Assembly: GCA_003141895.1 (NCBI GenBank)
Contig: PLNT01000014.1
Location: 1-64,000, forward strand
Direction: 5' to 3'
Source of the DNA: Bacteroidales bacterium
Lineage (GTDB): Bacteria > Bacteroidota > Bacteroidia > Bacteroidales > VadinHA17
DNA: 64,000 nucleotides
Position 1 is the stretch's first letter. Each line of letters starts with the position of its first letter. The notes under the pieces were generated by a model, which was not told the DNA's origin, did not search any database, and saw nothing but the letters and a program-made list of their open reading frames with translations. The position numbers were made by a program, and so were the translations under genes. Below are positions 1 through 64,000 of the stretch, one piece after another.

Positions 1-74
1 CAAGCTATTTCAGGACGAGACATACTCTTAAGAAGCTCTTTAAATTCCGGTTTACTCATATTGACTTTCATCAT
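1..74 (-). CDS. Unidentified protein, N-terminal fragment cut by the window start
   Basis: An open frame starts at 74 (alternative ATGs at 71 and 59) and runs off the window. The visible residues begin MMKVNMSKPEFKELL, too few to assign a family. It is read away from tRNA-Leu, the position often taken by the first gene of an element integrated at a tRNA 3' end. That link is inference. A real gene is plausible but not proven from 24 codons. Confidence 0.35.
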   Translation of the reverse strand, partial: MMKVNMSKPEFKELLKSMSRPEIA

Positions 75-112
75 TAAAAATAAGTCAATTTTGAGTTTCT
101 ACAAAAATAAAA

Positions 113-134
113 ATTTGCACCTAATTTGCACCTA
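113..134. repeat. Perfect tandem duplication of an 11-bp unit
   Basis: ATTTGCACCTA occurs twice head to tail (113-123 and 124-134) between the tRNA-Leu 3' end and the partial ORF. Such repeats can be recombinase or excisionase binding sites at an integration junction, but no integrase is visible here, so the role is open. Confidence 0.6.
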
Positions 135-144
135 CTAAATGAGG

Positions 145-168
145 AAAGCCCCGATAAATCGAGGCTTT
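145..168 (-). terminator. Hairpin just downstream of tRNA-Leu
   Basis: Arms 145-155 and 158-168 pair over 11 positions with one mismatch (AAAGCC-CGAT against ATCGAGGCTTT). It lies directly 3' of tRNA-Leu, where a terminator is expected. The following T tract on the minus strand is weak. Confidence 0.5.
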
Positions 169-171
169 TCG

Positions 172-255
172 TACCCGGAGCGGGACTTGAACCCGCACAA
201 CCGTAATGGTCACAGGATTTTAAGTCCTGCGTGTCTACCATTCCACCATCCGGGC
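172..255 (-). tRNA. tRNA-Leu (anticodon TAA)
   Basis: An 84-nt cloverleaf: acceptor arms GCCCGGA and TCCGGGT (one G-U pair at the end), discriminator A, an anticodon stem of GCAGGA/TCCTGT type around loop CTTAAAA (anticodon TAA), and T-loop GGTTCAAGTCC. The extra length between anticodon and T arms is the long variable arm of leucine tRNAs. CCA is not encoded. It is preceded by a good promoter at 270-277. Confidence 0.95.
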
Positions 256-269
256 GCTTTTAAGTGGTG

Positions 270-277
270 CAAATTTA
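270..277 (-). promoter_or_regulatory. -7 promoter element of tRNA-Leu
   Basis: On the minus strand this reads TAAATTTG, a perfect TAnnTTTG Bacteroidetes -7 box, ending 14 nt before the mature tRNA 5' end. No clear TTTG -33 box was found. Confidence 0.6.
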
Positions 278-422
278 TAATAAATAATTCTTAATAAAAA
301 CAATTAAGATTTTTCATAAAAATTAAAATTGTACAACAGATAACATGGTTTAGAAAACGAAAAGTAATGAAAATTTGAAATGATAATCGGAAACTAATAG
401 ATATCTGATTAAAAAGATCTAT

Positions 423-453
423 TAAAAAAAAAGAGGACGATTAGTCCCCTTTT
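423..453 (-). terminator. Rho-independent terminator of the OmpA-family gene
   Basis: On the minus strand an 8-bp stem with one mismatch (431-438 with 445-452, loop about 6 nt) is followed by a run of nine T residues. It lies about 25 nt after the OmpA-family stop codon. Confidence 0.75.
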
Positions 454-475
454 GCCTTGTTTATTTTGATAGATA

Positions 476-1306
476 TTATTTTTTAACCAATTCAACTCTG
501 CGATTCAGGGCCTTACCCTCTTCAGTATCATTAGTTGCAACAGGCGAAGTGGGTCCGTCGCCACAGGCCATGAGCCGTGAAATGCTAATTGAATATTGGG
601 ATATGAGTGCATTTACAACTGATGCTGCCCTGTCCATCGAAAGTTTAATATTAGCATCGTATGCTCCGGTATTATCAGTATGCCCGACAACATAAAGCTT
701 TAGATCAGGATTAGCTTTCAGCAGTTTATTAATTTCCTCCAATGTCGGTTTTGATTCAGGTTTCAAAGTTGATTTTCCAGTATCAAAGTAAATGCCATAT
801 ACTGCAACTTTCCCCGATTCTTTAATGCTTTTCATGAGACTATTAGCATCGGCGACAACATCCTGGTTCATTGCCTGTTTTTCTATAAGATGAATTGTAT
901 ATGAACCATTACCGCTTGCATAGATGTGAGCCCATGTTTCCACACCATTCTTGACAACTTTCAATACAACATTTTCCCCGGCATCGTCCCATTCATAGAC
1001 TAGCTGTCCTCCAATTTTCTTAATTGCATTTGTGTAATTCCTGACAACCTGGAGAGGACTGGGTGGCGTTACATTATTGTTCAGATCATAGTAAATGAGC
1101 AGATGATGGCCTTCAACAACCAGAGTTTTGGCGTCACTAACCTTAAATTCATATTTATCAAACTGAAGATCATCATATCTGTAAATATGGTAACCGGGCA
1201 TCCTTGTAAACAAAGGAGAATCTTTGCTTCCTTCTGCATCCTCCTGGGCAAATAAAGGTGCAAAACCTGCTAGTAAAAACAAAAATAAATAAATGTGCTT
1301 TTGCAT
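476..1306 (-). CDS. OmpA-family outer membrane / peptidoglycan-binding protein
   Basis: A 276-residue exported protein. Residues 1-21 are a signal peptide ending in LFAQ. Residues 22-150 have no family I recognise. Residues about 168-276 form an OmpA C-terminal domain, with the conserved GHTDNTG at about 208-214 and NRRVEL near the end, the part that binds diaminopimelate in peptidoglycan. It probably anchors the envelope; there is no N-terminal beta-barrel of the classical OmpA type. It is a single transcription unit with its own TAnnTTTG element upstream (1346-1353) and a terminator downstream. The domain assignment is firm; the precise role of the N-terminal half is unknown. Confidence 0.9.
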   Translation of the reverse strand: MQKHIYLFLFLLAGFAPLFAQEDAEGSKDSPLFTRMPGYHIYRYDDLQFDKYEFKVSDAKTLVVEGHHLLIYYDLNNNVTPPSPLQVVRNYTNAIKKIGGQLVYEWDDAGENVVLKVVKNGVETWAHIYASGNGSYTIHLIEKQAMNQDVVADANSLMKSIKESGKVAVYGIYFDTGKSTLKPESKPTLEEINKLLKANPDLKLYVVGHTDNTGAYDANIKLSMDRAASVVNALISQYSISISRLMACGDGPTSPVATNDTEEGKALNRRVELVKK

Positions 1307-1345
1307 ACTGATTTTTTTAATTAGTTAAATTAACGATCTGAGTAA

Positions 1346-1353
1346 CAAATATA
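1346..1353 (-). promoter_or_regulatory. -7 promoter element of the OmpA-family gene
   Basis: Minus-strand TATATTTG fits TAnnTTTG and lies 40 nt upstream of the start codon. The expected TTTG at -33 is not well placed, so only the -7 part is supported. Confidence 0.45.
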
Positions 1354-1400
1354 AAAATAGAACAAAATATTGAACTAGCGTCCTTTTTTATTCAGTACTG

Positions 1401-1430
1401 TTTGCAGATAAAAAAAAATTCTTATTTTTG
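1401..1430 (+). promoter_or_regulatory. Promoter of tRNA-Gly
   Basis: TTTG at 1401-1404 and TATTTTTG at 1423-1430 are separated by 18 nt, matching the Bacteroidetes primary sigma consensus. The -7 box ends 11 nt before the tRNA. Confidence 0.75.
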
Positions 1431-1441
1431 CCCGTGCATTT

Positions 1442-1514
<73 letters not shown>

Positions 1515-1524
1515 CAAAATCACA

Positions 1525-1550
1525 AAGGAAGTAGAAGGCTTCCTTTTTTT
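1525..1550 (+). terminator. Terminator of tRNA-Gly
   Basis: A 7-bp perfect stem AAGGAAG / CTTCCTT with a 7-nt loop, followed by a T run, starts 11 nt after the tRNA. Confidence 0.85.
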
Positions 1551-1557
1551 GTACAAT

Positions 1558-2193
1558 CTATTTTCTTACAGGGCCCCATTCGAGCAGGGTATTATTTTCA
1601 AAATATAGCCATGTAGTTCTGTAAATCCACTCTTCCTTGACAACATTTCCGCTTATGATCCTGTTAATCTTGTCTGCAGTACCCCAGCTGTCACTGACCA
1701 TTTCCGCTGTCATTCCTTTCCAAATCTTTCCCGCATTTAGTCTTGCAGCCATATTTGAGCCATATTTATTCCCGAGATATGAAAACCTGCTTTGTTGTTG
1801 TTCCTGTACCGGCTGGCTATTCTGATCTGCATTTTGAAACTGTGTATTTTGATTTACATCAGTAACCTGGCTGTTAATGATTGCCTGACGTTTAAAGATA
1901 AAACCTTCATTATCCTGATAAACAACATGAAGATATGTGCTATCCGAGTCGAGAACCTCTACAATTGAATCTGCCGGGATAATAACAATGACAGATGTAA
2001 GATCATTTTTGTCGGCAAACAACCGGCTTGCTGATTTTAAGGTGGCAGTAACAACTGTATCCTGATTGACAGTAATATTTTGATTTACAGATTGCTTTTG
2101 TTCGAGGGCCTGAAGCTGATCTATTTTATTTGCGTGGGCATTCAGTGGAATAGCACAAATTACGATTAGAGGGACAATAAATATTTTTTTCAT
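1558..2193 (-). CDS. Secreted SH3-like protein of unknown function
   Basis: A 211-residue protein with a signal peptide (about residues 1-21, ending LNAHA). Residues about 45-110 look like a bacterial SH3 domain (strands around VIIPADSIVEVL and LHVVYQDNEGFIFKR). A Gln-rich linker follows. The C-terminal 65 residues, containing KGMTAEMVSDSWG and EEWIYRTTWLYFENNTL, resemble the small fold of the SmpA/OmlA (BamE) type, where a KGMT-like motif precedes a W-G-P/T turn. It probably acts in the periplasm or outer membrane. It lies 42 bp downstream of the O-methyltransferase gene on the same strand and may be co-transcribed with it. The function is not known. Confidence 0.75.
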   Translation of the reverse strand: MKKIFIVPLIVICAIPLNAHANKIDQLQALEQKQSVNQNITVNQDTVVTATLKSASRLFADKNDLTSVIVIIPADSIVEVLDSDSTYLHVVYQDNEGFIFKRQAIINSQVTDVNQNTQFQNADQNSQPVQEQQQSRFSYLGNKYGSNMAARLNAGKIWKGMTAEMVSDSWGTADKINRIISGNVVKEEWIYRTTWLYFENNTLLEWGPVRK

Positions 2194-2235
2194 ATAACAG
2201 TTTATTCATTAGACACAAAAACTATACCATTTATT

Positions 2236-2880
2236 TCACTTTTTCCTGATAAGCATCAATCCATCCCGAAGAGGAATAATGATCTTCTCAATTATTGTTT
2301 GATTCCGGATCATGGAATTGAAATTTATTATTCCCCTGGCCTGCTGGTCGGTTGTATCCTTATCGAGGACCTGCCCACTCCAAAGAACATTATCGACTAT
2401 AATGAATCCACCCGGATTGACTTTTCCAATGATAAGATTATAGTATTCAATATATTCTCTTTTGTCAGCATCAATGAAAACCAGGTCAAACATGAGATCT
2501 AAACCAGGAATAATCTCCTGCGCTTTCCCTGTTAATTGTGTGATTTTTGAATCTACCCCGGCCTTCTGAAAGAACGAATGAGCAAAGGTAGTCAATTCAT
2601 CGTTGATCTCGACCGTAATAAGTTTTCCATCCGGAAGGATACCTTTTGAAAGGCATATTGCAGAGTAACCTGTAAATGTTCCGATTTCAAGAATATTCAT
2701 CGGATGCACCATTAGAGATATAAATTCCAGAAATTTCCCCTGGAGATGCCCCGAAACCATATTAGGATTTAAAAACCTTATATGGGTTTGTCTGTAAAGA
2801 TCCTCAAGAACCGGATCTTCAGGAGTCGAATAATCCTCAATATATTGTTCAAGTCCTTTATTCATATGGGAGGGGGTCAC
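2236..2880 (-). CDS. O-methyltransferase, class I SAM-dependent (caffeoyl-CoA type)
   Basis: A 214-residue cytoplasmic enzyme of the O-methyltransferase family that includes caffeoyl-CoA and catechol O-methyltransferases. The SAM-binding motif LEIGTFTGYSAICL lies near residues 60-73, the acidic residue after beta-2 is in ITVEI, and the metal/substrate segment VFIDADKREY and the following GGFIIVDNVLWSG are typical of this family. The start codon overlaps the stop of the upstream M16 protease gene (ATGA), so the two are translationally coupled. The true substrate cannot be read from sequence. Length is normal for the family. Confidence 0.9.
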   Translation of the reverse strand: MTPSHMNKGLEQYIEDYSTPEDPVLEDLYRQTHIRFLNPNMVSGHLQGKFLEFISLMVHPMNILEIGTFTGYSAICLSKGILPDGKLITVEINDELTTFAHSFFQKAGVDSKITQLTGKAQEIIPGLDLMFDLVFIDADKREYIEYYNLIIGKVNPGGFIIVDNVLWSGQVLDKDTTDQQARGIINFNSMIRNQTIIEKIIIPLRDGLMLIRKK

Positions 2881-4097
2881 TTATATATAAGAGTTGACAT
2901 TTTATTTGGTTCAAAAATATCATTTGCAGTTTCAAGTAATTCAGCTGCGGTTACCCGATCGATTTGCTTGCACAGATCTTCGATGCTGTCAATCTTATCA
3001 AAAATAACGAGGCTTTTGCCCAGGCTTAACATCAGGCTCTCATGATTTTCATATCCCCTTGCCAGGTAGCCTTTGATCTGGTTTTTTGCTTTACTTAACT
3101 GTATTGTACCTAGTTTTGTAGTACGAAGTCTTTTCAGCTCGTCCTTAGCTAACGAGATACTCTTGTTAAGATACTGACTGTCTGTTCCGAAATATATCGA
3201 GAAGACACCTGTATCGTAATAAGGATTATAGCTTGATTCCACATTGTAAGCGAGTCCGTTCTTTTCCCGTAATGAAAGGTTCAATCTTGAGTTCAGTCCT
3301 TGTCCGCCAAGGATATTGTTCAGAAGGAACATCCCCATCCGGCGTTTGTCCTTCAGATTATAGGCAAGATTTCCCATAATGCAATGATTCTGATAAGTAT
3401 CCATCTTTTTTGTAACCGAAGCCGGTTTATAAATCCAGGATTTACTATTGTTCTGAACTTTCTTATCTGTTACAATACCAGCAAAATAGGTTTTGAATAA
3501 TCTTAAAATATTTTCGTCACTGATATTTCCAACAGAGCAGAATACCATCTGATGAGTATCATAATTATTTGAGATAAAATTATTCAGCATCTCTCTGGAT
3601 ATGGATTTTACAGATTCGGGTGTACCCAGGATATTCCTGCCAATGGGCTGATTTGAGAAGATAAGTTCTTCAAAATCATCAAAAATCAGTTCTGAGGGAT
3701 TATCGAGATATGAATTTATTTCTTCAATTATGACATCTTTTTCTTTTTCGATCTCTTTTTCAGGAAAAACCGAATTAAAGCCTATGTCGCTTATTAATTC
3801 GATTGCTCTTTCGTAATCTTCCTTCAGAAATGATGCGTGAATTGCGGTTTCTTCTTTTGTTGTATAGGCATTAAGTTCTCCCCCCACATCTTCGAGGCGG
3901 CTGAGAATGTGGTAGGCTCTTCTCTTTTTTGTTCCTTTAAATAACATATGCTCGATAAAATGAGCAATTCCATGTTCAGATGCGGTTTCATTTCGCGATC
4001 CAATATTTATTATCAGGCCGCAATGACCAACCAATCCGGGTATACGGTGATGCACCAGCCTGATACCATTATCGAGAGTGTTAAGAAGTAGATCCAT
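2877..4097 (-). CDS. M16-family zinc metalloprotease (processing-peptidase like)
   Basis: A 406-residue single-unit M16 peptidase. The inverted zinc motif HxxEH is present as HFIEH (His46, Glu49, His50), with the third ligand expected in the acidic helix EKEKDVIIEEIN near residue 125. The C-terminal half carries the second, inactive M16 repeat, including the R/Y region GLAYNVESSYNPYYD. There is no signal peptide, so it is probably cytoplasmic. It is the first gene of an overlapping pair with the O-methyltransferase. A very good Bacteroidetes promoter lies directly upstream and diverges from the tRNA-Phe cassette. The family assignment is firm; the substrate is unknown. Confidence 0.93.
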   Translation of the reverse strand: MDLLLNTLDNGIRLVHHRIPGLVGHCGLIINIGSRNETASEHGIAHFIEHMLFKGTKKRRAYHILSRLEDVGGELNAYTTKEETAIHASFLKEDYERAIELISDIGFNSVFPEKEIEKEKDVIIEEINSYLDNPSELIFDDFEELIFSNQPIGRNILGTPESVKSISREMLNNFISNNYDTHQMVFCSVGNISDENILRLFKTYFAGIVTDKKVQNNSKSWIYKPASVTKKMDTYQNHCIMGNLAYNLKDKRRMGMFLLNNILGGQGLNSRLNLSLREKNGLAYNVESSYNPYYDTGVFSIYFGTDSQYLNKSISLAKDELKRLRTTKLGTIQLSKAKNQIKGYLARGYENHESLMLSLGKSLVIFDKIDSIEDLCKQIDRVTAAELLETANDIFEPNKMSTLIYK

Positions 4098-4118
4098 TTT
4101 GCAGTTTTAGTAAGGATG

Positions 4119-4150
4119 CAAAGGTACCATATCAATAAAATGATTCCAAA
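4119..4150 (-). promoter_or_regulatory. Promoter of the M16 protease / O-methyltransferase genes
   Basis: On the minus strand TTTG (4147-4150) and TACCTTTG (4119-4126) are 20 nt apart, a good match to the Bacteroidetes consensus, 21 nt upstream of the start codon. Confidence 0.7.
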
Positions 4151-4170
4151 TAGAAATTTTTTCACCAAAG

Positions 4171-4231
4171 TATTTGGTTACTCAGAATTGAGATATATAT
4201 TTGCAGTCCGAAAAGGAGGTGCCATAGCTCA
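4171..4231 (+). repeat. Direct repeat, copy A: duplicated tRNA-Phe promoter and tRNA 5' end
   Basis: These 61 bp match 4720-4780 at 60 of 61 positions (A at 4184, G at 4733). The block holds the TTTG (4173-4176) and TATATTTG (4196-4203) promoter elements and the first 14 bases of the tRNA. It sits at the left end of a 549-bp unit whose right neighbour is the intact tRNA-Phe. Confidence 0.95.
4173..4203 (+). promoter_or_regulatory. Duplicated tRNA-Phe promoter now in front of the GIY-YIG gene
   Basis: TTTG at 4173-4176 and TATATTTG at 4196-4203 with a 19-nt spacer form a complete consensus promoter identical to that of the intact tRNA. Transcription from it would run through the decayed tRNA into the GIY-YIG gene. 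Confidence 0.7.
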
Positions 4232-4296
4232 TCCCGATAGCTATCGGGAGGTAGAGCAATGAAGTGAAAAATGAAACCACTGGTTCCATGTGGTAA
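4218..4296 (+). pseudogene. Decayed tRNA-Phe copy in front of the GIY-YIG gene
   Basis: The first 14 bases equal tRNA-Phe (GGTGCCATAGCTCA). The D loop then holds a perfect 18-bp palindrome. The D arm resumes as GGTAGAGCAATG, the anticodon region keeps TGAAAA but its stem is broken, the T-arm region keeps CTGGTTCCAT, and the 3' acceptor strand is lost. It cannot fold as a working tRNA. It could serve as a tRNA-like 5' leader of the endonuclease mRNA. Confidence 0.8.
4232..4249. repeat. 18-bp perfect palindrome inside the tRNA-like D loop
   Basis: TCCCGATAGCTATCGGGA is its own reverse complement. The core CCGATAGCTATCGG recurs at 23139-23152, so it belongs to a dispersed palindromic repeat family. 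Confidence 0.85.
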
Positions 4297-4333
4297 ATAA
4301 AAGCTTTGTTTTGAAGTCTTGAAGCTAATTAGG

Positions 4334-4627
4334 ATGGTCTATTCCTGTTATATTTTATTTAGTAAATCCAAAAATCGATATTATGTTGGATATACATCTG
4401 ATATCGAGGAAAGAATTAAGCTTCACAACTCGGGTTCTTTTGGCTATAAATCATACACTTATAAAGCTTCGGATTGGGATCTTTTTTTGATTATTTCTTG
4501 CAAGACTATTGAGCAAGCTGTTTTTGTAGAAACCAAGATAAAAAGGATGAAGAGCAGAAAATATATTGAAAATATGAAGAAGTATCCGGAAATGATAGAA
4601 AAGATTCTGAAGGAATTTCATATATAA
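4334..4627 (+). CDS. Single-domain GIY-YIG endonuclease (UPF0213/YhbQ-like)
   Basis: A 97-residue protein that is essentially one GIY-YIG nuclease domain: the first motif is CYI with YYVGYT, followed by the helix ERIKLHNSG with the conserved Arg and His, and the catalytic Glu in FVETKIKRMK. The ATG at 4334 is preferred over the upstream TTG at 4319 because homologues start right before the xYxCYIL segment. The family includes homing-type and repair-like nucleases; single-domain members are common in Bacteroidetes and most are uncharacterised. Here the gene sits inside a 549-bp unit bounded by copies of the tRNA-Phe promoter and 5' half, which suggests, as inference, that the unit moved into the tRNA locus and rebuilt the tRNA on its right side. 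Confidence 0.88.
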   Translation: MVYSCYILFSKSKNRYYVGYTSDIEERIKLHNSGSFGYKSYTYKASDWDLFLIISCKTIEQAVFVETKIKRMKSRKYIENMKKYPEMIEKILKEFHI

Positions 4628-4719
4628 TCCGATAAAACTTTCTTTTATAAATACATACAACTGATTTTACAAGTGAAAAACATAAACATTGAAATAAAGA
4701 TGGATTTTTTTTGCTAAAC

Positions 4720-4780
4720 TATTTGGTTACTCGGAATTGAGATATATATTTGCAGTCCGAAAAGGAGGTGCCATAGCTCA
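4720..4780 (+). repeat. Direct repeat, copy B: promoter and 5' end of intact tRNA-Phe
   Basis: Partner of 4171-4231 with a single mismatch. It includes TTTG at 4722-4725 and TATATTTG at 4745-4752, the working promoter of tRNA-Phe. Confidence 0.95.
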
Positions 4781-4839
4781 GTCGGTAGAGCAATGGACTG
4801 AAAATCCATGTGTCCCCGGTTCGATTCCTGGTGGCACCA
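4767..4839 (+). tRNA. tRNA-Phe (anticodon GAA)
   Basis: A 73-nt cloverleaf: acceptor arms GGTGCCA and TGGCACC, D arm AGCTCAGTCGGTAGAGC, anticodon arm ATGGA/TCCAT around loop CTGAAAA (anticodon GAA), T arm with GGTTCGATTCC, discriminator A. CCA is not encoded. It has a consensus promoter and a strong terminator. Its promoter and 5' half are duplicated 549 bp upstream. Confidence 0.97.
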
Positions 4840-4845
4840 CCCCAG

Positions 4846-4880
4846 AGAGGCCTGATGATAACTATCACAGGCCTCTTTTT
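4846..4880 (+). terminator. Terminator of tRNA-Phe
   Basis: A 9-bp stem AGAGGCCTG / CAGGCCTCT followed by TTTT, starting 7 nt after the tRNA. Confidence 0.85.
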
Positions 4881-4988
4881 AATTCTAAGAAATCACCGCC
4901 AAAGTTTTTGTTGTTCTATGGCTCGAATGGAATAAACAATTTAACTTGTGTCTTATTTGTGATTTTTATGGGACAGTAGTTTAAAAAG

Positions 4989-5201
4989 CTACATCTTTAC
5001 TTTATTACCATGTCGCATTGTTCCTCTCCTGTGAATTTTTTTCTTCACAGGTTTTTTCGGCCTACTTCCGGTTTTTGTACTTACTTTTTTAGCTTGTTCT
5101 GTTTTAACAGGTTGAGGCTTTTTCGACGATCTTTCCTGTGAGAACCCATTCAATGAAAAGGCCAGGAAAATCAACAACATTAAAATAATAATTTTTTTCA
5201 C
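4989..5201 (-). CDS. Small exported basic protein, unknown function
   Basis: A 70-residue protein with a signal peptide (about residues 1-21, ending NGFSQ) and a mature part of about 49 residues dominated by Lys, Arg, Pro and Ser (RPKKPVKKKIHRRG near the end). The mature part is probably disordered. A TAAATTTG -7 box at 5237-5244 on the minus strand supports transcription. No domain is recognised; a role in the envelope is only a guess from the signal peptide and charge. Confidence 0.6.
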   Translation of the reverse strand: MKKIIILMLLIFLAFSLNGFSQERSSKKPQPVKTEQAKKVSTKTGSRPKKPVKKKIHRRGTMRHGNKVKM

Positions 5202-5236
5202 AGCGTCGTAATTAGGTTTAGGTTCTGTCCTTTTTC

Positions 5237-5244
5237 CAAATTTA
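5237..5244 (-). promoter_or_regulatory. -7 promoter element of the small basic protein gene
   Basis: Minus-strand TAAATTTG, a perfect TAnnTTTG box, 35 nt upstream of the start codon. The -33 element is not clear. Confidence 0.5.
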
Positions 5245-5283
5245 TATAATAATCTGCTTCCAGATTGTAATTCATCCTACATT

Positions 5284-5311
5284 TAATAAAAAAACCCGCG
5301 ATTGAGGGTTT
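5284..5311 (-). terminator. Orphan minus-strand terminator
   Basis: On the minus strand a 6-bp stem AAACCC / GGGTTT with an 8-nt loop is followed by a T-rich tail. It is not next to the end of any convincing gene. The segment between it and the terminator at 5551 (about 240 bp, including a perfect 7-bp hairpin at 5467-5485) holds no credible coding sequence and could encode a small RNA. Confidence 0.45.
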
Positions 5312-5550
5312 AATAATACTTATGTTATCTAAATCTTTATTGCCTTCGCATAATTGAAATATGGTAAATTTATGGATCGTTTTATAAAAAATGCAGGACA
5401 ATGACCTTAAGTTTTTTCCCTGACCAGCTTACAGACGGTTTCAGCGCTGGCAAGTATCCCGATTATCCTCTTTACATAAAAGAGGTTCCTAAATTTCTTT
5501 CACGATTTTTCAGGTCACACCGACACTGAGTTTTTTCAAACAATAAAGAA

Positions 5551-5572
5551 AGGGAGACTTAATAAGCTCCCT
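5551..5572 (-). terminator. Terminator of the Pro/Asn-rich protein gene
   Basis: A 6-bp stem AGGGAG / CTCCCT with a 10-nt loop, followed on the minus strand by TTCTTTATTG, about 28 nt after the stop codon. Confidence 0.65.
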
Positions 5573-5599
5573 ATACTTTAAGCAATATTATGGATTATG

Positions 5600-5965
5600 T
5601 TAATTCGATTTTGGCGAGTTTGGGGTACTGGGAGTATTAGGAATAACTGGTGAATTTGGATTTACCGGTACTGTTGGAGTAACAGGAGTTGGCATCATTG
5701 GTGAAGTATTCGATGGATTGGGTGTATTAGGAGTAAGGCCTGGAGGTGAATTAGGAGTAATCTCCGGGGTATTTGGATTAATACCGGGTGTCAATCCTGA
5801 ATTATTTTGATTTGGAATTGTATCTCTTCCAGTTATGTTACTATTAATACTTGAATTATTTACTGTACTCTCTGCTGGCATCGGGCTTTTATTATCCCTG
5901 GTTTGTCCGAAGCTGCTAAATGAGATCATCACCGCCCCAAACATAATTATCAATATTCGTTTCAT
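5600..5965 (-). CDS. Secreted Pro/Asn/Thr-rich low-complexity protein
   Basis: A 121-residue protein with a clear signal peptide (residues 1-20, ending SSFGQ). From about residue 50 to the end the sequence is a degenerate repeat of Asn-Thr/Ser-Pro units (such as TPNTPNPSNTSP and PNSPVIPNTPSTPNSP). It is likely an extended, disordered, possibly glycosylated extracytoplasmic protein; Bacteroidetes O-glycosylation targets D-S/T motifs, which are scarce here. No function can be assigned. It has its own terminator. Confidence 0.65.
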   Translation of the reverse strand: MKRILIIMFGAVMISFSSFGQTRDNKSPMPAESTVNNSSINSNITGRDTIPNQNNSGLTPGINPNTPEITPNSPPGLTPNTPNPSNTSPMMPTPVTPTVPVNPNSPVIPNTPSTPNSPKSN

Positions 5966-6252
5966 AGCTTTATGATTTATTTGTTTATATATTAAAAAAA
6001 ACTCAATAGGGAAGACAAACTTCCTCTTATGTAAACAAATCAGATTTGATTATTCTTATTGAATGGTAGTATTTATTTAACTGTTTATCCAAAACATCAT
6101 TTATTTGACTTCCAAAAAACAATAATTATCGACTTTTTGTTATGTACAAAATTTATGCTATGTTTATTGCCGGGAATAGAATAGGACTTATGTTTCACAC
6201 TTTAGCGGCTCAATCTTTTTCATAAATTAATAACTCTGTCAGTAATAATAAC

Positions 6253-7140
6253 ATGAAAGTATCCGGATTTACTTTTATTCGTAATGCAATTAAATTTGAC
6301 TATCCTGTAGTTGAAGCAATTAAGTCAATTTTACCTATTTGTGATAATTTTTTTGTAGCCGTCGGCAATTCAGATGATAATACTCTTGATCTCATCCAGA
6401 ATATTGATAAACAAAAAATAAGGATCATCGAGACTGTGTGGGATGATTCATTAGAAATGAAAAAAGGTGGGAAGGTTTTTGCCTCTGAAACAGATAAAGC
6501 GTTTAAAGCTATTCCTATGGCGTCTGATTGGGCCTTCTACATTCAGGGAGATGAGGTTGTACACGAAAAATATCTTGATACTATCTATTCAGCTATGGAG
6601 CAGTGGAAAGAAGACATGAGTGTTGACGGACTTTTATTCAATTATCTGCACTTCTATGGTTCTTATGATTATATAGGTATTTCACCTAAATGGTATGGGC
6701 ATGAGATAAGGGTTATCAGAAATGACAAAGCTATTTATTCATTCAGGGATGCTCAGGGGTTTAGAAAACGTGTCGATGAAAAGTTGAATGTCAAACCGAT
6801 CGATGCATATGTTTATCATTACGGTTGGGTAAAAGAACCCGAGAAAATGATGAAAAAGGCTATTAATGCAAATTCGTTTTACCAGGAAAAGAATATCATT
6901 AAACAAGTAAAATCCAAAGAAACTAGCGGGAATATAGAGTTTGACTATTCATCAATAGATTCTTTAAGTCTCTTTACCGATACACATCCCAAAGTCATGC
7001 AGAATCGCATCCAACGGAAAAACTGGAACTTTGAACATGACATTTCTTTCAACAAGCTTTCCTTAAGATATAAAGGCAAGATCTTTATTAAGAAATATCT
7101 GGGCATCAATACTTATTACGAGAATTACCGGATTATCTGA
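6253..7140 (+). CDS. Glycosyltransferase, family-2-like
   Basis: A 295-residue cytoplasmic protein. The N-terminal part has the look of a GT-A fold: KVSGFTFIRNAIKFDYPVVE at the start, DNFFVAVGNSDDNTLDLI for the nucleotide-binding strand, and WAFYIQGDEVVHEKY in the position of the DxD region. Related Bacteroidetes proteins are annotated as glycosyltransferases. The acceptor is unknown; it would be a cell-surface glycan. It stands alone, its stop codon lying only 6 bp from the end of the convergent YhhN gene. The 290 bp upstream contain no other gene. Confidence 0.7.
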   Translation: MKVSGFTFIRNAIKFDYPVVEAIKSILPICDNFFVAVGNSDDNTLDLIQNIDKQKIRIIETVWDDSLEMKKGGKVFASETDKAFKAIPMASDWAFYIQGDEVVHEKYLDTIYSAMEQWKEDMSVDGLLFNYLHFYGSYDYIGISPKWYGHEIRVIRNDKAIYSFRDAQGFRKRVDEKLNVKPIDAYVYHYGWVKEPEKMMKKAINANSFYQEKNIIKQVKSKETSGNIEFDYSSIDSLSLFTDTHPKVMQNRIQRKNWNFEHDISFNKLSLRYKGKIFIKKYLGINTYYENYRII

Positions 7141-7146
7141 ATCACC

Positions 7147-7818
7147 TTATTTCCGGTGCTGATAAATGTACCCTGTCACAATTAAGTATTGCGCAACAAA
7201 ATAGGTTGACATTATCACTATTCCCGATGAGCCAAAATGATGACCGAACTTATCTACAGCTATGGCTGAATCAGAAATAACGAATAATATCGCACCTGTC
7301 AGTACCATATAAAATGAGACACCATTCACCTTGTCTTTCCTGTTGATAGCTCCTGTAAGCATCGAAAGTATAACTGCAGCATATAGAATTACAGGCACCC
7401 GCATTGCAGCCAGGTCTTTAAAAAGATAAGAAACAAGTGCGATTCCGTATATTAAAACAGGTAATAACAGGTAAGTCCTTTTATTCAAAATGGTATTTTT
7501 GCCCGGAGTTTTAAAAAACACTACCAGGTACATTATATGTGCAAGAAGAAAGCACACCAGACCGATGATGAAAAAATTCTCATTAGCCCTTGTAAACTCA
7601 AGTGTGATATCTCCTGCCCAGGAAAAAAGAAGTCCGGCAAGCATTAACATATGCAACCTGCTTGAGAAAGGGTTTAAGTTTACAACAAACAAAATCCCAA
7701 GAGCAGGAATAATAAGAGCTTTGGCTATAAATCCCGGGTAAAAAGATGGTTGGTCCAAAAGTATAATTGCTAAAATTCCAATAAGAAAATAGAGAAAGGA
7801 TAGGGAAGAATTTTTCAT
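7147..7818 (-). CDS. YhhN-family membrane protein (lysoplasmalogenase family)
   Basis: About 223 residues from the ATG at 7818, which starts MKNSSLSFLYFL; the frame stays open to 7866 but the extra 16 residues have no support. It consists of about eight hydrophobic segments. The YhhN hallmarks are LLFSWAGDITLEF near residue 70 and the second polar pair GAILFVISDSAIAVDKF near residue 175. Animal members (TMEM86) cleave the vinyl-ether bond of lysoplasmalogens; most bacterial members are untested. It lies in the inner membrane. It ends 6 bp from the convergent glycosyltransferase gene. Confidence 0.85.
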   Translation of the reverse strand: MKNSSLSFLYFLIGILAIILLDQPSFYPGFIAKALIIPALGILFVVNLNPFSSRLHMLMLAGLLFSWAGDITLEFTRANENFFIIGLVCFLLAHIMYLVVFFKTPGKNTILNKRTYLLLPVLIYGIALVSYLFKDLAAMRVPVILYAAVILSMLTGAINRKDKVNGVSFYMVLTGAILFVISDSAIAVDKFGHHFGSSGIVIMSTYFVAQYLIVTGYIYQHRK

Positions 7819-8002
7819 AGCTTTTTTTTGACATAAAAGACTCAAAAAACAAACACAAAGTAACACAAAGGAAATTAATAACTCAGTAACAGACTTCGTT
7901 TATGGCAGGGCATCATTATATTATTCCAAAAAAGCTCTCGTTCAACAGATTCTTATTATATTTCCGATGTAATATTGATATGACAATCTAAACCATATTA
8001 AG

Positions 8003-9475
8003 ATGAATAAATATGCTTTGTTCTCGGCAAGCCTGTTACTCCTTATTTCGTGTAGCCAACAAACACCACAGCCGGGTATTCAATCAACACCTGCAGGGAA
8101 GTTCAAAACACAAGGCAAGCATATAATCGTCTATACGACAGCTGATAGTACCAATCTGAGACTTACGGTGACTGACACACTCAATTTTAAGGAATTAATT
8201 CAGCCGGTTGAGACCCAGGTTTATGTTTTTGCCGATCCTGATAAAACTTTCCAGACATTTCTGGGAATTGGTGGAGCATTAACAGACGCTTCGGCTGAGA
8301 CATTTTTTAAAATGCCTAAGGCAAAGCAGGATGAATTATTACAGGCTTATTATGATACTCAAAAAGGTATTGGTTATACTCTTGCAAGAACAAATATGAA
8401 CAGTTGCGATTTTTCAAGTGCGAGTTACACCTATATCACAGAAGGGGACAAAGAACTTAAGTCCTTCAATATCGATCATGATATGCAGTATAAGATACCC
8501 TTTATTAAGAAAGCAATCTCAGCTGCAGGCGGAAAACTGACTTTGTTTGCCAGTCCCTGGAGCCCTCCGGCATTTATGAAAGACAATAATAATATGCTTC
8601 ATGGTGGTAAACTAAAGCCTGAATATTATCAGTCCTGGGCTGATTATTATGTGAAATTTGTAAATGCTTATGAAAAAGCCGGAATACCTGTCTGGGGTTT
8701 AACAATTCAAAATGAGCCAATGGCAATCCAGACGTGGGAATCATGTATTTATACTGCTAATGATGAACGCGATTTTCTTAAAAATTTTCTAGGGCCCACA
8801 ATTCAGAAATCGGGACTGGGAGATAAAAAAATTATTGTCTGGGATCATAACCGTGATCTTATGGTTCATAGAGCTAATGTCATTTTCAGCGATCCTGAAG
8901 CTTCAAAATATGCATGGGGAATGGGATTCCACTGGTACGAAAGCTGGACCGGAGGAGATAAAATGTTTGATAATGTAAAAATCGTTCATGAGACCTATCC
9001 GGATAAAAACCTGATGTTTACGGAAGGGTGCCCTACAAGTTTTAATGACTCAATGTATAATAGCTGGAAACTCGGTGAAGCCTATGGCCGATCAATGATC
9101 AATGATTTTAATAACGGAATTGTCGGATGGACAGACTGGAATATTTTACTTGACGAAACCGGAGGCCCTAATCATGTGGGGAACTTCTGTTTTGCTCCGG
9201 TTCATGGTGATACAAAAAAAGGACAATTGATCTATACGAATTCATATTATTACATTGGCCATATCTCAAAGTTTGTGCGTCCAGGTGCAAAACGTATAAT
9301 CAGTTCCACAAGCCGTAGTCAGTTACTTACTACAGCATTTATTAATGAAGATGGTAAAGTTGCTGTAATTGTTATGAATCAAAGCAATCTGAAAATAACC
9401 TATAATCTGTGTATAGGGCCAAATGCTGCAGAAGTAAAAATTCTGCCGCATTCAATTCAGACTCTGGTATTGTAA
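8003..9475 (+). CDS. GH30-family glycoside hydrolase, lipoprotein
   Basis: A 490-residue lipoprotein: the signal ends in LLLLISC with the lipobox Cys at 17. The rest is a GH30 (beta/alpha)8 barrel plus side beta-domain. It shows FLGIGGALTDASAE near the start, the acid/base Glu in LTIQNEP (about residue 238), WGMGFHWYE, and the nucleophile in MFTEGCP (about residue 340). GH30 includes glucosylceramidase, endo-beta-1,6-glucanase and xylanase-type activities. The overall layout is closest to the glucosylceramidase/beta-1,6-glucanase branch rather than the xylanase subfamilies, but this cannot be settled by eye. It probably works with the GH172 gene 150 bp downstream. Confidence 0.9.
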   Translation: MNKYALFSASLLLLISCSQQTPQPGIQSTPAGKFKTQGKHIIVYTTADSTNLRLTVTDTLNFKELIQPVETQVYVFADPDKTFQTFLGIGGALTDASAETFFKMPKAKQDELLQAYYDTQKGIGYTLARTNMNSCDFSSASYTYITEGDKELKSFNIDHDMQYKIPFIKKAISAAGGKLTLFASPWSPPAFMKDNNNMLHGGKLKPEYYQSWADYYVKFVNAYEKAGIPVWGLTIQNEPMAIQTWESCIYTANDERDFLKNFLGPTIQKSGLGDKKIIVWDHNRDLMVHRANVIFSDPEASKYAWGMGFHWYESWTGGDKMFDNVKIVHETYPDKNLMFTEGCPTSFNDSMYNSWKLGEAYGRSMINDFNNGIVGWTDWNILLDETGGPNHVGNFCFAPVHGDTKKGQLIYTNSYYYIGHISKFVRPGAKRIISSTSRSQLLTTAFINEDGKVAVIVMNQSNLKITYNLCIGPNAAEVKILPHSIQTLVL

Positions 9476-9586
9476 TAGTATTTATTTCTTCATTACTATC
9501 CTTAGTTTAAAACTTAAATGTGTACAAAGGGATCGTAAAACAATTCTTTAACCTGCTGTCAGATATTCGTCGATATTTTTTAATTT

Positions 9587-9594
9587 TAAGTTTG
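9587..9594 (+). promoter_or_regulatory. -7 promoter element of the GH172 gene
   Basis: TAAGTTTG fits TAnnTTTG, 29 nt upstream of the start codon. No convincing TTTG lies at -33. Confidence 0.35.
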
Positions 9595-9623
9595 ATGACA
9601 TATACAAACTTAAATTATCCGAT

Positions 9624-10811
9624 ATGAAAAGGTTAACCGCTTCAGTTTTAATTATTTTCTTACTTCATTGCATAATTTCAGCCCAGACAAAATTTAATGG
9701 GCTTGATATGAACCTTGGTAATCTTTACAGGTTGTCAGATGCAAAGACCCGTTCAATCAGTCCGGAAAATTTCTCCGGTGAAAAGGGAAAAGCAGGAATG
9801 GCGGATCCGGCTGACGCGAACAAAATCAATATGGCAAATGCATCAAATGCCGCACGAGATCTTGGTCAGGGATGGAAAATAAATCCTTTTGTAAGAATTA
9901 AACCTGGTGAAACATTCACAATGGCTGAAATTGAAGGTCCCGGTGCAATCCAACATATCTGGATGACTCCTACAGGCATATGGAGATTTTCGATTTTACG
10001 AATCTATTGGGATGATGAAACCGAGCCTTCAGTAGAATGTCCTGTCGGCGATTTTTTTGGAATGGGATGGAACCAATATTCTCCTCTTATCTCATCACCG
10101 ATATGTGTTAATCCGGGCAGCGCATTCAATTCATACTGGTCAATGCCATTTCGCAAAAAGTGCAGGATTACAATGGAAAATATAAACAATTCTGAAACAA
10201 TGACGCTGTATTACCAGATCGATTATACTCTAACCGAAGTTCCTTCAGATGCAGGATATTTTCATGCACAGTTCAGAAGGGAAAACTCTGATGAGACATC
10301 AGTATACACTATTATAGATGGAGTTAAAGGAAAAGGTCAGTATGTTGGAGTATATCTTGCCTGGGGAGTAAATAATAACAGTTGGTGGGGCGAAGGTGAA
10401 ATTAAATTATATATGGATGGGGATACTAAATTCCCGACAATATGCGGAACCGGTACGGAAGATTATTTCTGCGGTTCATATGATTTTGATACCAATAAGA
10501 AAAATCCTGAAGGAATTGAGGAATCTGCATACACCGAATTTTGTACTCCCTACTCAGGATTGGCCCAGGTTATCCGGGGTGATGGTCATTACGATGTAAT
10601 GCAACGATTTGGTCTTTACAGATGGCACATAATGGATCCAATCCGTTTTGATTCAGATCTTAAAATCACAATTCAGGATCTCGGGTGGCATAAAGGAGGA
10701 AGATACCTTCAACAAAAATCCGATATTGCCTCAACTTGTTTCTGGTACCAGACAGAACCACATGCTAAATTTCCAAAATTGCCTGATTGGCAAAAACTTG
10801 AGGTGAATTAA
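9624..10811 (+). CDS. GH172 (DUF2961) exo-furanosidase-like enzyme
   Basis: A 395-residue secreted enzyme with a signal peptide (about 1-20, ending ISAQ). It is a DUF2961 protein throughout: FTMAEIEGPGAIQHIWMTP, ECPVGDFFGMGWNQY, and TGTEDYFCGSYDF are the usual conserved blocks of this double beta-jelly-roll family, now GH172. Characterised members cleave alpha-D-fructofuranosides/difructose anhydride or alpha-D-arabinofuranosides; a pentofuranose substrate would fit the pentose theme of the window. Its stop overlaps by 3 bp the stop of the convergent HAD phosphatase. It follows the GH30 gene and could share its substrate. Confidence 0.88.
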   Translation: MKRLTASVLIIFLLHCIISAQTKFNGLDMNLGNLYRLSDAKTRSISPENFSGEKGKAGMADPADANKINMANASNAARDLGQGWKINPFVRIKPGETFTMAEIEGPGAIQHIWMTPTGIWRFSILRIYWDDETEPSVECPVGDFFGMGWNQYSPLISSPICVNPGSAFNSYWSMPFRKKCRITMENINNSETMTLYYQIDYTLTEVPSDAGYFHAQFRRENSDETSVYTIIDGVKGKGQYVGVYLAWGVNNNSWWGEGEIKLYMDGDTKFPTICGTGTEDYFCGSYDFDTNKKNPEGIEESAYTEFCTPYSGLAQVIRGDGHYDVMQRFGLYRWHIMDPIRFDSDLKITIQDLGWHKGGRYLQQKSDIASTCFWYQTEPHAKFPKLPDWQKLEVN

Positions 10812-11494
10812 TTCTCCCAGGTGAGAATTTCCCATTCTTTTTTTATTGCAGCTTTTCTGAGTCGGGCATCCGGATTAACACAAACCGGATGCCCGACCTT
10901 ATTTAGAGCAGGAAGATCAGATATTGAATCACCATAATACCACGAGTCTGAAGACGAATGGTTATGCTTTTCACAATATACCAGTAATCTTATAGCTTTT
11001 TCCTCTTCATAACAAAGGCGCCCTATGGGACGGCCCGTAAGCAATCCGTCCCTGACTTCGAGCTCCGAGCAGATTATATCATCAATGTTAAGAGATTTAG
11101 CTATTTCGACGCAGATTCCTTTAAGTGCTGAGGATAGAATTACAATCCTGGCATTTTTTGATTTATGAAATTCTATTTCGGCCAATGCGTCACGATATAC
11201 AGAGGGCAAAAGAATTTCACGGCATACCTCCAGGCAAAGATCATTCATTATATTCTCTGGCATGCCCTTGACCCATCGGACCATATTGACTACAATTCTG
11301 TACGGATCCTTAAGTTTAAATCTGAATGCAAAAGAAAGAAATATGGCGTTTACAAAATCCCAGCCGGTAAAAAGACCTTTCTTATGGCCAGCAACAACTA
11401 AAGCCCTTCCACTGATTGCTTTGGTAATTGTCTGGTCAAGGTCAAAGAAGGCAATATAGTTTTCCCGATCAGTTACGGAAGAAATGGTTTCCAT
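10808..11494 (-). CDS. HAD-IB family phosphatase (SerB/PgpC-like)
   Basis: A 228-residue cytoplasmic phosphatase of HAD subfamily IB. Motif I is FFDLDQT (Asp18, Asp20, Thr22), motif II lies in VILSSALKG, motif III contains the Lys in the EEEKAIRLL region, and motif IV is YGDSISDLP. Family members act on phosphoserine or on phosphatidylglycerophosphate-like lipids. The start overlaps the end of the diacylglycerol-kinase family gene by 26 bp, and a PlsC gene lies upstream, which makes a lipid phosphatase attractive as inference. It is convergent with GH172. Confidence 0.85.
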   Translation of the reverse strand: METISSVTDRENYIAFFDLDQTITKAISGRALVVAGHKKGLFTGWDFVNAIFLSFAFRFKLKDPYRIVVNMVRWVKGMPENIMNDLCLEVCREILLPSVYRDALAEIEFHKSKNARIVILSSALKGICVEIAKSLNIDDIICSELEVRDGLLTGRPIGRLCYEEEKAIRLLVYCEKHNHSSSDSWYYGDSISDLPALNKVGHPVCVNPDARLRKAAIKKEWEILTWEN

Positions 11495-12395
11495 CAGGAT
11501 TATAAATAATATTTAAAGCTCGCGGAAGAATTGTAACCTCAAACTTGTCGGCAAAGTTCAATTCACCGTCTAAATGAAAAGGAACAACTTCAGGAAATTC
11601 CAGATTAATTCCGGCAGTTTGGTAGTAATTTACCCGTTTATCAGTAATATGTTTCCCCTCAGGAACTTTAAGAAGGATTGAGAATCTTTCAGTCAATGAA
11701 AGTTTCTTTATCATGCAAACGTCTAATAATCCGTCATTTGCTATGGCCTTTGGGGTGAGGAAGAATCCTCCTGCAAATCTCCTTCCAATGGCAATAGTGT
11801 TGATAAAACATTCTGTTTCATGTTTGCCGGTTTCGTTATTAACGGTCATCCTTTTTTCTTTGAAAAAAAGAAGTGTCTTAACAATGTGCCATATGTATTT
11901 ATATTTACTTCCTCTTTTAACTTCTCCGGGCTCTGTATAATTTTCTGCTGCTACCTGGGCATCAAAGCCCAGTCCCATCCCATTGAGAAAGATCATTCCA
12001 TTACACGATCCCGAATCCATTCCGATGGTCTGTGAATTAAAAAAAATATCCCAATCTTTTTCAGTGAATCGGTTAGGAAAACCCAGAATCTGGATGAAAT
12101 CATTTCCTGTGCCGGCAGGAATTATCCCTGCAATGACATCCTTTTTGTTTATGAGAGGGCGGCACATTTCATTAAATGTGCCATCTCCGCCTACTGCAAT
12201 AATATTTCTGAACCCTTTTTTATAAAATTGTTCTGACAATTCAGTTGCATGTCCACTTCTTTCTGTGAATACAACTTCAGCATCTATATTATGTTTTTCG
12301 ATCATTTCCCTGAGTTTAGGGGTAATTGATTTTGCAAAACCGTTACCTGCTATCGGGTTAACAATAAAAACCCATTGCTCTTTTTCATTCTCCAT
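11469..12395 (-). CDS. Diacylglycerol/sphingosine kinase-family lipid kinase (YegS/BmrU-like)
   Basis: A 308-residue kinase. The ATP-site loop is NPIAGNG near residue 13, the key motif GGDGTFNE is near residue 64, PAGTGNDF near residue 97, and the C-terminal beta-sandwich includes GRRFAGGFFLTPKAIANDGLLD. The family phosphorylates diacylglycerol, sphingosine or undecaprenol-type lipids at the inner membrane. It forms an overlapping set with the HAD phosphatase and follows the PlsC gene on the same strand. Since a serine palmitoyltransferase is encoded nearby, a sphingoid-base substrate is possible but unproven. Confidence 0.9.
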   Translation of the reverse strand: MENEKEQWVFIVNPIAGNGFAKSITPKLREMIEKHNIDAEVVFTERSGHATELSEQFYKKGFRNIIAVGGDGTFNEMCRPLINKKDVIAGIIPAGTGNDFIQILGFPNRFTEKDWDIFFNSQTIGMDSGSCNGMIFLNGMGLGFDAQVAAENYTEPGEVKRGSKYKYIWHIVKTLLFFKEKRMTVNNETGKHETECFINTIAIGRRFAGGFFLTPKAIANDGLLDVCMIKKLSLTERFSILLKVPEGKHITDKRVNYYQTAGINLEFPEVVPFHLDGELNFADKFEVTILPRALNIIYNPDGNHFFRN

Positions 12396-12431
12396 GTCAG
12401 AATTCTCTGGTGTTTAAATTTTTTTATTTTT

Positions 12432-13142
12432 TCAATGATGTGCAGATTCAATTACAGTTTTGACCAATTCAATTATTTCACAGTCATTTTTTTCTATTAA
12501 TTCTTCCCGTTTGATAGGTTTATGTATAACGACGTCGAGTTTTGAACTAAAATTGATATAAAACCTGTTTTTTGGTTTTAATTCGTAGAAACCGTTAAGC
12601 GTTACAGGCAATATTTCGATATCTCTAGTCCTGAACAGATATATAAATCCCCTGTAAAACTGATTTATATTTCCGTTAAGAGTTCTTGTTCCTTCAGGGA
12701 AGATTGCAATAGTTTGATATCTGGAATTATTCACAAGTTGTTCTATCATCTCTTTTGTATTTGTATAGGTTGGCTCCTTAAACGGAATATAATCCGTCAT
12801 CTGTAGAATCTTACCGAACAGTGGTACTTTCAGAAGTCTTTCGTGTCCGAACCATGAAATACCCGAATAAAAAGATACTATTGCCACAATATCAAAGAGA
12901 CTGCCATGATTTGCAACAAGAATATATTTTTTTGCTTTATTAATGTTTTCTTTTCCCGATACCACAAATTTTTTCCCGAGAATAAAAAAGACTGATTTTG
13001 CCCAGAACTGTGATATTACGCGAATTGGAGCTTTTAAATGGAGTAGTGCAAAAATCAGGACAACGAATACACAAATTGCAGTATAAAAATAGAGAAAACC
13101 AAATAATAAAATAGTTAGTACTGAGTAAATTCCTGACCGCAT
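12432..13142 (-). CDS. 1-acyl-sn-glycerol-3-phosphate acyltransferase (PlsC family)
   Basis: A 236-residue membrane-associated acyltransferase. One N-terminal transmembrane segment (about 5-35) is followed by the acyltransferase motifs: block I NHGSLFD (the HxxxxD catalytic pair), block II around PLFGKILQMTDYIPF, block III FPEGTRT and block IV LPVTL. It transfers an acyl group to lysophosphatidate or a similar acceptor. It is the first gene of a three-gene minus-strand lipid set with the kinase (36 bp gap) and the HAD phosphatase. Length and motifs are normal. The exact acceptor is not shown by sequence. Confidence 0.9.
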   Translation of the reverse strand: MRSGIYSVLTILLFGFLYFYTAICVFVVLIFALLHLKAPIRVISQFWAKSVFFILGKKFVVSGKENINKAKKYILVANHGSLFDIVAIVSFYSGISWFGHERLLKVPLFGKILQMTDYIPFKEPTYTNTKEMIEQLVNNSRYQTIAIFPEGTRTLNGNINQFYRGFIYLFRTRDIEILPVTLNGFYELKPKNRFYINFSSKLDVVIHKPIKREELIEKNDCEIIELVKTVIESAHH

Positions 13143-13288
13143 TGTGATTGTTTATAATTTCCCTTCCCGAAAAATAGTTCTTTTTTTTATTTAAACGTAA
13201 CTGAAGGTGATATTAACTCTTTTTCATAATTTTATAAACATACCATTTTAATCTCTGAATTTCTTAACCTTGTTTATAATATTCCGGA

Positions 13289-15862
13289 ATGAAAAACAAA
13301 AATGGACTCACCCGGCGAAAATTTATTTCACGTTCGGCGCTCGCTGGCATTGGTACTCTAAGCACTTCAAATTTAATAAGCTCCTGCACCTCAAAGAGCA
13401 GTTTAACCGAAACTAAAAGCAAAACGGATAGCCATGAATATAATGGGTATTATTTCGGGAAAAATCTCGACCGGATTGCATTTCCGATAGGAGGGATAGG
13501 AACGGGAATGTTCTGTCTTGAAGGTACCGGAGCTATATCACATATGTCAATACGTAACCATCCCGACGTATTTAATGAGCCATGTGTATTTGCGGCATTA
13601 TCAGTTAAAGGTCTGAAGAATGGAACAAAGGTCCTTGAGGGTCAGGTGCCGGGCTGGAAAAAATTCGGACAGCCTGATTCAGCCAATGGATCCGGTGGAG
13701 CGAGTTATGGTTTTCCACGATTTATGAACTCGAAATTTATCGCAAGATTTCCGTTCGCGATTATAGATTTACAGGATGATGATATCCCTCTGGAAGTTCA
13801 GATAACTGGTTGGAGTCCTTTTATACCAACAGATGCTGACAATTCAAGTCTGCCTGTAGGAGCTTTCGAATATTCTTTCAGGAATACCGGAAATTTAAAA
13901 ATTGAAGCTCTCTTTTCATATAATGCCAGGAATTTTATGAGCCAGACAAATGGGGTCAATAAGGTAAGGGCCCTGAATGGCGGATTTATTCTTTCCGAAG
14001 AAGGTGTGAAATCCAAACCGGAAACCAAAGGGGATTTTGCATTTTTTACAGGTGAACCTGAGACGATTGTTGACCACTGCTGGTTCAGAGGCGGATGGTG
14101 GGATCCTCTCACAATCACGTGGAACACAATCCTGAAAGGAGAATCAAGAATGAAAGCTCCTGTAGAAAAGGGAGCACCGGGCGCATCATTATATATTCCT
14201 TTGAACCTGAATCCTGGAGAGAAGAGAGTTATAAAACTGCAGATGACATGGTATGTTCCAGACACAGATCTTAAATATGGACAAGATTCGAAGGAGAAGA
14301 ACTCAGAGAAATGTGATGAAGCAAATTGTTCCTGCAGAGATGCTTTTTATAAACCCTGGTATACCTCAAGATTTAAAGGGATTGAAGATGTAATAACCTA
14401 TTGGAATACAAATTATATTGGTCTTCGGGAAAAATCAGGACTATTTCGCGATTCCTTTTATAAAAGTACACTTCCCTTTGAAGTTACCGAAGCAATTGCG
14501 TCGAATCTGGCTATACTAAAATCGCCAACGGTGTTAAGACAACCTGATGGCAAACTTTGGAGCTGGGAGGGATGCGGTGATAACTCAGGTTGTTGTGCAG
14601 GATCCTGCACACACGTCTGGAATTATGCACAGGCTATACCTCACCTCTTTCCAAAACTTGAAAGGTCACTCCGTGAAACTGAGTTCTTTCCCAGCCAGGA
14701 TAAAGTGGGCCATCAGACTTTCAGATCAGCGTTGCCAATCCGGCCTGTTGCAACTACTTTTTACGCAGCCTCTGACGGTCAGCTTGGAGGTATAATGAAA
14801 ATGTACCGTGACTGGAGGATAAGCGGTGACAATGACTGGATGAAAAAAATGTTCCCGCATGTGACTGAAAGTATGGATTATTGTATCAGGACATGGGATC
14901 CACGATCAACAGGAACGCTGGAAGAACCGCATCATAATACTTACGACATTGAGTTCTGGGGACCTGACGGGATGTGTACTGGATTTTACCTGGGAGCATT
15001 AAAGGCCATAACTGAAATGGGTAAATTTCTTGCGGCTGATGTAAACAAATATCAGGCACTTTATGAGAAGGGGCGAAAAATAATTGAAACAGAATTATAT
15101 GATGGGGAATATTTTATTCAGAAAATAAAATGGCAGGGTCTGAATGCTCCCGATCCGATTACTCTGTCTACAGGTTCATGGAATAGTGATTATTCTGAAG
15201 AAGCAAAAGAATTATTGCAGAAAGAGGGACCGAAATACCAGTATGGTAAAGGCTGTCTATCAGATGGTGTTCTGGGCGCCTGGATAGCTGAGATGTGCGG
15301 AATAAATGATGTAATTGATAATTCTAAAGTTGCAAGCCATCTTAAATCAGTACATAAATATAATTTTAAACCAGATCTGACTGATCATTCAAATCCGCAA
15401 CGACCTTCCTATGCATTGGGAAATGAAGGCGGACTCCTGCTATGTACATGGCCAAAAGGAGAGATGCTTTCACTCCCATTCGTTTACAGCAATGAAGTAT
15501 GGACAGGCATTGAATACCAGGTGGCCTCACATTTAATGGTTACAGGTGAGAAGGAGAAAGCTCTTGAGATAGTCAGGGCCTGCCGCGACAGGTACGATGG
15601 TAAAACAAGAAATCCTTTTGATGAATATGAATGCGGTCACTGGTATGCCAGGGCGATGTCGAGCTATGGTATGCTGCAGGGGTTAACAGGTGTAAGGTAT
15701 GACGCTGTAACCCGTCAGATGTTTATAAATTCAAAAATTGGTAATTTCACAAGCTTCATTTCAACAGAAACAGGATTTGGAAATATTGGAATGAAAAGTG
15801 GGAAACCATTTCTCGATACCGTATATGGAGAAATATCAGTGAAGAACTTCGTTATGTTGTAA
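13289..15862 (+). CDS. GH116-family glycoside hydrolase, Tat-exported lipoprotein
   Basis: An 857-residue enzyme. The N-terminus has a twin-arginine motif (TRRKFI) followed by a hydrophobic stretch and a lipobox-like LISSC, suggesting Tat export and lipidation. The GBA2-type N-terminal beta-domain starts at LDRIAFPIGGIGTGMF and the (alpha/alpha)6 catalytic domain (DUF608) contains THVWNYAQAIPHLFP and EFWGPDGMCTGFYLGAL. GH116 includes beta-glucosidase, beta-xylosidase, N-acetylglucosaminidase and non-lysosomal glucosylceramidase. A beta-xylosidase or beta-glucosidase role fits the surroundings. It is a single gene convergent with the beta-propeller gene and followed by two strong palindromic hairpins. 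Confidence 0.9.
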   Translation: MKNKNGLTRRKFISRSALAGIGTLSTSNLISSCTSKSSLTETKSKTDSHEYNGYYFGKNLDRIAFPIGGIGTGMFCLEGTGAISHMSIRNHPDVFNEPCVFAALSVKGLKNGTKVLEGQVPGWKKFGQPDSANGSGGASYGFPRFMNSKFIARFPFAIIDLQDDDIPLEVQITGWSPFIPTDADNSSLPVGAFEYSFRNTGNLKIEALFSYNARNFMSQTNGVNKVRALNGGFILSEEGVKSKPETKGDFAFFTGEPETIVDHCWFRGGWWDPLTITWNTILKGESRMKAPVEKGAPGASLYIPLNLNPGEKRVIKLQMTWYVPDTDLKYGQDSKEKNSEKCDEANCSCRDAFYKPWYTSRFKGIEDVITYWNTNYIGLREKSGLFRDSFYKSTLPFEVTEAIASNLAILKSPTVLRQPDGKLWSWEGCGDNSGCCAGSCTHVWNYAQAIPHLFPKLERSLRETEFFPSQDKVGHQTFRSALPIRPVATTFYAASDGQLGGIMKMYRDWRISGDNDWMKKMFPHVTESMDYCIRTWDPRSTGTLEEPHHNTYDIEFWGPDGMCTGFYLGALKAITEMGKFLAADVNKYQALYEKGRKIIETELYDGEYFIQKIKWQGLNAPDPITLSTGSWNSDYSEEAKELLQKEGPKYQYGKGCLSDGVLGAWIAEMCGINDVIDNSKVASHLKSVHKYNFKPDLTDHSNPQRPSYALGNEGGLLLCTWPKGEMLSLPFVYSNEVWTGIEYQVASHLMVTGEKEKALEIVRACRDRYDGKTRNPFDEYECGHWYARAMSSYGMLQGLTGVRYDAVTRQMFINSKIGNFTSFISTETGFGNIGMKSGKPFLDTVYGEISVKNFVML

Positions 15863-15875
15863 CCTCATCCCCCAT

Positions 15876-15945
15876 CCCCTTCTCCCAGGGGAGAAGGGGT
15901 GTAGGAATCAAATTAATTAGAAAGTCCCTCCCCCTTGGGGGAGGG
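15876..15945. repeat. Two G/C-rich palindromic hairpins at a convergent gene end
   Basis: The first (15876-15899) is a perfect 11-bp stem CCCCTTCTCCC / GGGAGAAGGGG with a 2-nt loop. The second (15926-15945) is a perfect 9-bp stem CCCTCCCCC / GGGGGAGGG. They lie between convergent genes and could stop transcription from both sides. They belong to the CCCCCTTGGGGG-type repeats seen elsewhere in the window. Confidence 0.8.
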
Positions 15946-15998
15946 ATTTAGGGAGAGGTAGACAAGAAAGAAACTTGGAATTGTTCCTCCTTTAAAAA

Positions 15999-17522
15999 TT
16001 ACTTTGTCACTCCTGAATTACTTACAAATGCTATCTGCTTACTGTCAGGTGACCACGACGGTACATTGATAGTTCCCTGCCCACCATACAGATATGCAAG
16101 TACACGGGGTTCTCCGCCACCAACCGGCAAAATTCTTAACATAACACGCTTGTAAGCCGGATGACTGTTTGGATCAATATCAGGGGGGAATGAAATTATT
16201 ACCATCCATTTTCCGTCAGGAGAAATATGAGGGAACCAGTTATTGTAGTTGTCAAAGGTTATTTGTTCCCTGCCCGAACCATCAGGTTTGATTCTCCATA
16301 TCTGCATAGTGCCGGTATAATGTCCGTTATAATAAATATATTTTCCGTCAGGTGAATATTCGCAGCCATCAACATGCTGACCCGGTGCTATATCGGTTAG
16401 TGCAACCTCTTTTCCACCGTCTATCGAATTCCGGTAGATATTATAATAATTTTTACCATTGCGCATTGCAACATATACTACTTCTTTATTATTAGGCGCC
16501 CACCCATGCCAGTAAGATGGGGTATTCTCTGTAATAAGTTTGGGAATGCCTCCTTCAAGAGGGAGAACATACACAGTCGAACCTCCGCCGGGCATACCCT
16601 TACGGCCTTGACTTATTGCAAGTAGTTTACCGTCGAATGAAATTCCGTGATCATTATTGATGTTATTGGCAAAATCAGTATTAAGTTTTTCAATTTGCCC
16701 CCCTTCGACAGGAATCTTATACAATGATCCGTCCATGTTGAAGAGAAGTTTCTTGCCGTCGGGCATCCAGTTTGGTGCTTCAAACCTGCCAGGTTTTTCG
16801 TAAATAACTATCCTCTTTCCGTCTGATACTGTCATTGTTTCCATCCGGCAACCCACTGGTCCGGAAGGGTTGTTATTGTCAGCTACAGGTTGGTCAATCC
16901 TGACATTCCAGATTTTCACTGCTTCAACAACATCTGAATCGTGAGAACAGATAAATGGGCCTACCAATACCTCATCAGGCATATTCTCCATTACGTGTGA
17001 GCCAATTGTCTCAAGAGGTTTGCCATTATATGCGCCTCTCATTGTAATATTCTTTCCCGCTCTTTCAATCTGGATAACGTTAAAAGTCGAATCTTTCGAA
17101 AAAATTTCATCCTGAGGATCCCTCATTGCATCTCCTGCAGCGACTCTCCATTGAAGAACAGTTAAACCACTTCCGTGAAGAGTAGCAGAAATGTGAGATG
17201 ATTTTCCATCTGTTGTTTCCCGAACCATCCATCCTGACTTTCTGTGAGGATTAATACCTTTTCCCACAAATTCGAAATTTGCTGTCAGGATAAAATCACC
17301 TTTTATCTTATTAAACAAATAATGAAATTCATCTCTTTCAAACCAGATATTATATCCTGCACCTTTCATTGTATAGCTCTGATCAGCCTGATTATAGACT
17401 GCTGAACCTTGTTTTTTTGGATTTCCGATATCCGAATTATCCTGGAATATTCCCACAGGATTATTCTGTGCTGAAGCAATATTTACAACACAAAAAAGCA
17501 TAAGAATAATTAATGATTTCAT
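15999..17522 (-). CDS. Secreted beta-propeller (TolB/WD40-like) protein with N-terminal concanavalin-like domain
   Basis: About 507 residues from the ATG at 17522, chosen because MKSLIILMLFCVVNIASAQ is a standard signal peptide. Residues about 20-195 look like a DUF1349-type concanavalin-like sandwich (GDFILTANFEFVG, HRKSGWMVRE, VGPFICSHD). Residues about 205-507 carry PD40/TolB-type blades (FSPDGKYIYYNGH-like, ISPDGKWMVIISFP, SWSPDSKQIAFVS). The protein is periplasmic; such proteins bind or sense polysaccharide or protein partners, and no catalytic role is evident. The reading frame has no stop upstream and continues into a DUF2752 gene up to 17906, so the annotated protein may appear as a 635-residue fusion. 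Confidence 0.75.
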   Translation of the reverse strand: MKSLIILMLFCVVNIASAQNNPVGIFQDNSDIGNPKKQGSAVYNQADQSYTMKGAGYNIWFERDEFHYLFNKIKGDFILTANFEFVGKGINPHRKSGWMVRETTDGKSSHISATLHGSGLTVLQWRVAAGDAMRDPQDEIFSKDSTFNVIQIERAGKNITMRGAYNGKPLETIGSHVMENMPDEVLVGPFICSHDSDVVEAVKIWNVRIDQPVADNNNPSGPVGCRMETMTVSDGKRIVIYEKPGRFEAPNWMPDGKKLLFNMDGSLYKIPVEGGQIEKLNTDFANNINNDHGISFDGKLLAISQGRKGMPGGGSTVYVLPLEGGIPKLITENTPSYWHGWAPNNKEVVYVAMRNGKNYYNIYRNSIDGGKEVALTDIAPGQHVDGCEYSPDGKYIYYNGHYTGTMQIWRIKPDGSGREQITFDNYNNWFPHISPDGKWMVIISFPPDIDPNSHPAYKRVMLRILPVGGGEPRVLAYLYGGQGTINVPSWSPDSKQIAFVSNSGVTK

Positions 17523-17906
17523 TTTTAAGTTTTTATAGTTACTAGTTACTGGTTGCTGGTTGATTATATTTGACTGAAATTTTCCAGTCCATAAATTTAA
17601 TATTTTTTTTGCCCAGATGTAGATGAGAACTGGCAAAACAATAAGAACTAGTTTATTATAATTTAAAGCCTCAGCAAATTTAAAATGGATTACAGATAAA
17701 ATGGCCCTGGTCATTCCACAGCCGACGCATTCATGACCTGTAATGTTTTTATAGAGGCAAATAGAATTGTGATCCTTCACCCATTCAAAAGGGAGAATAA
17801 AAAGTATAACCGGAATAGATATAAGCCCTATAAATCTGATAACCGGAAATCCCTTTCTATCTTCTGACCAATAAGCGTCCTTCTGCATCTCTGAAGCTGC
17901 CCACAA
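17523..17906 (-). CDS. DUF2752 membrane protein, running in frame into the next gene
   Basis: About 128 residues with two or three membrane segments and the DUF2752 signature [12 protein letters not shown]. Starts at 17906 or 17888 are possible; both overlap the TM2-domain gene (stop at 17857). DUF2752 genes often follow TM2 genes, so context supports it. Oddly there is no stop codon: the frame passes through a linker ([13 protein letters not shown]) encoded by AT-rich repeat-like DNA into the signal peptide of the beta-propeller gene and ends at 15999. Either the stop was lost or there is a base error. Confidence 0.65.
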
Positions 17907-18243
17907 TTATCATAATAAAGTCGATAAGCGCCCATATACCACATCCCCCCAGAGTTAGTAGCTGAATTACGCCAAGTCCGATATGGCCAGTATAGAATCT
18001 GTGAACACCAAAAACTCCGAGAAAAAAACAAAGCAAAAGAGTTGTCAGCCAATCCCTGCCTTCAGCATGAATGGCGTTTTCATGTATGAGGCTTACTCCG
18101 CATTTCATGCAGACGGTTTGAGCGGCAGTGGTTTCAGCTTTACAATTGTAACAGAATTTGTCTCCGGCTTTTGGTGGAGTCCCGCATGCAACACACATGA
18201 TAGCTTTATCGGAAACCTCGTTTCCACAATTTCTGCAATACAT
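17857..18243 (-). CDS. Zinc-ribbon and TM2-domain membrane protein
   Basis: A 128-residue protein. The N-terminal half has two zinc-ribbon-like modules: CRNCGNEV with CVACG, then CYNCKAE with CMKCG. The C-terminal half is a TM2 domain with two membrane helices ([21 protein letters not shown] and [21 protein letters not shown]) and the characteristic short loop. The role of bacterial TM2 proteins is not established. It overlaps the downstream DUF2752 gene, a common pairing. The sequence is complete. Confidence 0.85.
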
Positions 18244-18404
18244 GATATCGATTTTTAGTTTTCTCTACTCGTATGGCTTTTCGGTACCGCCCCGTTTTTC
18301 AAGTGATACTGGTCTCCACTATTTAAATGACAGATTTAAAGATATATATTTTGAATAACATTGCAGACGTAATTTTATTAAAAATAATCGTGATTCAATC
18401 AATT

Positions 18405-18464
18405 AGGTTTTGAGACTGAGAGATGATCAGCTCAAATTATTCTCTGACTTTAGTCAACAAACCT
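18405..18464 (+). promoter_or_regulatory. Possible structured leader upstream of the corrinoid-protein gene
   Basis: Nested complementary segments AGGTTT/AAACCT (18405-18410 with 18459-18464), GACT/AGTC (18414-18417 with 18452-18455) and AGAGA/TCTCT (18419-18423 with 18441-18445) can form one stem-loop about 80 nt before the start codon. No cobalamin-riboswitch B12 box was seen. The rest of 18259-18546 shows nothing else. Confidence 0.35.
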
Positions 18465-18546
18465 CAAAATATTGAATTATTTTGGTAACAAATTAGGAAA
18501 TCTTTGTAATTTAATTTCTTTATCCGAATTTTTAAATAGCCATCAG

Positions 18547-19215
18547 ATGAATGAAATACTAAATAGAATAGCACAATGCGTTGAATTTGGTAAGATTAAC
18601 AAAGCATCTCCGTACCCACCTTCAATGAAAGATCAGGATGGGGCTGATGAACTTGCAAAGAGGGCTCTTGAAGAAGGTGTGAAACCAGATGAAATTCTTG
18701 AAAATGCGCTGGTCCCGGCTATGGCAAATGTTGGTAATAAGTTCAGCAGGAAAGAAATTTATGTTCCCCAGATGCTGATGGCAGCAAAAGCTATGAACAG
18801 TGCCATGATGCACCTGAAACCATATTTTCTGTCAGGCGAAACAAAAAGAAAAGGGAAATTTATTATTGGCACCGTGTCAGGTGATCTTCATGATATTGGA
18901 AAAAACCTGGTATCGATGATGATTGAAGGTGGTGGTTGGGAAGTCATTGACCTTGGTGTTGATGTAAGTGCTGAAAAATTTCTGAAAGCTCTCGATGGGA
19001 ATCCTGATGCATTTGTTGGTCTTTCAGCTTTGCTGACCACAACGATGGAAAACATGAAAAAGATAGTGAGCGCCATTAAGGAAAAATATTCCTCTTCAAA
19101 AATTCTTATAGGTGGAGCACCAGTTACAATGGAATATTGTCAGAAAATAGGGGCAGACTTTTATTCACCCGATCCCCAGGGTGCCGTTAATTACCTGAAA
19201 CAATTTGTTTCTTAG
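18547..19215 (+). CDS. Corrinoid (methyl-carrier) protein, B12-binding
   Basis: About 222 residues from the ATG at 18547; the frame extends to a TTG at 18472 without family support. Residues about 1-85 form the helical cap (B12-binding 2 domain; LVPAMANVGNKFSRKEIYVPQMLMAA), and the rest is a Rossmann B12-binding domain with the base-off/His-on motif DLHDIGKN, then VIDLGVDV, SALLTTTM and IGGAPV. It carries a methyl group between a methyltransferase and tetrahydrofolate or another acceptor in the cytoplasm. The downstream MetV-MetF gene starts 10 bp after its stop. No partner methyltransferase is encoded nearby. Confidence 0.92.
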   Translation: MNEILNRIAQCVEFGKINKASPYPPSMKDQDGADELAKRALEEGVKPDEILENALVPAMANVGNKFSRKEIYVPQMLMAAKAMNSAMMHLKPYFLSGETKRKGKFIIGTVSGDLHDIGKNLVSMMIEGGGWEVIDLGVDVSAEKFLKALDGNPDAFVGLSALLTTTMENMKKIVSAIKEKYSSSKILIGGAPVTMEYCQKIGADFYSPDPQGAVNYLKQFVS

Positions 19216-19225
19216 CATTTTTAAT

Positions 19226-20671
19226 ATGTCAGTTATAAAACCTGCCCGGAGATGGCAGCCTGCATTTTTCCCATTTAAAAAAGAACCATTTGGCAGACGA
19301 CTTCTGGCAAAAGTTGAAATTTGTGTAAAAGGTCCCCTGTTTGGCTGCCGTATGTGTGGTAACTGCCTTCTTCAGGAAACTTCATTTATTTGTCCCATGG
19401 AGTGTCCGAAGGGTATGAGAAACGGGCCATGCGGCGGAATAAGACCCGACAAAAGATGTTATGTTGATAATACGCGTAAGTGTGTGTGGTATGTCATTTA
19501 TAAAAGGGCCCTTAAAACAGGCAGGGAAGAAAAGCTACTAGAAGTATTACCCCCGCTCGACTGGAATAAGGTTGGAACAGAAACCTGGGGTGAGGTTGTA
19601 ACAACAATAAGAAAAGTGGGGACCGGTAAGTTTTTGAGTTCTGTTACATCAAAAGATAAACTAAAAAAATCGGAAGTTTGGGACAGTGTTTTTAAGAATA
19701 TACGTCAGCCTCACTGGTGGAACGGGGATTCAGATTATCATTCGTCACTCCAGCAGGAACCTGTCTCAGACCTCGAAAAACGGCTTCGGTCGGGTCAATT
19801 TGTTATTGCAACTGAAGTAACCCCTCCTCAAGGTATTGGGACATCCAAACTTGTTGAAGATATCGAATCAGTTAAATCATTCGTAACTGCCATTAATTTT
19901 ACGGATTCTGCATCTGCTCGTCCGAGAATGTCAAGCATAGCATGCTGCAAAATCGCAATTGATCAGAACTGTGAACCGGTACTTCAAATTGCTGCGCGTG
20001 ATATAACAAGAGCAAGCCTTCAATCTTCTGTTATTGGAGCAAATGCAATTGGCGTTAAAAATATCCTGTGTATTACCGGGGACAACGCTATAATTGGCCC
20101 GTCACCAACAGGAAATATGAATATTCTTGATATTGATTCGGTGCAAATGCTTTGGATACTTCGAAAGATGCGAGATGAGGGGGTATATCTCGATGGACGA
20201 ACTATTAAAAATCCTCCGCGTTTTTTTCTGGGAGCTGCAACTGCTCCATTTGCATCAGATCCTGTGTTACAGGCAATAAAGGATCACAAAAAGGTGAATG
20301 CCGGTGCCCAGTTCTTTCAGACTAATCTTGTATTTGAACCAGAAAAACTCGACCTATGGCTTGAACAGCTTGACAAAAGGAATATTCTTAACAAAGTATT
20401 CATCCTTATAGGAATCGCCCCGCTTAAAACATTAAAAGTGACTCAATATCTTCACGATAATGTCCCCGGTGTCAGCATTCCTGAAAAAATAATGAAAAGG
20501 ATGGAAAAGGCTGGGGAATCTGCTTCCGAAGAAGGTGTTCAGATTGCATTGGAGATGATTGATGCAGTAAAGGGGAAACAAGGAGTCAATGGAATACATA
20601 TAATGACATTAAGCTGGGAATCGGTTGTTCAGAGAATTGTTAAAGAATCGGGACTGGCTACTCATAACTAA
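19226..20671 (+). CDS. MetV-MetF fusion: methylenetetrahydrofolate reductase-like protein
   Basis: About 481 residues from ATG 19226 (MSVIKPARRW), chosen over the start at 19205 that overlaps the previous gene. Residues about 20-105 are the Cys-rich MTHFR_C/MetV-type domain (CRMCGNCLLQETSFICPMEC and MRNGPCGGIRPDKRC). Residues about 180-480 are a MetF TIM barrel (EVTPPQG near its start, LCITGDNA, and QFFQTNLVF). It would interconvert methylene- and methyl-tetrahydrofolate. In acetogens MetV and MetF are separate subunits; here they are fused. It stands between the corrinoid protein and the reactivation-domain protein, so it links methyl-corrinoid chemistry to the folate pool. Confidence 0.88.
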   Translation: MSVIKPARRWQPAFFPFKKEPFGRRLLAKVEICVKGPLFGCRMCGNCLLQETSFICPMECPKGMRNGPCGGIRPDKRCYVDNTRKCVWYVIYKRALKTGREEKLLEVLPPLDWNKVGTETWGEVVTTIRKVGTGKFLSSVTSKDKLKKSEVWDSVFKNIRQPHWWNGDSDYHSSLQQEPVSDLEKRLRSGQFVIATEVTPPQGIGTSKLVEDIESVKSFVTAINFTDSASARPRMSSIACCKIAIDQNCEPVLQIAARDITRASLQSSVIGANAIGVKNILCITGDNAIIGPSPTGNMNILDIDSVQMLWILRKMRDEGVYLDGRTIKNPPRFFLGAATAPFASDPVLQAIKDHKKVNAGAQFFQTNLVFEPEKLDLWLEQLDKRNILNKVFILIGIAPLKTLKVTQYLHDNVPGVSIPEKIMKRMEKAGESASEEGVQIALEMIDAVKGKQGVNGIHIMTLSWESVVQRIVKESGLATHN

Positions 20672-20711
20672 AATATGTAAAATCATTACAATCGGATTAT
20701 CAAAACTTATA

Positions 20712-21425
20712 ATGAGAAATTCAACATTCCGGTTTGATTTTAAGGATTTGAAACTAAACCCATTACAGATTGAGACTGTATTAGGTTACAAAGAAGGTGA
20801 AGACACCGAAATTGTATCGGATCTGATCAGGGAAATATTGGCAGAATGCAGCGTGATAACTAAAATCAAAGCACAGTTTGTGATCTTTAATGATGTCCGG
20901 TTTAATGCTGATAATAAATCAGTAGAGATCAATAAGATCAATTTCAGTATACATAAAATTGTATTCGGTCAGCTGAAAAAATCTGAATCGATAGCTGTTT
21001 TTCTTTGTACGGCAGGAGAGGAGATAGGAATCTGGAGCAGAGCTGCGATGAAGGAAAGGGATTTTTTAAGGGGATATGTTTATGATGTTGTCGGTAGTGA
21101 AATTGTTGAGGCAGCTGGAGATCTGATGCAGTCAGATCTCGCCAGGGATATTTTGGGAACTGGCGAAAAAATAACCAATCGTTTTAGTCCGGGTTATTGT
21201 GGCTGGGATGTTGCTGAACAACATAATTTATTTAAACTTATTCCTGAAAATTATTGCGGAATACACTTAACTCCATCTGCACTGATGGATCCGGTGAAAT
21301 CGATAAGCGGATTCATAGGAATCGGAAAAAATGTTAAGTACAATCCATATACCTGCAGAATGTGCAATCAGGCAGATTGTGTGTACCGAAGGGTAAGAGA
21401 AAACAAAATAATTAACTCTGTGTAA
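20712..21425 (+). CDS. MetH reactivation-domain-like protein
   Basis: A 237-residue protein from ATG 20712 (MRNSTFRFDF). It resembles the stand-alone vitamin-B12-dependent methionine synthase activation domain family: the block RFSPGYCGWDVAEQHNLF corresponds to the SAM-binding RxxPGY motif of MetH, and the end has three Cys (TCRMCNQADC) possibly for a metal. It probably reductively methylates or reactivates the neighbouring corrinoid protein. It is 40 bp downstream of the MetV-MetF gene and the last gene of the module. The electron donor is unknown. Confidence 0.85.
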   Translation: MRNSTFRFDFKDLKLNPLQIETVLGYKEGEDTEIVSDLIREILAECSVITKIKAQFVIFNDVRFNADNKSVEINKINFSIHKIVFGQLKKSESIAVFLCTAGEEIGIWSRAAMKERDFLRGYVYDVVGSEIVEAAGDLMQSDLARDILGTGEKITNRFSPGYCGWDVAEQHNLFKLIPENYCGIHLTPSALMDPVKSISGFIGIGKNVKYNPYTCRMCNQADCVYRRVRENKIINSV

Positions 21426-21485
21426 AAATATCGTAACACTTCAGAATTACAGTAACAATATTTACAATGATTATAATTAGATTTT

Positions 21486-21561
21486 ACCCCCTTTCATTTT
21501 CCCCCAAGGGGGAAAGGTTAGTTTTACTCCTTCCCCCTTGGGGGAAGGCTGGGAAGGGGGT
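21486..21561. repeat. About 76-bp intergenic palindromic repeat, double hairpin
   Basis: Outer ends TACCCCCTT and AAGGGGGTA are inverted. Inside are two perfect hairpins, TTTCCCCC-AA-GGGGGAAA (21498-21515) and CCTTCCCCC-TT-GGGGGAAGG (21529-21548). The same element occurs in the opposite orientation at 52308-52385, and shorter relatives occur at other gene ends. It separates the corrinoid module from xylB. Confidence 0.85.
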
Positions 21562-21616
21562 AATTGGTAATAAGAATTACTTTATTACGATTAGTTAAAA
21601 TTGAAAAATCTAAAAT

Positions 21617-23095
21617 ATGCTATTACTTGGAATTGATTTAGGAAGCTCTTCGGTGAAAGCTTCAGTTATTGATGGTGATTCAGGTAAATGTCTCGCTACT
21701 GCTTTTTCCCCTACGGATGAGATGAAGATCATCGCACTGAAACCCGGATGGGCTGAACAGGATCCTGAGATGTGGTGGACAAATCTGAAAGCTGCCATCA
21801 GTGAATGCTCCAAAAAACTCGAACAGAAGAAAGATATCATTGGTGCAATAGGTATTTCGTATCAGATGCACGGACTTGTTACCGTTGATAAAAACAATAA
21901 GGTTTTGCGTAATTCCATAATATGGTGCGATAGCAGGGCAGTAAGTTTTGGTGAAAAAGCTTTAGCATCATTAGGGAATGATTTTTGCCTGTCACATCTT
22001 CTTAATTCCCCGGGGAATTTCACGGCTTCAAAACTGGCATGGGTTAAGGAAAACGAGCCCGATGTTTTTTCGAAGATAAAAAAAGTGATGTTGCCCGGTG
22101 ATTATGTAGCACTTCGATTAACCGGAGAAATAAGCACAACCTACACAGGGCTTTCAGAAGGTATTTTCTGGGACTTTTCACTCAATAAAGTCTCAGGTGA
22201 ACTTATGAGATTTTTTGGCTTTGATCCCGGTATACTACCAGACCCATCAGCATCATTTTCAATATCAGGTTTATTGCTGAATTCAGTCGCAAAGGAATTG
22301 GGATTGCCGGCAGGAATACCGGTTGCATATAAGGCTGGGGACCAGCCAAATAATGCGTTGTCGCTTAATGTTCTGAATCCAGGGGAAGTTGCAGCTACTG
22401 CAGGAACATCTGGAGTAATATACGGTGTTACAGAGATGAAAAAATTTGACCCTCTTTCCAGGGTGAATACTTTTTTACACGTAAATCATACCAATTCCCG
22501 GAACCGGCTTGGCGTATTGCTTTGCATTAATGGAACCGGTATTCTGAATTCCTGGCTTAGACGGAATATTGTCGATAATTTGTCATACAATAACATGAAT
22601 AATATTGCTGAAAAGGTTTCTCCCGGTTCAGACGGACTTTGTATAATTCCATTTGGCAATGGAGCGGAACGTATGCTCGGAAATAAAGACGTTGGAGCAA
22701 AAATTTCAGGTTTAAGCTTTAATATCCACGGCAACGCTCATGTGTTAAGAGCAGCACAGGAGGGAATTGCGTTCTCATTCAGATATGGACTGGATATAAT
22801 GAAAGAAACCGGTATTGTTCCCATGGTTATAAGGGCAGGAGAAGCAAATATGTTCCTGAGTAAGGTTTTCAGGGAAGCTTTATCTTGTATCACGGGTACT
22901 GTAATTCATCTATATAATACTGATGGTTCTATTGGTGCTGCAAGAGGCGCCGGAATCGGATGCGGATTTTACAAATCTGAAAAAGAAGCCTTTACGGGGC
23001 TTGTTGCTATTGGAATAACAGAACCCGATAAATCGAAATCCTATGTATACGAAGAAGCATATTTAAAATGGAAAGAATTGCTGCACAATCTGTAA
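21617..23095 (+). CDS. xylB: Xylulokinase
   Basis: A 492-residue FGGY-family kinase that phosphorylates D-xylulose to xylulose 5-phosphate in the cytoplasm. The N-terminal phosphate loop is GIDLGSSSVKAS, the substrate region includes SYQMHGLV and WCDSRA, the central block AYKAGDQPNNALSLN, and the C-terminal ATPase part has IRAGEANMFLSKVFREAL. The length is normal for XylB. It lies about 100 bp upstream of xylA in the same direction, a classic pairing that supports xylulose over other FGGY substrates. Confidence 0.93.
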   Translation: MLLLGIDLGSSSVKASVIDGDSGKCLATAFSPTDEMKIIALKPGWAEQDPEMWWTNLKAAISECSKKLEQKKDIIGAIGISYQMHGLVTVDKNNKVLRNSIIWCDSRAVSFGEKALASLGNDFCLSHLLNSPGNFTASKLAWVKENEPDVFSKIKKVMLPGDYVALRLTGEISTTYTGLSEGIFWDFSLNKVSGELMRFFGFDPGILPDPSASFSISGLLLNSVAKELGLPAGIPVAYKAGDQPNNALSLNVLNPGEVAATAGTSGVIYGVTEMKKFDPLSRVNTFLHVNHTNSRNRLGVLLCINGTGILNSWLRRNIVDNLSYNNMNNIAEKVSPGSDGLCIIPFGNGAERMLGNKDVGAKISGLSFNIHGNAHVLRAAQEGIAFSFRYGLDIMKETGIVPMVIRAGEANMFLSKVFREALSCITGTVIHLYNTDGSIGAARGAGIGCGFYKSEKEAFTGLVAIGITEPDKSKSYVYEEAYLKWKELLHNL

Positions 23096-23136
23096 ATATT
23101 TGATTTCTCTTTGCGACCTTTGTTTAAAACTTTGCG

Positions 23137-23154
23137 TTCCGATAGCTATCGGAA
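23137..23154. repeat. 18-bp perfect palindrome between xylB and xylA
   Basis: TTCCGATAGCTATCGGAA shares its 14-bp core with the palindrome in the tRNA-Phe-like D loop at 4232-4249. The surrounding CTTTGCGACC... text resembles the CTTTG-rich repeat relics found in other gaps. Confidence 0.8.
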
Positions 23155-23199
23155 TTTGTGATTAATGGATTTATAAACAGTCTAATAAAAATATTGAGT

Positions 23200-24522
23200 A
23201 TGATCTACAAGAGTAAAAAAGAAGCATACCCGGGAATAGGGAAAATCGAATACGAAGGTAAAAAATCAAAGAATTCGCTGGCATTCAGATGGTATAATCC
23301 TGAAGAAGAAGTGGGCGGAAAACAGATGAAGGATCATCTACGGTTTGCTATTGCTTACTGGCATTCATTTTGCGGAGATGGTTCAGATCCTTTTGGCGAT
23401 GCAACGCGATTATATCCATGGAAGGATGCGTCAATAAATGATAAGACGAAACAAAAACTCGATGCCGCATTTGAATTTTTTACAAAAATTGGTGCAGGCT
23501 ATTATTGTTTTCACGATACTGATATAGTGGGAAATGGTACTGTCTTCGAAATTGAGAAGCGAATTGAGAAGATTGTTCCTGTAATGAAAAAGATGCAGGA
23601 CCAGACAGGTGTAAAGCTTTTGTGGGGAACAGCTAATCTCTTTTCAAATCCGCGATATATGAACGGGGCGGCAACAAATCCCGATTTTACTGTCGTTGCA
23701 AATGCTGCTGTTCAACTTAAAAATGCTATCGCTGCAACCGTGGAACTAGGTGGTGAAAATTATGTATTCTGGGGTGGAAGGGAAGGATATATGTCACTTC
23801 ACAATACAAATATGAAAAGAGAGCTCGAACATATGGGTATGATGCTCTCCATGGCCCGCGACTACGGCAGAAAAATTGGCTTTAAAGGTACATTTCTTGT
23901 AGAGCCTAAGCCGATGGAGCCTACAAAACATCAATATGACTATGATGTGGCAACAATTATTGGTTTCCTGCGTCAGCATGGTCTCGACAAAGATTTTAAA
24001 CTGAATATTGAAGTCAATCATGCCACACTTGCGGGGCATACTTTCCAGCATGAACTTCAGGTTGCAGCAGATGCAGGACTTTTAGGCAGTATTGATGCGA
24101 ATAAAGGCGATTACCAGAACGGTTGGGATACTGATGAGTTTCCGACAAATATCTACGAGATAACTGAAGCAATGATGGTGATCCTGCAATCGGGTGGTTT
24201 TTCAACCGGAGGTATTAATTTTGATGCAAAGGTCAGACGTAATTCTACTGATAATGAAGATCTGTTTATAGCTCATATAAGCGGGATGGATACTTTTGCA
24301 AGGGCTCTGATTATTGCGGATAAGATCCTGAAGGATAGTGACTACCTAAAGATGAGAAAGAAAAGATACGAATCTTTTGATAAAGGGCCGGGGGAAAAAT
24401 TTGAAAAAGGAAAACTTACCCTGGCGAAATTGAGAGACATTGCTGCCGAGCTTGGTGAACCAGAAACAAAAAGCGGTAAACAGGAGCTTTACGAGCAGCT
24501 CATAAATATGTATCTGGTGTAG
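23200..24522 (+). CDS. xylA: Xylose isomerase
   Basis: A 440-residue enzyme from ATG 23200 ([16 protein letters not shown]), chosen because XylA proteins start 10-15 residues before PGIGKI; the frame begins at 23158. It converts D-xylose to D-xylulose. Group II features are all present: [23 protein letters not shown] with the catalytic His, the metal ligands in [14 protein letters not shown], and [19 protein letters not shown]. It follows xylB; together they feed xylose into the pentose phosphate pathway. Length is normal. Confidence 0.96.
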
Positions 24523-24573
24523 ACCTCCTAATTCTGCTATTTCTAGTAAGACTTATTATATAAACAGTATTAA

Positions 24574-24589
24574 CCCCCCTATAGGGGGG
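24574..24589. repeat. CCCCCC-TATA-GGGGGG hairpin between xylA and osmC
   Basis: A perfect 6-bp stem with a TATA loop, followed by a second G run at 24592-24597. It lies between convergent genes, 50 bp after xylA and 12 bp after the OsmC stop, and may act as a two-way terminator. Confidence 0.7.
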
Positions 24590-24600
24590 CAGGGGGGCAA

Positions 24601-24993
24601 TTATACTGTTGATGTAATTACTTCGAAGACCGGCTGTGCCGCAATCGTCTTCTTTACCTTACATAATTCAGCCACTGATATAACAGCTTCTTTATACTTT
24701 TCAGGAAAGTTTGCCGGCAGTTTAATATCAAGTTTTATATTCACAGGTAATCCTGTTTCTTCATCATATTCAGAAGTTTGAATGATTTTAATATTATCTG
24801 TTGGGATTTTCCGGTTGTCACAAAATGATTTCACATAAATTCCGGTGCATGTTCCGATTGAAGCCAGGAACAATTCAAAAGGCGATGGAGCTGTATTTTG
24901 GCCTCCGCTGATCAGAGGCTGATCTGTCTTTATGATATGACCATGTAAATGAGCTGTTACTACTTTGCCGCCATCAAATGTTATTTCCATCAT
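24601..24993 (-). CDS. OsmC-family peroxiredoxin-like protein
   Basis: A 130-residue protein of the OsmC/Ohr superfamily. The two conserved Cys are in SIGTCTGIYVKSF and VAELCKVKKTI, with the GGQNTAPSPFELFLAS block before the first. Members reduce organic hydroperoxides using thiols; this short form is nearer to YhfA/OsmC-like proteins than to classical Ohr. It is read on the minus strand, convergent with xylA and downstream of a methyltransferase and a ferritin-like gene, consistent with a redox or stress function. Confidence 0.88.
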   Translation of the reverse strand: MMEITFDGGKVVTAHLHGHIIKTDQPLISGGQNTAPSPFELFLASIGTCTGIYVKSFCDNRKIPTDNIKIIQTSEYDEETGLPVNIKLDIKLPANFPEKYKEAVISVAELCKVKKTIAAQPVFEVITSTV

Positions 24994-25046
24994 AATTGAT
25001 TGTTAGATTATATTTTGCAATAGACAAGTTTCGCACGAAAATATTT

Positions 25047-25664
25047 TTAATCCCTTTGAGCAGTCATTATAAATACTTCAAATTGTTTTGATTCAGTTTC
25101 AGATATCTTTCTATCTATAACGAAGCAAGTCCTGTTATTAATATTGAGGAAACTATTTTCTCTGATAATATCAGATAATCCGACAATATTGAAACCATTA
25201 TGTCCGGTAAAACCCTCCCCATGAAATGATCCGTCTTCTTCATAAAGGTCAGCAATGACAAGATATCCATTCGAATTTAACAGATTATGAAATTTGTATA
25301 TAATATTTTCAATATCAACTACATGATGTAAGACCATCTGTGTGAAAATAAGGTCAAATTTTCCTTCTTTGTACTCATCAGTCTCAAGATTGAAATTCAG
25401 AGTTCTGAGATTCTTCACCTCTGATGATATGATCTTTGCATTAATTATATTGATCATTTCGGATGAATTGTCCATTAAAGTTATCTCTTTGAGATAGTCT
25501 CTCAATAAAAAGCTGGTAATACCTGTACCAGCTCCATATTCAAGAGCTGACATCCCTTTATTTAATGGTATCAGACTCTTTATCTCTTTTGCAACTGCTT
25601 CGGATCTGCTCCAATGCATTGGATTATTATCCCATTCAGAAGCTTTTATATCAAATTCATTCAT
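25047..25664 (-). CDS. Class I SAM-dependent methyltransferase
   Basis: A 205-residue protein. SAM motif I is ALEYGAGTGITSFLL near residues 40-54, motif II is ITLMDNSSEMI, and the later motif is FDLIFTQMVLHHVVDIENI, as in many small-molecule methyltransferases. The substrate is unknown. It is 9 bp downstream of the ferritin-like gene on the same strand and likely shares its transcript. The protein is complete and of usual length. Confidence 0.85.
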   Translation of the reverse strand: MNEFDIKASEWDNNPMHWSRSEAVAKEIKSLIPLNKGMSALEYGAGTGITSFLLRDYLKEITLMDNSSEMINIINAKIISSEVKNLRTLNFNLETDEYKEGKFDLIFTQMVLHHVVDIENIIYKFHNLLNSNGYLVIADLYEEDGSFHGEGFTGHNGFNIVGLSDIIRENSFLNINNRTCFVIDRKISETESKQFEVFIMTAQRD

Positions 25665-25673
25665 TATTTATTC

Positions 25674-26174
25674 TTATCTCTGTCTTTGTAACATTAAGTC
25701 CAAATCTTCTTTTAGGGAAGTCAAATCTTCTTCATGTTCGACTTCCTGTGATAAGATCTGCAGTATCATGTTATAGGTTACAGGATCAGCAGTCTGTGTA
25801 ATATCAAGCATCTCACTATAAACTTTGATTGCACACTGTTCTCCTTTTATGTTCTGTTTTAGTATCTCTACTACATAAGGATCAACAGGAGCGTCATAAC
25901 CGCAATTGGTTTTTTTAAACCATTCCTCCGGCGATAAGACCGGAATGCCATCAAGTTGTATTATTCTGGATGAGATTAACTCCGCATGGCTAAGCTCTTC
26001 AGTGGCATGAATCGTAAGTTCACTAATTACTGCATCTTTCATAGGTCCCTTTACCACTTTAGCTCCTATCCAATACTGGTAATAAGCAAGCCATTCATCA
26101 GATAAAGCTTTGTTTAACATGTTGATTAATTCATCAACGTTCATTTTAACGATGTCTCTTCCTTTTTGTCCCAT
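25674..26174 (-). CDS. Ferritin-like (Dps/bacterioferritin-type) protein
   Basis: A 166-residue four-helix protein. Diiron ligands are spread as in ferritin-like proteins: Glu in SDEWLAYYQYW (helix 1), ATEELSHAE (ExxH, helix 2), KGEQCAIKVYSEM (helix 3) and LSQEVEHEEDL (ExxH, helix 4). It would store iron or detoxify peroxide in the cytoplasm. An alternative start is the Met of MNVDELIN at 26144. It heads a minus-strand pair with a methyltransferase gene, next to OsmC. The 260 bp upstream show no gene and no clear regulatory site. Confidence 0.88.
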   Translation of the reverse strand: MGQKGRDIVKMNVDELINMLNKALSDEWLAYYQYWIGAKVVKGPMKDAVISELTIHATEELSHAELISSRIIQLDGIPVLSPEEWFKKTNCGYDAPVDPYVVEILKQNIKGEQCAIKVYSEMLDITQTADPVTYNMILQILSQEVEHEEDLTSLKEDLDLMLQRQR

Positions 26175-26434
26175 AGCAAATTAAGTTTAATAGACGAAAT
26201 TAATAATTATTTAAAGTTTTGTCATTAAGTGTTTTATCGGGTTCTTATTGAATTAATGTTTAGTAATTTGTCAATGATTCTAATAAACTTAATAGCCCAA
26301 AAGGTATTGTAGATTTTATGGAGTAAAATTATCAAATATTTGTTTGTAATTTGTACGACATAACAGGTCAGGTTATTTACTCACTAAGGTGAAACAATTA
26401 TTTTAGCACTTGGTTTAAAAAATCGGATAATTGT

Positions 26435-28339
26435 ATGAAAAAATTATTGCTCGCATCTTCTTTAATGTTCATATTTCTTTTGCTTTCGGGACAAGAGTCA
26501 AAGATAAAGTCCGAGTCGGTTAATACCGTTCAGGAAAAAATATCTTCCAGTCCTGGTGGTTCAGTAAGGATTGGGGGTTATCTTGGAGATAAGATGAATC
26601 TGGTTATGCTACAACGCATTAAAAATCAGGATATTGATCAATTGGTTGAACCTTTCCGTCATAAAAATGAAACGCACCTGTGGCAGACTGAATTCTGGGG
26701 GAAATGGATTCTTTCCGCAATAGCATCTTATGAATATAACAAAGATCCCGGAATGCTGATTATTATTAAAGATGCCGTTCATAAATTGGAGGCCACTCAA
26801 TTGCCATCAGGTTATATCGGAAACTATTCCGAAAATGCCAGGTTAACCGAATGGGATATCTGGGGAAGTAAATATACTTTGCTGGGGTTACTGTCATATT
26901 ATGACCTGACCGGAGATACCGTAGCATTGAAAAGTTCCTGCAGATTAGCTGATAACCTTTTAAGTCTTCTCGGTCCGGGCAAAACTAATATTGTTAAAAC
27001 AGGTAATTATCGTGGGATGCCGAGCAGCTCTGTTCTTGAACCGATAGTATATCTCTATAGGAGGACTGGCGACAAAAGATATCTCGATTTCGCAAAATAT
27101 ATTGTAGCAGAATGGGAAACCCCCGAAGGTCCCAATCTTATTAGTAAAGCGATTTCTGATGTCCATGTATTTGAGAGATTCCCTCATCCAACTATATGGT
27201 GGTCATATGAAAACGGACAAAAAGCCTATGAGATGATGTCTTGCTATGAGGGATTACTTGAATTATATCGTATAACAGGTGACCCTGTTCATCTGAAAGC
27301 GGTTCAAATGGCAGTTAAAGATATAATTGAAAACGAAATAAACGTAGCCGGATCAGGAACTGCATTCGAATGTTTTTATAATGGTGCAAAATATCAGACT
27401 GATCCGACTTACCATACCATGGAGACATGTGTAACGATGACCTGGATGAAATTATGTTTTAATCTTCTAAGACTGACCGGAGATCCATTATATGCCGACC
27501 AGATTGAAAAATCAACATACAATGCCTTAATGGCTTCATTGAAAGGCGATGGTTCACAAATTGCGAAATACAGTCCACTGGGCGGAATAAGACATGCCGG
27601 AGAGGAGCAATGCGGAATGCACATCAATTGCTGTAATGCAAATGGTCCGAGAGCGTTTATGATGTTACCACGTTTTGCTGTGATGGGCAATAAACAGGAG
27701 ATCTATGTTAATCTGTACGGAACAATCCAATCTGTTGTTAAGGTAAACCAGAATAATAAAGTTTCAATAGATCAGATTTCAGATTATCCGGTTTCAGATA
27801 AGATTGAATTAAGCATAAATCCTGAAAAAACCGAAAGTTTCACGATTGGATTCCGGATTCCGGAATGGAGCCAAAATAATTCTATGACAATAAATGGACA
27901 GACTGTTTCAGGAATTACTCCCGGAACTTATAAAAAGATTACCAGGATATGGCAAAAGTCGGACAAAGTTGTTCTGACACTTGATCTTACCGGTAGACTT
28001 GTAATGCTTAATGGATACCAGGCAATTTTAAGAGGACCAGTTGTTCTGGCGAGGGATACAAGATTCAATGATGGGTCTGTTTATGAGTCGGCAGTAGTGG
28101 AAACTTATGAGAAAAAGGTGAATCTTTTACCTTCTGCAAATAAACCTTCAGGTGTGTGGATGGTCTTTACAGCGCCTCTGGTCCTTGGTACAGATCTGGA
28201 AGGCGATTTCAGGAATCCGCGTCAGGTTAACTTCTGTGATTTTGCTTCAGCAGGAAATACCTGGGGAGAAGACTCCCGATACAAAGTCTGGATACCAAAG
28301 ACTCTCAATGTGATGAAAATGGATTATAAATCGTACTGA
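26435..28339 (+). CDS. DUF1680 beta-L-arabinofuranosidase-like glycoside hydrolase (GH127/GH146 group)
   Basis: A 634-residue secreted protein with a signal peptide (about 1-20, ending LLSGQ). The catalytic (alpha/alpha)6 part carries the zinc/catalytic set of GH127-type enzymes: Glu and Cys in METCVTMTW and the Cys-Cys pair in HINCCNANG. C-terminal beta-sandwich domains include FRIPEWSQNN. It differs in its N-terminal half from the second DUF1680 protein at 45921, so the two probably act on different linkages. It stands alone on the plus strand, convergent with an SDR gene. L-arabinose release is expected from the family; the exact linkage is unknown. Confidence 0.87.
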   Translation: MKKLLLASSLMFIFLLLSGQESKIKSESVNTVQEKISSSPGGSVRIGGYLGDKMNLVMLQRIKNQDIDQLVEPFRHKNETHLWQTEFWGKWILSAIASYEYNKDPGMLIIIKDAVHKLEATQLPSGYIGNYSENARLTEWDIWGSKYTLLGLLSYYDLTGDTVALKSSCRLADNLLSLLGPGKTNIVKTGNYRGMPSSSVLEPIVYLYRRTGDKRYLDFAKYIVAEWETPEGPNLISKAISDVHVFERFPHPTIWWSYENGQKAYEMMSCYEGLLELYRITGDPVHLKAVQMAVKDIIENEINVAGSGTAFECFYNGAKYQTDPTYHTMETCVTMTWMKLCFNLLRLTGDPLYADQIEKSTYNALMASLKGDGSQIAKYSPLGGIRHAGEEQCGMHINCCNANGPRAFMMLPRFAVMGNKQEIYVNLYGTIQSVVKVNQNNKVSIDQISDYPVSDKIELSINPEKTESFTIGFRIPEWSQNNSMTINGQTVSGITPGTYKKITRIWQKSDKVVLTLDLTGRLVMLNGYQAILRGPVVLARDTRFNDGSVYESAVVETYEKKVNLLPSANKPSGVWMVFTAPLVLGTDLEGDFRNPRQVNFCDFASAGNTWGEDSRYKVWIPKTLNVMKMDYKSY

Positions 28340-28419
28340 ACGGCGTAACGGCTTAAAGGCCCAAAGGCATAAAGGTGTCATAAAGATAAAAGACAAAAGT
28401 AAAAAGATAAAAGTTCTAA

Positions 28420-28457
28420 GACCGCAAAACCGCAAGACTGCAAGACCGCAAGACAAG
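28420..28457. repeat. Short tandem ACCGCAAGA-type repeat
   Basis: About four imperfect 9-10 bp units (ACCGCAAAA, CCGCAAGACT, GCAAGACC, GCAAGACA) in the gap between two convergent genes, after a purine-rich stretch (AAAGATAAAAG-like). This is a typical decayed intergenic repeat. Confidence 0.6.
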
Positions 28458-28461
28458 AAGT

Positions 28462-29271
28462 CTATTTGATCTTATAGTGATCTTCCAGAATCATTGCAAA
28501 CAGTTTTCCTGGCAAAATATATTTTAAAGCAACCGCCAGTTTTTGCTCGAATGATGCGATAATGTATCTTTGGCGAGGATTTTTACACTCCACAATTTTG
28601 ACCAGTTTCTTTGCCAGTACTTTTGGTTCCCATCCGTTTGCCTCATCTTTTTCAATTATAGCCATTGTTTTAAGATACTGCTGATTATAGGGATCATTGG
28701 TATCAGTAGGAGCAAGAAAATTACGTCGGTTGGCAGAATTATTTGTATGAAAATCACCCGGATTGATGAGTACAATTTTTATATTAAACTGTTTTACTTC
28801 CATTCTCAATGCTTCGCTGAAACCTTCGATGGCAAATTTGCCTGCGGAATAGAATGGCTGGAAAGGCAGGCCCATTAATCCACCGATTGAACTGAAGCTG
28901 ATAATTGTACCACCTCCCTGTTTTCTCATTATCGGTAGAACTTCACGGGTAAGGTTGACCATCCCAATAAAATTGGTATCCATCTGGAGCTTAATATTTT
29001 CAATTGGGGATGTCTCGATAGGTCCTCCGGTATGCATGCCGGCATTATTAATAAGAACATCAATTCTCCCTTCTTTACCTACAATAGTCTGCACAGCCTG
29101 TCTGATGGATTCGAATTTCGTAAGATCGAGTTTCAGCATAGATATGGATGGGCTGGTTTCCACGTCTCTTCGTACAGTTCCATAGACGGTGTGACCTTCT
29201 GCAGCCAGAAGTTCAGAAGTTTGTTTTCCGAAACCTGATGAGATCCCTGTAATGAGAATTACTTTTTTCAT
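28462..29271 (-). CDS. Short-chain dehydrogenase/reductase
   Basis: A 269-residue classical SDR. The NAD(P) loop is GISSGFGKQ near residue 8, NNAGMHTGG near residue 80, and the catalytic Ser/Tyr/Lys lie in ISFSSIGG and YSAGK. TVRRD at the end of beta-2, with Arg residues, suggests NADPH. It lies downstream of the serine palmitoyltransferase gene on the same strand, so a 3-ketosphinganine reductase role is an attractive inference, but many SDRs look alike. A repeat with two hairpins separates the two genes. Confidence 0.85.
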   Translation of the reverse strand: MKKVILITGISSGFGKQTSELLAAEGHTVYGTVRRDVETSPSISMLKLDLTKFESIRQAVQTIVGKEGRIDVLINNAGMHTGGPIETSPIENIKLQMDTNFIGMVNLTREVLPIMRKQGGGTIISFSSIGGLMGLPFQPFYSAGKFAIEGFSEALRMEVKQFNIKIVLINPGDFHTNNSANRRNFLAPTDTNDPYNQQYLKTMAIIEKDEANGWEPKVLAKKLVKIVECKNPRQRYIIASFEQKLAVALKYILPGKLFAMILEDHYKIK

Positions 29272-29307
29272 AAGCTATTTTATTGAATAACAGATAACTG
29301 ATCCCCT

Positions 29308-29338
29308 CCCGCTTCGCGGGATCCCCCTAAAGGGGGAT
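29308..29338. repeat. Two adjacent hairpins between the spt-like and SDR genes
   Basis: CCCGC-TTC-GCGGG (29308-29320) and ATCCCCCT-AA-AGGGGGAT (29321-29338) lie back to back, another member of the CCCC/GGGG repeat families. It may attenuate transcription between the two minus-strand genes. Confidence 0.75.
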
Positions 29339-29376
29339 TAATTCAGTGTCATCATAAATTTATCCTTTTGACCGTA

Positions 29377-30564
29377 TTAACCCAGGATTCCCAGTGCTTT
29401 AGCAGCTTTAGTAATCTTTTCAATAGAAATCTCCACCTGTTCTTTAGTATGGGTAGCCATAAGAGAATATCTGATCAGGCAATCCTCTTTTGGAACTGCG
29501 GGTGACACAACGGGATTCACAAAAACACCATCTGCAAGGAGATTTTGTGTTAATTGTAACGCTTTGATGTCATCCCTGATAAAAAGAGGGATAATAGGAG
29601 TTTCAGATTTTCCTGTATCAAAGCCTGCTGATTTGAACCCGTCAAGAGCAAGTGCGGTCATATCCCACAGATGTTTGATCCTTTCAGGTTCATTTTCCAT
29701 TATCTCAATTGAAGCAAGTACAGCCGCAGCAGAGGCCGGAGTCATGCTGGCGCTGAATATCAGTGTTCTTGAATTATGCTTGATATAATTAATTATTTCT
29801 TTGTCTGAAGCTATAAATCCGCCAAGAGAAGCAAATGATTTGGAAAATGTCCCCATTATAAGATCGACTTTATCGGTAAGTCCGAAATGTGACGCTGTTC
29901 CAGAACCGTTTTTCCCAATTACTCCAAGTGCATGAGCATCGTCTACCATAATGGAAGCGCCGTATTGTTCGGCCAGTTTTACTATTTCAGGAAGATTAGT
30001 CAAATCTCCTTCCATTGAAAAAATACCATCGACTACAATTAGTTTAATGCGGTCCTTATGACATAATTTCAATTTATTCTTGAGTGCAGTCATGTCGTTA
30101 TGGGCAAACTTAAGAACTTTTGAAAATGAAAGCCTGCTGCCTTCTATGATTGAAGCATGGTCAAGCTCATCGAGCAGAAGATAGTCATGGCGTCCGGCAA
30201 GGAGGGAGACAACTCCCAGATTAACCTGGAAACCTGTGCTGTAGCATAGAGCTGCATCTTTATTCACAAGTTGTGCAAGCTTGTTTTCAAGTTCAATGTG
30301 AATGTCCAGGGTTCCGTTCAGAAATCTCGAACCTGCACAACCAGTACCATATTTATTAATTGCAGCAATAGCTGCAGCTTTAACTTTTGGATGGCAAGTA
30401 AGGCCAAGGTAACTGTTAGAACCGAACATCAGAACCTTTTGTCCATTAATTATTACTACAGTATCCTGTTCGGATTCAATTGCCCTGAAATAGGGATAAA
30501 TGCCTGCCTGCATGGCTTTCTGCGGGGCATCATAACCTGAAAGTTTGTCTTGTAAAATTCCCAC
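29377..30564 (-). CDS. spt: Serine palmitoyltransferase (alpha-oxoamine synthase family)
   Basis: A 395-residue PLP enzyme of the alpha-oxoamine synthase family (with BioF and Kbl). The start, KLSGYDAPQKAMQAGIYPYF, followed by VLMFGSNSYLGLT, is very like the Bacteroides serine palmitoyltransferases. PLP contacts are GFQVNLG, DELDHAS, DDAHALG and the Schiff-base Lys in TFSKSFASLGG. It would condense serine with an acyl-CoA to give 3-ketosphinganine, the first step of sphingolipid synthesis typical of Bacteroidetes. A TAAATTTG box precedes it. Kbl or BioF activity remains the alternative. Confidence 0.85.
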   Translation of the reverse strand: MGILQDKLSGYDAPQKAMQAGIYPYFRAIESEQDTVVIINGQKVLMFGSNSYLGLTCHPKVKAAAIAAINKYGTGCAGSRFLNGTLDIHIELENKLAQLVNKDAALCYSTGFQVNLGVVSLLAGRHDYLLLDELDHASIIEGSRLSFSKVLKFAHNDMTALKNKLKLCHKDRIKLIVVDGIFSMEGDLTNLPEIVKLAEQYGASIMVDDAHALGVIGKNGSGTASHFGLTDKVDLIMGTFSKSFASLGGFIASDKEIINYIKHNSRTLIFSASMTPASAAAVLASIEIMENEPERIKHLWDMTALALDGFKSAGFDTGKSETPIIPLFIRDDIKALQLTQNLLADGVFVNPVVSPAVPKEDCLIRYSLMATHTKEQVEISIEKITKAAKALGILG

Positions 30565-30593
30565 TATATAGCTTAAATGATTTATAATCGCGT

Positions 30594-30601
30594 CAAATTT
30601 A
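30594..30601 (-). promoter_or_regulatory. -7 promoter element of the spt-like gene
   Basis: Minus-strand TAAATTTG fits TAnnTTTG, 30 nt upstream of the start. No clear -33 TTTG. Confidence 0.5.
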
Positions 30602-30853
30602 GTAAAAAAAGAATAAAACGGAAGGAAAGCAATTTATTTGAGACAATTTATAATCAAAATAGGCTTTTATACCATAAAAAAGCGCCTAAAGTGTCTAAAG
30701 TACCAAGAGTATCTAGAGTGGTTATAAAACTTTATTTAATCAGTTAACAAATTAATATCTGATTATTTGGAAAGTAAGGATATGAAATTTACTTTTGTTC
30801 GCGAAATCAATTTTTAAGTTTAATGGACGACGGCCCGGCGAGTATATTAATCC

Positions 30854-30900
30854 CTGATCTGGAAGGTTAACCGGCAATCTTGTCGCCCCTTCTTTATCAG
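30854..30900 (+). promoter_or_regulatory. Candidate structured leader RNA of the MgtE_N/Nramp operon
   Basis: The transcript can fold into one long hairpin: CTGAT (30854-30858) with ATCAG (30896-30900), a symmetric 3x3 internal loop, GAAGG (30862-30866) with CCTTC (30888-30892), and an inner CGGC (30872-30875) with GTCG (30882-30885, one G-T pair). It ends 7 nt before the Shine-Dalgarno sequence. I do not recognise a known metal riboswitch class. The remainder of 30565-30853 has only decayed direct-repeat text (CTAAAGTGTCTAAAGTACC near 30688). Confidence 0.45.
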
Positions 30901-30907
30901 TAAAAGC

Positions 30908-30917
30908 AAGGAGGTGA
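30908..30917 (+). promoter_or_regulatory. Unusually strong Shine-Dalgarno sequence
   Basis: AAGGAGGTGA, complementary to the 16S rRNA 3' end, lies 2 nt before ATG 30920 (5 nt after AGGAGG). Such sites are rare in Bacteroidetes and none of similar strength was seen elsewhere in the window. It also decides the start at 30920 over the GTG at 30914. Confidence 0.75.
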
Positions 30918-30919
30918 CA

Positions 30920-32194
30920 ATGACATCACTCACAACTTTTTATTTAAGCGGAATAATCGGTAAAGAAGCATTTGGTGCCGATGGTGACGCAATTGGAATT
31001 ATCAAGGATTTGATGGTTAGCGCGATGCCATCAGGAAACAATGACCCGAATCAGCAGCTTGTCACAGGAGTGAGGTTGAAGATTCAGAAAGAAATAAATT
31101 TTTATTCCTTTAAAAGCTTTCTGGTAACGAAAGCACGTGAAGTGCTTAATGTTACATGCACAGGTCTGACTGAACTCGGAGCCGACGAGGTTAATAATGG
31201 CCTGCTCCTTGTTGAAAATATACTCGACAAGCAAATTGTTGATATGAATGGGCGCAAGCTTGTACGTGTAAATGATGTACGTCTAGCCACATTGCCAGCC
31301 GGAACATTCGCAATTGCTGTAGATATTGGAATAGAAGGGCTCTTACGACGTATTGGAATTGCCGCATTCATAAAGAGAATTCTATCTGTTTTTAATATTA
31401 ACATACCTGCAAATTTTATACTATGGGATGATGTTCAGGCTATTGATCACTCCAGTCTCAATATAAGGCTTTCAAAAACTTATGCCAAGCTTCACACTCT
31501 TCATCCATCTGATATTGCAGATATTCTGGAAGATCTGGGTAAGAAATCAAGTATGTCGGTATTCTCCTCTCTTGATGAAGAGAAAGCTGCTGATGTTTTA
31601 GAGGAACTCGAAACCAATGCACAGATTCACATTCTTGAAAACCTTCCCGTGAATATAGCTGCAGATGTACTTGAAAAGATGCCAGCCGATGAGGTTGCTG
31701 ACATACTTGACGAACTCGAAGAAGATAAGGCTGAAATGCTTTTAAAGGAAATGGATAAGGAATCATCGGAAGAAGTAAGAGAACTTCTCGAATATGATGA
31801 TGATCTTGTTGGCAGTATTATGACGACGGATTATCTGTCTTTCAGTGCTACAATGACTGTTGCGGAAGTTCTCGTTGAATTAAGATCAAAAAAACCGGAA
31901 TCAGCTGAGCTTTACAATATGTTCGTCATTGAAACGAACGACGAATTGATAGGATCGTTCAATCTTCGCGATCTTGTTGTTTCAGAACCAAACGTTAGTG
32001 TAAGCCAGATAATGAAGTCAGAACCGCTACATCTTCTTGATGATCAGAAAGTAGGAGCGATTGCTGAATTGGTTTCTAAGTATAATTTACTGGCAATACC
32101 CGTTGTAGATCTAAATAATCAGTTACAGGGAATGGTTGTAATCGATGATGTCATTGAAGACCTTACACGTAAGCGAAGGACAAATAAAAGATAA
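30920..32194 (+). CDS. PRC-barrel / MgtE-N / CBS-domain cytoplasmic protein, partner of the Nramp-like transporter
   Basis: About 424 soluble residues. The N-terminal 150 hold PRC-barrel-like segments (LSGIIGKEAFGADGDAIGIIKDLMV and LDKQIVDMNGRKLVRVNDVRL). Residues about 185-295 are an MgtE_N helical repeat domain (LHPSDIADILEDLG, EKAADVLEELE, ADEVADILDELEEDKAEMLL). Residues about 295-420 are a CBS pair (DLVGSIMTTDYLSF to QGMVVIDDVIEDL). The MgtE membrane channel domain is absent. In MgtE these cytoplasmic domains sense magnesium and gate the channel. Here they stand 32 bp upstream of an Nramp-family transporter gene, so they probably regulate it in trans. Confidence 0.88.
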   Translation: MTSLTTFYLSGIIGKEAFGADGDAIGIIKDLMVSAMPSGNNDPNQQLVTGVRLKIQKEINFYSFKSFLVTKAREVLNVTCTGLTELGADEVNNGLLLVENILDKQIVDMNGRKLVRVNDVRLATLPAGTFAIAVDIGIEGLLRRIGIAAFIKRILSVFNINIPANFILWDDVQAIDHSSLNIRLSKTYAKLHTLHPSDIADILEDLGKKSSMSVFSSLDEEKAADVLEELETNAQIHILENLPVNIAADVLEKMPADEVADILDELEEDKAEMLLKEMDKESSEEVRELLEYDDDLVGSIMTTDYLSFSATMTVAEVLVELRSKKPESAELYNMFVIETNDELIGSFNLRDLVVSEPNVSVSQIMKSEPLHLLDDQKVGAIAELVSKYNLLAIPVVDLNNQLQGMVVIDDVIEDLTRKRRTNKR

Positions 32195-32226
32195 GTGGCA
32201 GCGGTATTAAAGTACCAAAACATAAG

Positions 32227-33456
32227 ATGAAAAAAATTCTCAAACAGCTCGCTCTATTTGCTGCAATTCTGGGTCCGGGGATTATTACCGGGAGTGTTGA
32301 TAATGACGCAGGAGGTATTACTACTTATTCAGTTGCAGGAGCAGAATACGGTTATGGTCTGATCTGGACTTTAATACCTTCTTTTGTTGTTCTCCTTATT
32401 ATTCAGGAGATGAACGCCAGGATGGGAATTGTAACCGGAAAAGGTCTGGCTGATCTGATTCGTGAAAATGCAGGAGTGAAAGTGACCTTTTTTATCTTTA
32501 TAGGCCTTCTTTTTGCCGATATCGGAAATACTACAACTGAATTTGCCGGAGTGGCCGGCAGCATGGAAGTATTTGGAATTACAAAATACATTTCAGTACC
32601 GATAGCGGCTTTTATGGTTTGGATCCTTGTTGTGAAAGGAAATTATAAGATAGCAGAACGCATTTTCCTGATATTCAGTGTATCATTACTTACCTATGTT
32701 GTGTCTGCAATGATGGGCAAACCTCATTGGGAAGAAATAGGGTCGTCAATAATACATCCGAAACTTGATTTAAACACTAAGAGTCTGGCTATGGTAATTG
32801 GTCTTGTCGGAACTACAATCGCTCCCTGGATGCAGTTTTATATGCAATCTTCTGTGATAGAGAAGGGACTTAAGATGAAAAATTACAAGTATACTTTGAT
32901 AGATATTGTAGTCGGATGCATAGCAACGGTTGTTGTTGCCTTCTTTATTATTGTTGCCTGTGCTTCAACTCTCCATGAAAATACAATCCATATTGAAGAA
33001 GCAAAAGATGCAGCGCTCGCACTCAAACCACTTGCAGGTCATCTTGCGTCGGAAGTATTTGCATTTGGACTCTTCATTGCTTCAATATTTTCAGCGACAA
33101 TTCTTCCTCTGGCCACTGCATTCTATGTTTGCGAAGCATTTGGCTTTGAAGCAGGTATTGACAAAAAATGGGATGATGCGAAAGAGTTCTATATTCTTTA
33201 TACAAGCATACTCATTATAGCTGCGTTTATAATACTTTTACCTAATGCCCCATTAATAAAAATCACATTGTGGTCGCAGATTTTAAATGGTATTCTTCTG
33301 CCAGTGGTACTACTTTGCATGATAATTCTTGTTAATAACAAGAAAATTATGGGAGAACATATAAACAAACCAGTCACTAATATAATTGGCTGGGCAACTG
33401 TTGCAATTTTGATTGGTCTTTCGCTTACCTTTCTTATTTTGACTATGTTCAGCTAA
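32227..33456 (+). CDS. Nramp-family divalent metal transporter, non-canonical
   Basis: A 409-residue protein with about 11 transmembrane segments. The fold family is Nramp: TM1 is GPGIITGSVDNDAGGITTYS and TM6 is TTIAPWMQFYMQSS. The canonical DPGN of TM1 is replaced by DNDAGG and the MPH of TM6 by APW, which removes the Met thioether ligand that favours transition metals. Related Nramp branches move magnesium or aluminium. With an MgtE-type magnesium-sensing partner just upstream, magnesium is the best guess. It lies in the inner membrane and is co-transcribed with the partner. Confidence 0.88.
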   Translation: MKKILKQLALFAAILGPGIITGSVDNDAGGITTYSVAGAEYGYGLIWTLIPSFVVLLIIQEMNARMGIVTGKGLADLIRENAGVKVTFFIFIGLLFADIGNTTTEFAGVAGSMEVFGITKYISVPIAAFMVWILVVKGNYKIAERIFLIFSVSLLTYVVSAMMGKPHWEEIGSSIIHPKLDLNTKSLAMVIGLVGTTIAPWMQFYMQSSVIEKGLKMKNYKYTLIDIVVGCIATVVVAFFIIVACASTLHENTIHIEEAKDAALALKPLAGHLASEVFAFGLFIASIFSATILPLATAFYVCEAFGFEAGIDKKWDDAKEFYILYTSILIIAAFIILLPNAPLIKITLWSQILNGILLPVVLLCMIILVNNKKIMGEHINKPVTNIIGWATVAILIGLSLTFLILTMFS

Positions 33457-33497
33457 CGGGTCGTTATTCTTTTTTATTACTGAAAGACTCTAACACT

Positions 33498-34565
33498 ATG
33501 AAAAAACTAAATGTTTTAGCGAATATTTCACTTACCGTTTTGGCTTCTCTCCTTTTTTTTTCCGGTAAAGATAAAGACCTTGAAAATAAGACCTTTCCAC
33601 CTGCCAGGTCTGGCACTGCTGTTATATTGACAGGTGCCGCTGCCAGGATACCACAGGAAGCCGGCTTGCTTGAAGAACTATATGACAGGGGTCTGCTGAA
33701 AGATGTTGTTTTCATTTCAGGTGTTAGTTCCGGAGCGCTCAATGCAGTGATGCTCAATGGAATCTTAAGCGGAAAAATGACCTGGGCTGAATATAAAGAG
33801 ATATTGTTTAAACTTACAAATAAAGATATTTTTATCCAGGATGGGCCCAAAAGACTTCCGGTGAATACACAACCTGCCAGAAACCTTTATACAAAAATTG
33901 TTGAAGATAAATTGGGTTATCACCAGATTGGAGATCTTCCATTCGTTACTTCAATTTCTTTTACACATCTGAAGCACCTCGATCTTAAAAAAGTGGTTTA
34001 CAGGATGTGCAGCCGTAAAATAAACGAGGAAACTGATACAACATTAAGTCTGGTGGACATAATGATGGCTTCATCATCATTTCCAATTGCATTTCCTCCT
34101 TGCAGGATTAAAAATGTTACTACCATTCCGGATGTTGAATACGTCGACGGTGGAATCGGAGATGATCATATACCTTACCATGCTCTTCTTGAATTTGAGA
34201 AATTCAGAGGAAAAGGAGTTGCGAAGGTTTATATTATCAGCAGAAAGAGTGATAGCATTCCCGAGGTAAGTGAAGAACTCAGGGGCCTGGGCATTGACGA
34301 TAAAGGAAGATTTGATAAAATGGGAGTATCACTCGATAATATTCTTCAGAAAGGAATGTTAAAAAGATTGAAGGAATATTCACAGGAAAACCCCGATATG
34401 ATATTCCTGAGTTACATATGGATGCCTGACTTTAAAAATGATTTTCTTATGTTCAGCTTCGATAATCTTGAAGAACAATATTTACTCACAAGTAAATGGG
34501 CCAAGACTCACGATCCGGTTCCTTTGGGAGATTACCTGCTCTATAATCTTATGAAGAGAAAATAG
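33498..34565 (+). CDS. Patatin-like phospholipase
   Basis: A 355-residue protein with a hydrophobic N-terminal segment (about 1-23) that is a signal peptide or anchor. The patatin fold shows AVILTGAAARI in place of the glycine-rich oxyanion loop, the nucleophile Ser in FISGVSSGALN (GxSxG), SSSFPIAFPP, and the catalytic Asp in EYVDGGIGDD. It would hydrolyse acyl esters of phospholipids. The oxyanion loop lacks the usual DGGGxRG glycines, so activity needs proof. It follows the Nramp gene by 42 bp and may be read through from it, though no functional link is obvious. Confidence 0.85.
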   Translation: MKKLNVLANISLTVLASLLFFSGKDKDLENKTFPPARSGTAVILTGAAARIPQEAGLLEELYDRGLLKDVVFISGVSSGALNAVMLNGILSGKMTWAEYKEILFKLTNKDIFIQDGPKRLPVNTQPARNLYTKIVEDKLGYHQIGDLPFVTSISFTHLKHLDLKKVVYRMCSRKINEETDTTLSLVDIMMASSSFPIAFPPCRIKNVTTIPDVEYVDGGIGDDHIPYHALLEFEKFRGKGVAKVYIISRKSDSIPEVSEELRGLGIDDKGRFDKMGVSLDNILQKGMLKRLKEYSQENPDMIFLSYIWMPDFKNDFLMFSFDNLEEQYLLTSKWAKTHDPVPLGDYLLYNLMKRK

Positions 34566-34739
34566 CTGACAATCCGACTGATAGGAGGAATATTTCGTGG
34601 GGACCGTTTACTTCTTAACAAACTGTCGAGTACCACCAATACTATTCTTCTTATTATTTTTTTGAAGTAGTAGTACAAATTTAATACTAGATTTGTAAAC
34701 ATTATACCATAAAGATTTAAAATCTTATTCCAGATTTTT

Positions 34740-35522
34740 ATGCAAAGTAATTTTGATTCAAATTCATACCATACTTCGGAAAAAGAAACCTTATCAATCC
34801 CTGAAAGAATCCGACTTGACAGCAGAGTCTATTTCACTTTAAAATATGCATCAATAGTCTTTCGCACAAGAAAGGAAGCCATCAGGGGGCTATATGATAC
34901 CAAAGCCTGGACAGACTCCTCGTTTGAGATTTTAAAATTCATCGAAAAAACCGGTGGGATATTTCATATAACAGGCATGGAAAACATAACAAAGTCTTCC
35001 GGGCCTGTTCTTTTCATCAGTAATCACATGAGTACTCTGGAAACTATGATCCTGCCCTCAATAATAGGTACGCAAAAGGAACTTACTTTTGTTGTGAAAG
35101 AGAGCCTGGTAAAACATCCATTATTTGGAGATGTTATGAGGTCGAGGAACCCGATTGTAGTCGGAAGAACAGATCCCCGTAAAGATCTGGAAGCTGTTAT
35201 GAATGAAGGTGTCGAAAAGTTAAATAATGGGATTTCAATTGTCATTTTTCCACAGAGCACCCGTAGTGTGGAATTCAAGCCTGATGATTTCAATTCCCTT
35301 GGAGTCAAACTGGCAAAAAAAGCCGGTGCAGTTGTTGTTCCAATTGCACTAAAAACGGATTTCTGGGGAAACGGGAAGGTGATAAAAGAACTTGGCCCTA
35401 TGAATCATAATAAACACATTCATATTAAGTTTGGCGAACCGATGAGTATTATAGGCAACGGGAAAGAAGACAATCAGAAAATAGTGGAATTCATCAAGGC
35501 TTCATTGGAGGAGTGGAAGTAA
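34740..35522 (+). CDS. PlsC-type lysophospholipid acyltransferase
   Basis: A 260-residue acyltransferase without a clear transmembrane segment. Block I is FISNHMSTLETM, with Glu in the place of the usual Asp of HxxxxD; block II is KHPLFGDVMRSRNPIVVGR; block III is IFPQSTRSVEF, where Gln replaces the Glu of FPEGTR; block IV is VVPIALKT. These departures place it in a divergent PlsC subgroup, so its substrate may differ from the PlsC at 12432. It acts at the inner membrane. It stands 175 bp after the patatin gene, before a large inverted repeat. Confidence 0.85.
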   Translation: MQSNFDSNSYHTSEKETLSIPERIRLDSRVYFTLKYASIVFRTRKEAIRGLYDTKAWTDSSFEILKFIEKTGGIFHITGMENITKSSGPVLFISNHMSTLETMILPSIIGTQKELTFVVKESLVKHPLFGDVMRSRNPIVVGRTDPRKDLEAVMNEGVEKLNNGISIVIFPQSTRSVEFKPDDFNSLGVKLAKKAGAVVVPIALKTDFWGNGKVIKELGPMNHNKHIHIKFGEPMSIIGNGKEDNQKIVEFIKASLEEWK

Positions 35523-35582
35523 TACCAGCACTTTTTTTCTGCTCATACCGCTTCATTCTATAATATTTGATTCTATAAGTCG

Positions 35583-35703
35583 GGATTGCTTCGTCACTTC
35601 GCTCCTCGCAATGACGGTGCAGGTAAGGCTAATTCAGGAAGACAGTGAAAGGGAGCTCATAAAACATTCGGTCTTTGCGAGGAGCGAAGCGACGAAGCAA
35701 TCC
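35583..35703. repeat. About 120-bp inverted-repeat element (35-nt arms)
   Basis: Left arm 35583-35617 (GGATTGCTTCGTCACTTCGC...) and right arm 35669-35703 (its reverse complement with about three mismatches) enclose a 51-bp centre. The GGATTGCTTCGTC.CTTCGCTCCTCGCAATGAC text is a widely dispersed intergenic repeat type in Bacteroidetes and other phyla (recalled, not searched). The remainder of 35523-35870 holds no gene; TAGATTTG at 35793-35800 may be the -7 box of the next gene. Confidence 0.85.
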
Positions 35704-35870
35704 AATGATCTTTGGTTATCAGTCATTTTATAATTGTTTTTACTGATTTTAGATTTTTTTAAGTGTAATCCTTACATTTAAAATATTTTGCATAGATTTG
35801 TTAGGCACAAAACATTTTTGTAGCAAACTTCTTCATTGAATCTGTATTAAGCTGGCATAATTGTTACAAT

Positions 35871-37472
35871 ATGGAAAAAGGAAAATCGAAAATCTATCTC
35901 ATTTTGCTTACTTTAACTGCGACTCTCGGCGGTTTATTATTTGGTTATGATACAGCTGTTATTTCGGGGGCAGTCGCTTCACTTAAACAGTTTTTCATAG
36001 CACCATTATTGAATGATCCAGCAGCAGCATCAAAAGTAATATTCCAATTTAAAGTTATCGGAGTTTTAAGCTTCCTGTTTATTTATTTTTTAATCGTTTC
36101 ATTTCTGAAAAAACTGTTTATCGATCCGAAGAAAACAGTTTTATACTCAGTCATTGCCGGCTTATTTATTGGATCTATAATTTATTATTTATTTCTGCAA
36201 TATGGAAATTCGTTGAATGAAAGCCTGATAAATGTGATTCATGGATTTAATATTTCAAGCGCTCTCATCGGTTGTATCATCGGTGGATCTCTTGGAGGTT
36301 ATGTCAGTCAGGGAATAGGACGTAAGAACGGGTTGATCATGGCAGCCGGCTTATTTATTATTTCAGCAATTGGTGCAGCATTGCCAGACAAACTAAATTT
36401 TCTGGTATCAGAACCTATATGTATGTTTATGGTTTACCGGATCATAGGAGGAATAGGAGTCGGCCTGGCATCGATGTTATCACCGATGTATATAGCTGAA
36501 ATTTCACCAGCAGATATAAGGGGCAGGCTGGTTTCCTTTAACCAGTTTGCAATTATTTTCGGCATGCTGGTGGTCTATTTTGTGAATTATTTTATTGCTA
36601 AAGGGCAACCGCAGCCATGGATAGATAGTGTCGGCTGGAGATGGATGTTTGCATCAGGTACAATTCCTGCCTTGCTATTCTTTGTCATGCTTTTCTTTGT
36701 TCCCGAGACTCCCCGATATCTTATGTTTAAAAATAAGGAAATCAAGGCTCGTGAAGTACTGGATAAAGTAGTTGGGAATGAAAAAGCAGCTGTTGTTATT
36801 TCAGAGATAAGAAATTCATTGATAGAAAAAAGCGCACCATGGCTGTCATTTGGTGGCCTTGTTATTACAATAGGGATCTTATTGTCTGTTTTCCAGCAAT
36901 TTGTTGGTATTAATGTAGTATTATATTATGCACCAGAAATATTCAGAACTCTGGGAAACGGTACAGATTCAGCCTTACTTCAAACGATACTCGTTGGAAT
37001 TATCAACCTGAGTTTTACCGTGGTAGCTATAATGTCAGTTGATAGATTCGGACGAAGAAAGTTGCAGATTATTGGGGCACTAGGAATGGCCGTAAGTATG
37101 TTTGGTCTTGGTATGATATTTTATCTTCAGAAAATGGGATTCAGTGCGTTAATCTGTATGCTGGTTTATGTAGCCAGTTTTGCGATGTCATGGGGGCCAG
37201 TCACATGGGTTTTATTATCTGAAATTTTTCCAAACAGCATTAAAGGTGCAATGTCGATAGCTGTAGCAGCCCAGTGGCTGGCAAACCTTTTTATTTCGAC
37301 TACTTTTCCTATGATGAATGACAGCACGTGGCTTACCGGGTATTTTCACCATGGTTTTGCTTATTGGATTTATGCAGGAATGGGTATTCTTGCGGCTCTT
37401 TTTATGTACAAGCTGGTGCCGGAAACAAAAGGAAAGACACTTGAAGAAATACAAAGTTTCTGGGGAAAATGA
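35871..37472 (+). CDS. xylE: MFS sugar porter, D-xylose/proton symporter type
   Basis: A 533-residue inner-membrane transporter of the sugar porter family with 12 helices. Hallmarks are LLFGYDTAVISGAV in TM1, GRKNGLIMAA after TM2, PMYIAEISPADIRGRLVSFNQ, the PETPRYLM motif after TM6, DRFGRRKLQ, and the C-terminal PETKGKTLEEIQ. It has about 50 extra residues with two hydrophobic stretches between TM1 and TM2, as in Bacteroidetes XylE-like porters. Xylose is the most likely substrate because of the pentose genes nearby; arabinose or glucose cannot be excluded. It starts the plus-strand sugar island. Confidence 0.85.
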   Translation: MEKGKSKIYLILLTLTATLGGLLFGYDTAVISGAVASLKQFFIAPLLNDPAAASKVIFQFKVIGVLSFLFIYFLIVSFLKKLFIDPKKTVLYSVIAGLFIGSIIYYLFLQYGNSLNESLINVIHGFNISSALIGCIIGGSLGGYVSQGIGRKNGLIMAAGLFIISAIGAALPDKLNFLVSEPICMFMVYRIIGGIGVGLASMLSPMYIAEISPADIRGRLVSFNQFAIIFGMLVVYFVNYFIAKGQPQPWIDSVGWRWMFASGTIPALLFFVMLFFVPETPRYLMFKNKEIKAREVLDKVVGNEKAAVVISEIRNSLIEKSAPWLSFGGLVITIGILLSVFQQFVGINVVLYYAPEIFRTLGNGTDSALLQTILVGIINLSFTVVAIMSVDRFGRRKLQIIGALGMAVSMFGLGMIFYLQKMGFSALICMLVYVASFAMSWGPVTWVLLSEIFPNSIKGAMSIAVAAQWLANLFISTTFPMMNDSTWLTGYFHHGFAYWIYAGMGILAALFMYKLVPETKGKTLEEIQSFWGK

Positions 37473-37605
37473 AATAAAAAAATGTTCGTGGAATGCAATT
37501 ATGCAAATATGACTTTTGATTCCACTTTACAGGATTTGGCTTCACTGAATTCCGCTTCTTTGCGATTCGGAACTTCCCAGAAAATAAACTAATGAGCTTT
37601 AAATT

Positions 37606-39351
37606 ATGAATTGGAACTCACAAGAATTTATTTGGCTCGACTGGACAATTTTGGCAGTCGGGATTCTGGCTGTAACATGGGCTGTATGGCGTTCAATACA
37701 AAAACACAATCGTTTGATACAGGGTGCCGACAGTCAGGACTACCTGTTTGGTAAAGGCGAACCATGGTATATCATAGGCGCTGCTATTTTTGCTGCAAAC
37801 ATAGGCTCTGAACACCTTGTAGGGCTTGCCGGCACAGGTGCAAAGGCAGGTGTAGGCATGGCGCACTGGGAAATGCAAGGCTGGATGATACTCATCTTGG
37901 GCTGGCTCTTTGTGCCGTTCTACCAATTGATGAACAATAAGCTGGGGAAAATCATCACAATGCCCGACTTTCTAAAAAATCGCTACACACCTCGTACAGG
38001 TTCGTGGCTGTCTATCATTACACTTATAGCATACGTGCTGACCAAAGTGAGTGTAACCGCGTTTACCGGTGGTATCTTCATGCAGAGTCTTCTAGGCTTG
38101 CCATTCTGGTACGGAGCTATCAGCTTAATAGTCTTAACGGGTCTCTTTACTGTTTTGGGCGGCATGAAGGGTGTGATGACACTGTCCGCAATTCAAACGC
38201 CTATACTTATCATCGGTTCATTCCTTGTGCTTTTTTTAGGATTGTCAGCACTCGGAGACGGCAGTATAGCTCATGGTTGGACTGCAATGATTGACTTCTC
38301 CAAAACGCTGAGCAAAGGAGCAGATGGCGTTGCATATGGTACAAACCACATGTTCCACTTTAAGACGGGCGACCCGCTGTATGACAAATATCCAGGCTTT
38401 TGGGTATTCATTGGAGCTTCGATTATCGGTTTGTGGTATTGGTCAACTGACCAACACATTGTTCAACGAGTGCTCGGACAACGAAAAGGCGAGTCTAGCG
38501 AAGTTGTGATGAAGCGTGCGCGCAGAGGTACTATCGCTGCCGGTTATTTTAAAATATTGCCTGTATTTATGTTCCTGATACCCGGTATGATAGCCGCCGC
38601 ATTGGCCACACGTTCCGGCAGCGGTTTCTCGTTAACCAACCCTGATACCGCCTTTGGCTCAATGGTTAAGTTTGTATTGCCCGCCGGTGTGAAAGGTATA
38701 GTTACCATCGGCTTTATATCCGCATTAGTCGCTTCTTTGGCCGCATTCTTCAACTCCTGTGCTACGTTATTTACTGAAGACTTTTATAAGCCAATGTTCA
38801 AAGGTAAAAGCGAAGCCAGATACGTTTTGGTAGGCCGTATTGCAACAATTGTTGTAGTGATACTTGGTATTATATGGATACCGGTCATGATGAGTCTTGG
38901 CAGCCTTTACGAATATTTGCAAGACATTCAATCGCTGCTTGCTCCTGCTATGGTTGCAGTATTTGTACTGGGTATCTTCTCCAAAAAAATTACGCCCAAG
39001 GCAGGTGAAATAGGTTTAATTGTAGGCTTTCTTATTGGTATGGTACGCTTGCTGACCAATATCATTACAAGTTCAGGTAAAAATGTAATGACTGGCTGGT
39101 ACTGGGAATCCACCCATTGGTTCTGGCATACTAACTGGCTGATCTTTGAGATATGGTTGCTTGTCTTCATTATGTTGTTTATGGTTGCAGTATCATTCTT
39201 TACTCCAAAACCAACTGCTGAACAGGTTGAGTTTGTTACTTTCACAGGTGACTATAAAACACTCATCAAACAGAGCTGGAACAAGTGGGATGTGATTGCT
39301 TCGTTGGGTGTGGTACTGTTTTGTGCTTTATTTTATATTTATTTCTGGTAA
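37606..39351 (+). CDS. Sodium/solute symporter (SSS/SGLT family)
   Basis: A 581-residue inner-membrane protein with about 14 helices. SSS features include GAAIFAANIGSEHLVGLAGTGAKAG, which corresponds to the sugar-binding start of SGLT-type proteins, and GFISALVASLAAFFNSCATLF in the sodium-site helix. SGLT-like members in Bacteroidetes import glucose, galactose, xylose or arabinose. The position directly upstream of araA suggests arabinose. Codon use is unlike its neighbours: Arg is nearly always CGN, and Gly GGC is very frequent, while araA and araB favour AGA/AGG and GGA/GGT, pointing to recent acquisition. Confidence 0.88.
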   Translation: MNWNSQEFIWLDWTILAVGILAVTWAVWRSIQKHNRLIQGADSQDYLFGKGEPWYIIGAAIFAANIGSEHLVGLAGTGAKAGVGMAHWEMQGWMILILGWLFVPFYQLMNNKLGKIITMPDFLKNRYTPRTGSWLSIITLIAYVLTKVSVTAFTGGIFMQSLLGLPFWYGAISLIVLTGLFTVLGGMKGVMTLSAIQTPILIIGSFLVLFLGLSALGDGSIAHGWTAMIDFSKTLSKGADGVAYGTNHMFHFKTGDPLYDKYPGFWVFIGASIIGLWYWSTDQHIVQRVLGQRKGESSEVVMKRARRGTIAAGYFKILPVFMFLIPGMIAAALATRSGSGFSLTNPDTAFGSMVKFVLPAGVKGIVTIGFISALVASLAAFFNSCATLFTEDFYKPMFKGKSEARYVLVGRIATIVVVILGIIWIPVMMSLGSLYEYLQDIQSLLAPAMVAVFVLGIFSKKITPKAGEIGLIVGFLIGMVRLLTNIITSSGKNVMTGWYWESTHWFWHTNWLIFEIWLLVFIMLFMVAVSFFTPKPTAEQVEFVTFTGDYKTLIKQSWNKWDVIASLGVVLFCALFYIYFW

Positions 39352-39387
39352 TCATTTGAAAGGTATTATTTAACAAAAAAATATTAT

Positions 39388-40881
39388 ATGGACAATCTAA
39401 AAAAACTTGAGGTCTGGTTTGTGACAGGAACTCAGCATTTGTATGGACCTGAGACACTGAAGCAGGTAGCAGCTGACTCTGCTAAAATTGCCGGGTATCT
39501 TGATAAAGCCCCGGGCATATCTCAGAAAATCGTCTTCAAACCGATTCTTACTACTCCCGATTCAATTACTGAGCTCTGTACTGATGCGAATAATTCGAAG
39601 AATTGTATCGGTCTTATAACATGGATGCATACTTTTTCACCTGCAAAAATGTGGATAAGAGGCTTGTCAATCCTTAATAAGCCCTTTCTCCATTTTCATA
39701 CACAGTTAAACAGGGATATTCCATGGGAGTCGATCGACATGAACTTTATGAACCTGAACCAGTCTGCTCATGGGGATCGTGAATTTGGTTTCATAAGTAC
39801 GAGGATGAGGCTGAACAGAAAAGTTGTCGTTGGCCATTATAAGGATCCTGAGGCAATCGAACGGATAACTGTTTGGATCAGAGCCGCATCGGCATACAAT
39901 GATGCAATTAATATGAAAGTCGCAAGGTTTGGAGATAATATGCGTGACGTGGCAGTTACTGAAGGGAACAAGGTTAGCGCCCAGATGAAAATGGGCTATT
40001 CAGTTTACGGTTTCGGTATTGGCGATCTGGTAAAAAAAGTGAGCGAAATATCTCCTTCATCCATTAAAAAATTGCTTGCAGAATATGGATCGGAATATAA
40101 ATTGACTAAATCTGTTGCCTTCTCCGATACGCTGAAGGAAGCTGCCAGGATTGAGCTTGGAATGGAAGCATTCCTTGAATCAGGTAATTTTAAAGCTTTT
40201 ACTACCACATTTGAAGATCTGCATGGGCTTAAACAATTGCCTGGTCTTGCAGTACAGAGGTTGATGGCGAAAGGTTACGGTTTTGGAGCTGAAGGTGACT
40301 GGAAAACGGCTGCGCTTGTTCGTTCAATGAAAGTTATGTCGCAGGGCTTAAAAGGCGGAACCTCATTTATGGAGGATTACACTTATCATTTTGATCCGAA
40401 GGGCATGAGAGTACTTGGTGCTCATATGCTTGAGGTTTGTCCGACAATTGCACGTGCTAAACCTGCAGTTGAAATTCACCCACTGTCAATCGGCGGAAAG
40501 GAGGACCCAGCCAGACTTGTGTTCAAGACAACTCCAGGTAATGCTATAAATGTGTCAGTAATTGACCTTGGAAACAGGTTCAGGATGATTGTAAATGAGG
40601 TTGAAGTGGTTAAATGTCCCGACATGCCAAATCTTCCTGTGGCGAGCGTTCTCTGGAAACCACAGCCCGATTTAAAGACCGGTGCAGCGGCATGGATAAT
40701 GGCAGGAGGTGCTCATCATACCGGGTTTAGTACATCAATTAATGCAGAATACCTTGAGGATTTTGCTAATATGATAGGAATTGAATATTTACTTATCGGC
40801 GAAAAGTTTGATTTTATCTCTTTTAAAAATGAATTAAGGTGGAACGAACTTTATTATCATATCTCCGATGGGATAATTTAA
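39388..40881 (+). CDS. araA: L-arabinose isomerase
   Basis: A 497-residue enzyme that converts L-arabinose to L-ribulose. The start [17 protein letters not shown], the block [11 protein letters not shown], and the active-site region LQLPG-like ([15 protein letters not shown]), [11 protein letters not shown] and EDYTYHF are all typical. Metal ligands (two Glu, two His) are expected near FEDLHG and in LEVCPTIA / EIHPLSIGG, and are present. It is the first enzyme gene of the ara cluster, 36 bp after the symporter gene and 37 bp before araR. Length is normal. Confidence 0.97.
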
Positions 40882-40917
40882 CTTCTTACGGGACATATTA
40901 TCTGAACTTTGAAGAAG

Positions 40918-41619
40918 ATGGAAATTTATTCAAACAGTACCAGACACATCGTTGCTGTAGACTGTATTATATTTGGTTACGATATACTTGAAAAGGAATT
41001 AAAGCTTCTTCTTTTTAAGCGAATGTTTGAACCGGCTAAAGGAAGGTGGTCCCTAGCCGGAGGATTTGTTGAACAAAATGAGAGCCTTGATAACGCAGCA
41101 AGCAGAATTCTGCACAATCTCACAGGATTGGAGTCAGTATATATGAAACAATCTTTCACATATGGTGAAATAGACAGAGACCCGGGTGACAGGGTTATTT
41201 CCGTTGCTTATTTTGCTCTTATAACTATCAGAGATATCAATAAAGAACATGCAGAAAAGAATGGTGTGAGCTGGCGTTCATTATCACACTTGCCAGATTT
41301 GATTTTTGACCATCCTCAAATGGTTAATCAGGCACTCATCTATTTGCAGAATCAGATCAGGATTAAGCCTGTAGGTTTTGAACTTCTGCCGGAGAAATTC
41401 ACGCTCGTTCAGCTTCAGGATCTATATGAAGCTATTCTCAGGAAAAATATTGACAAGAGAAATTTCAGGAAAAAAATTCTGTCAATGGGAATCCTTGAAA
41501 AACTTGATGAGAAAGAGAAAGAAACTTCAAAAAAAGGTGCTTTCTATTACAAATTTAATGAAGAGAACTATAAGAGATTGAAGCAGAATGGTTTCTATTT
41601 TAGTCTGGATGTAAACTAA
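40918..41619 (+). CDS. araR: Nudix-type transcriptional regulator of arabinose use (AraR/NrtR family)
   Basis: A 233-residue protein from ATG 40918 (MEIYSNSTRHIV); the frame extends to a TTG at 40909. Residues about 1-140 are a Nudix fold (LLLFKRMFEPAKGRWSLAGGFVE), but the Nudix box is broken: in EQNESLDNAASRILHNLTGLE the REUxEExGU glutamates are missing, so it should bind rather than hydrolyse its ligand. Residues about 150-233 form a winged helix ending with GAFYYKFNEENYKRLKQNGF. Bacteroides AraR proteins of this NrtR-like kind control arabinose genes in response to L-arabinose. Its place between araA and araD supports that role. Confidence 0.9.
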   Translation: MEIYSNSTRHIVAVDCIIFGYDILEKELKLLLFKRMFEPAKGRWSLAGGFVEQNESLDNAASRILHNLTGLESVYMKQSFTYGEIDRDPGDRVISVAYFALITIRDINKEHAEKNGVSWRSLSHLPDLIFDHPQMVNQALIYLQNQIRIKPVGFELLPEKFTLVQLQDLYEAILRKNIDKRNFRKKILSMGILEKLDEKEKETSKKGAFYYKFNEENYKRLKQNGFYFSLDVN

Positions 41620-41628
41620 TGAGATAAT

Positions 41629-42318
41629 ATGCTAGAAGATTTAAAAAATAAAGTATACAAGGCTAATATCGACCTGGTTAAAAAAGGATTGGTTATTCAC
41701 ACCTGGGGTAATGTAAGTGGAAGAGATAAAGAGAGCGGTTTTATTGTAATTAAACCGTCCGGGATTAATTACGATCTGATGAAACCTGAAGATATGGTTG
41801 TGATTGACAAGGATGGGAAGAAAGTTGAAGGGAAAAATAAGCCTTCAACAGATGCACTAACTCATCTGATTCTTTATAATACTTTTAATACATTGGGAGG
41901 AATAGTTCATACACATTCTTCATATGCAACATCATGGGCTCAGGCAGGAAGGGCAATACCTCCCTTTGGTACAACCCACGCGGACCATTTCTATGGTGAG
42001 GTTCCCTGCACCAGATCACTGACAAAGAAAGAAACTGAAATCGATTATGAGATCAATACAGGAAAGATTATTATTGAAAAATTGGGATTTGCTGATCCTC
42101 TTGTCATCCCCTCGGTATTAGTTAATGGACATGGTCCGTTTTGCTGGGGAATTGACCCGGAAAATGCAGTTTATAATGCTGAAATACTTGAGGAGATTGC
42201 AAAAATGGCTCTGTATACTGTTTTACTGGGAAAAACTGAACCAATTGATCAGTTCCTGATTGATAAACATTTTAAAAGGAAACATGGAAGAGAAGCCTAT
42301 TATGGGCAAGACAAGTAG
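41629..42318 (+). CDS. araD: L-ribulose-5-phosphate 4-epimerase
   Basis: A 229-residue class II aldolase-family enzyme that converts L-ribulose 5-phosphate to D-xylulose 5-phosphate. The phosphate loop is TWGNVSGRD near residue 27; the zinc His residues are in VHTHSSYATSWA and near LVNGHGPFCWG; Tyr of the C-terminal YYGQ region is typical. It starts 9 bp after araR and is followed by a 24-bp perfect palindrome before araB. Length and motifs are normal. Confidence 0.96.
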   Translation: MLEDLKNKVYKANIDLVKKGLVIHTWGNVSGRDKESGFIVIKPSGINYDLMKPEDMVVIDKDGKKVEGKNKPSTDALTHLILYNTFNTLGGIVHTHSSYATSWAQAGRAIPPFGTTHADHFYGEVPCTRSLTKKETEIDYEINTGKIIIEKLGFADPLVIPSVLVNGHGPFCWGIDPENAVYNAEILEEIAKMALYTVLLGKTEPIDQFLIDKHFKRKHGREAYYGQDK

Positions 42319-42340
42319 GGAACGGTCGCGACCGTTCCCT
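42317..42340. repeat. 24-bp perfect palindrome between araD and araB
   Basis: Each half is AGGGAACGGTCG. It begins at the last base of araD's stop region and has the same plan as the 30-bp palindrome after the GH3 gene (62838-62867). It could form a strong 12-bp hairpin and attenuate araB expression. Confidence 0.85.
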
Positions 42341-42381
42341 GCAATTTTGTGCCACAGAGAAAATCCGTTTAAAATTTAAAT

Positions 42382-44055
42382 ATGGCAAAAAAATATGTAA
42401 TAGGGATTGATTATGGCACCGACTCCGTCCGTTCCGTAGTTGTTGACACCTGCAATGGGAAATTTGCCGGATCTTCTGTTTTTGAATATCCACGCTGGAA
42501 AAAAGGTCTTTATTGTGACCCTTCGATAAATCAGTTTCGTCAGCATCCTCTTGATTATATTGAAGGACTTGAAGAGTCTGTCAGGGGGGCCCTGACCGGA
42601 CTAACACATGATATTATAAAGAACATTGTCGGTATTACAGTTGATACTACCGGGTCAACCCCTGTAGCAGTAGATAAAGCCGGTACCCCTCTGTCTTTGA
42701 AACCCGGATATGAAAGCAATCCTGATGCAATGTTTGTATTATGGAAAGACCATACAGCGGTCAAAGAGGCTGATGAAATAAATAAACTATCCAAAAACTG
42801 GGGAGGCACAGATTTTACCAAATATGAAGGTGGAATTTATTCATCTGAGTGGTTCTGGGCTAAAATACTTCATGTACTGCGTCACAGTAAGGAAGTAAGG
42901 AAAGAGGCTTATTCGTGGGTTGAGCATTGCGACTGGATACCAGGATTACTCACAGGTAAAACAAATCCATTGAAACTTAAACGAAGCCGTTGTGCGGCAG
43001 GACATAAGGCGATGTGGCATGAAGATTTCAATGGCCTGCCGGATGAAAAATTTCTGACAAAGCTCGATCCTCTGTTGTCGGGCCTCAGGGAACGGCTTTT
43101 CAGTAAAACATATACCTGCGATATTGAGGTTGGAAGTATTTCGACTGAATGGGCAAAGAGACTTGGTCTTCCATCTGAAGTAAAAATCGGAGTTGGCACT
43201 TTTGATGCGCACACCGGGGCAGTTGGCGGGGAGATCCAACCACATCATCTTGTGAAGGTTATGGGAACATCCACTTGTGATATGATTGTTGCTCCGATAT
43301 CAGAGTCAGAAAATAAGCTTGTAGCCGGAATTTGCGGTCAGGTTGACGGGTCGATTATTCCCGGAATGCTCGGTCTGGAAGCAGGACAATCGGCATTCGG
43401 GGATATTTACGCCTGGTTTGGAAAATTATTAATGTGGCCGGTAAATAATTTAATTTCGGAAATGAAATGGCTCGATGAAAAATCCAGGAAAAGGATCATG
43501 GAGGAGACTGCTGACCAGATGATTGCAGAACTAAGCAAACAAGCTGAATCTGTTCCTGTTGAAGAAACTTCTGTCATCGCTCTCGACTGGATGAATGGGA
43601 GACGCACTCCAGATGCAAACCAATCTCTTAAAGGAGCAATCACCGGACTATCACTGGGATCTGACACTCCAAGAATATTCAGGGCACTTGTTGAAGCAAC
43701 TGCTTTCGGATCAAAAATGATAAATGAGCGATTTATTTCTGAAGGTATCCGTATAGATGAAGTTATAGCAATTGGTGGGGTTGCAAAAAAGAATCCTTTT
43801 GTTATGCAGATAGTGGCGGATGTTCTTAATATGCCTATTAAAGTTGCATCATCAGAACAAACATGTGCACTTGGTTCAGCAATGGCCGCTTCAGTCGTTG
43901 CAGGAGTTTATAAGGATATACCGGAAGCTCAGAAAGCTATGGGAGGCGGGTTTGAAAAAGAGTATCATCCTGATCCTGAAAGAGCTAAAAAATATGAAAC
44001 ACTCTTCAGAAAATATAAGAACCTTGGTAATCTGATTGAAAAAGGAATGAACTAA
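42382..44055 (+). CDS. araB: Ribulokinase
   Basis: A 557-residue FGGY-family kinase of the AraB type, phosphorylating L-ribulose. The N-terminal loop is GIDYGTDSVRSVVVD; ribulokinase-specific parts are DTTGSTPVAVD, WKDHTAVKEADEIN, CAAGHKAMWHED and GVGTFDAHTGAVGG, with the C-terminal AIGGVAKKNPFVMQIVADVLN. The length matches AraB (about 550-570) rather than XylB (about 490). It is the last of the araA-araR-araD-araB set, separated from araD by a palindromic hairpin. The 128-bp gap after it holds CTTTG-rich repeat relics only. Confidence 0.96.
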   Translation: MAKKYVIGIDYGTDSVRSVVVDTCNGKFAGSSVFEYPRWKKGLYCDPSINQFRQHPLDYIEGLEESVRGALTGLTHDIIKNIVGITVDTTGSTPVAVDKAGTPLSLKPGYESNPDAMFVLWKDHTAVKEADEINKLSKNWGGTDFTKYEGGIYSSEWFWAKILHVLRHSKEVRKEAYSWVEHCDWIPGLLTGKTNPLKLKRSRCAAGHKAMWHEDFNGLPDEKFLTKLDPLLSGLRERLFSKTYTCDIEVGSISTEWAKRLGLPSEVKIGVGTFDAHTGAVGGEIQPHHLVKVMGTSTCDMIVAPISESENKLVAGICGQVDGSIIPGMLGLEAGQSAFGDIYAWFGKLLMWPVNNLISEMKWLDEKSRKRIMEETADQMIAELSKQAESVPVEETSVIALDWMNGRRTPDANQSLKGAITGLSLGSDTPRIFRALVEATAFGSKMINERFISEGIRIDEVIAIGGVAKKNPFVMQIVADVLNMPIKVASSEQTCALGSAMAASVVAGVYKDIPEAQKAMGGGFEKEYHPDPERAKKYETLFRKYKNLGNLIEKGMN

Positions 44056-44183
44056 TCTTATTATATAAATAATTGCCACCAAGACGCCAAGACTCCAAAT
44101 TGCAAGAAGCTAACTCTTGGTGAAACTTAGCATCTTCGTGCCTTTGTAGCAAAAATGAATGAGTAGAATTTTTTTTATTAATA

Positions 44184-45755
44184 TTGTTTCCTATGAAAAG
44201 TTCTTGTGTCTTTTTATCAATTTTATTTTCTCTGACAGCTTTTCAGGTAAATGCCCAGGAAAAAGACCAGGTTAACCAACTTGTAATTATTACAAATCAT
44301 CCGGGCCCGGTAATTAGCAAAGATATCTACGGGCATTTTTCGGAACACCTTGGAAATTGTATTTATGGAGGACTGTGGGTTGGAACAGACTCCAAAATTC
44401 CAAATACAAATGGTATCAGGAATGATGTTCTTTTTGCTCTGCGAGAGATTAAGGTACCAAACCTGCGCTGGCCCGGTGGATGCTTTGCTGATACCTATCA
44501 TTGGAAAGACGGTATAGGCCCTAAAGAAAAAAGAGCCTCTATAATAAATACAAACTGGGGAGGAGTTACTGAAGATAATTCGTTCGGGACACATGAATTT
44601 ATGAAACTGACTGAACTTCTGGGTTGTGACGCGTATATAAATGGAAATGTGGGTTCAGGTTCTGTAAGGGAAATGTCAGATTGGGTTGAATATCTTACTT
44701 CTGATGCTGTAAGTCCCATGACTAAACTCCGTAAAGAAAATGGACGTGATGAGCCGTGGAAAGTAAAATATTTTGCAATTGGTAATGAAAACTGGGGTTG
44801 CGGTGGAAATATGACCGCTGAATTTTATGCCAGCACTATGAAACAGTACTCAACCTTCCTTGGAGACTATTCAGGGAATCAGCTTTATCGTGTTGCCTGT
44901 GGTCCCTCGGATTACAATTTTGCATGGACAGAAACGTTGATGAAAGACGCCGGAACGCGCCAGATGTTTCAAGGCTTGTCGATTCATTATTATTCAGTCG
45001 TAGATGGATGGGATTTTAAAGGTTCAGCAACAAAATTCACCGAAAGAGAATGGTTTGAAACGATGCGGTTAAATCTGGAGATGGATAAAATAATCAAAGG
45101 ACATTCAGCTATAATGGATCGCTACGATCCTCAAAAATCAAAAGGACTGGTTGTTGATGAATGGGGCAACTGGTTCAATGTTGAACCGGGTACAAATCCG
45201 GGTTTTTTGTTTCAGCAGAACTCTATGCGCGACGCAATAACAGCAGCAATTCATCTTAATGTTTTCAACCAGCATGCCGACAGGGTTAAAGCTGCTAACC
45301 TTGCACAGATGGTCAATGTTCTTCAATCGGTTATTCTTACAAAGGATGATAAAATTGTCCTCACGCCAACTTATCATGTATTCAGAATGTTCCGGGTTCA
45401 TCAGGAAGCCCGACTTCTTAATCTTGATCTTAGATGTGAGGATTATGTTTTTGGCGACAAAAAGATCCCGGCTATTTCAGCTTCCGCATCCGTTGATAAA
45501 GATGGGAAAGTTCACATTTCTCTTGCTAATCTTAATCCGAACAAACAAATAACAGTAACCTGTCCATTAATAGGTGATTCATTTAAGAAGATTACAGGAG
45601 AAATACTTACTGCAGATGAAATGAATTCATATAACAGCTTTGAGAATCCCGAAAATGTAAAACCGGTTATCTTTAATAGATTTACTTTGAAGGATGGAAT
45701 TTTGAGAATAATTATGCCATCAAAATCAGTAGTTGTGCTGGAATTGACAAAATAA
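44184..45755 (+). CDS. GH51 alpha-L-arabinofuranosidase
   Basis: A 523-residue secreted enzyme with a signal peptide (about 1-24, ending QVNAQ). GH51 hallmarks are ISKDIYGHFSEHLGNCIYGGLW near the start, NLRWPGGCFADTYHW, the acid/base Glu in FAIGNENWGCGG and the nucleophile Glu in VVDEWGNW, followed by the C-terminal beta-sandwich (VHISLANLNPNKQI). It removes alpha-L-arabinofuranose from arabinoxylan or arabinan. It follows araB, so its product feeds directly into the ara enzymes. Secreted forms act in the periplasm of Bacteroidetes. Confidence 0.94.
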   Translation: MFPMKSSCVFLSILFSLTAFQVNAQEKDQVNQLVIITNHPGPVISKDIYGHFSEHLGNCIYGGLWVGTDSKIPNTNGIRNDVLFALREIKVPNLRWPGGCFADTYHWKDGIGPKEKRASIINTNWGGVTEDNSFGTHEFMKLTELLGCDAYINGNVGSGSVREMSDWVEYLTSDAVSPMTKLRKENGRDEPWKVKYFAIGNENWGCGGNMTAEFYASTMKQYSTFLGDYSGNQLYRVACGPSDYNFAWTETLMKDAGTRQMFQGLSIHYYSVVDGWDFKGSATKFTEREWFETMRLNLEMDKIIKGHSAIMDRYDPQKSKGLVVDEWGNWFNVEPGTNPGFLFQQNSMRDAITAAIHLNVFNQHADRVKAANLAQMVNVLQSVILTKDDKIVLTPTYHVFRMFRVHQEARLLNLDLRCEDYVFGDKKIPAISASASVDKDGKVHISLANLNPNKQITVTCPLIGDSFKKITGEILTADEMNSYNSFENPENVKPVIFNRFTLKDGILRIIMPSKSVVVLELTK

Positions 45756-45800
45756 TTATGAAATTAACCACTAAAATCACACAAAATTTTGGCCCCCCTG

Positions 45801-45899
45801 CCCCCCTAAAGGGGGGTAAATTCTCAGTCAACAGTAAATTCATTAAGCACACCGAATTTGTCCCCCTTCAGTGGGACAGCTGCGTAGCGGCAGGGGGAC
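45801..45899. repeat. Palindromic repeats between GH51 and DUF1680 genes
   Basis: CCCCCC-TAAA-GGGGGG (45801-45816) is a perfect hairpin. At 45860-45899 GTCCCCCTTCAG... and its imperfect complement ...CAGGGGGAC enclose a small inner hairpin GCTGCGTAGCGGC-like. Both are members of the CCCC/GGGG gene-end repeats. Confidence 0.75.
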
Positions 45900-45920
45900 C
45901 TGGATGTTAGAAATTATTGT

Positions 45921-47939
45921 ATGAAAAAATCATTAAATGTTGTATTAATAATTCTGGTATGCATTTTGTTATTTTTCGGATGCAATAAGAAATCATCTCA
46001 AAGTGCAGACTATCCTATTCAACCTGTTCCGTTTACAGCTGTAAAGCTAACTGACAGCTTCTGGGCTCCAAAAATAAAGAAGAATGCCACTGTAACAATT
46101 CCAATCGCGTTTGGTTATTGTGAGTCTACCGGAAGGGTGAGAAATTTTGAAATAGCCGCCGGCCGTGATACAGGAAAATTTCAGACAATTTATCCCTTTG
46201 ATGATTCAGATGTTTACAAAATAATAGAAGGTGCAAGTTATTCGCTACAATCATTTCCTGACCCAAAGCTTGAAACTTATCTTGATACTATTATCGCAAA
46301 AATCGGAGCGGCACAGGAGCCAGATGGTTACCTTTATACAAACAGGACAATAGCTGAAAAGCATGGTGGTGCAGGTCTGCACGAATGGGCAAGCAAGAAC
46401 CGGTGGGAAATGGATTCTGTTTTGAGCCATGAACTCTATAATCTTGGACATCTGTATGAGGCAGCAGTTGCCCATTATCAGGCCACCGGGAAAAGGACTC
46501 TGCTTAACATTGCATTAAAATCGGCCGATCTGGTAAATAAAGATTTTGGAATGGACAGGATTAAAGTTTATCCGGGTCACCAGGTGATTGAAATGGGACT
46601 GGTGAAGCTATACAGGGTCACAGGCGAAAAGAAGTATCTGAACCTTGCGAGGTTTTTTCTGGATGTTCGTGGTCCGGGGGGCAGGGTATATAACCAGGCA
46701 AATCTGAAACCGGTCGATCAGACTATAGCTGAAGGGCATTCGGTCAGAGCCACTTACATGTACTCAGGAATGGCGGATATAGCGGCCATTGAAAATAATT
46801 CTGCATATCTCAATGCAATAACCAGAATTTGGGAAGACCTTATTTATGGAAAGATGTATCTGACAGGTGGAATCGGAGCTTCCGGGAGGAATGAAGGATT
46901 TGCAGACCCCTTTCAATTGCCTAATATGTCAGCATATTGTGAGACATGTGCCTCAATCGGAGATATTTTTTTCAACCAGAGGCTTTTCCTGCTTCACGGC
47001 CAATCAAAATATATCGATGTTCTTGAAAAAACTTTATATAATTCAATGCTATCGGGTGTTTCTTTATCAGCCGACAGATTTTTCTACCCTAACCCTCTTG
47101 AGTCAAATGGTCAGCACCAAAGGCAAGCCTGGTTTGGCTGTGCCTGCTGTCCTTCAAATGTTGCAAGATTTGTTCCTGCCATACCCGGATATATTTACGC
47201 TGTAACGGATAATGATCTTTATATCAATTTATTTATTTCGAATGAGGCAAATGTCAGTCTCGGGAAAAAGAAAGTCAATATAGTTCAAAAAGAGAATTTC
47301 CCATGGGATGGTAAGGTAGAAATTACTGTTAATCCGGAATCATCGGGGGAATTCAATATGAAAATTAGGATCCCGGGGTGGGCTCAAAATGAAGCTTTAC
47401 CAGGAGGACTATACAAATTTACTGATCATGATTCAGAACAGGTGATACTCTCAGTTAACGGAACAGAATGCCAGCTTAATCTTATTGATGGATATACGGT
47501 AATTTCAAGGAAATGGAAATCAGGAGATAGAGTTGAAATAAATTTTCCTATGCCGGTGCGTAAAGTTATGGCGGATGAAAGAGTGAAAGAAGACAGGGGA
47601 AAACTGGCATTTCAGAGAGGACCGGTTATCTATTGTGCTGAATGGCCGGAAAATAATACGGGTAACGTTCTGGATCTGGTTATAAAGAAGGATGCCCTTT
47701 TCACAACAGAATTTGAATCTTCGCTCCTTGAAGGAACCCAGGTAATTAAAACAACTGGTAATCGGACTAAAAAGAATCCGGACGGCACAGTGATAATGCT
47801 CGCCGAAGAGCCTGTTGAACTGATTCCCTATGCTCTATGGAATAATCGCGGACCGGGTCAGATGATTGTTTGGATTCCTTCTTCAACCGCTTCGTCTCAT
47901 CCTTTACCTGCACAGGCCAATGACCTTTCAGAACATTAA
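45921..47939 (+). CDS. GH127 beta-L-arabinofuranosidase-like lipoprotein (DUF1680)
   Basis: A 672-residue lipoprotein: the signal ends in LLFFGC with the lipobox Cys near 21. The start FTAVKLTDSFWAPKIKKN and RNFEIAAGRDTGKFQTIYPFDDSDVYK matches the HypBA1-type GH127 layout. Zinc/catalytic residues are in SAYCETCASIGDIFF (Glu and Cys) and GCACCPSN (Cys-Cys). C-terminal sandwich domains include RIPGWAQNEAL and FQRGPVIYCAEW. It would release beta-L-arabinofuranose in the periplasm, complementary to the GH51 enzyme upstream. Its closest branch is GH127 proper, while the copy at 26435 is more distant. Confidence 0.9.
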   Translation: MKKSLNVVLIILVCILLFFGCNKKSSQSADYPIQPVPFTAVKLTDSFWAPKIKKNATVTIPIAFGYCESTGRVRNFEIAAGRDTGKFQTIYPFDDSDVYKIIEGASYSLQSFPDPKLETYLDTIIAKIGAAQEPDGYLYTNRTIAEKHGGAGLHEWASKNRWEMDSVLSHELYNLGHLYEAAVAHYQATGKRTLLNIALKSADLVNKDFGMDRIKVYPGHQVIEMGLVKLYRVTGEKKYLNLARFFLDVRGPGGRVYNQANLKPVDQTIAEGHSVRATYMYSGMADIAAIENNSAYLNAITRIWEDLIYGKMYLTGGIGASGRNEGFADPFQLPNMSAYCETCASIGDIFFNQRLFLLHGQSKYIDVLEKTLYNSMLSGVSLSADRFFYPNPLESNGQHQRQAWFGCACCPSNVARFVPAIPGYIYAVTDNDLYINLFISNEANVSLGKKKVNIVQKENFPWDGKVEITVNPESSGEFNMKIRIPGWAQNEALPGGLYKFTDHDSEQVILSVNGTECQLNLIDGYTVISRKWKSGDRVEINFPMPVRKVMADERVKEDRGKLAFQRGPVIYCAEWPENNTGNVLDLVIKKDALFTTEFESSLLEGTQVIKTTGNRTKKNPDGTVIMLAEEPVELIPYALWNNRGPGQMIVWIPSSTASSHPLPAQANDLSEH

Positions 47940-47981
47940 TGTAATTTTGATAATTTGGGAATAGATACTATTTGAACTAAA

Positions 47982-49556
47982 ATGAGAAAATATATAATAC
48001 TTATCCTGATTATACCTGTAATTTCCATAGTTTCCTGCAAATCATTCAGGAAAAACAACTCGTCCGACGAAAAAATAAGCGCTTATTATGTTGATGCGAA
48101 AAATGGAGCTGATAATAATCACGGGACAGTTGATAAACCTATCAAATCGATTAAGGAATTAAATCTCCGTCTTAAGAAAAAGATTGCAGATATATATTTT
48201 GTTGGAGGACAAATATTTGACGGTACACTTGAATTGACAGGCATCAAGGGACCCGATACCCACCCTTTCAAAATAAGTTCATTAGGTGAGGTAAGAGCAG
48301 TTATTAATGGAGGTAATGCGGAGGCCATTTTAATTAAGAAATGTCAGAATATCTGGATTTCAGACATTGATATCAAAGGAAACGGAAGAAAGACCGGTAA
48401 TAAAACCAATGGTTTATCAATTTCTCACTCAAGTAAGTGTATGGTTGAAAACTTAAAAGCTGAAGGTTTTCAGAAATCGGGTATAGATCTTTATAACTGT
48501 AGCGTCGTTGTAGTAAAGAACGCTGTTACGGCTGACAACGGTTTCAGCGGAATAAATGTTATGGGTTCAACAAGGTATCTTTCCGGAAAAATTCGAATTC
48601 AGGATTGTAAAGCTGAAAATAACCCCGGAGATCCTACTAATCTCGATAATCACAGCGGCAATGGTATACTGGTAGGAGTCTCAGATGGCGTGACAATTGA
48701 TCACTGCTGTGCCACAAATAACGGATGGGATATGCCGCGGCAAGGTAACGGTCCGGTCGGTATATGGGCATGGGAAAGCGATCATGTAACAATTCAATAT
48801 TGCATAAGTTACCGAAATAAAACGGCAAAAAATGCAAAGGACGGAGGGGGTTTTGACCTGGATGGCGGCGTGACCAATTCGCTGATCCAGTATTGTTTAT
48901 CGTACGAGAATCAGGGTGCAGGTTATGGCTTGTTTCAATACGCAGGCGCATCGCCATGGTCAAATAATGTAGTCCGGTATTGTGTAAGTATTAACGACGG
49001 ACAGACAACTGAAGGTTCGGGAAGTTTCTTTATCTGGAATGGATCAAATGACCTGACACAACTTACTAATTGTTTGATATACAATAATGTAGTATATAAT
49101 TCAAAAGCACCCATAATAAGTTTTGAAAATTCTTCGGCACATAAGAACTTTGTATTCTGCAATAATATTTTCCTTTCCTCCGAACAACCGGTTGCCGGAA
49201 CAAATTCAGGAAACACATTTCAGGGTAATGATTGGTGGAGTGATAAGAGTAAAAAAATTATGACTTACGGTAATCTGAATGACTGGGCAAAAGCAACAGG
49301 ACAGGAAATGATGAAAGGTCATCTGGTAGGGATGCAAGTAGATCCTGAACTAAGAGGCCCTTTCCTGACCGATATTACAGATCCATATCAGCTGGATAAG
49401 CTTTCTGGCTATACATTAAAGCCTGATTCACCATTAAAGAATAAAGGCTTGGATCTAACGACATACTTTCATGTTATTCAACCGATCAGAGATTTTTATG
49501 GAAATCCTGTACCCCTTGGCAATGGCAATGAACCAGGAATCTATGAAATGAAATGA
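47982..49556 (+). CDS. Right-handed parallel beta-helix lipoprotein, putative polysaccharide-active
   Basis: A 524-residue lipoprotein (ISIVSCKS lipobox near residue 20). YYVDAKNGADNNHGTVDKPIKSI is the usual entry to a beta-helix; repeats of PbH1 type follow (IWISDIDIKGNG, GISIHSSK-like LSISHSSKCMVENL, VTIDHCCATNNGWD, VTIQYCISYRN, SLIQYCLSYEN, NVVRYCVSIND). The C-terminal part has PDSPLKNKGLDL and a short DFYGNPVP end common in such proteins. Pectate lyases and several GH families use this fold; no catalytic set is recognisable by eye. It sits among arabinan/xylan genes, so a hemicellulose or pectin side-chain substrate is likely but unproven. Confidence 0.75.
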   Translation: MRKYIILILIIPVISIVSCKSFRKNNSSDEKISAYYVDAKNGADNNHGTVDKPIKSIKELNLRLKKKIADIYFVGGQIFDGTLELTGIKGPDTHPFKISSLGEVRAVINGGNAEAILIKKCQNIWISDIDIKGNGRKTGNKTNGLSISHSSKCMVENLKAEGFQKSGIDLYNCSVVVVKNAVTADNGFSGINVMGSTRYLSGKIRIQDCKAENNPGDPTNLDNHSGNGILVGVSDGVTIDHCCATNNGWDMPRQGNGPVGIWAWESDHVTIQYCISYRNKTAKNAKDGGGFDLDGGVTNSLIQYCLSYENQGAGYGLFQYAGASPWSNNVVRYCVSINDGQTTEGSGSFFIWNGSNDLTQLTNCLIYNNVVYNSKAPIISFENSSAHKNFVFCNNIFLSSEQPVAGTNSGNTFQGNDWWSDKSKKIMTYGNLNDWAKATGQEMMKGHLVGMQVDPELRGPFLTDITDPYQLDKLSGYTLKPDSPLKNKGLDLTTYFHVIQPIRDFYGNPVPLGNGNEPGIYEMK

Positions 49557-49590
49557 CACCTCGTAAATCACCTTGGTGACACCCCCTAAA

Positions 49591-49606
49591 TCCCCCCAAG
49601 GGGGGA
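49591..49606. repeat. TCCCCCC-AA-GGGGGGA hairpin
   Basis: A perfect 7-bp stem in the 70-bp gap between the beta-helix gene and the GH130 gene, same family as the other gene-end repeats. Confidence 0.75.
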
Positions 49607-49660
49607 CTTAATCTGCTAAACCAGTGTATGTTTTACAAAAAATTGAAAAAAAAAGATCTT

Positions 49661-50839
49661 ATGAAAACCGATTTTGAAACCAGATTAGATATCCTGAAGA
49701 AGGAGCACCAGAATTTATTGAAAAGAAAAAACGAAAGAATTGAACCGGGGAATGGCATTTTTTACCGTTATAAATATCCTGTACTAACCAGGGATCATGC
49801 TCCTTTGTACTGGAAATACGATCTTGATCAGAAAACTAATCCTCATCTTATGGAACGCTTCGGGATACACGCAGCGTTTAATGCCGGGGCAATGAAGTAT
49901 AACGGGAAATATATTCTCGCCGTCCGTGTTGAGGGAAATGACAGGAAATCTTTTTTTGCCATTGCTGAAAGCCCGAGCGGGATTGATAATTTTAAATTCT
50001 GGGATTATCCTGTAACAATGCCGGAAATAGAAATTCCAGATACAAATGTCTATGATATGCGTCTGACGAGGCATGAAGACGGTTGGATTTACGGGATATT
50101 CTGCTCCGAAAGGAAAGATCCTTCCGCACCGGCAGGAGATCTTTCATCGGCTGTCGCAGCTGCCGGAATAGCCCGAACGCATGATCTCAAAACATGGGAA
50201 AGACTTTCCGACCTCAAAACCCGGAGTCAGCAGAGAAATGTCGTACTCCATCCGGAGTTTGTTAACGGCAAGTACGCATTATATACCCGTCCTCAGGACG
50301 GTTTTATAGACGCTGGTTCAGGAGGGGGAATAGGATGGGCTTTAATAGACGATATTACAAATGCTGAGATAAAAGAAGAAAAAATCATTAACTTACGTTA
50401 CTATCATACGATTAAAGAACAGAAAAACGGAGAGGGTCCGCATCCTGTTAAGACTCCTCAGGGGTGGCTTCATCTTGCCCACGGAGTGAGAGGTTGTGCT
50501 GCCGGATTAAGATATGTTTTATATCTATATATGACTGATTTAAAGGACCCTTCAAAACTTATAGCTGAACCTGCAGGATTTTTTATGGCTCCTGAAGGGG
50601 AGGAAAGAACAGGAGATGTTTCTAATGTCTTATTTACGAATGGATGGATTATAGATGACGATGGAACGGTTTATATATATTATGCTTCATCAGATACGAG
50701 AATGCACGTGGCGGTTTCGACTACAGCCAAACTTGTTGATTATTGTTTGAATACTTCTCCTGATGGTTTAAGATCAGCAGCATCGGTTGAAACATTGAAA
50801 AAGATTATTGATAAAAATCTCCAATTGAAAAAGAATTAA
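49661..50839 (+). CDS. GH130 mannosylglucose phosphorylase-like enzyme
   Basis: About 392 residues from ATG 49661 ([16 protein letters not shown]), chosen because GH130 proteins start this way; the frame opens at 49628. The five-bladed propeller has [19 protein letters not shown], the general acid Asp in [34 protein letters not shown] with phosphate-binding Arg/His, and [19 protein letters not shown]. No signal peptide: it is cytoplasmic. The likely reaction is phosphorolysis of 4-O-beta-mannosyl-glucose to mannose 1-phosphate and glucose. The GPH symporter and cellobiose 2-epimerase genes that follow complete this known mannan pathway. Confidence 0.9.
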
Positions 50840-50869
50840 AATTTCTATAACCTATTTATAACTATTCCT

Positions 50870-52270
50870 ATGATTTCACAAAAGCTGAAACTTAAAGAAA
50901 AGATCGGATATGGGTTTGGTGATGCTGCCAGTTCTATGTTCTGGAAACTATTTTCAATGTACCTGATGTTCTTTTACACGGATGTTTTCGGAATTTCTGC
51001 CACGCTGGTCGGAACAATGTTCCTCGTCACAAGAATATGGGATGCAGCATTTGATCCTTTCGTTGGAATTCTGGGCGACCGTACCGAGACCAGGTGGGGT
51101 AAGTTCCGGCCATATCTGCTCTGGATCGCAATACCTTTTGGTATAATAGGAGTTCTGACATTCACTACACCTTCATTTTCACAATCGGGGAAAGTTATCT
51201 ATGCCTTTGTAACTTACTCACTCATGATGATGGTATATTCTTTGATAAATGTACCATACGCATCACTAATGGGGGTAATGACTGCAGATGGAAAAGAGCG
51301 GACAAGCCTTGCCACTTTCAGATTCATTTTTGCATTTGGAGGAAGTCTTCTCGTACTTGCCCTTGCCGAACCACTGGTTGACATTTTCAGCAAACTCGGA
51401 GGAACAGTAAACCTGCAGCAGGGATGGCAGTTTGCAGCTATTGTATTTGCAATCATTGCGATAACATTTTTTATGTTCACATTTTCATGGACCCGTGAAC
51501 GTATAAAACCAGTGACTGTAAAGACATCACTGAAAAAAGATCTGGGTGACCTTCTTCATAATTCTCCATGGTTCATTCTTCTGGGAGCAGGTATCGCTGC
51601 TATATTCTTTAATTCAATCCGCGACGGAGCCGCAATATATTATTTTAAATATTACATCCAGGGACAAAGTGCATTTTCAATTAAGGCTGTCAATCTGACT
51701 ATTACGCTTAGCAGTCTGTATTTTGTCCTTGGCCAGGCAGCCAACATCGTTGGAGTAATACTTGCTAAACCCGTTTCTGACAGGATCGGTAAAAAATATA
51801 CGTTCTTATATGCTATGCTTTTTGCTGCAATATTCAGTATTGGGTTTTACTGGCTCGACAGGAGCAGTATCAGCCTTATTTTTGTATTCCAGTTTCTAAT
51901 TAGCATGAGCGCAGGTATTATTTTCCCGTTAGTTTGGTCAATGTATGCCGATGCTGCAGACTACTCGGAATGGAAAACAGGCCGGAGAGCAACTGGTCTG
52001 GTATTCTCGGCATCATCAATGTCTCAGAAATTCGGATGGACCATTGGTGGGGCACTCGCTGGATGGCTCCTGGGATATTATGGCTTTAAAGCTAACGTGG
52101 TCCAGACAGCTGAAGCTCAAACCGGAATAAAAATGATGTTAAGTTTCTTCCCGGCAATTGGAACATTATTGGGGGCATTTTTCATGTTTATTTATCCTCT
52201 GAGTGAGAAGAAGATGATGACAATAAGTGCAGAGCTTGCGGTAAGAAGGGATGCGGCGAAAAAAGAATAG
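50870..52270 (+). CDS. GPH-family sugar/cation symporter
   Basis: A 466-residue inner-membrane transporter with 12 helices of the glycoside-pentoside-hexuronide family. The start KEKIGYGFGDAASSMFWKLF and the motif WDAAFDPFVGILGDRTETRWGKFRPYLLW are diagnostic, with ADAADYSEWKTGRRATGLVFS in the second half. Substrates are oligosaccharides or monosaccharides with sodium or proton. Placed between GH130 and cellobiose 2-epimerase genes, it probably imports beta-1,4-mannobiose or related mannan disaccharides. It starts 30 bp after GH130, so they share a transcript. Confidence 0.92.
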   Translation: MISQKLKLKEKIGYGFGDAASSMFWKLFSMYLMFFYTDVFGISATLVGTMFLVTRIWDAAFDPFVGILGDRTETRWGKFRPYLLWIAIPFGIIGVLTFTTPSFSQSGKVIYAFVTYSLMMMVYSLINVPYASLMGVMTADGKERTSLATFRFIFAFGGSLLVLALAEPLVDIFSKLGGTVNLQQGWQFAAIVFAIIAITFFMFTFSWTRERIKPVTVKTSLKKDLGDLLHNSPWFILLGAGIAAIFFNSIRDGAAIYYFKYYIQGQSAFSIKAVNLTITLSSLYFVLGQAANIVGVILAKPVSDRIGKKYTFLYAMLFAAIFSIGFYWLDRSSISLIFVFQFLISMSAGIIFPLVWSMYADAADYSEWKTGRRATGLVFSASSMSQKFGWTIGGALAGWLLGYYGFKANVVQTAEAQTGIKMMLSFFPAIGTLLGAFFMFIYPLSEKKMMTISAELAVRRDAAKKE

Positions 52271-52307
52271 CCCATTAATCAGACAAGAGGAATATGTCTT
52301 CATAGAA

Positions 52308-52385
52308 CCCCCTTCCCAACCTTCCCCCAAGGGGGAAGGGGCAGATACAATCATTTCCCCCTTGGGGGAAATAAGAAAGGGGGTA
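52308..52385. repeat. About 78-bp intergenic palindromic repeat, inverted copy of 21486-21561
   Basis: Read on the minus strand this is nearly the same sequence as 21486-21561: outer CCCCCTT/AAGGGGG ends, and inner hairpins CCTTCCCCC-AA-GGGGGAAGG and TTTCCCCC-TT-GGGGGAAA. It lies inside the mannan module between the symporter and epimerase genes. Confidence 0.85.
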
Positions 52386-52414
52386 AAAAACATTTGAATT
52401 AAATTGAATCAAAT

Positions 52415-53617
52415 ATGTCAATAAACCAACTTGAATCTCTCAAATCTGAAGTTAAGGACGAACTGGTAAACAACATTTTGCCTTTTTGGTCAGGTAAAAT
52501 GATCGATACCACAAACGGAGGTTTTTTTGGCCGGGTTGATGGTTCAGGTCGCATTTATAATGATGCCGACAAGGGATGTGTATTAAATGCAAGAATACTT
52601 TGGACATTCTCGTCAGCTTTCAGAGTACTGAAAAATCCGGAATACCTTAAAATTGCTGAAAGATCAAAAGATTATCTGTTGAAGCATTTCTTTGACAATG
52701 AATATGGAGGAGTATACTGGCTTCTTAATCATAAGGGAGAAATGAAAGATGGTAAAAAACAGATATATGCCCAGGCTTTTGCAATCTATGGTCTTACTGA
52801 ATATTATCGTGTTACTAAGGACAAAACTTGTCTTGAAAAAGCGATTGAGCTTTTTCATCTTATCGAGAAATTCAGTTATGATGAGAAACTTGGAGGATAT
52901 TTTGAGGCTTTCAGCAGGGAATGGGGACAACTTGATGATCTTCGGCTGAGCGCAAAGGATGCAAATGAGAAGAAGACCATGAATACACATCTACATGTTC
53001 TGGAAGCTTATACAAATCTCTGCAGGGTATGGAAAGATGATTTTCTGAAAAAACAACTGCGGAACCTGATTGGAAATTTCACAGATAAAATCGTAAACGG
53101 CCAGACATATAATCTCAATATGTTTTTTGATGAAGAATGGAACGATAAGACCGACCTCGTTTCATACGGCCATAACATCGAATCATCCTGGTTAATTTAT
53201 GAAGCCGCTCTGGTGCTTGGTGATGACTTAGTTTCAGAAAAAGTAAAAAAACTCTGTCTTAGAATTGCTGACTCATCGAAAGAGGGTAACATGACAGACG
53301 GAAGCATGATTTATGAAAAGTTCTTTAATTCGGAACATAAAGACACTGACAGACACTGGTGGGTGCAGGCTGAGACTGTTGTCGGATTTCTGAATGCTTA
53401 TAAATTAAACGGGCAGAAAGAATATCTGGATCGTAGTCTGGCAGCATGGGGATTTATAAAAGATCACCTGATAGACAGGCAAAACGGAGAATGGTATTGG
53501 AGTGTTAATGAAAATCTCCAGCCGAATCTTAAAGAAGACAAAGCCGGATTCTGGAAATGTCCGTATCATAATTCAAGAATGTGTCTGGAAATAATTGAGA
53601 GACAGGATACTATTTAA
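52415..53617 (+). CDS. Cellobiose 2-epimerase (AGE family)
   Basis: A 400-residue (alpha/alpha)6-barrel enzyme of the N-acylglucosamine 2-epimerase/cellobiose 2-epimerase family. Typical parts are WSGKMIDTTNGGFFGRVDG near the start, KGCVLNARILWTFSSAFR, EYGGVYWLLNHKGE, the catalytic His in MNTHLHVLEAYTNL and YGHNIESSWLIYEAA, and RHWWVQAETVVGFLNAY. It is cytoplasmic. It would epimerise mannobiose to mannosyl-glucose for GH130. Length matches cellobiose 2-epimerases, and the neighbours make this choice better than GlcNAc 2-epimerase. Confidence 0.92.
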   Translation: MSINQLESLKSEVKDELVNNILPFWSGKMIDTTNGGFFGRVDGSGRIYNDADKGCVLNARILWTFSSAFRVLKNPEYLKIAERSKDYLLKHFFDNEYGGVYWLLNHKGEMKDGKKQIYAQAFAIYGLTEYYRVTKDKTCLEKAIELFHLIEKFSYDEKLGGYFEAFSREWGQLDDLRLSAKDANEKKTMNTHLHVLEAYTNLCRVWKDDFLKKQLRNLIGNFTDKIVNGQTYNLNMFFDEEWNDKTDLVSYGHNIESSWLIYEAALVLGDDLVSEKVKKLCLRIADSSKEGNMTDGSMIYEKFFNSEHKDTDRHWWVQAETVVGFLNAYKLNGQKEYLDRSLAAWGFIKDHLIDRQNGEWYWSVNENLQPNLKEDKAGFWKCPYHNSRMCLEIIERQDTI

Positions 53618-53629
53618 TCTAAATTCATT

Positions 53630-55375
53630 ATGAGAAAACTAATTTTAACATTTTTACTTTGCAGTTCGGCAATTTTTATTCTTATAGCACAGGATGCAAC
53701 TACAATAGTCCGCCTTAACCAGATTGGTTTCTATCCGGGTGCCCCAAAAGTCGCAGTAATTGCTGATGTGAACGTCAGCGATTTTGTAATTAAATCTTTG
53801 CCATCAGGAGCAGTAGTATTCAAATCAAAAGTGAGTGCTCCCCATAAATCGGAATTTTCTTCAAAAACAACAAGGATTGCTGATTTTTCATCTGTCCACA
53901 AACCCGGTACTTACGAGTTGAGTTTGCCTGGAACTGGCAACTCTTATACTTTTGAGATCAAAGCAAAAATTTTCAACAATCTTACCAGAGCACTTATTAA
54001 AGGATTTTATTATCAGAGAATGTCGATACCATTGCTACCCAAATATGCAGGAAAATGGAGCAGAGAGGAAGGACATTCCGATAAACAGGTTCTTATTCAT
54101 CCGGCAGCAGCTTCTTCAAATCGTCCTGCCGGGTCGATCATTTCCTGTCCAAAGGGTTGGTATGATGCCGGCGATTATAATAAGTACATAGTAAATAGCG
54201 GCATAACAATGGGAACGTTACTTTCATTGTATGAAGACTTCCCTTCTTATTTCGATACCCTGAATATTAATATTCCGGAAACAGGCAACGGTGCACCGGA
54301 TCTTCTTAATGAAATTGTTTGGAACCTTCGGTGGATGCTTACTATGCAGGATCCTGATGACGGTGGTGTATATAACAAAGTGACAAATGCCAATTTTGAC
54401 GGATTTGTAATGCCTTCAGCTGCAGTAACTCCACGTTACGTTGTTCCTAAAGGAACAGCAGCCACACTCGATTTCGCTGCAGTAATGGCACAATCAGCTC
54501 GCATATTCAAAAAGTTCATTAAGGTTTTTCCGGGATTATCTGATTCATGTATGAAATGTGCTGAAAAAGCATGGGATTGGGCTGTAAAAAACCCTGAAGT
54601 GGTTTATGATCAAAACCTTATGAATAAAGAGTTCAATCCGGTAATAAATACAGGCGGTTATGGCGATTCTGATTTCAAAGACGAATTTATATGGGCCGCA
54701 TCAGAATTGTATATCAGTACCGGCAAAGACAGTTATTATACATCATATCCGATGTACCCAGACACTCTGATGACATTACCTTCATGGGATAATGTAAAAC
54801 TTCTCGGGTATTATACTCTAGCAAGGTTTGAAAAAAAACTTACAAATTCAGCAAAAAAAGATTTTCCGGCTTTAAAACAAAGGATAATAAGAACTGCTGA
54901 CAATATGGCATCAGGATTAAAAGACCGCACGTATATGACTGTAATGGGGAAATCTGCTGCAGATTTTGTCTGGGGTAGTAATTCGGTTGCAACAAATGAA
55001 GGTATTTTACTTATCCGGGCTTTCAGGCTTACGAATGACAGGAAATATCTGGATTATGCACTCACGAATCTTGATTATGTTCTTGGACGTAATGCAACAG
55101 GTTATTCATTTATAACAGGATACGGACATAAAACTCCTATGTTTCCGCATCACCGTTTATCGGAGGCTGATGGAATTGCTGATCCAATTCCGGGTTTGAT
55201 TGTAGGTGGTCCAAATCCAGGTCAGCAGGATGGATGTAAAACTTACCCTTCCCGGATTCCGGATGAATCTTATACCGATACCGTATGTTCATACGCATCA
55301 AATGAGATAGCGATTAACTGGAATGCACCGGCTGCTTATCTTTCAGGAGCCCTTGAAGTATTGTATTCAAAATAA
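53630..55375 (+). CDS. GH9 endoglucanase-like enzyme with N-terminal Ig-like domain
   Basis: A 581-residue secreted enzyme with a signal peptide (about 1-20, ending FILIAQ). Residues about 25-110 are the CelD-type Ig-like domain (VRLNQIGFYPGAPKVAVI, KPGTYELSLPGTGNSYTFEI). The catalytic domain has CPKGWYDAGDYNKYIVNSG (Asp pair for the base), the MFPHHRLSEADG block and the acid Glu in CSYASNEIAINWNAP. GH9 enzymes cut beta-1,4-glucans, including glucomannan and xyloglucan in some cases. It starts 12 bp after the epimerase gene, so it belongs to the mannan operon by position. Confidence 0.93.
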   Translation: MRKLILTFLLCSSAIFILIAQDATTIVRLNQIGFYPGAPKVAVIADVNVSDFVIKSLPSGAVVFKSKVSAPHKSEFSSKTTRIADFSSVHKPGTYELSLPGTGNSYTFEIKAKIFNNLTRALIKGFYYQRMSIPLLPKYAGKWSREEGHSDKQVLIHPAAASSNRPAGSIISCPKGWYDAGDYNKYIVNSGITMGTLLSLYEDFPSYFDTLNINIPETGNGAPDLLNEIVWNLRWMLTMQDPDDGGVYNKVTNANFDGFVMPSAAVTPRYVVPKGTAATLDFAAVMAQSARIFKKFIKVFPGLSDSCMKCAEKAWDWAVKNPEVVYDQNLMNKEFNPVINTGGYGDSDFKDEFIWAASELYISTGKDSYYTSYPMYPDTLMTLPSWDNVKLLGYYTLARFEKKLTNSAKKDFPALKQRIIRTADNMASGLKDRTYMTVMGKSAADFVWGSNSVATNEGILLIRAFRLTNDRKYLDYALTNLDYVLGRNATGYSFITGYGHKTPMFPHHRLSEADGIADPIPGLIVGGPNPGQQDGCKTYPSRIPDESYTDTVCSYASNEIAINWNAPAAYLSGALEVLYSK

Positions 55376-55465
55376 CATTTTGATTTTTCACTTTATATAA
55401 CTTTGTGGTAAAATAATTTAATTATTATCATTAATATTCTTTCAAGACTATTTAATCTCCTTACA

Positions 55466-57469
55466 ATGAAATTATCAACAATTTTATTAATCGCATTTCT
55501 GACCTTGACTGGCTGTCAGACAAATTCAAACCTAAAATTGCCTGCGCTTATCGGAGACAATATGGTACTGCAGCAAAAGACCGATGCTAAAATATGGGGA
55601 AAAGCCTATCCCGGACGTAAAATCACCGTTAAAGCGAGCTGGAATTCTATCGGCAAAGCTATTGCAGGAAATGATGGAAAATGGTCAGTAAATTTGCCAA
55701 CACCTGAAGCCGGGGGACCCTATACAATATCAGTTTCAGCGAACGATACTACAATTACAGTTCAGAATGTACTTGTCGGGGAGGTATGGTTTTGTTCCGG
55801 TCAGTCAAATATGGAAATGCCATTAGAAGGCTGGCCACCTGTTGATACAATAATGAATTCTACAGCGACGATAGCATCCTCTTCAATTCCTGAAATACGT
55901 CTCTTCAATCTTCAGAAAAAAATGTCCGACCATCCCTCGGACGAGTGTACTGGCAAATGGGAAGTAAGTTCACCGGAATCTGTAAATCAATTCAGTGCCA
56001 CTGCATATTTCTTCGGGAAGAAATTAAATAAGGAACTTCACATTCCGGTCGGATTAATTGAATCTGCATGGGGAGGAACTCCTTCAGAGTCATGGACTTC
56101 TGCAAAGTCACTCGAGCAAGCCGGAGAATTCACAAAGGAAATAAAGGCAATTAAGGAATCTGCACCGCTTCAGGCTGAATATCAGAAATGGCTTAATACC
56201 CTTAAACAAGTTCAAATAAAAGCTGCCGGGGAAGATCAGTGGAAAGGTCTGAGTTTTAATGATGAAATCATTCCTTTATCCGAATTCAATGATAGCGTAT
56301 GGCCGTCAATGGTTCTTCCGACTCAGTTTGAATCGGTTATCGGTGATTTTGATGGGGCTGTATGGTTCCGCAAAAGCATAGAAATACCCCCGGAGATGAC
56401 CGGAAAAGATCTGATACTCTCTCTAGGTCCAATAGATGATATGGATCGAACATATTTTAATGGGAAGCTGGTCGGTGCGAATGAAACTTCAGGTGTCTGG
56501 CAGGTTGACCGGAATTATGATGTTCCGGCATCGTTGGTAAAGGCAGGGAACAATGTTATCTCGGTAAGAGTTCTTGATACTCAGGGCGGTGGTGGAATTT
56601 ATGGTGCTCCGGAGAAAATGAAGCTTGTGGTAAAAAATGATCCGAAGATACTTATGCTTCTCAAGGGTGATTGGAAATATCAGTCTGTTGCCGAATTAAA
56701 AGGTGATAAATTTTATATTTATGATATTTCGAAAAATGAGTTTCAGACAAGGAAAAGACCGATAGGCATCGGTGCAGGAACTCCTACAGTTCTTTTTAAT
56801 GGGATGGTTTATCCGGCTTTGAAATATCAGATAAAAGGGGCAATCTGGTACCAGGGAGAAGCTAATGTCGGAAGAGCAGAACAGTATGCTAAAATTTTTC
56901 CGGCGATGATCAGGAACTGGAGAGAAAGCTGGGAAATAAAAGATTTTCCTTTCTATTTTGTACAAATAGCTCCATATGTTTATGCAGGAGTTGATTCAAC
57001 AGAGTCTGCTTATCTTCGTGAAGCTCAGGAAAGCGCTCTTAAACTTTCAAAAACAGGAATGGCAGTAACATTAGATATAGCCACTGTGATGAATATTCAT
57101 CCTCCTTATAAAACGGAAGTGGGTGAAAGGCTTGCATGTCTTGCTTTGAATAATGATTATGGAGTTAAAAATCAATGCAATGGTCCGGTTTATAAGTCAA
57201 TGGTAATTTCTGCCGGCGGTATAAAATTGCAATTTAATAATACCGGTGAGGGTTTGATAGCAAGGAAGGATAAACTCACCGAATTCGAAATTGCAGGAAA
57301 AGATGGTCGTTATTTAAAAGCAAATGCTAAAATTGTGAATAATGAGGTGTTTGTTTCTTCACCTCTGGTAAAAGATCCGGTTTCCGTGAGGTATTGCTGG
57401 AGAAATGGCGCAGAAGCTTCATTGTTTAACAAGGCAGGTTTGCCGGCATGGCAGTTCAGAACCAAGTAA
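55466..57469 (+). CDS. CE20-like carbohydrate acetylesterase (SASA/sialate O-acetylesterase family)
   Basis: A 667-residue lipoprotein (LTLTGC lipobox near residue 17). The SGNH-type esterase domain has the Ser block WFCSGQSNMEMPLEGWP near residue 115, WGGTPSESW near residue 208, GAIWYQGEANV near residue 460 and the His near IHPPYKTEVGERLA. Residues about 240-400 are an inserted galactose-binding-like jelly roll (VWFRKSIEIPPEM, VSVRVLD-like ISVRVLDTQGGGG). Family members remove acetyl groups from sialate or, in plant-polysaccharide loci, from xylan and mannan. The context favours acetylated hemicellulose. Confidence 0.9.
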   Translation: MKLSTILLIAFLTLTGCQTNSNLKLPALIGDNMVLQQKTDAKIWGKAYPGRKITVKASWNSIGKAIAGNDGKWSVNLPTPEAGGPYTISVSANDTTITVQNVLVGEVWFCSGQSNMEMPLEGWPPVDTIMNSTATIASSSIPEIRLFNLQKKMSDHPSDECTGKWEVSSPESVNQFSATAYFFGKKLNKELHIPVGLIESAWGGTPSESWTSAKSLEQAGEFTKEIKAIKESAPLQAEYQKWLNTLKQVQIKAAGEDQWKGLSFNDEIIPLSEFNDSVWPSMVLPTQFESVIGDFDGAVWFRKSIEIPPEMTGKDLILSLGPIDDMDRTYFNGKLVGANETSGVWQVDRNYDVPASLVKAGNNVISVRVLDTQGGGGIYGAPEKMKLVVKNDPKILMLLKGDWKYQSVAELKGDKFYIYDISKNEFQTRKRPIGIGAGTPTVLFNGMVYPALKYQIKGAIWYQGEANVGRAEQYAKIFPAMIRNWRESWEIKDFPFYFVQIAPYVYAGVDSTESAYLREAQESALKLSKTGMAVTLDIATVMNIHPPYKTEVGERLACLALNNDYGVKNQCNGPVYKSMVISAGGIKLQFNNTGEGLIARKDKLTEFEIAGKDGRYLKANAKIVNNEVFVSSPLVKDPVSVRYCWRNGAEASLFNKAGLPAWQFRTK

Positions 57470-57586
57470 ATATATCTGCCCATATAGAAATGTTAATATA
57501 CCTTAAATGATTCCAATTATTTTATCACATGGTTAATGCGATAGGGAATCTTTATTAATTTAGCAAAAATTAAATCCTTACGACCA

Positions 57587-58711
57587 ATGAATAAAATTCA
57601 ATTTTTTACACTTATACTGGCTGCAACCAGTATTATTTCATGCAACCAGTTAACAAAAAATAAGGAAATGGTTAGAAAAGATGTATTTGGAAATCACAAT
57701 GGTAAAGATGTTTACCTGTTAACACTTACGAACAAAGCTGGTAATGTCATCAGACTTACAAACTATGGTGCCAAGATTAATTGGATTGAAGTTCCCGACA
57801 AGAATGGCAGGAAGGATAATGTTACTTTCGGATATGATACTTTTGATGAAACCCTTAAAGGTGATATGTCCTTTGGATCTGTTGTAGGAAGGTACGCGAA
57901 CAGGATAGCTAAAGGAAAATTTACTCTTGACGGAGTTGAATATCACACCCCAATTAACAATGGACCAAATACGCTTCATGGCGGACCAGCAGGATGGCAC
58001 AGTGTTGTATGGAGCACAGAGATATTAAAAGACAGCAAATTTCCGGCTGTAAAGTTTACATATGTCAGCCCTGACATGGAAGCAGGTTTCCCGGGTACGG
58101 TTAATGCTGCTATTACGTATACCTGGACTGATAATAACGAGATAATCATGGATTACCAGTGTACCACTGATAAGAAAACGGTCATAAATGTTACCAATCA
58201 TGCTTATTTCAATTTACACGGAGCAGGAAACGGTGATATTCTCGATCACGTACTGACAATGAAGGCATCTGCTTTCACACCCGTTGATTCCGTTATGATC
58301 CCGACTGGTGAAATTCGACCTGTAGCCGGAACACCCTTTGATTTTAACACAGCTCACACAATCGGCGAAAGAATTGGTGACAAATATGATCAGCTTATTC
58401 TTGGTCGCGGATATGATCATAATTATATCCTGGATAACAAAGAAGAAGTTGATGCTACAGTTTGGGAACCTGTAAGTGGTCGTATGCTGGAAGTAATAAC
58501 AGATCAACCAGGTCTGCAATTATACACAGGGAATTTCCTCGATGGAAAACAAATTGGTCATGGAGGGAAAGCTTTTAATTTTCGGTCAGGTTTATGTCTT
58601 GAGTCAGGTCATTTTCCCGACAGTCCTAATCACCCCGACTTTCCTACGACAGTCTTAAATCCGGGCGAAACCTTGAAGACAACTACAATTTACAGATTTT
58701 CAGTTAAATAG
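57587..58711 (+). CDS. Aldose 1-epimerase (mutarotase), lipoprotein
   Basis: A 374-residue lipoprotein (SIISC lipobox near residue 20). GalM-type core: NYGAKINWIEVPDKNGR, GSVVGRYANRIAKGKF, NNGPNTLHGG, the catalytic His in TNHAYFNLHGAG, RGYDHNYIL, and the catalytic Glu in GLCLESGHFPDSPNHPDFP. It equilibrates alpha and beta anomers of released sugars. The signal sequence places it in the periplasm, where it would speed uptake of xylose, arabinose or galactose. It is complete. The 117 bp upstream hold no gene. Confidence 0.95.
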   Translation: MNKIQFFTLILAATSIISCNQLTKNKEMVRKDVFGNHNGKDVYLLTLTNKAGNVIRLTNYGAKINWIEVPDKNGRKDNVTFGYDTFDETLKGDMSFGSVVGRYANRIAKGKFTLDGVEYHTPINNGPNTLHGGPAGWHSVVWSTEILKDSKFPAVKFTYVSPDMEAGFPGTVNAAITYTWTDNNEIIMDYQCTTDKKTVINVTNHAYFNLHGAGNGDILDHVLTMKASAFTPVDSVMIPTGEIRPVAGTPFDFNTAHTIGERIGDKYDQLILGRGYDHNYILDNKEEVDATVWEPVSGRMLEVITDQPGLQLYTGNFLDGKQIGHGGKAFNFRSGLCLESGHFPDSPNHPDFPTTVLNPGETLKTTTIYRFSVK

Positions 58712-58736
58712 ATTTCATTTTAAATAATATTGTTTT

Positions 58737-60047
58737 ATGACAACAAGAAGAGTTTTTATAAAAAACGCCGCGTTAACCACTGCTGCATTGGGTGTGGTTC
58801 CAACCCTGTCAAGTGCTTTAACTGGTTGTGCTCCGTCAGACCGGATAAACGTTGGTGTCATTGGATGTAATGGTCAGGGTTATGCTGATCTGGTTCCATT
58901 TCTTGATCACAAAAATGTAGAATGTCTTGCATTGGCCGACGTCGACGAAAACGTGCTTAACAGACGGGCAACTGATGTAGAGAAGATAAGGGGTAAGAAA
59001 CCCGCAAATCTTTACAAAGACTGGAGGAAACTTATCGATAACAAGGATATTAATGTAGTTATAGTAGGAACGCCGGATCATTGGCATTGTATACAAATGG
59101 TTGCTGCATGTGAGGCAGGGAAAGATGTTTATTGCGAAAAACCGTTAGGACGAACTATAGAGGAATGCAATCTGATGGTAAGTGCTGCCAAAAAGTACAA
59201 AACTGTAGTACAGGTAGGTCAGTGGCAGAGAAGTGACAAACATTGGCAGGATGCAGTAAATTTTATACAGTCAGGCAAACTTGGTAAAATCAGACTTGTA
59301 AGAGTATTTTCATATCAGGGCTGGTGTCCGTCAATCCCTGTTCAACCTGATGAGGCCGTACCAGCAGGAGTAGATTATGATATGTGGCTGGGCCCGGCGC
59401 CAAATCGTCCATTTAACAGAAACCGCTTCCATTTTACTTTCAGATGGTTCTGGGACTATGCAGGAGGTCTGATGACAGATTGGGGTGTTCATCTTCTTGA
59501 TTATGCTCTTTATGGTATGAATGTAACTACACCAAAGTCGGTAATGGCCATGGGCGGGAAATATGGCTATCCGGCTGATGCATGTGAAACTCCCGACAGT
59601 TTGCAGACTATTTATGAGTTCGACGGATTTAATGTTCTGTGGGACCATGCAATTGGAATAAACGATGGGGCTTACGGCCGTAATCATGGACTTGGTTTTG
59701 TAGGTGAAAACGGAACGCTTGTAGTAGATCGGGATGGATGGGAAGTTATTCCTGAGAAAGTTAATGGTAAAGAAAGAATGCAGGCTGTTCCCCTTGCACA
59801 GGGAGATGGTAAAGGGTTAAATAATCATGTGCGAAATTTCCTTACATGTATACAAAGCAGGAATCCGAATACAAATGCCAGTGTTGAGATTGGTGCACAT
59901 ATTGCTAAATTTTCAGCTATTGGTAATATAGCATACCGCTCAGGCAAAAAACTTGTATGGGATGGTACAAAATTCACAAATGATGTTGATGCCAACAGTT
60001 ATCTTGTTCCAACATACAGAGGACCATGGAAATTGCCAAAAGTTTAA
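58737..60047 (+). CDS. Gfo/Idh/MocA-family oxidoreductase, Tat-exported
   Basis: A 436-residue protein with a twin-arginine signal (TTRRVFIKNAALTTAALG) followed by a lipobox-like ALTGC. The Rossmann part starts INVGVIGCNGQGYADL, with CEKPLGRTIEEC holding the EKP motif, and the C-terminal domain has FWDYAGGLMTDWGVHLLDYALYGMN. Such exported forms are common in Bacteroidetes; some (GH109) act as glycosidases through NAD-dependent redox chemistry. The substrate here is unknown. It starts 25 bp after the mutarotase gene, so a role in glycan modification is plausible. Confidence 0.9.
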   Translation: MTTRRVFIKNAALTTAALGVVPTLSSALTGCAPSDRINVGVIGCNGQGYADLVPFLDHKNVECLALADVDENVLNRRATDVEKIRGKKPANLYKDWRKLIDNKDINVVIVGTPDHWHCIQMVAACEAGKDVYCEKPLGRTIEECNLMVSAAKKYKTVVQVGQWQRSDKHWQDAVNFIQSGKLGKIRLVRVFSYQGWCPSIPVQPDEAVPAGVDYDMWLGPAPNRPFNRNRFHFTFRWFWDYAGGLMTDWGVHLLDYALYGMNVTTPKSVMAMGGKYGYPADACETPDSLQTIYEFDGFNVLWDHAIGINDGAYGRNHGLGFVGENGTLVVDRDGWEVIPEKVNGKERMQAVPLAQGDGKGLNNHVRNFLTCIQSRNPNTNASVEIGAHIAKFSAIGNIAYRSGKKLVWDGTKFTNDVDANSYLVPTYRGPWKLPKV

Positions 60048-60176
60048 CGTAAAGGGTAATCAGAAGAGTTTGAAACTATTCTGATCATCAATTGAAAATA
60101 ATATTGCCGGATCTGAGAAATTATATCTTTCCAGATCCGGCATATTTTTAATATATTTCCATTTAAAATCCCTACT

Positions 60177-62828
60177 ATGAAAAAGACATTTTCGATATTA
60201 TTTGTTTTGATAATTACCACACTAACATTCACCGCCGGTGCACAGCAAAGCACCAATTCATTCCCATTCAGGAATCCGGCACTCCCTCTTGAGGAAAGAG
60301 TCAATGATCTTGTTTCTCGAATGACACTCCAGGAAAAAGCAGATCAGTTACTTTATACGGCACCAGCTATTCCCCGGTTAGGCATCCCGGCATATACATG
60401 GTGGAATGAAGCTTTGCATGGCGTGGCAAGAGCAGGATATGCAACCGTATTCCCTCAATCAATCACAATAGCGAACTCATGGGATGAAGGACTTATGTTT
60501 AATGTGGCAAATGCTATCTCCGATGAGGCCAGAGCGAAATATCACGAGTTCCAGAGAAGAGGCAAAACCGGTATTTACCAGGGACTGACCTTCTGGTCAC
60601 CAAATATAAATATCTTCCGGGATCCACGATGGGGAAGGGGTCATGAGACCTATGGGGAAGATCCTTTTCTGACAGGAAGAATGGGTTATGAATTTGTGAG
60701 AGGAATGCAAGGAGACGACCCAAAATATTTTAAAACAATAGCGACAGCTAAACACTTTGCAGTTCATTCAGGCCCGGAACCATTAAGACATTCATTTAAT
60801 GCAAAAGTGACCGAAGTTGATCTGAGGGAAACCTATCTTCCGGCATTCCGGGCTCTGGTGGTTGATGCTGGCGTATATTCTGTTATGGGGGCGTATAATA
60901 TGTTCAGGGACTATCCATGCTGTGCTAATCCTATATTATTTGGGATACTTCGAAAGGAGTGGGGCTTCAAAGGTTATGTTGTATCCGATTGCTGGGCGAT
61001 TTCTGACTTTTACAAGTTTACACATTTTGCCAAAGATCCTGCTGAAGCAGCTGCTGATGCAGTAAAAGCAGGCACCGATCTTGAGTGCGGAGTGGATTAT
61101 AAAAACCTTGTTGAGGCCGTTAAAAGAGGATTATTAACAGAAGAAGATATCAATGTTGCAGTTAAAAGGATCTTCACAGCACGATTGAAACTTGGAATGT
61201 TTGATCCTGATGAAATAGTTCCATATGCTCAAATACCTTTCTTTGTTAACTGTTCCGATTATAATAATTCACTTTCCAGGGACGCAGCCCGCAAGTCGAT
61301 AGTTCTACTTAAGAATGAAAAGAATATACTCCCCCTCTCTAAGGAAATTAAGACCATTGCGGTGATAGGGCCGAATGCAGATAACGTCGAATCGCTTATT
61401 GGTAATTATAACGGCATACCCAAGGAACCTGTAACAATACTTAAAGGCATTAATAATAAAGTTACCCCGGCAACGAAAGTAATCTATGCCGAAGGAAGTG
61501 ATCTGGCAGAAGGTATTCATAATCTGGTCCCTGTCCCTTCACGTTATCTCGAGACACCCGATGGAAAACAGGGCGCTTTTGGAGAGTATTTTAATAACAG
61601 TGATATTAAAGGGGTACCTGTGTTCACCAGAGTTGATGACAATATCGATTTCTATTGGGAGCATCTCTCACCAAGATATGATATGCCGGATGATAATTTT
61701 GGTATAAAATGGACTACCTATATTGTTCCACCGGTCACGGGAACATACGCGATAGGAAGCCGTGGATCATCAGAATATGAAATTCGTCTTAATGGTAAAA
61801 AACTCATTTCTTCAATGAATGAGCATGAAGCAGTTCATATTGAAGTACCGGCTGAGCTTGAAGCTGGTAAGAAGTATAAAGTTGAAGTCCTTTATAAAAA
61901 TCATGCGGGAGACGCTTTAATCGAGCTTTTGTGGGCAATGCCACGTCCAAACATTAAAGATCTTGCTGTTATTGCTGCAAAAGAATCTGATGCAGTAATT
62001 CTTGTTCTCGGTTTATCCCAACGTTTGGAAGGTGAAGAAATGTCAATTAAAATTGATGGTTTCAGTGGTGGTGACCGCACAAATCTGAATCTGCCATTAG
62101 TCCAGGAACAACTTCTTGATGCTGTTGTTGCTACTGGCAAACCTGTTATTGTTATACTGACAAACGGAGGAGCATTATCTGTAAACACAGCGCAGGAAAA
62201 AGCGTCTGCTGTTTTGCTGGCAGGATATGGGGGACAACAAGGTGGGAATGCAGTGGCAGATGTACTCTTTGGAGACTACAATCCTGCCGGCAGGCTTCCT
62301 GTAACTTATTATAAATCTGTTGACCAGATCCCGGCATTTGAGAATTATGATATGACTGGTAAAACTTACAGGTTTTTTACAAAGGAGCCATTGTACCCAT
62401 TTGGCTATGGCCTTAGTTACACTTCATTTAAGTACAGTAATTTATCAGTTCCGGGGAAAATTATTGCCGGGGAAAAAGTAAACATAAAAGTTACAGTAAC
62501 AAATACGGGGAAAGTTTCCGGAGACGAAGTGGTGGAACTTTATCTGACAGAAGAGAAGGCATCAACACCCAGACCTATACGACAACTCGAAGGATTTACG
62601 AGGGTTTCTCTTAATGCGGGTGAAAGTAAAGTTGTTGAATTAAAACTTGAACCAAGACAATTCTCGATAATAAATAACAAATCTAAAAGAGTAATCGAGC
62701 CAGGGTATTTTACAATCTCGGTTGGTGGCAAACAACCTGGATTCAAACGTTACCTTGATCCTGAGTTCACACAAGTTCTAACAGGGAGGATAAGATTAAC
62801 CGGGAAAGAAGTTCCTTTTGCGAACTGA
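60177..62828 (+). CDS. GH3 beta-xylosidase-like enzyme with PA14 insertion
   Basis: An 883-residue secreted enzyme with a signal peptide (about 1-22, ending TAGAQ). The GH3 N-domain has WNEALHGVARAG, TFWSPNINIFRDPRWGRGHETYGEDP, TAKHFAVHSGPEP and the nucleophile Asp in VVSDCWAISDFY. The C-domain (AVIGPNADNVESLIGNYNG onward) contains a PA14 domain at about residues 460-590 (GAFGEYFNNSDI, GTYAIGSRGSSEYEIRLNG), then GLSQRLEGEEM with the region of the acid/base, and a final FnIII-like domain (PFGYGLSYTSF, GDEVVELYL). This layout is typical of xylan 1,4-beta-xylosidases. It ends the plus-strand island. Confidence 0.93.
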   Translation: MKKTFSILFVLIITTLTFTAGAQQSTNSFPFRNPALPLEERVNDLVSRMTLQEKADQLLYTAPAIPRLGIPAYTWWNEALHGVARAGYATVFPQSITIANSWDEGLMFNVANAISDEARAKYHEFQRRGKTGIYQGLTFWSPNINIFRDPRWGRGHETYGEDPFLTGRMGYEFVRGMQGDDPKYFKTIATAKHFAVHSGPEPLRHSFNAKVTEVDLRETYLPAFRALVVDAGVYSVMGAYNMFRDYPCCANPILFGILRKEWGFKGYVVSDCWAISDFYKFTHFAKDPAEAAADAVKAGTDLECGVDYKNLVEAVKRGLLTEEDINVAVKRIFTARLKLGMFDPDEIVPYAQIPFFVNCSDYNNSLSRDAARKSIVLLKNEKNILPLSKEIKTIAVIGPNADNVESLIGNYNGIPKEPVTILKGINNKVTPATKVIYAEGSDLAEGIHNLVPVPSRYLETPDGKQGAFGEYFNNSDIKGVPVFTRVDDNIDFYWEHLSPRYDMPDDNFGIKWTTYIVPPVTGTYAIGSRGSSEYEIRLNGKKLISSMNEHEAVHIEVPAELEAGKKYKVEVLYKNHAGDALIELLWAMPRPNIKDLAVIAAKESDAVILVLGLSQRLEGEEMSIKIDGFSGGDRTNLNLPLVQEQLLDAVVATGKPVIVILTNGGALSVNTAQEKASAVLLAGYGGQQGGNAVADVLFGDYNPAGRLPVTYYKSVDQIPAFENYDMTGKTYRFFTKEPLYPFGYGLSYTSFKYSNLSVPGKIIAGEKVNIKVTVTNTGKVSGDEVVELYLTEEKASTPRPIRQLEGFTRVSLNAGESKVVELKLEPRQFSIINNKSKRVIEPGYFTISVGGKQPGFKRYLDPEFTQVLTGRIRLTGKEVPFAN

Positions 62829-62837
62829 TTATTTACA

Positions 62838-62867
62838 TGTAGGGAACAGTCGCGACTGTTCCCTACA
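62838..62867. repeat. 30-bp perfect palindrome between convergent GH3 and GH27 genes
   Basis: Each half reads TGTAGGGAACAGTCG. It forms a 15-bp hairpin 10 bp after the GH3 stop and 26 bp before the GH27 stop, well placed as a two-way terminator. It shares its plan with the palindrome at 42317-42340. Confidence 0.85.
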
Positions 62868-62892
62868 TTCCACAGAAACTATTCAATACAAT

Positions 62893-64000
62893 TCATTTCT
62901 TAATAAACCTGTACACTTTTACTGAATGCGGAAGGATATCAACATACATTGATGTTTCTTTCAGATCAAGATCTTTATGGTCCCATAAATCTCTTATCTT
63001 GAAATTTTCAAGTTTAAGCTGTGATCTTTCTGACATTACTTTTGCAAGGAGTGAGAAGTCCACAAGAACTGTCTTCTTCTCATCACTACTGTTAAGCAGG
63101 CATACTGCTTTATCGTTGTTGGCAAGTCTTTTTATCCAGATCTGATAGTTTCCAGCATCCCTCCAGCAAGTGGCTTGTTTTCCCAGAGTATCCTGATCAA
63201 TAGCAATGATTTCCTTATTTGTAAGAATTGTCCTTGTTTCAGGAGACATATTCTGTAAGTCATTCCCGGCAAGAAGAGGAGCAGCAAGCATGCACCATAA
63301 TGAAAAATGGGTTTTATACTCTTCGGTTGTCATACCTCCATTACCTACTTCCAGCATATCAGGATCATTCCAATGGCCCGGGCCTGCGTATTTGGCAAGG
63401 TCCCTTTGCTGTGAGAAAATATTGATCATACTATTCCATGAATCAGAGATATCACCGGTTGTCCTCCATAAATGACCAACAGTTCCTGCCCATTCCCATG
63501 GTTTATTTGAGCCCCATTCGCATATGCTGAATACAATAGGTCTGTGAGCTGCAAAAAGGGCATCGCGCATAGTTGAGTATGAGGATTTTGCCTCCTGTGA
63601 ACCTGTATTGCACCAATCGTATTTAAGATAATCAACTCCCCAGCGCGCATAAGAGCGCGCATCCTGAAACTCATGTCCGCGCCCTGCAGGACGACCTTCG
63701 CAGGTTAGTGTTCCGGCACAGGAATAAATACCAAATTTTAAACCTTTTGAATGAATATAATCGGCCAGAAATTTCATGCCATGTGGGAACCGGTCTTTAT
63801 CAACAACTATTTCGCCGTTCTCGTCTCTTGCTACCTGCCAGCAATCGTCAATTACTACATATTCATACCCGGCATCTTTCATACCATTGCTGCTGATAGC
63901 ATCAGCTACTCCCATGATAAGAGTTTCACTCACATTGCAACCAAATTTGTTCCAGCTGTTCCAGCCCATTGGTGGTGTCCTGGCCAGTTGGTCATATTTT
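62893..64000 (-). CDS. GH27 alpha-galactosidase, N-terminus beyond the window
   Basis: The visible frame is 369 residues. The ATG at 63969 is not the likely start, because the frame stays open to the window edge and reads KYDQLARTPPMGWNSWNKF; LARTPPMGWNSW is the conserved GH27 beginning and a signal peptide should precede it. Other blocks are VIDDCWQ, SCAGTLTCEGRPAG, the nucleophile Asp in YLKYDWCN and the acid/base Asp in RTTGDISDSW, then a C-terminal beta-domain. It would remove alpha-galactosyl side groups from galactoglucomannan, fitting the mannan module. It is the only minus-strand gene of the island seen here. Confidence 0.95.
   Translation of the reverse strand, partial: KYDQLARTPPMGWNSWNKFGCNVSETLIMGVADAISSNGMKDAGYEYVVIDDCWQVARDENGEIVVDKDRFPHGMKFLADYIHSKGLKFGIYSCAGTLTCEGRPAGRGHEFQDARSYARWGVDYLKYDWCNTGSQEAKSSYSTMRDALFAAHRPIVFSICEWGSNKPWEWAGTVGHLWRTTGDISDSWNSMINIFSQQRDLAKYAGPGHWNDPDMLEVGNGGMTTEEYKTHFSLWCMLAAPLLAGNDLQNMSPETRTILTNKEIIAIDQDTLGKQATCWRDAGNYQIWIKRLANNDKAVCLLNSSDEKKTVLVDFSLLAKVMSERSQLKLENFKIRDLWDHKDLDLKETSMYVDILPHSVKVYRFIKK

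Follow-up and report, generated by a model that had tools for sequence, protein, structure and literature searches.

The locus analysed here raised the question of how a gene for a small nuclease came to lie between a dead and an intact copy of the same tRNA gene. The window, i.e., the whole analysed stretch of 64,000 nucleotides, belongs to a Bacteroidales genome of 4.01 Mb in 46 contigs, about 96% complete. The coordinates of the locus are collected in Table 1. The syntenic anchor of the locus is taken to be an M16-type peptidase gene from reading its sequence, with no family search behind the label.

Table 1. Features of the tRNA-Phe locus in the window.
Feature	Position	Strand	Basis
M16-type peptidase gene (assumed label), syntenic anchor for empty and occupied sites	2877..4097	-	ORF
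Apparently native leader/promoter region of the ancestral tRNA-Phe site	4098..4217	+	Leader comparison and M16 spacing
Dead left tRNA-Phe copy, nt 1-14	4218..4231	+	Identical to 4767-4780
18-bp perfect palindrome TCCCGATAGCTATCGGGA, D loop of the dead copy	4232..4249	.	Sequence, genome copies, fold
Remainder of the left copy, in decay: 3' side of the D arm, disrupted anticodon arm, then doubtful sequence	4250..4300	+	D2 repeat
One-domain GIY-YIG nuclease gene encoding 97 aa (from the first ATG at 4334 through the stop codon, which ends at 4627)	4334..4627	+	PF01541
Probable element-side leader and promoter copy (promoter block 4706-4766)	4628..4766	+	Leader comparison
Intact, putatively restored tRNA-Phe (GAA)	4767..4841	+	ARAGORN, Rfam RF00005

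A single intact tRNA-Phe was called at this locus, with an RF00005 match of 69.4 bits at 4767–4839. A 75-nt direct repeat (4157–4231 versus 4706–4780) was detected with 93% identity and a spacing of 549 bp, and within it 60 of 61 positions were identical between 4171–4231 and 4720–4780, which confirmed the repeat of the promoter and tRNA 5' end reported in the preliminary description. In the left copy, tRNA nucleotides 1–14 were followed by the palindrome TCCCGATAGCTATCGGGA, present in the D loop as had been described, and then by GGTAGAGCAATG..., with a second repeat (D2, 4250–4270 versus 4784–4804) of 90% identity. The left D arm and the palindrome were predicted to fold as one extended hairpin. 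Neither ARAGORN nor Rfam, run on the window, called the left copy as a tRNA. Its likeness to a tRNA was clear up to about nucleotide 38 and doubtful beyond, so the earlier picture of a decayed full-length tRNA body stood as regards the decay, but its "full length" claimed more than the sequence supports.

The open reading frame behind the left copy was a one-domain GIY-YIG gene, as proposed earlier, and the product matched PF01541 with E = 4.3e-12 (46.6 bits versus a cut-off of 22.6). It was the only plausible gene of the 549-bp unit. The closest solved domains identified by profile were those of UPF0213 (1zg2, 1ywl) and SLX1, with E-values from 9.7e-15 to 4.7e-6, and I-TevI matched only at E = 0.0033. 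To our knowledge, neither UPF0213 nor SLX1, the closest to the window nuclease in catalytic domain sequence, is known as a mobile tRNA-linked cassette. In 18 aligned tRNA-linked proteins, the window's included, the residues Y, S, Y, G, R, H, N, E and K were invariant; Y5, Y16, R26 and E63 (first-row numbering), which we take to be catalytic, were conserved in all 18. The tRNA-linked GIY-YIG proteins were mostly about 80–110 aa long.

Three known types of insertion were considered and rejected. No group I intron was matched in the window at the Rfam gathering threshold, the four matches obtained being three tRNAs and a DUF805 RNA. A tRNA-integrating genomic island was rejected on the lack of an integrase in the 549-bp unit and on the duplicated tRNA end in the window, which was the 5' and not the 3' end. 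A REP/RAYT system was rejected on the zero PF01797 matches in the window's own genome (~96% complete).

The history of the site was followed in 30 loci read around the tRNA-Phe site, with the M16-type anchor present in 28. The comparison of occupied with empty sites, suggested as a check in the preliminary description, was fruitful, as 13 empty sites exist: 12 from the same genus with tRNA-Phe 115–121 bp from the M16 start codon and one from the same order (L086) with an intact tRNA-Phe 101 bp from it. Six loci, the window included, hold something else, and for another nine no judgement was possible. The dead copy of the window lies 121 bp and its intact tRNA 670 bp from the M16 start codon. 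The left leader with nucleotides 1–14 matched the empty site L062 in 123/134 positions versus 92/132 for the right leader. Conversely, the right leader (4647–4780) was closer to the occupied site of G009 (103/134 versus 82/132 for the left one) and to the scar-like site of G019 (104/133 versus 91/131). Because the left leader resembles the empty site and the right one the occupied and scar-like sites, the cassette probably brought the right promoter and tRNA 5' end with it, and by the same comparison the left end appears native, with the left copy at the ancestral place. The duplication of the promoter and 5' part described earlier was real, but the left copy, previously assigned to the element, occupies the ancestral position and it is the right one that looks element-borne.

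The other Phe sites varied in content. G005 contained the palindrome copy, a promoter copy, N gaps and a related GIY-YIG gene with a truncated C-terminus; in G009 the nuclease was present and the left copy absent. G023 carried a different, larger D-loop hairpin and no nuclease there, G008 (L067) a 62-bp unit without the palindrome, and G019 an extra spacer in what looks like a scar. The same cassette as in the window was present in RA.bin116 (L120) and fen_957 (L139). The dN/dS of the Phe-site GIY-YIG genes was 0.09–0.17 in the four of six pairs that allowed its computation, with dS near saturation and G009 left out. On the M16 tree, occupancy needs three changes and the supported branches force only one; the base of this tree lacks resolution and, therefore, repeated gain at the Phe site is not claimed.

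Linkage to tRNA genes was then evaluated across the genus. Among the matches listed, 113 GIY-YIG loci were taken as single-domain (L110, L148 and L189 have longer open frames), and at least two listed matches, G005:C196:117-335 and G031:C88:3030-3239, are not among them. The 20 controls were long-frame matches of 377–640 aa, taken as UvrC without a family search. An intact tRNA was located within 500 bp of 43 of the 113 loci among the matches listed and of none of the 20 UvrC-type controls; in 42 of these 43 listed loci it was on the same strand, and it lay upstream in 31 and downstream in 12. Pieces of tRNA within 1 kb accompanied 58/113 loci among the matches listed versus 0/20 controls. The remaining 70 of the 113 listed loci had no intact tRNA in the stretch read, and 20 of these 70 were within 500 bp of a contig edge. 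In the tree of the 113 proteins, a clade of 50 rows was unlinked except for two incidental rows, whereas the other clades were mostly tRNA-linked. The check for GIY-YIG homologues near tRNA copies, likewise suggested beforehand, showed a strong tie to tRNA genes and their partial copies, which does not extend to this 50-row clade. The partial copies in the genus often bore a foreign palindrome replacing the D loop or the anticodon arm. Near the break, 28 of 63 partial copies had a perfect stem of 6 bp or more versus 6.8% of shuffles, which keep base composition only, and at least four of the 28 stems are the tRNA's own arms (L111, L117, L165, L216).

In the phylum-wide sample, profile A1 matched 92 of 148 genomes and 60 of 83 genera. 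A non-random set of 89 outside-genus loci from 51 genomes was read (29 best per genome and 60 hand-chosen, with most array neighbours skipped and the own-genome row L262 left out). An intact tRNA was located within 500 bp in 75 of these 89 loci, always on the same strand (75/75) and representing 24 tRNA kinds by anticodon; since profile A1 was built from tRNA-linked proteins, this describes the relatives of that set and not GIY-YIG genes generally. For the genus and outside loci together, the same strand was observed in 117 of 118 linked loci.

Among 116 loci with a same-strand tRNA free of N, a partial copy of the same tRNA was detected in 103, and in 89 of the 116 on the far side of the nuclease gene. 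The control, own-genome tRNAs without a nuclease, gave a partial copy near 3/31 (2/30 plus Pro-GGG, L012, which has a short flank and was added as positive). When the tRNA was upstream of the GIY-YIG gene, far-side matches reached the tRNA 3' end in 63/115 and started at nucleotides 1–2 in 2/115 cases; when it was downstream, they started at nucleotides 1–2 in 23/32 and reached the 3' end in 0/32, all counts being BLAST matches, not copies. Such polarity fits insertion with restoration on one side. Two layouts were observed: intact tRNA, terminator-like hairpin, nuclease and tRNA 3' part (layout A), and tRNA 5' part, nuclease and intact tRNA (layout B, the window's).

The identity of the linked tRNA was compared with the nuclease phylogeny in a tree of 145 proteins, of which 89 came from outside the genus, 56 were tRNA-linked ones from the genus and 131 in all were labelled; 55 unlinked genus rows, L160, whose tRNA is on the opposite strand, and L206, which falls within the unlinked clade, were left out. 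The amino-acid labels required 38 changes versus a shuffled mean of 96.8 and minimum of 89 (200 shuffles), in a tree of few columns in which near-copies and one-genome or array rows help labels cluster. The 75 labelled outside-genus rows alone required 27 changes (shuffled mean 55.9, minimum 49). The Leu, Gly-gcc and Asn groups united rows of different genera, Lys formed two groups, and Pro rows of several genera fell in one clade also holding Gly, Thr and Ser rows. Some labels were scattered: Pro-cgg with six changes in seven rows (a value that 48 of 500 shuffles also reached), Asp with 5/6, Ser-tga with 4/5 and Val-tac with 6/11. The nuclease clades track tRNA identity, imperfectly, and so make up a natural set of compact, possibly tRNA-gene-specific nucleases.

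We consider it reasonably likely that the unit is a target-restoring, tRNA-specific cassette of homing type residing in a tRNA gene, whose cleavage activity and mobility we infer. The comparisons proposed in the preliminary description lend support to its idea of a minimal element that is directed at a tRNA gene and rebuilds this gene on one side. The widespread arrangement is most likely a form of free-standing homing element, and the sequence evidence points to a tiny selfish element that may invade essential genes without killing the host. The free-standing GIY-YIG endonuclease, a small enzyme presumably dedicated to a single tRNA gene, would cut that gene, and recombinational repair from a cassette-bearing copy would install the nuclease gene along with the missing tRNA part, leaving an intact tRNA and turning the native part that was displaced into a dead remnant. 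One intact tRNA with a displaced, dead native remnant is the anatomy observed. In layout B, the cassette would bring the leader, promoter and tRNA 5' end while the old 5' end stays upstream; in layout A, the intact tRNA would stand upstream of the nuclease with the 3' part left downstream. The palindromic hairpin that replaces the D or anticodon arm would end tRNA function and may also remove the nuclease recognition site, protecting the remnants. Repeated cutting and unequal recombination could generate tandem arrays of dead copies and whole cassettes, and the nuclease may be expressed from the copied tRNA promoter. Against the cassette reading, the intact tRNA of an occupied locus should remain a target.

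Parts of this scheme have precedents. For the restoration of an invaded gene, the nearest are the fungal mitochondrial mORFs of Allomyces atp6 and Glomus atp6, atp9, cox2 and nad3, in which, according to the accessible sections of PMC3630166, an intronless endonuclease ORF in an essential gene carries a restoring gene end and the native end is displaced. Similarly, the cassette in the window carries a restoring copy of part of the tRNA gene, and the native part is displaced and dead. The mORFs differ in residing in mitochondrial protein genes, with the 3' end replaced in the Glomus cases, and in encoding LAGLIDADG nucleases in three of the four Glomus examples and GIY-YIG in atp9; hairpin replacement, present in the remnants here, is not mentioned in those sections (PMC3630166). 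The nearest working precedent for cutting and amplifying tRNA genes is SegB of phages T4/T6, described in the accessible part of PMC13096335 as a free-standing GIY-YIG homing endonuclease that cuts inside tRNA genes and drives tandem amplification of the tRNA and nuclease gene. As in the cassettes, its gene adjoins tRNA genes, and a stand-alone ORF beside the presumed target gene was found here both in the genus and outside it. SegB is phage-borne and reported without isotype preference, whereas the loci described here are on bacterial chromosomes with clades tied to tRNA identity; that part of the report does not mention target-restoring tRNA halves or palindromic arm replacement, both of which are found here (PMC13096335). 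Group I introns with homing endonuclease genes in bacterial tRNA genes (PMC3984707, accessible part) likewise include a nuclease gene mobile into tRNA genes, as the cassettes presumably are, but there the tRNA is restored by splicing and here by a second copy, with no intron found in the window.

The palindrome was analysed separately. Its 16-bp core CCCGATAGCTATCGGG was present in 68 copies in the 4.01-Mb genome versus 0 for the reversed control and, with partial tRNA copies in 103/116 loci, the anatomy of the window is beyond chance. Many of the core copies among those read lie outside tRNAs. The core was detected in 13 of 148 sampled genomes, all of the window's class, and was absent from the 111 sampled genomes outside it, which would mean that the hairpins of other lineages differ from it. 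Twenty-six stretches contained the exact 31-mer GCTCA-palindrome-GGTAGAGC, all of them titled as Bacteroidota taxa, some of which we place in that phylum on assumed taxon assignments. An intact same-strand tRNA followed the 31-mer in 23 of the 26; two stretches stop at a contig edge and L130 has none downstream. A GIY-YIG gene was present within the stretch in 5/26 and absent in 21/26, some of them cut by contig ends (L120 and L131 come from one assembly and have the same appearance). In L136, the gene comes after the neighbouring tRNA-Leu rather than after the tRNA-Gly next to the palindrome; in L124, it comes after the intact tRNA-Lys. Palindrome copy and nuclease, treated as one unit in the preliminary description, are therefore separable, and the remnant may arise by another route.

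These data bear on the possibility that the palindromes themselves are mobile, REP-like units inserting into hairpin-forming DNA such as tRNA arms, with the GIY-YIG protein as helper or hitchhiker. The 68 core copies, many of those read being outside tRNAs, and the tRNA copies with a palindrome and no nuclease nearby (21/26 stretches) would be expected of such units, and all 13 core-holding genomes of the 148 also hold an A1-type GIY-YIG gene (within the class, core in 13/37 and GIY-YIG in 27/37 genomes, P = 0.0056, a statistic that ignores kinship). The closest solved GIY-YIG relatives include the structure-specific SLX1, and no Y1 transposase (PF01797) was found in the own genome. However, tRNA-linked GIY-YIG genes are common in other classes, where the palindrome was found in 0/111 genomes and the remnants that were read carry other hairpins; moreover, a palindrome alone leaves the restored tRNA and the far-side polarity unaccounted for. 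This explanation is considered unlikely, and the palindrome as sole cause was rejected on its absence from those 111 sampled genomes.

In the window's own genome, 36 distinct tRNA genes were obtained from the 150 of 254 first-look candidates scored, and a few may be missing. Upstream of four of the 36 (Gly-TCC, Pro-GGG, Phe and Arg-CCT), D-loop-hairpin 5' copies were located. A GIY-YIG gene was also present at the Phe and Arg-CCT copies, the latter carrying palindromes other than TCCCGATAGCTATCGGGA; the Gly and Pro palindrome copies had no nuclease in the stretch read. The genome contains four short GIY-YIG genes, two tRNA-linked and two with in-frame stops. The two unlinked genes (L058, L059) adjoin hairpin-type repeats of the GTCATTGCGAG or GTCATTCCGA kind; the one in L058 lies at about 3777 on the reverse strand of L058, and in L059 a direct repeat at 3788–4453, spaced 553–555 bp, includes an apparent GIY-YIG C-terminal end. 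The palindrome TCCCGATAGCTATCGGGA was also noticed as part of a different repeat, CCTTTAGGGGGACA...GCGGCAGGGGGT and the complement of this repeat, where no tRNA lies nearby (e.g., L007–L011, L014–L016; own genome G000), and TCCGATAGCTATCGGA at window positions 23138–23153 is two mismatches from the palindrome core. Five records (L125, L128, L132, L134 and L145), presumably all from Flavobacteriaceae genera, bore the D-loop palindrome of the window in a short 5' copy directly before tRNA-Trp, with no nuclease in the stretch; these copies could reflect one old shared insertion or several.

Cassettes also occurred in arrays. G213 (L252) contains three tRNA-Ser cassettes 323 bp apart, and G134 (L304; G134:C34:5852-11300, 1131-3900) eight tandem GIY-YIG genes about 365 bp apart. 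The L304 spacers, in the part read, contain tRNA-Met-like 3' parts and palindromes replacing the anticodon arm and in some also the T arm, and no intact tRNA was found within this 5.4 kb stretch. An apparently full-length second tRNA copy was noticed in a few loci (L111, L210, L250). Such arrays and second copies, as well as the SegB precedent in the accessible part of PMC13096335, could suggest a domesticated tRNA-dosage amplifier, a SegB-like nuclease kept for expanding tRNA copies under tRNA-targeting attack. In the loci read fully, however, the extra copies were mostly arm-replaced or partial beside one intact copy, so that tRNA dosage would rarely rise, and we find such a role quite improbable.

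The chance of ordinary tandem tRNA duplication and decay, with a nuclease caught between the copies by accident, appears very slim. Short nuclease-free tandem units do exist (the 62-bp unit of L067; L122, L126) and a partial copy was found near 3/31 control tRNAs, but at the nuclease loci partial copies reach 103/116, linkage is 43/113 (among the matches listed) versus 0/20, the same strand is kept in 117/118 and tRNA identity follows nuclease clades across genera; this association largely refutes it. That the protein is a toxin-like RNase acting on tRNA molecules, with hairpin-armed copies as RNA decoys, is hardly credible in spite of the tRNA-specific subfamilies and of copies that keep tRNA parts without the anticodon, because GIY-YIG enzymes are known as DNA nucleases and D-loop copies would be poor tRNA mimics. 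SegB, too, cuts tRNA genes as DNA, as stated in the accessible part of PMC13096335.

Returning to the target-restoring cassette, we tentatively suggest that intronless cassettes of about 300–550 bp, whose nuclease lineages are each adapted to a single tRNA gene and which invade that gene, rebuild it from either side and leave palindrome-disarmed pieces, may form an undescribed class of selfish elements of the Bacteroidota. No description of tRNA-linked GIY-YIG cassettes in this phylum was found among the papers listed in searches of one open-access PMC library. If true, target-restoring homing elements would extend from fungal mitochondria and phages to the essential tRNA genes of a large bacterial phylum. 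This would account for many of the small GIY-YIG genes and unusual tRNA fragments seen in genomes of the Bacteroidota, and would provide an example from nature of an essential gene that survives being invaded repeatedly.

Several minor observations were made. In L107, L113, L154 and L177, the nuclease frame, judged by eye, runs into the tRNA copy, and tRNA sequence encodes the last residues (...KAGSDHPD, ...RGVAQPG). A phage or plasmid vehicle for the cassette did not emerge: in IMG/VR, 21 stretches matched the window-protein pattern and none was confirmed as a relative, and for one Val-type relative no match was obtained in plasmids. This Val-type protein matched 10 Rhizobium phage records at 34–36% identity. 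Elsewhere in the window, the DUF805 RNA motif RF03081 was located at 18258–18324 on the minus strand with 70.9 bits.
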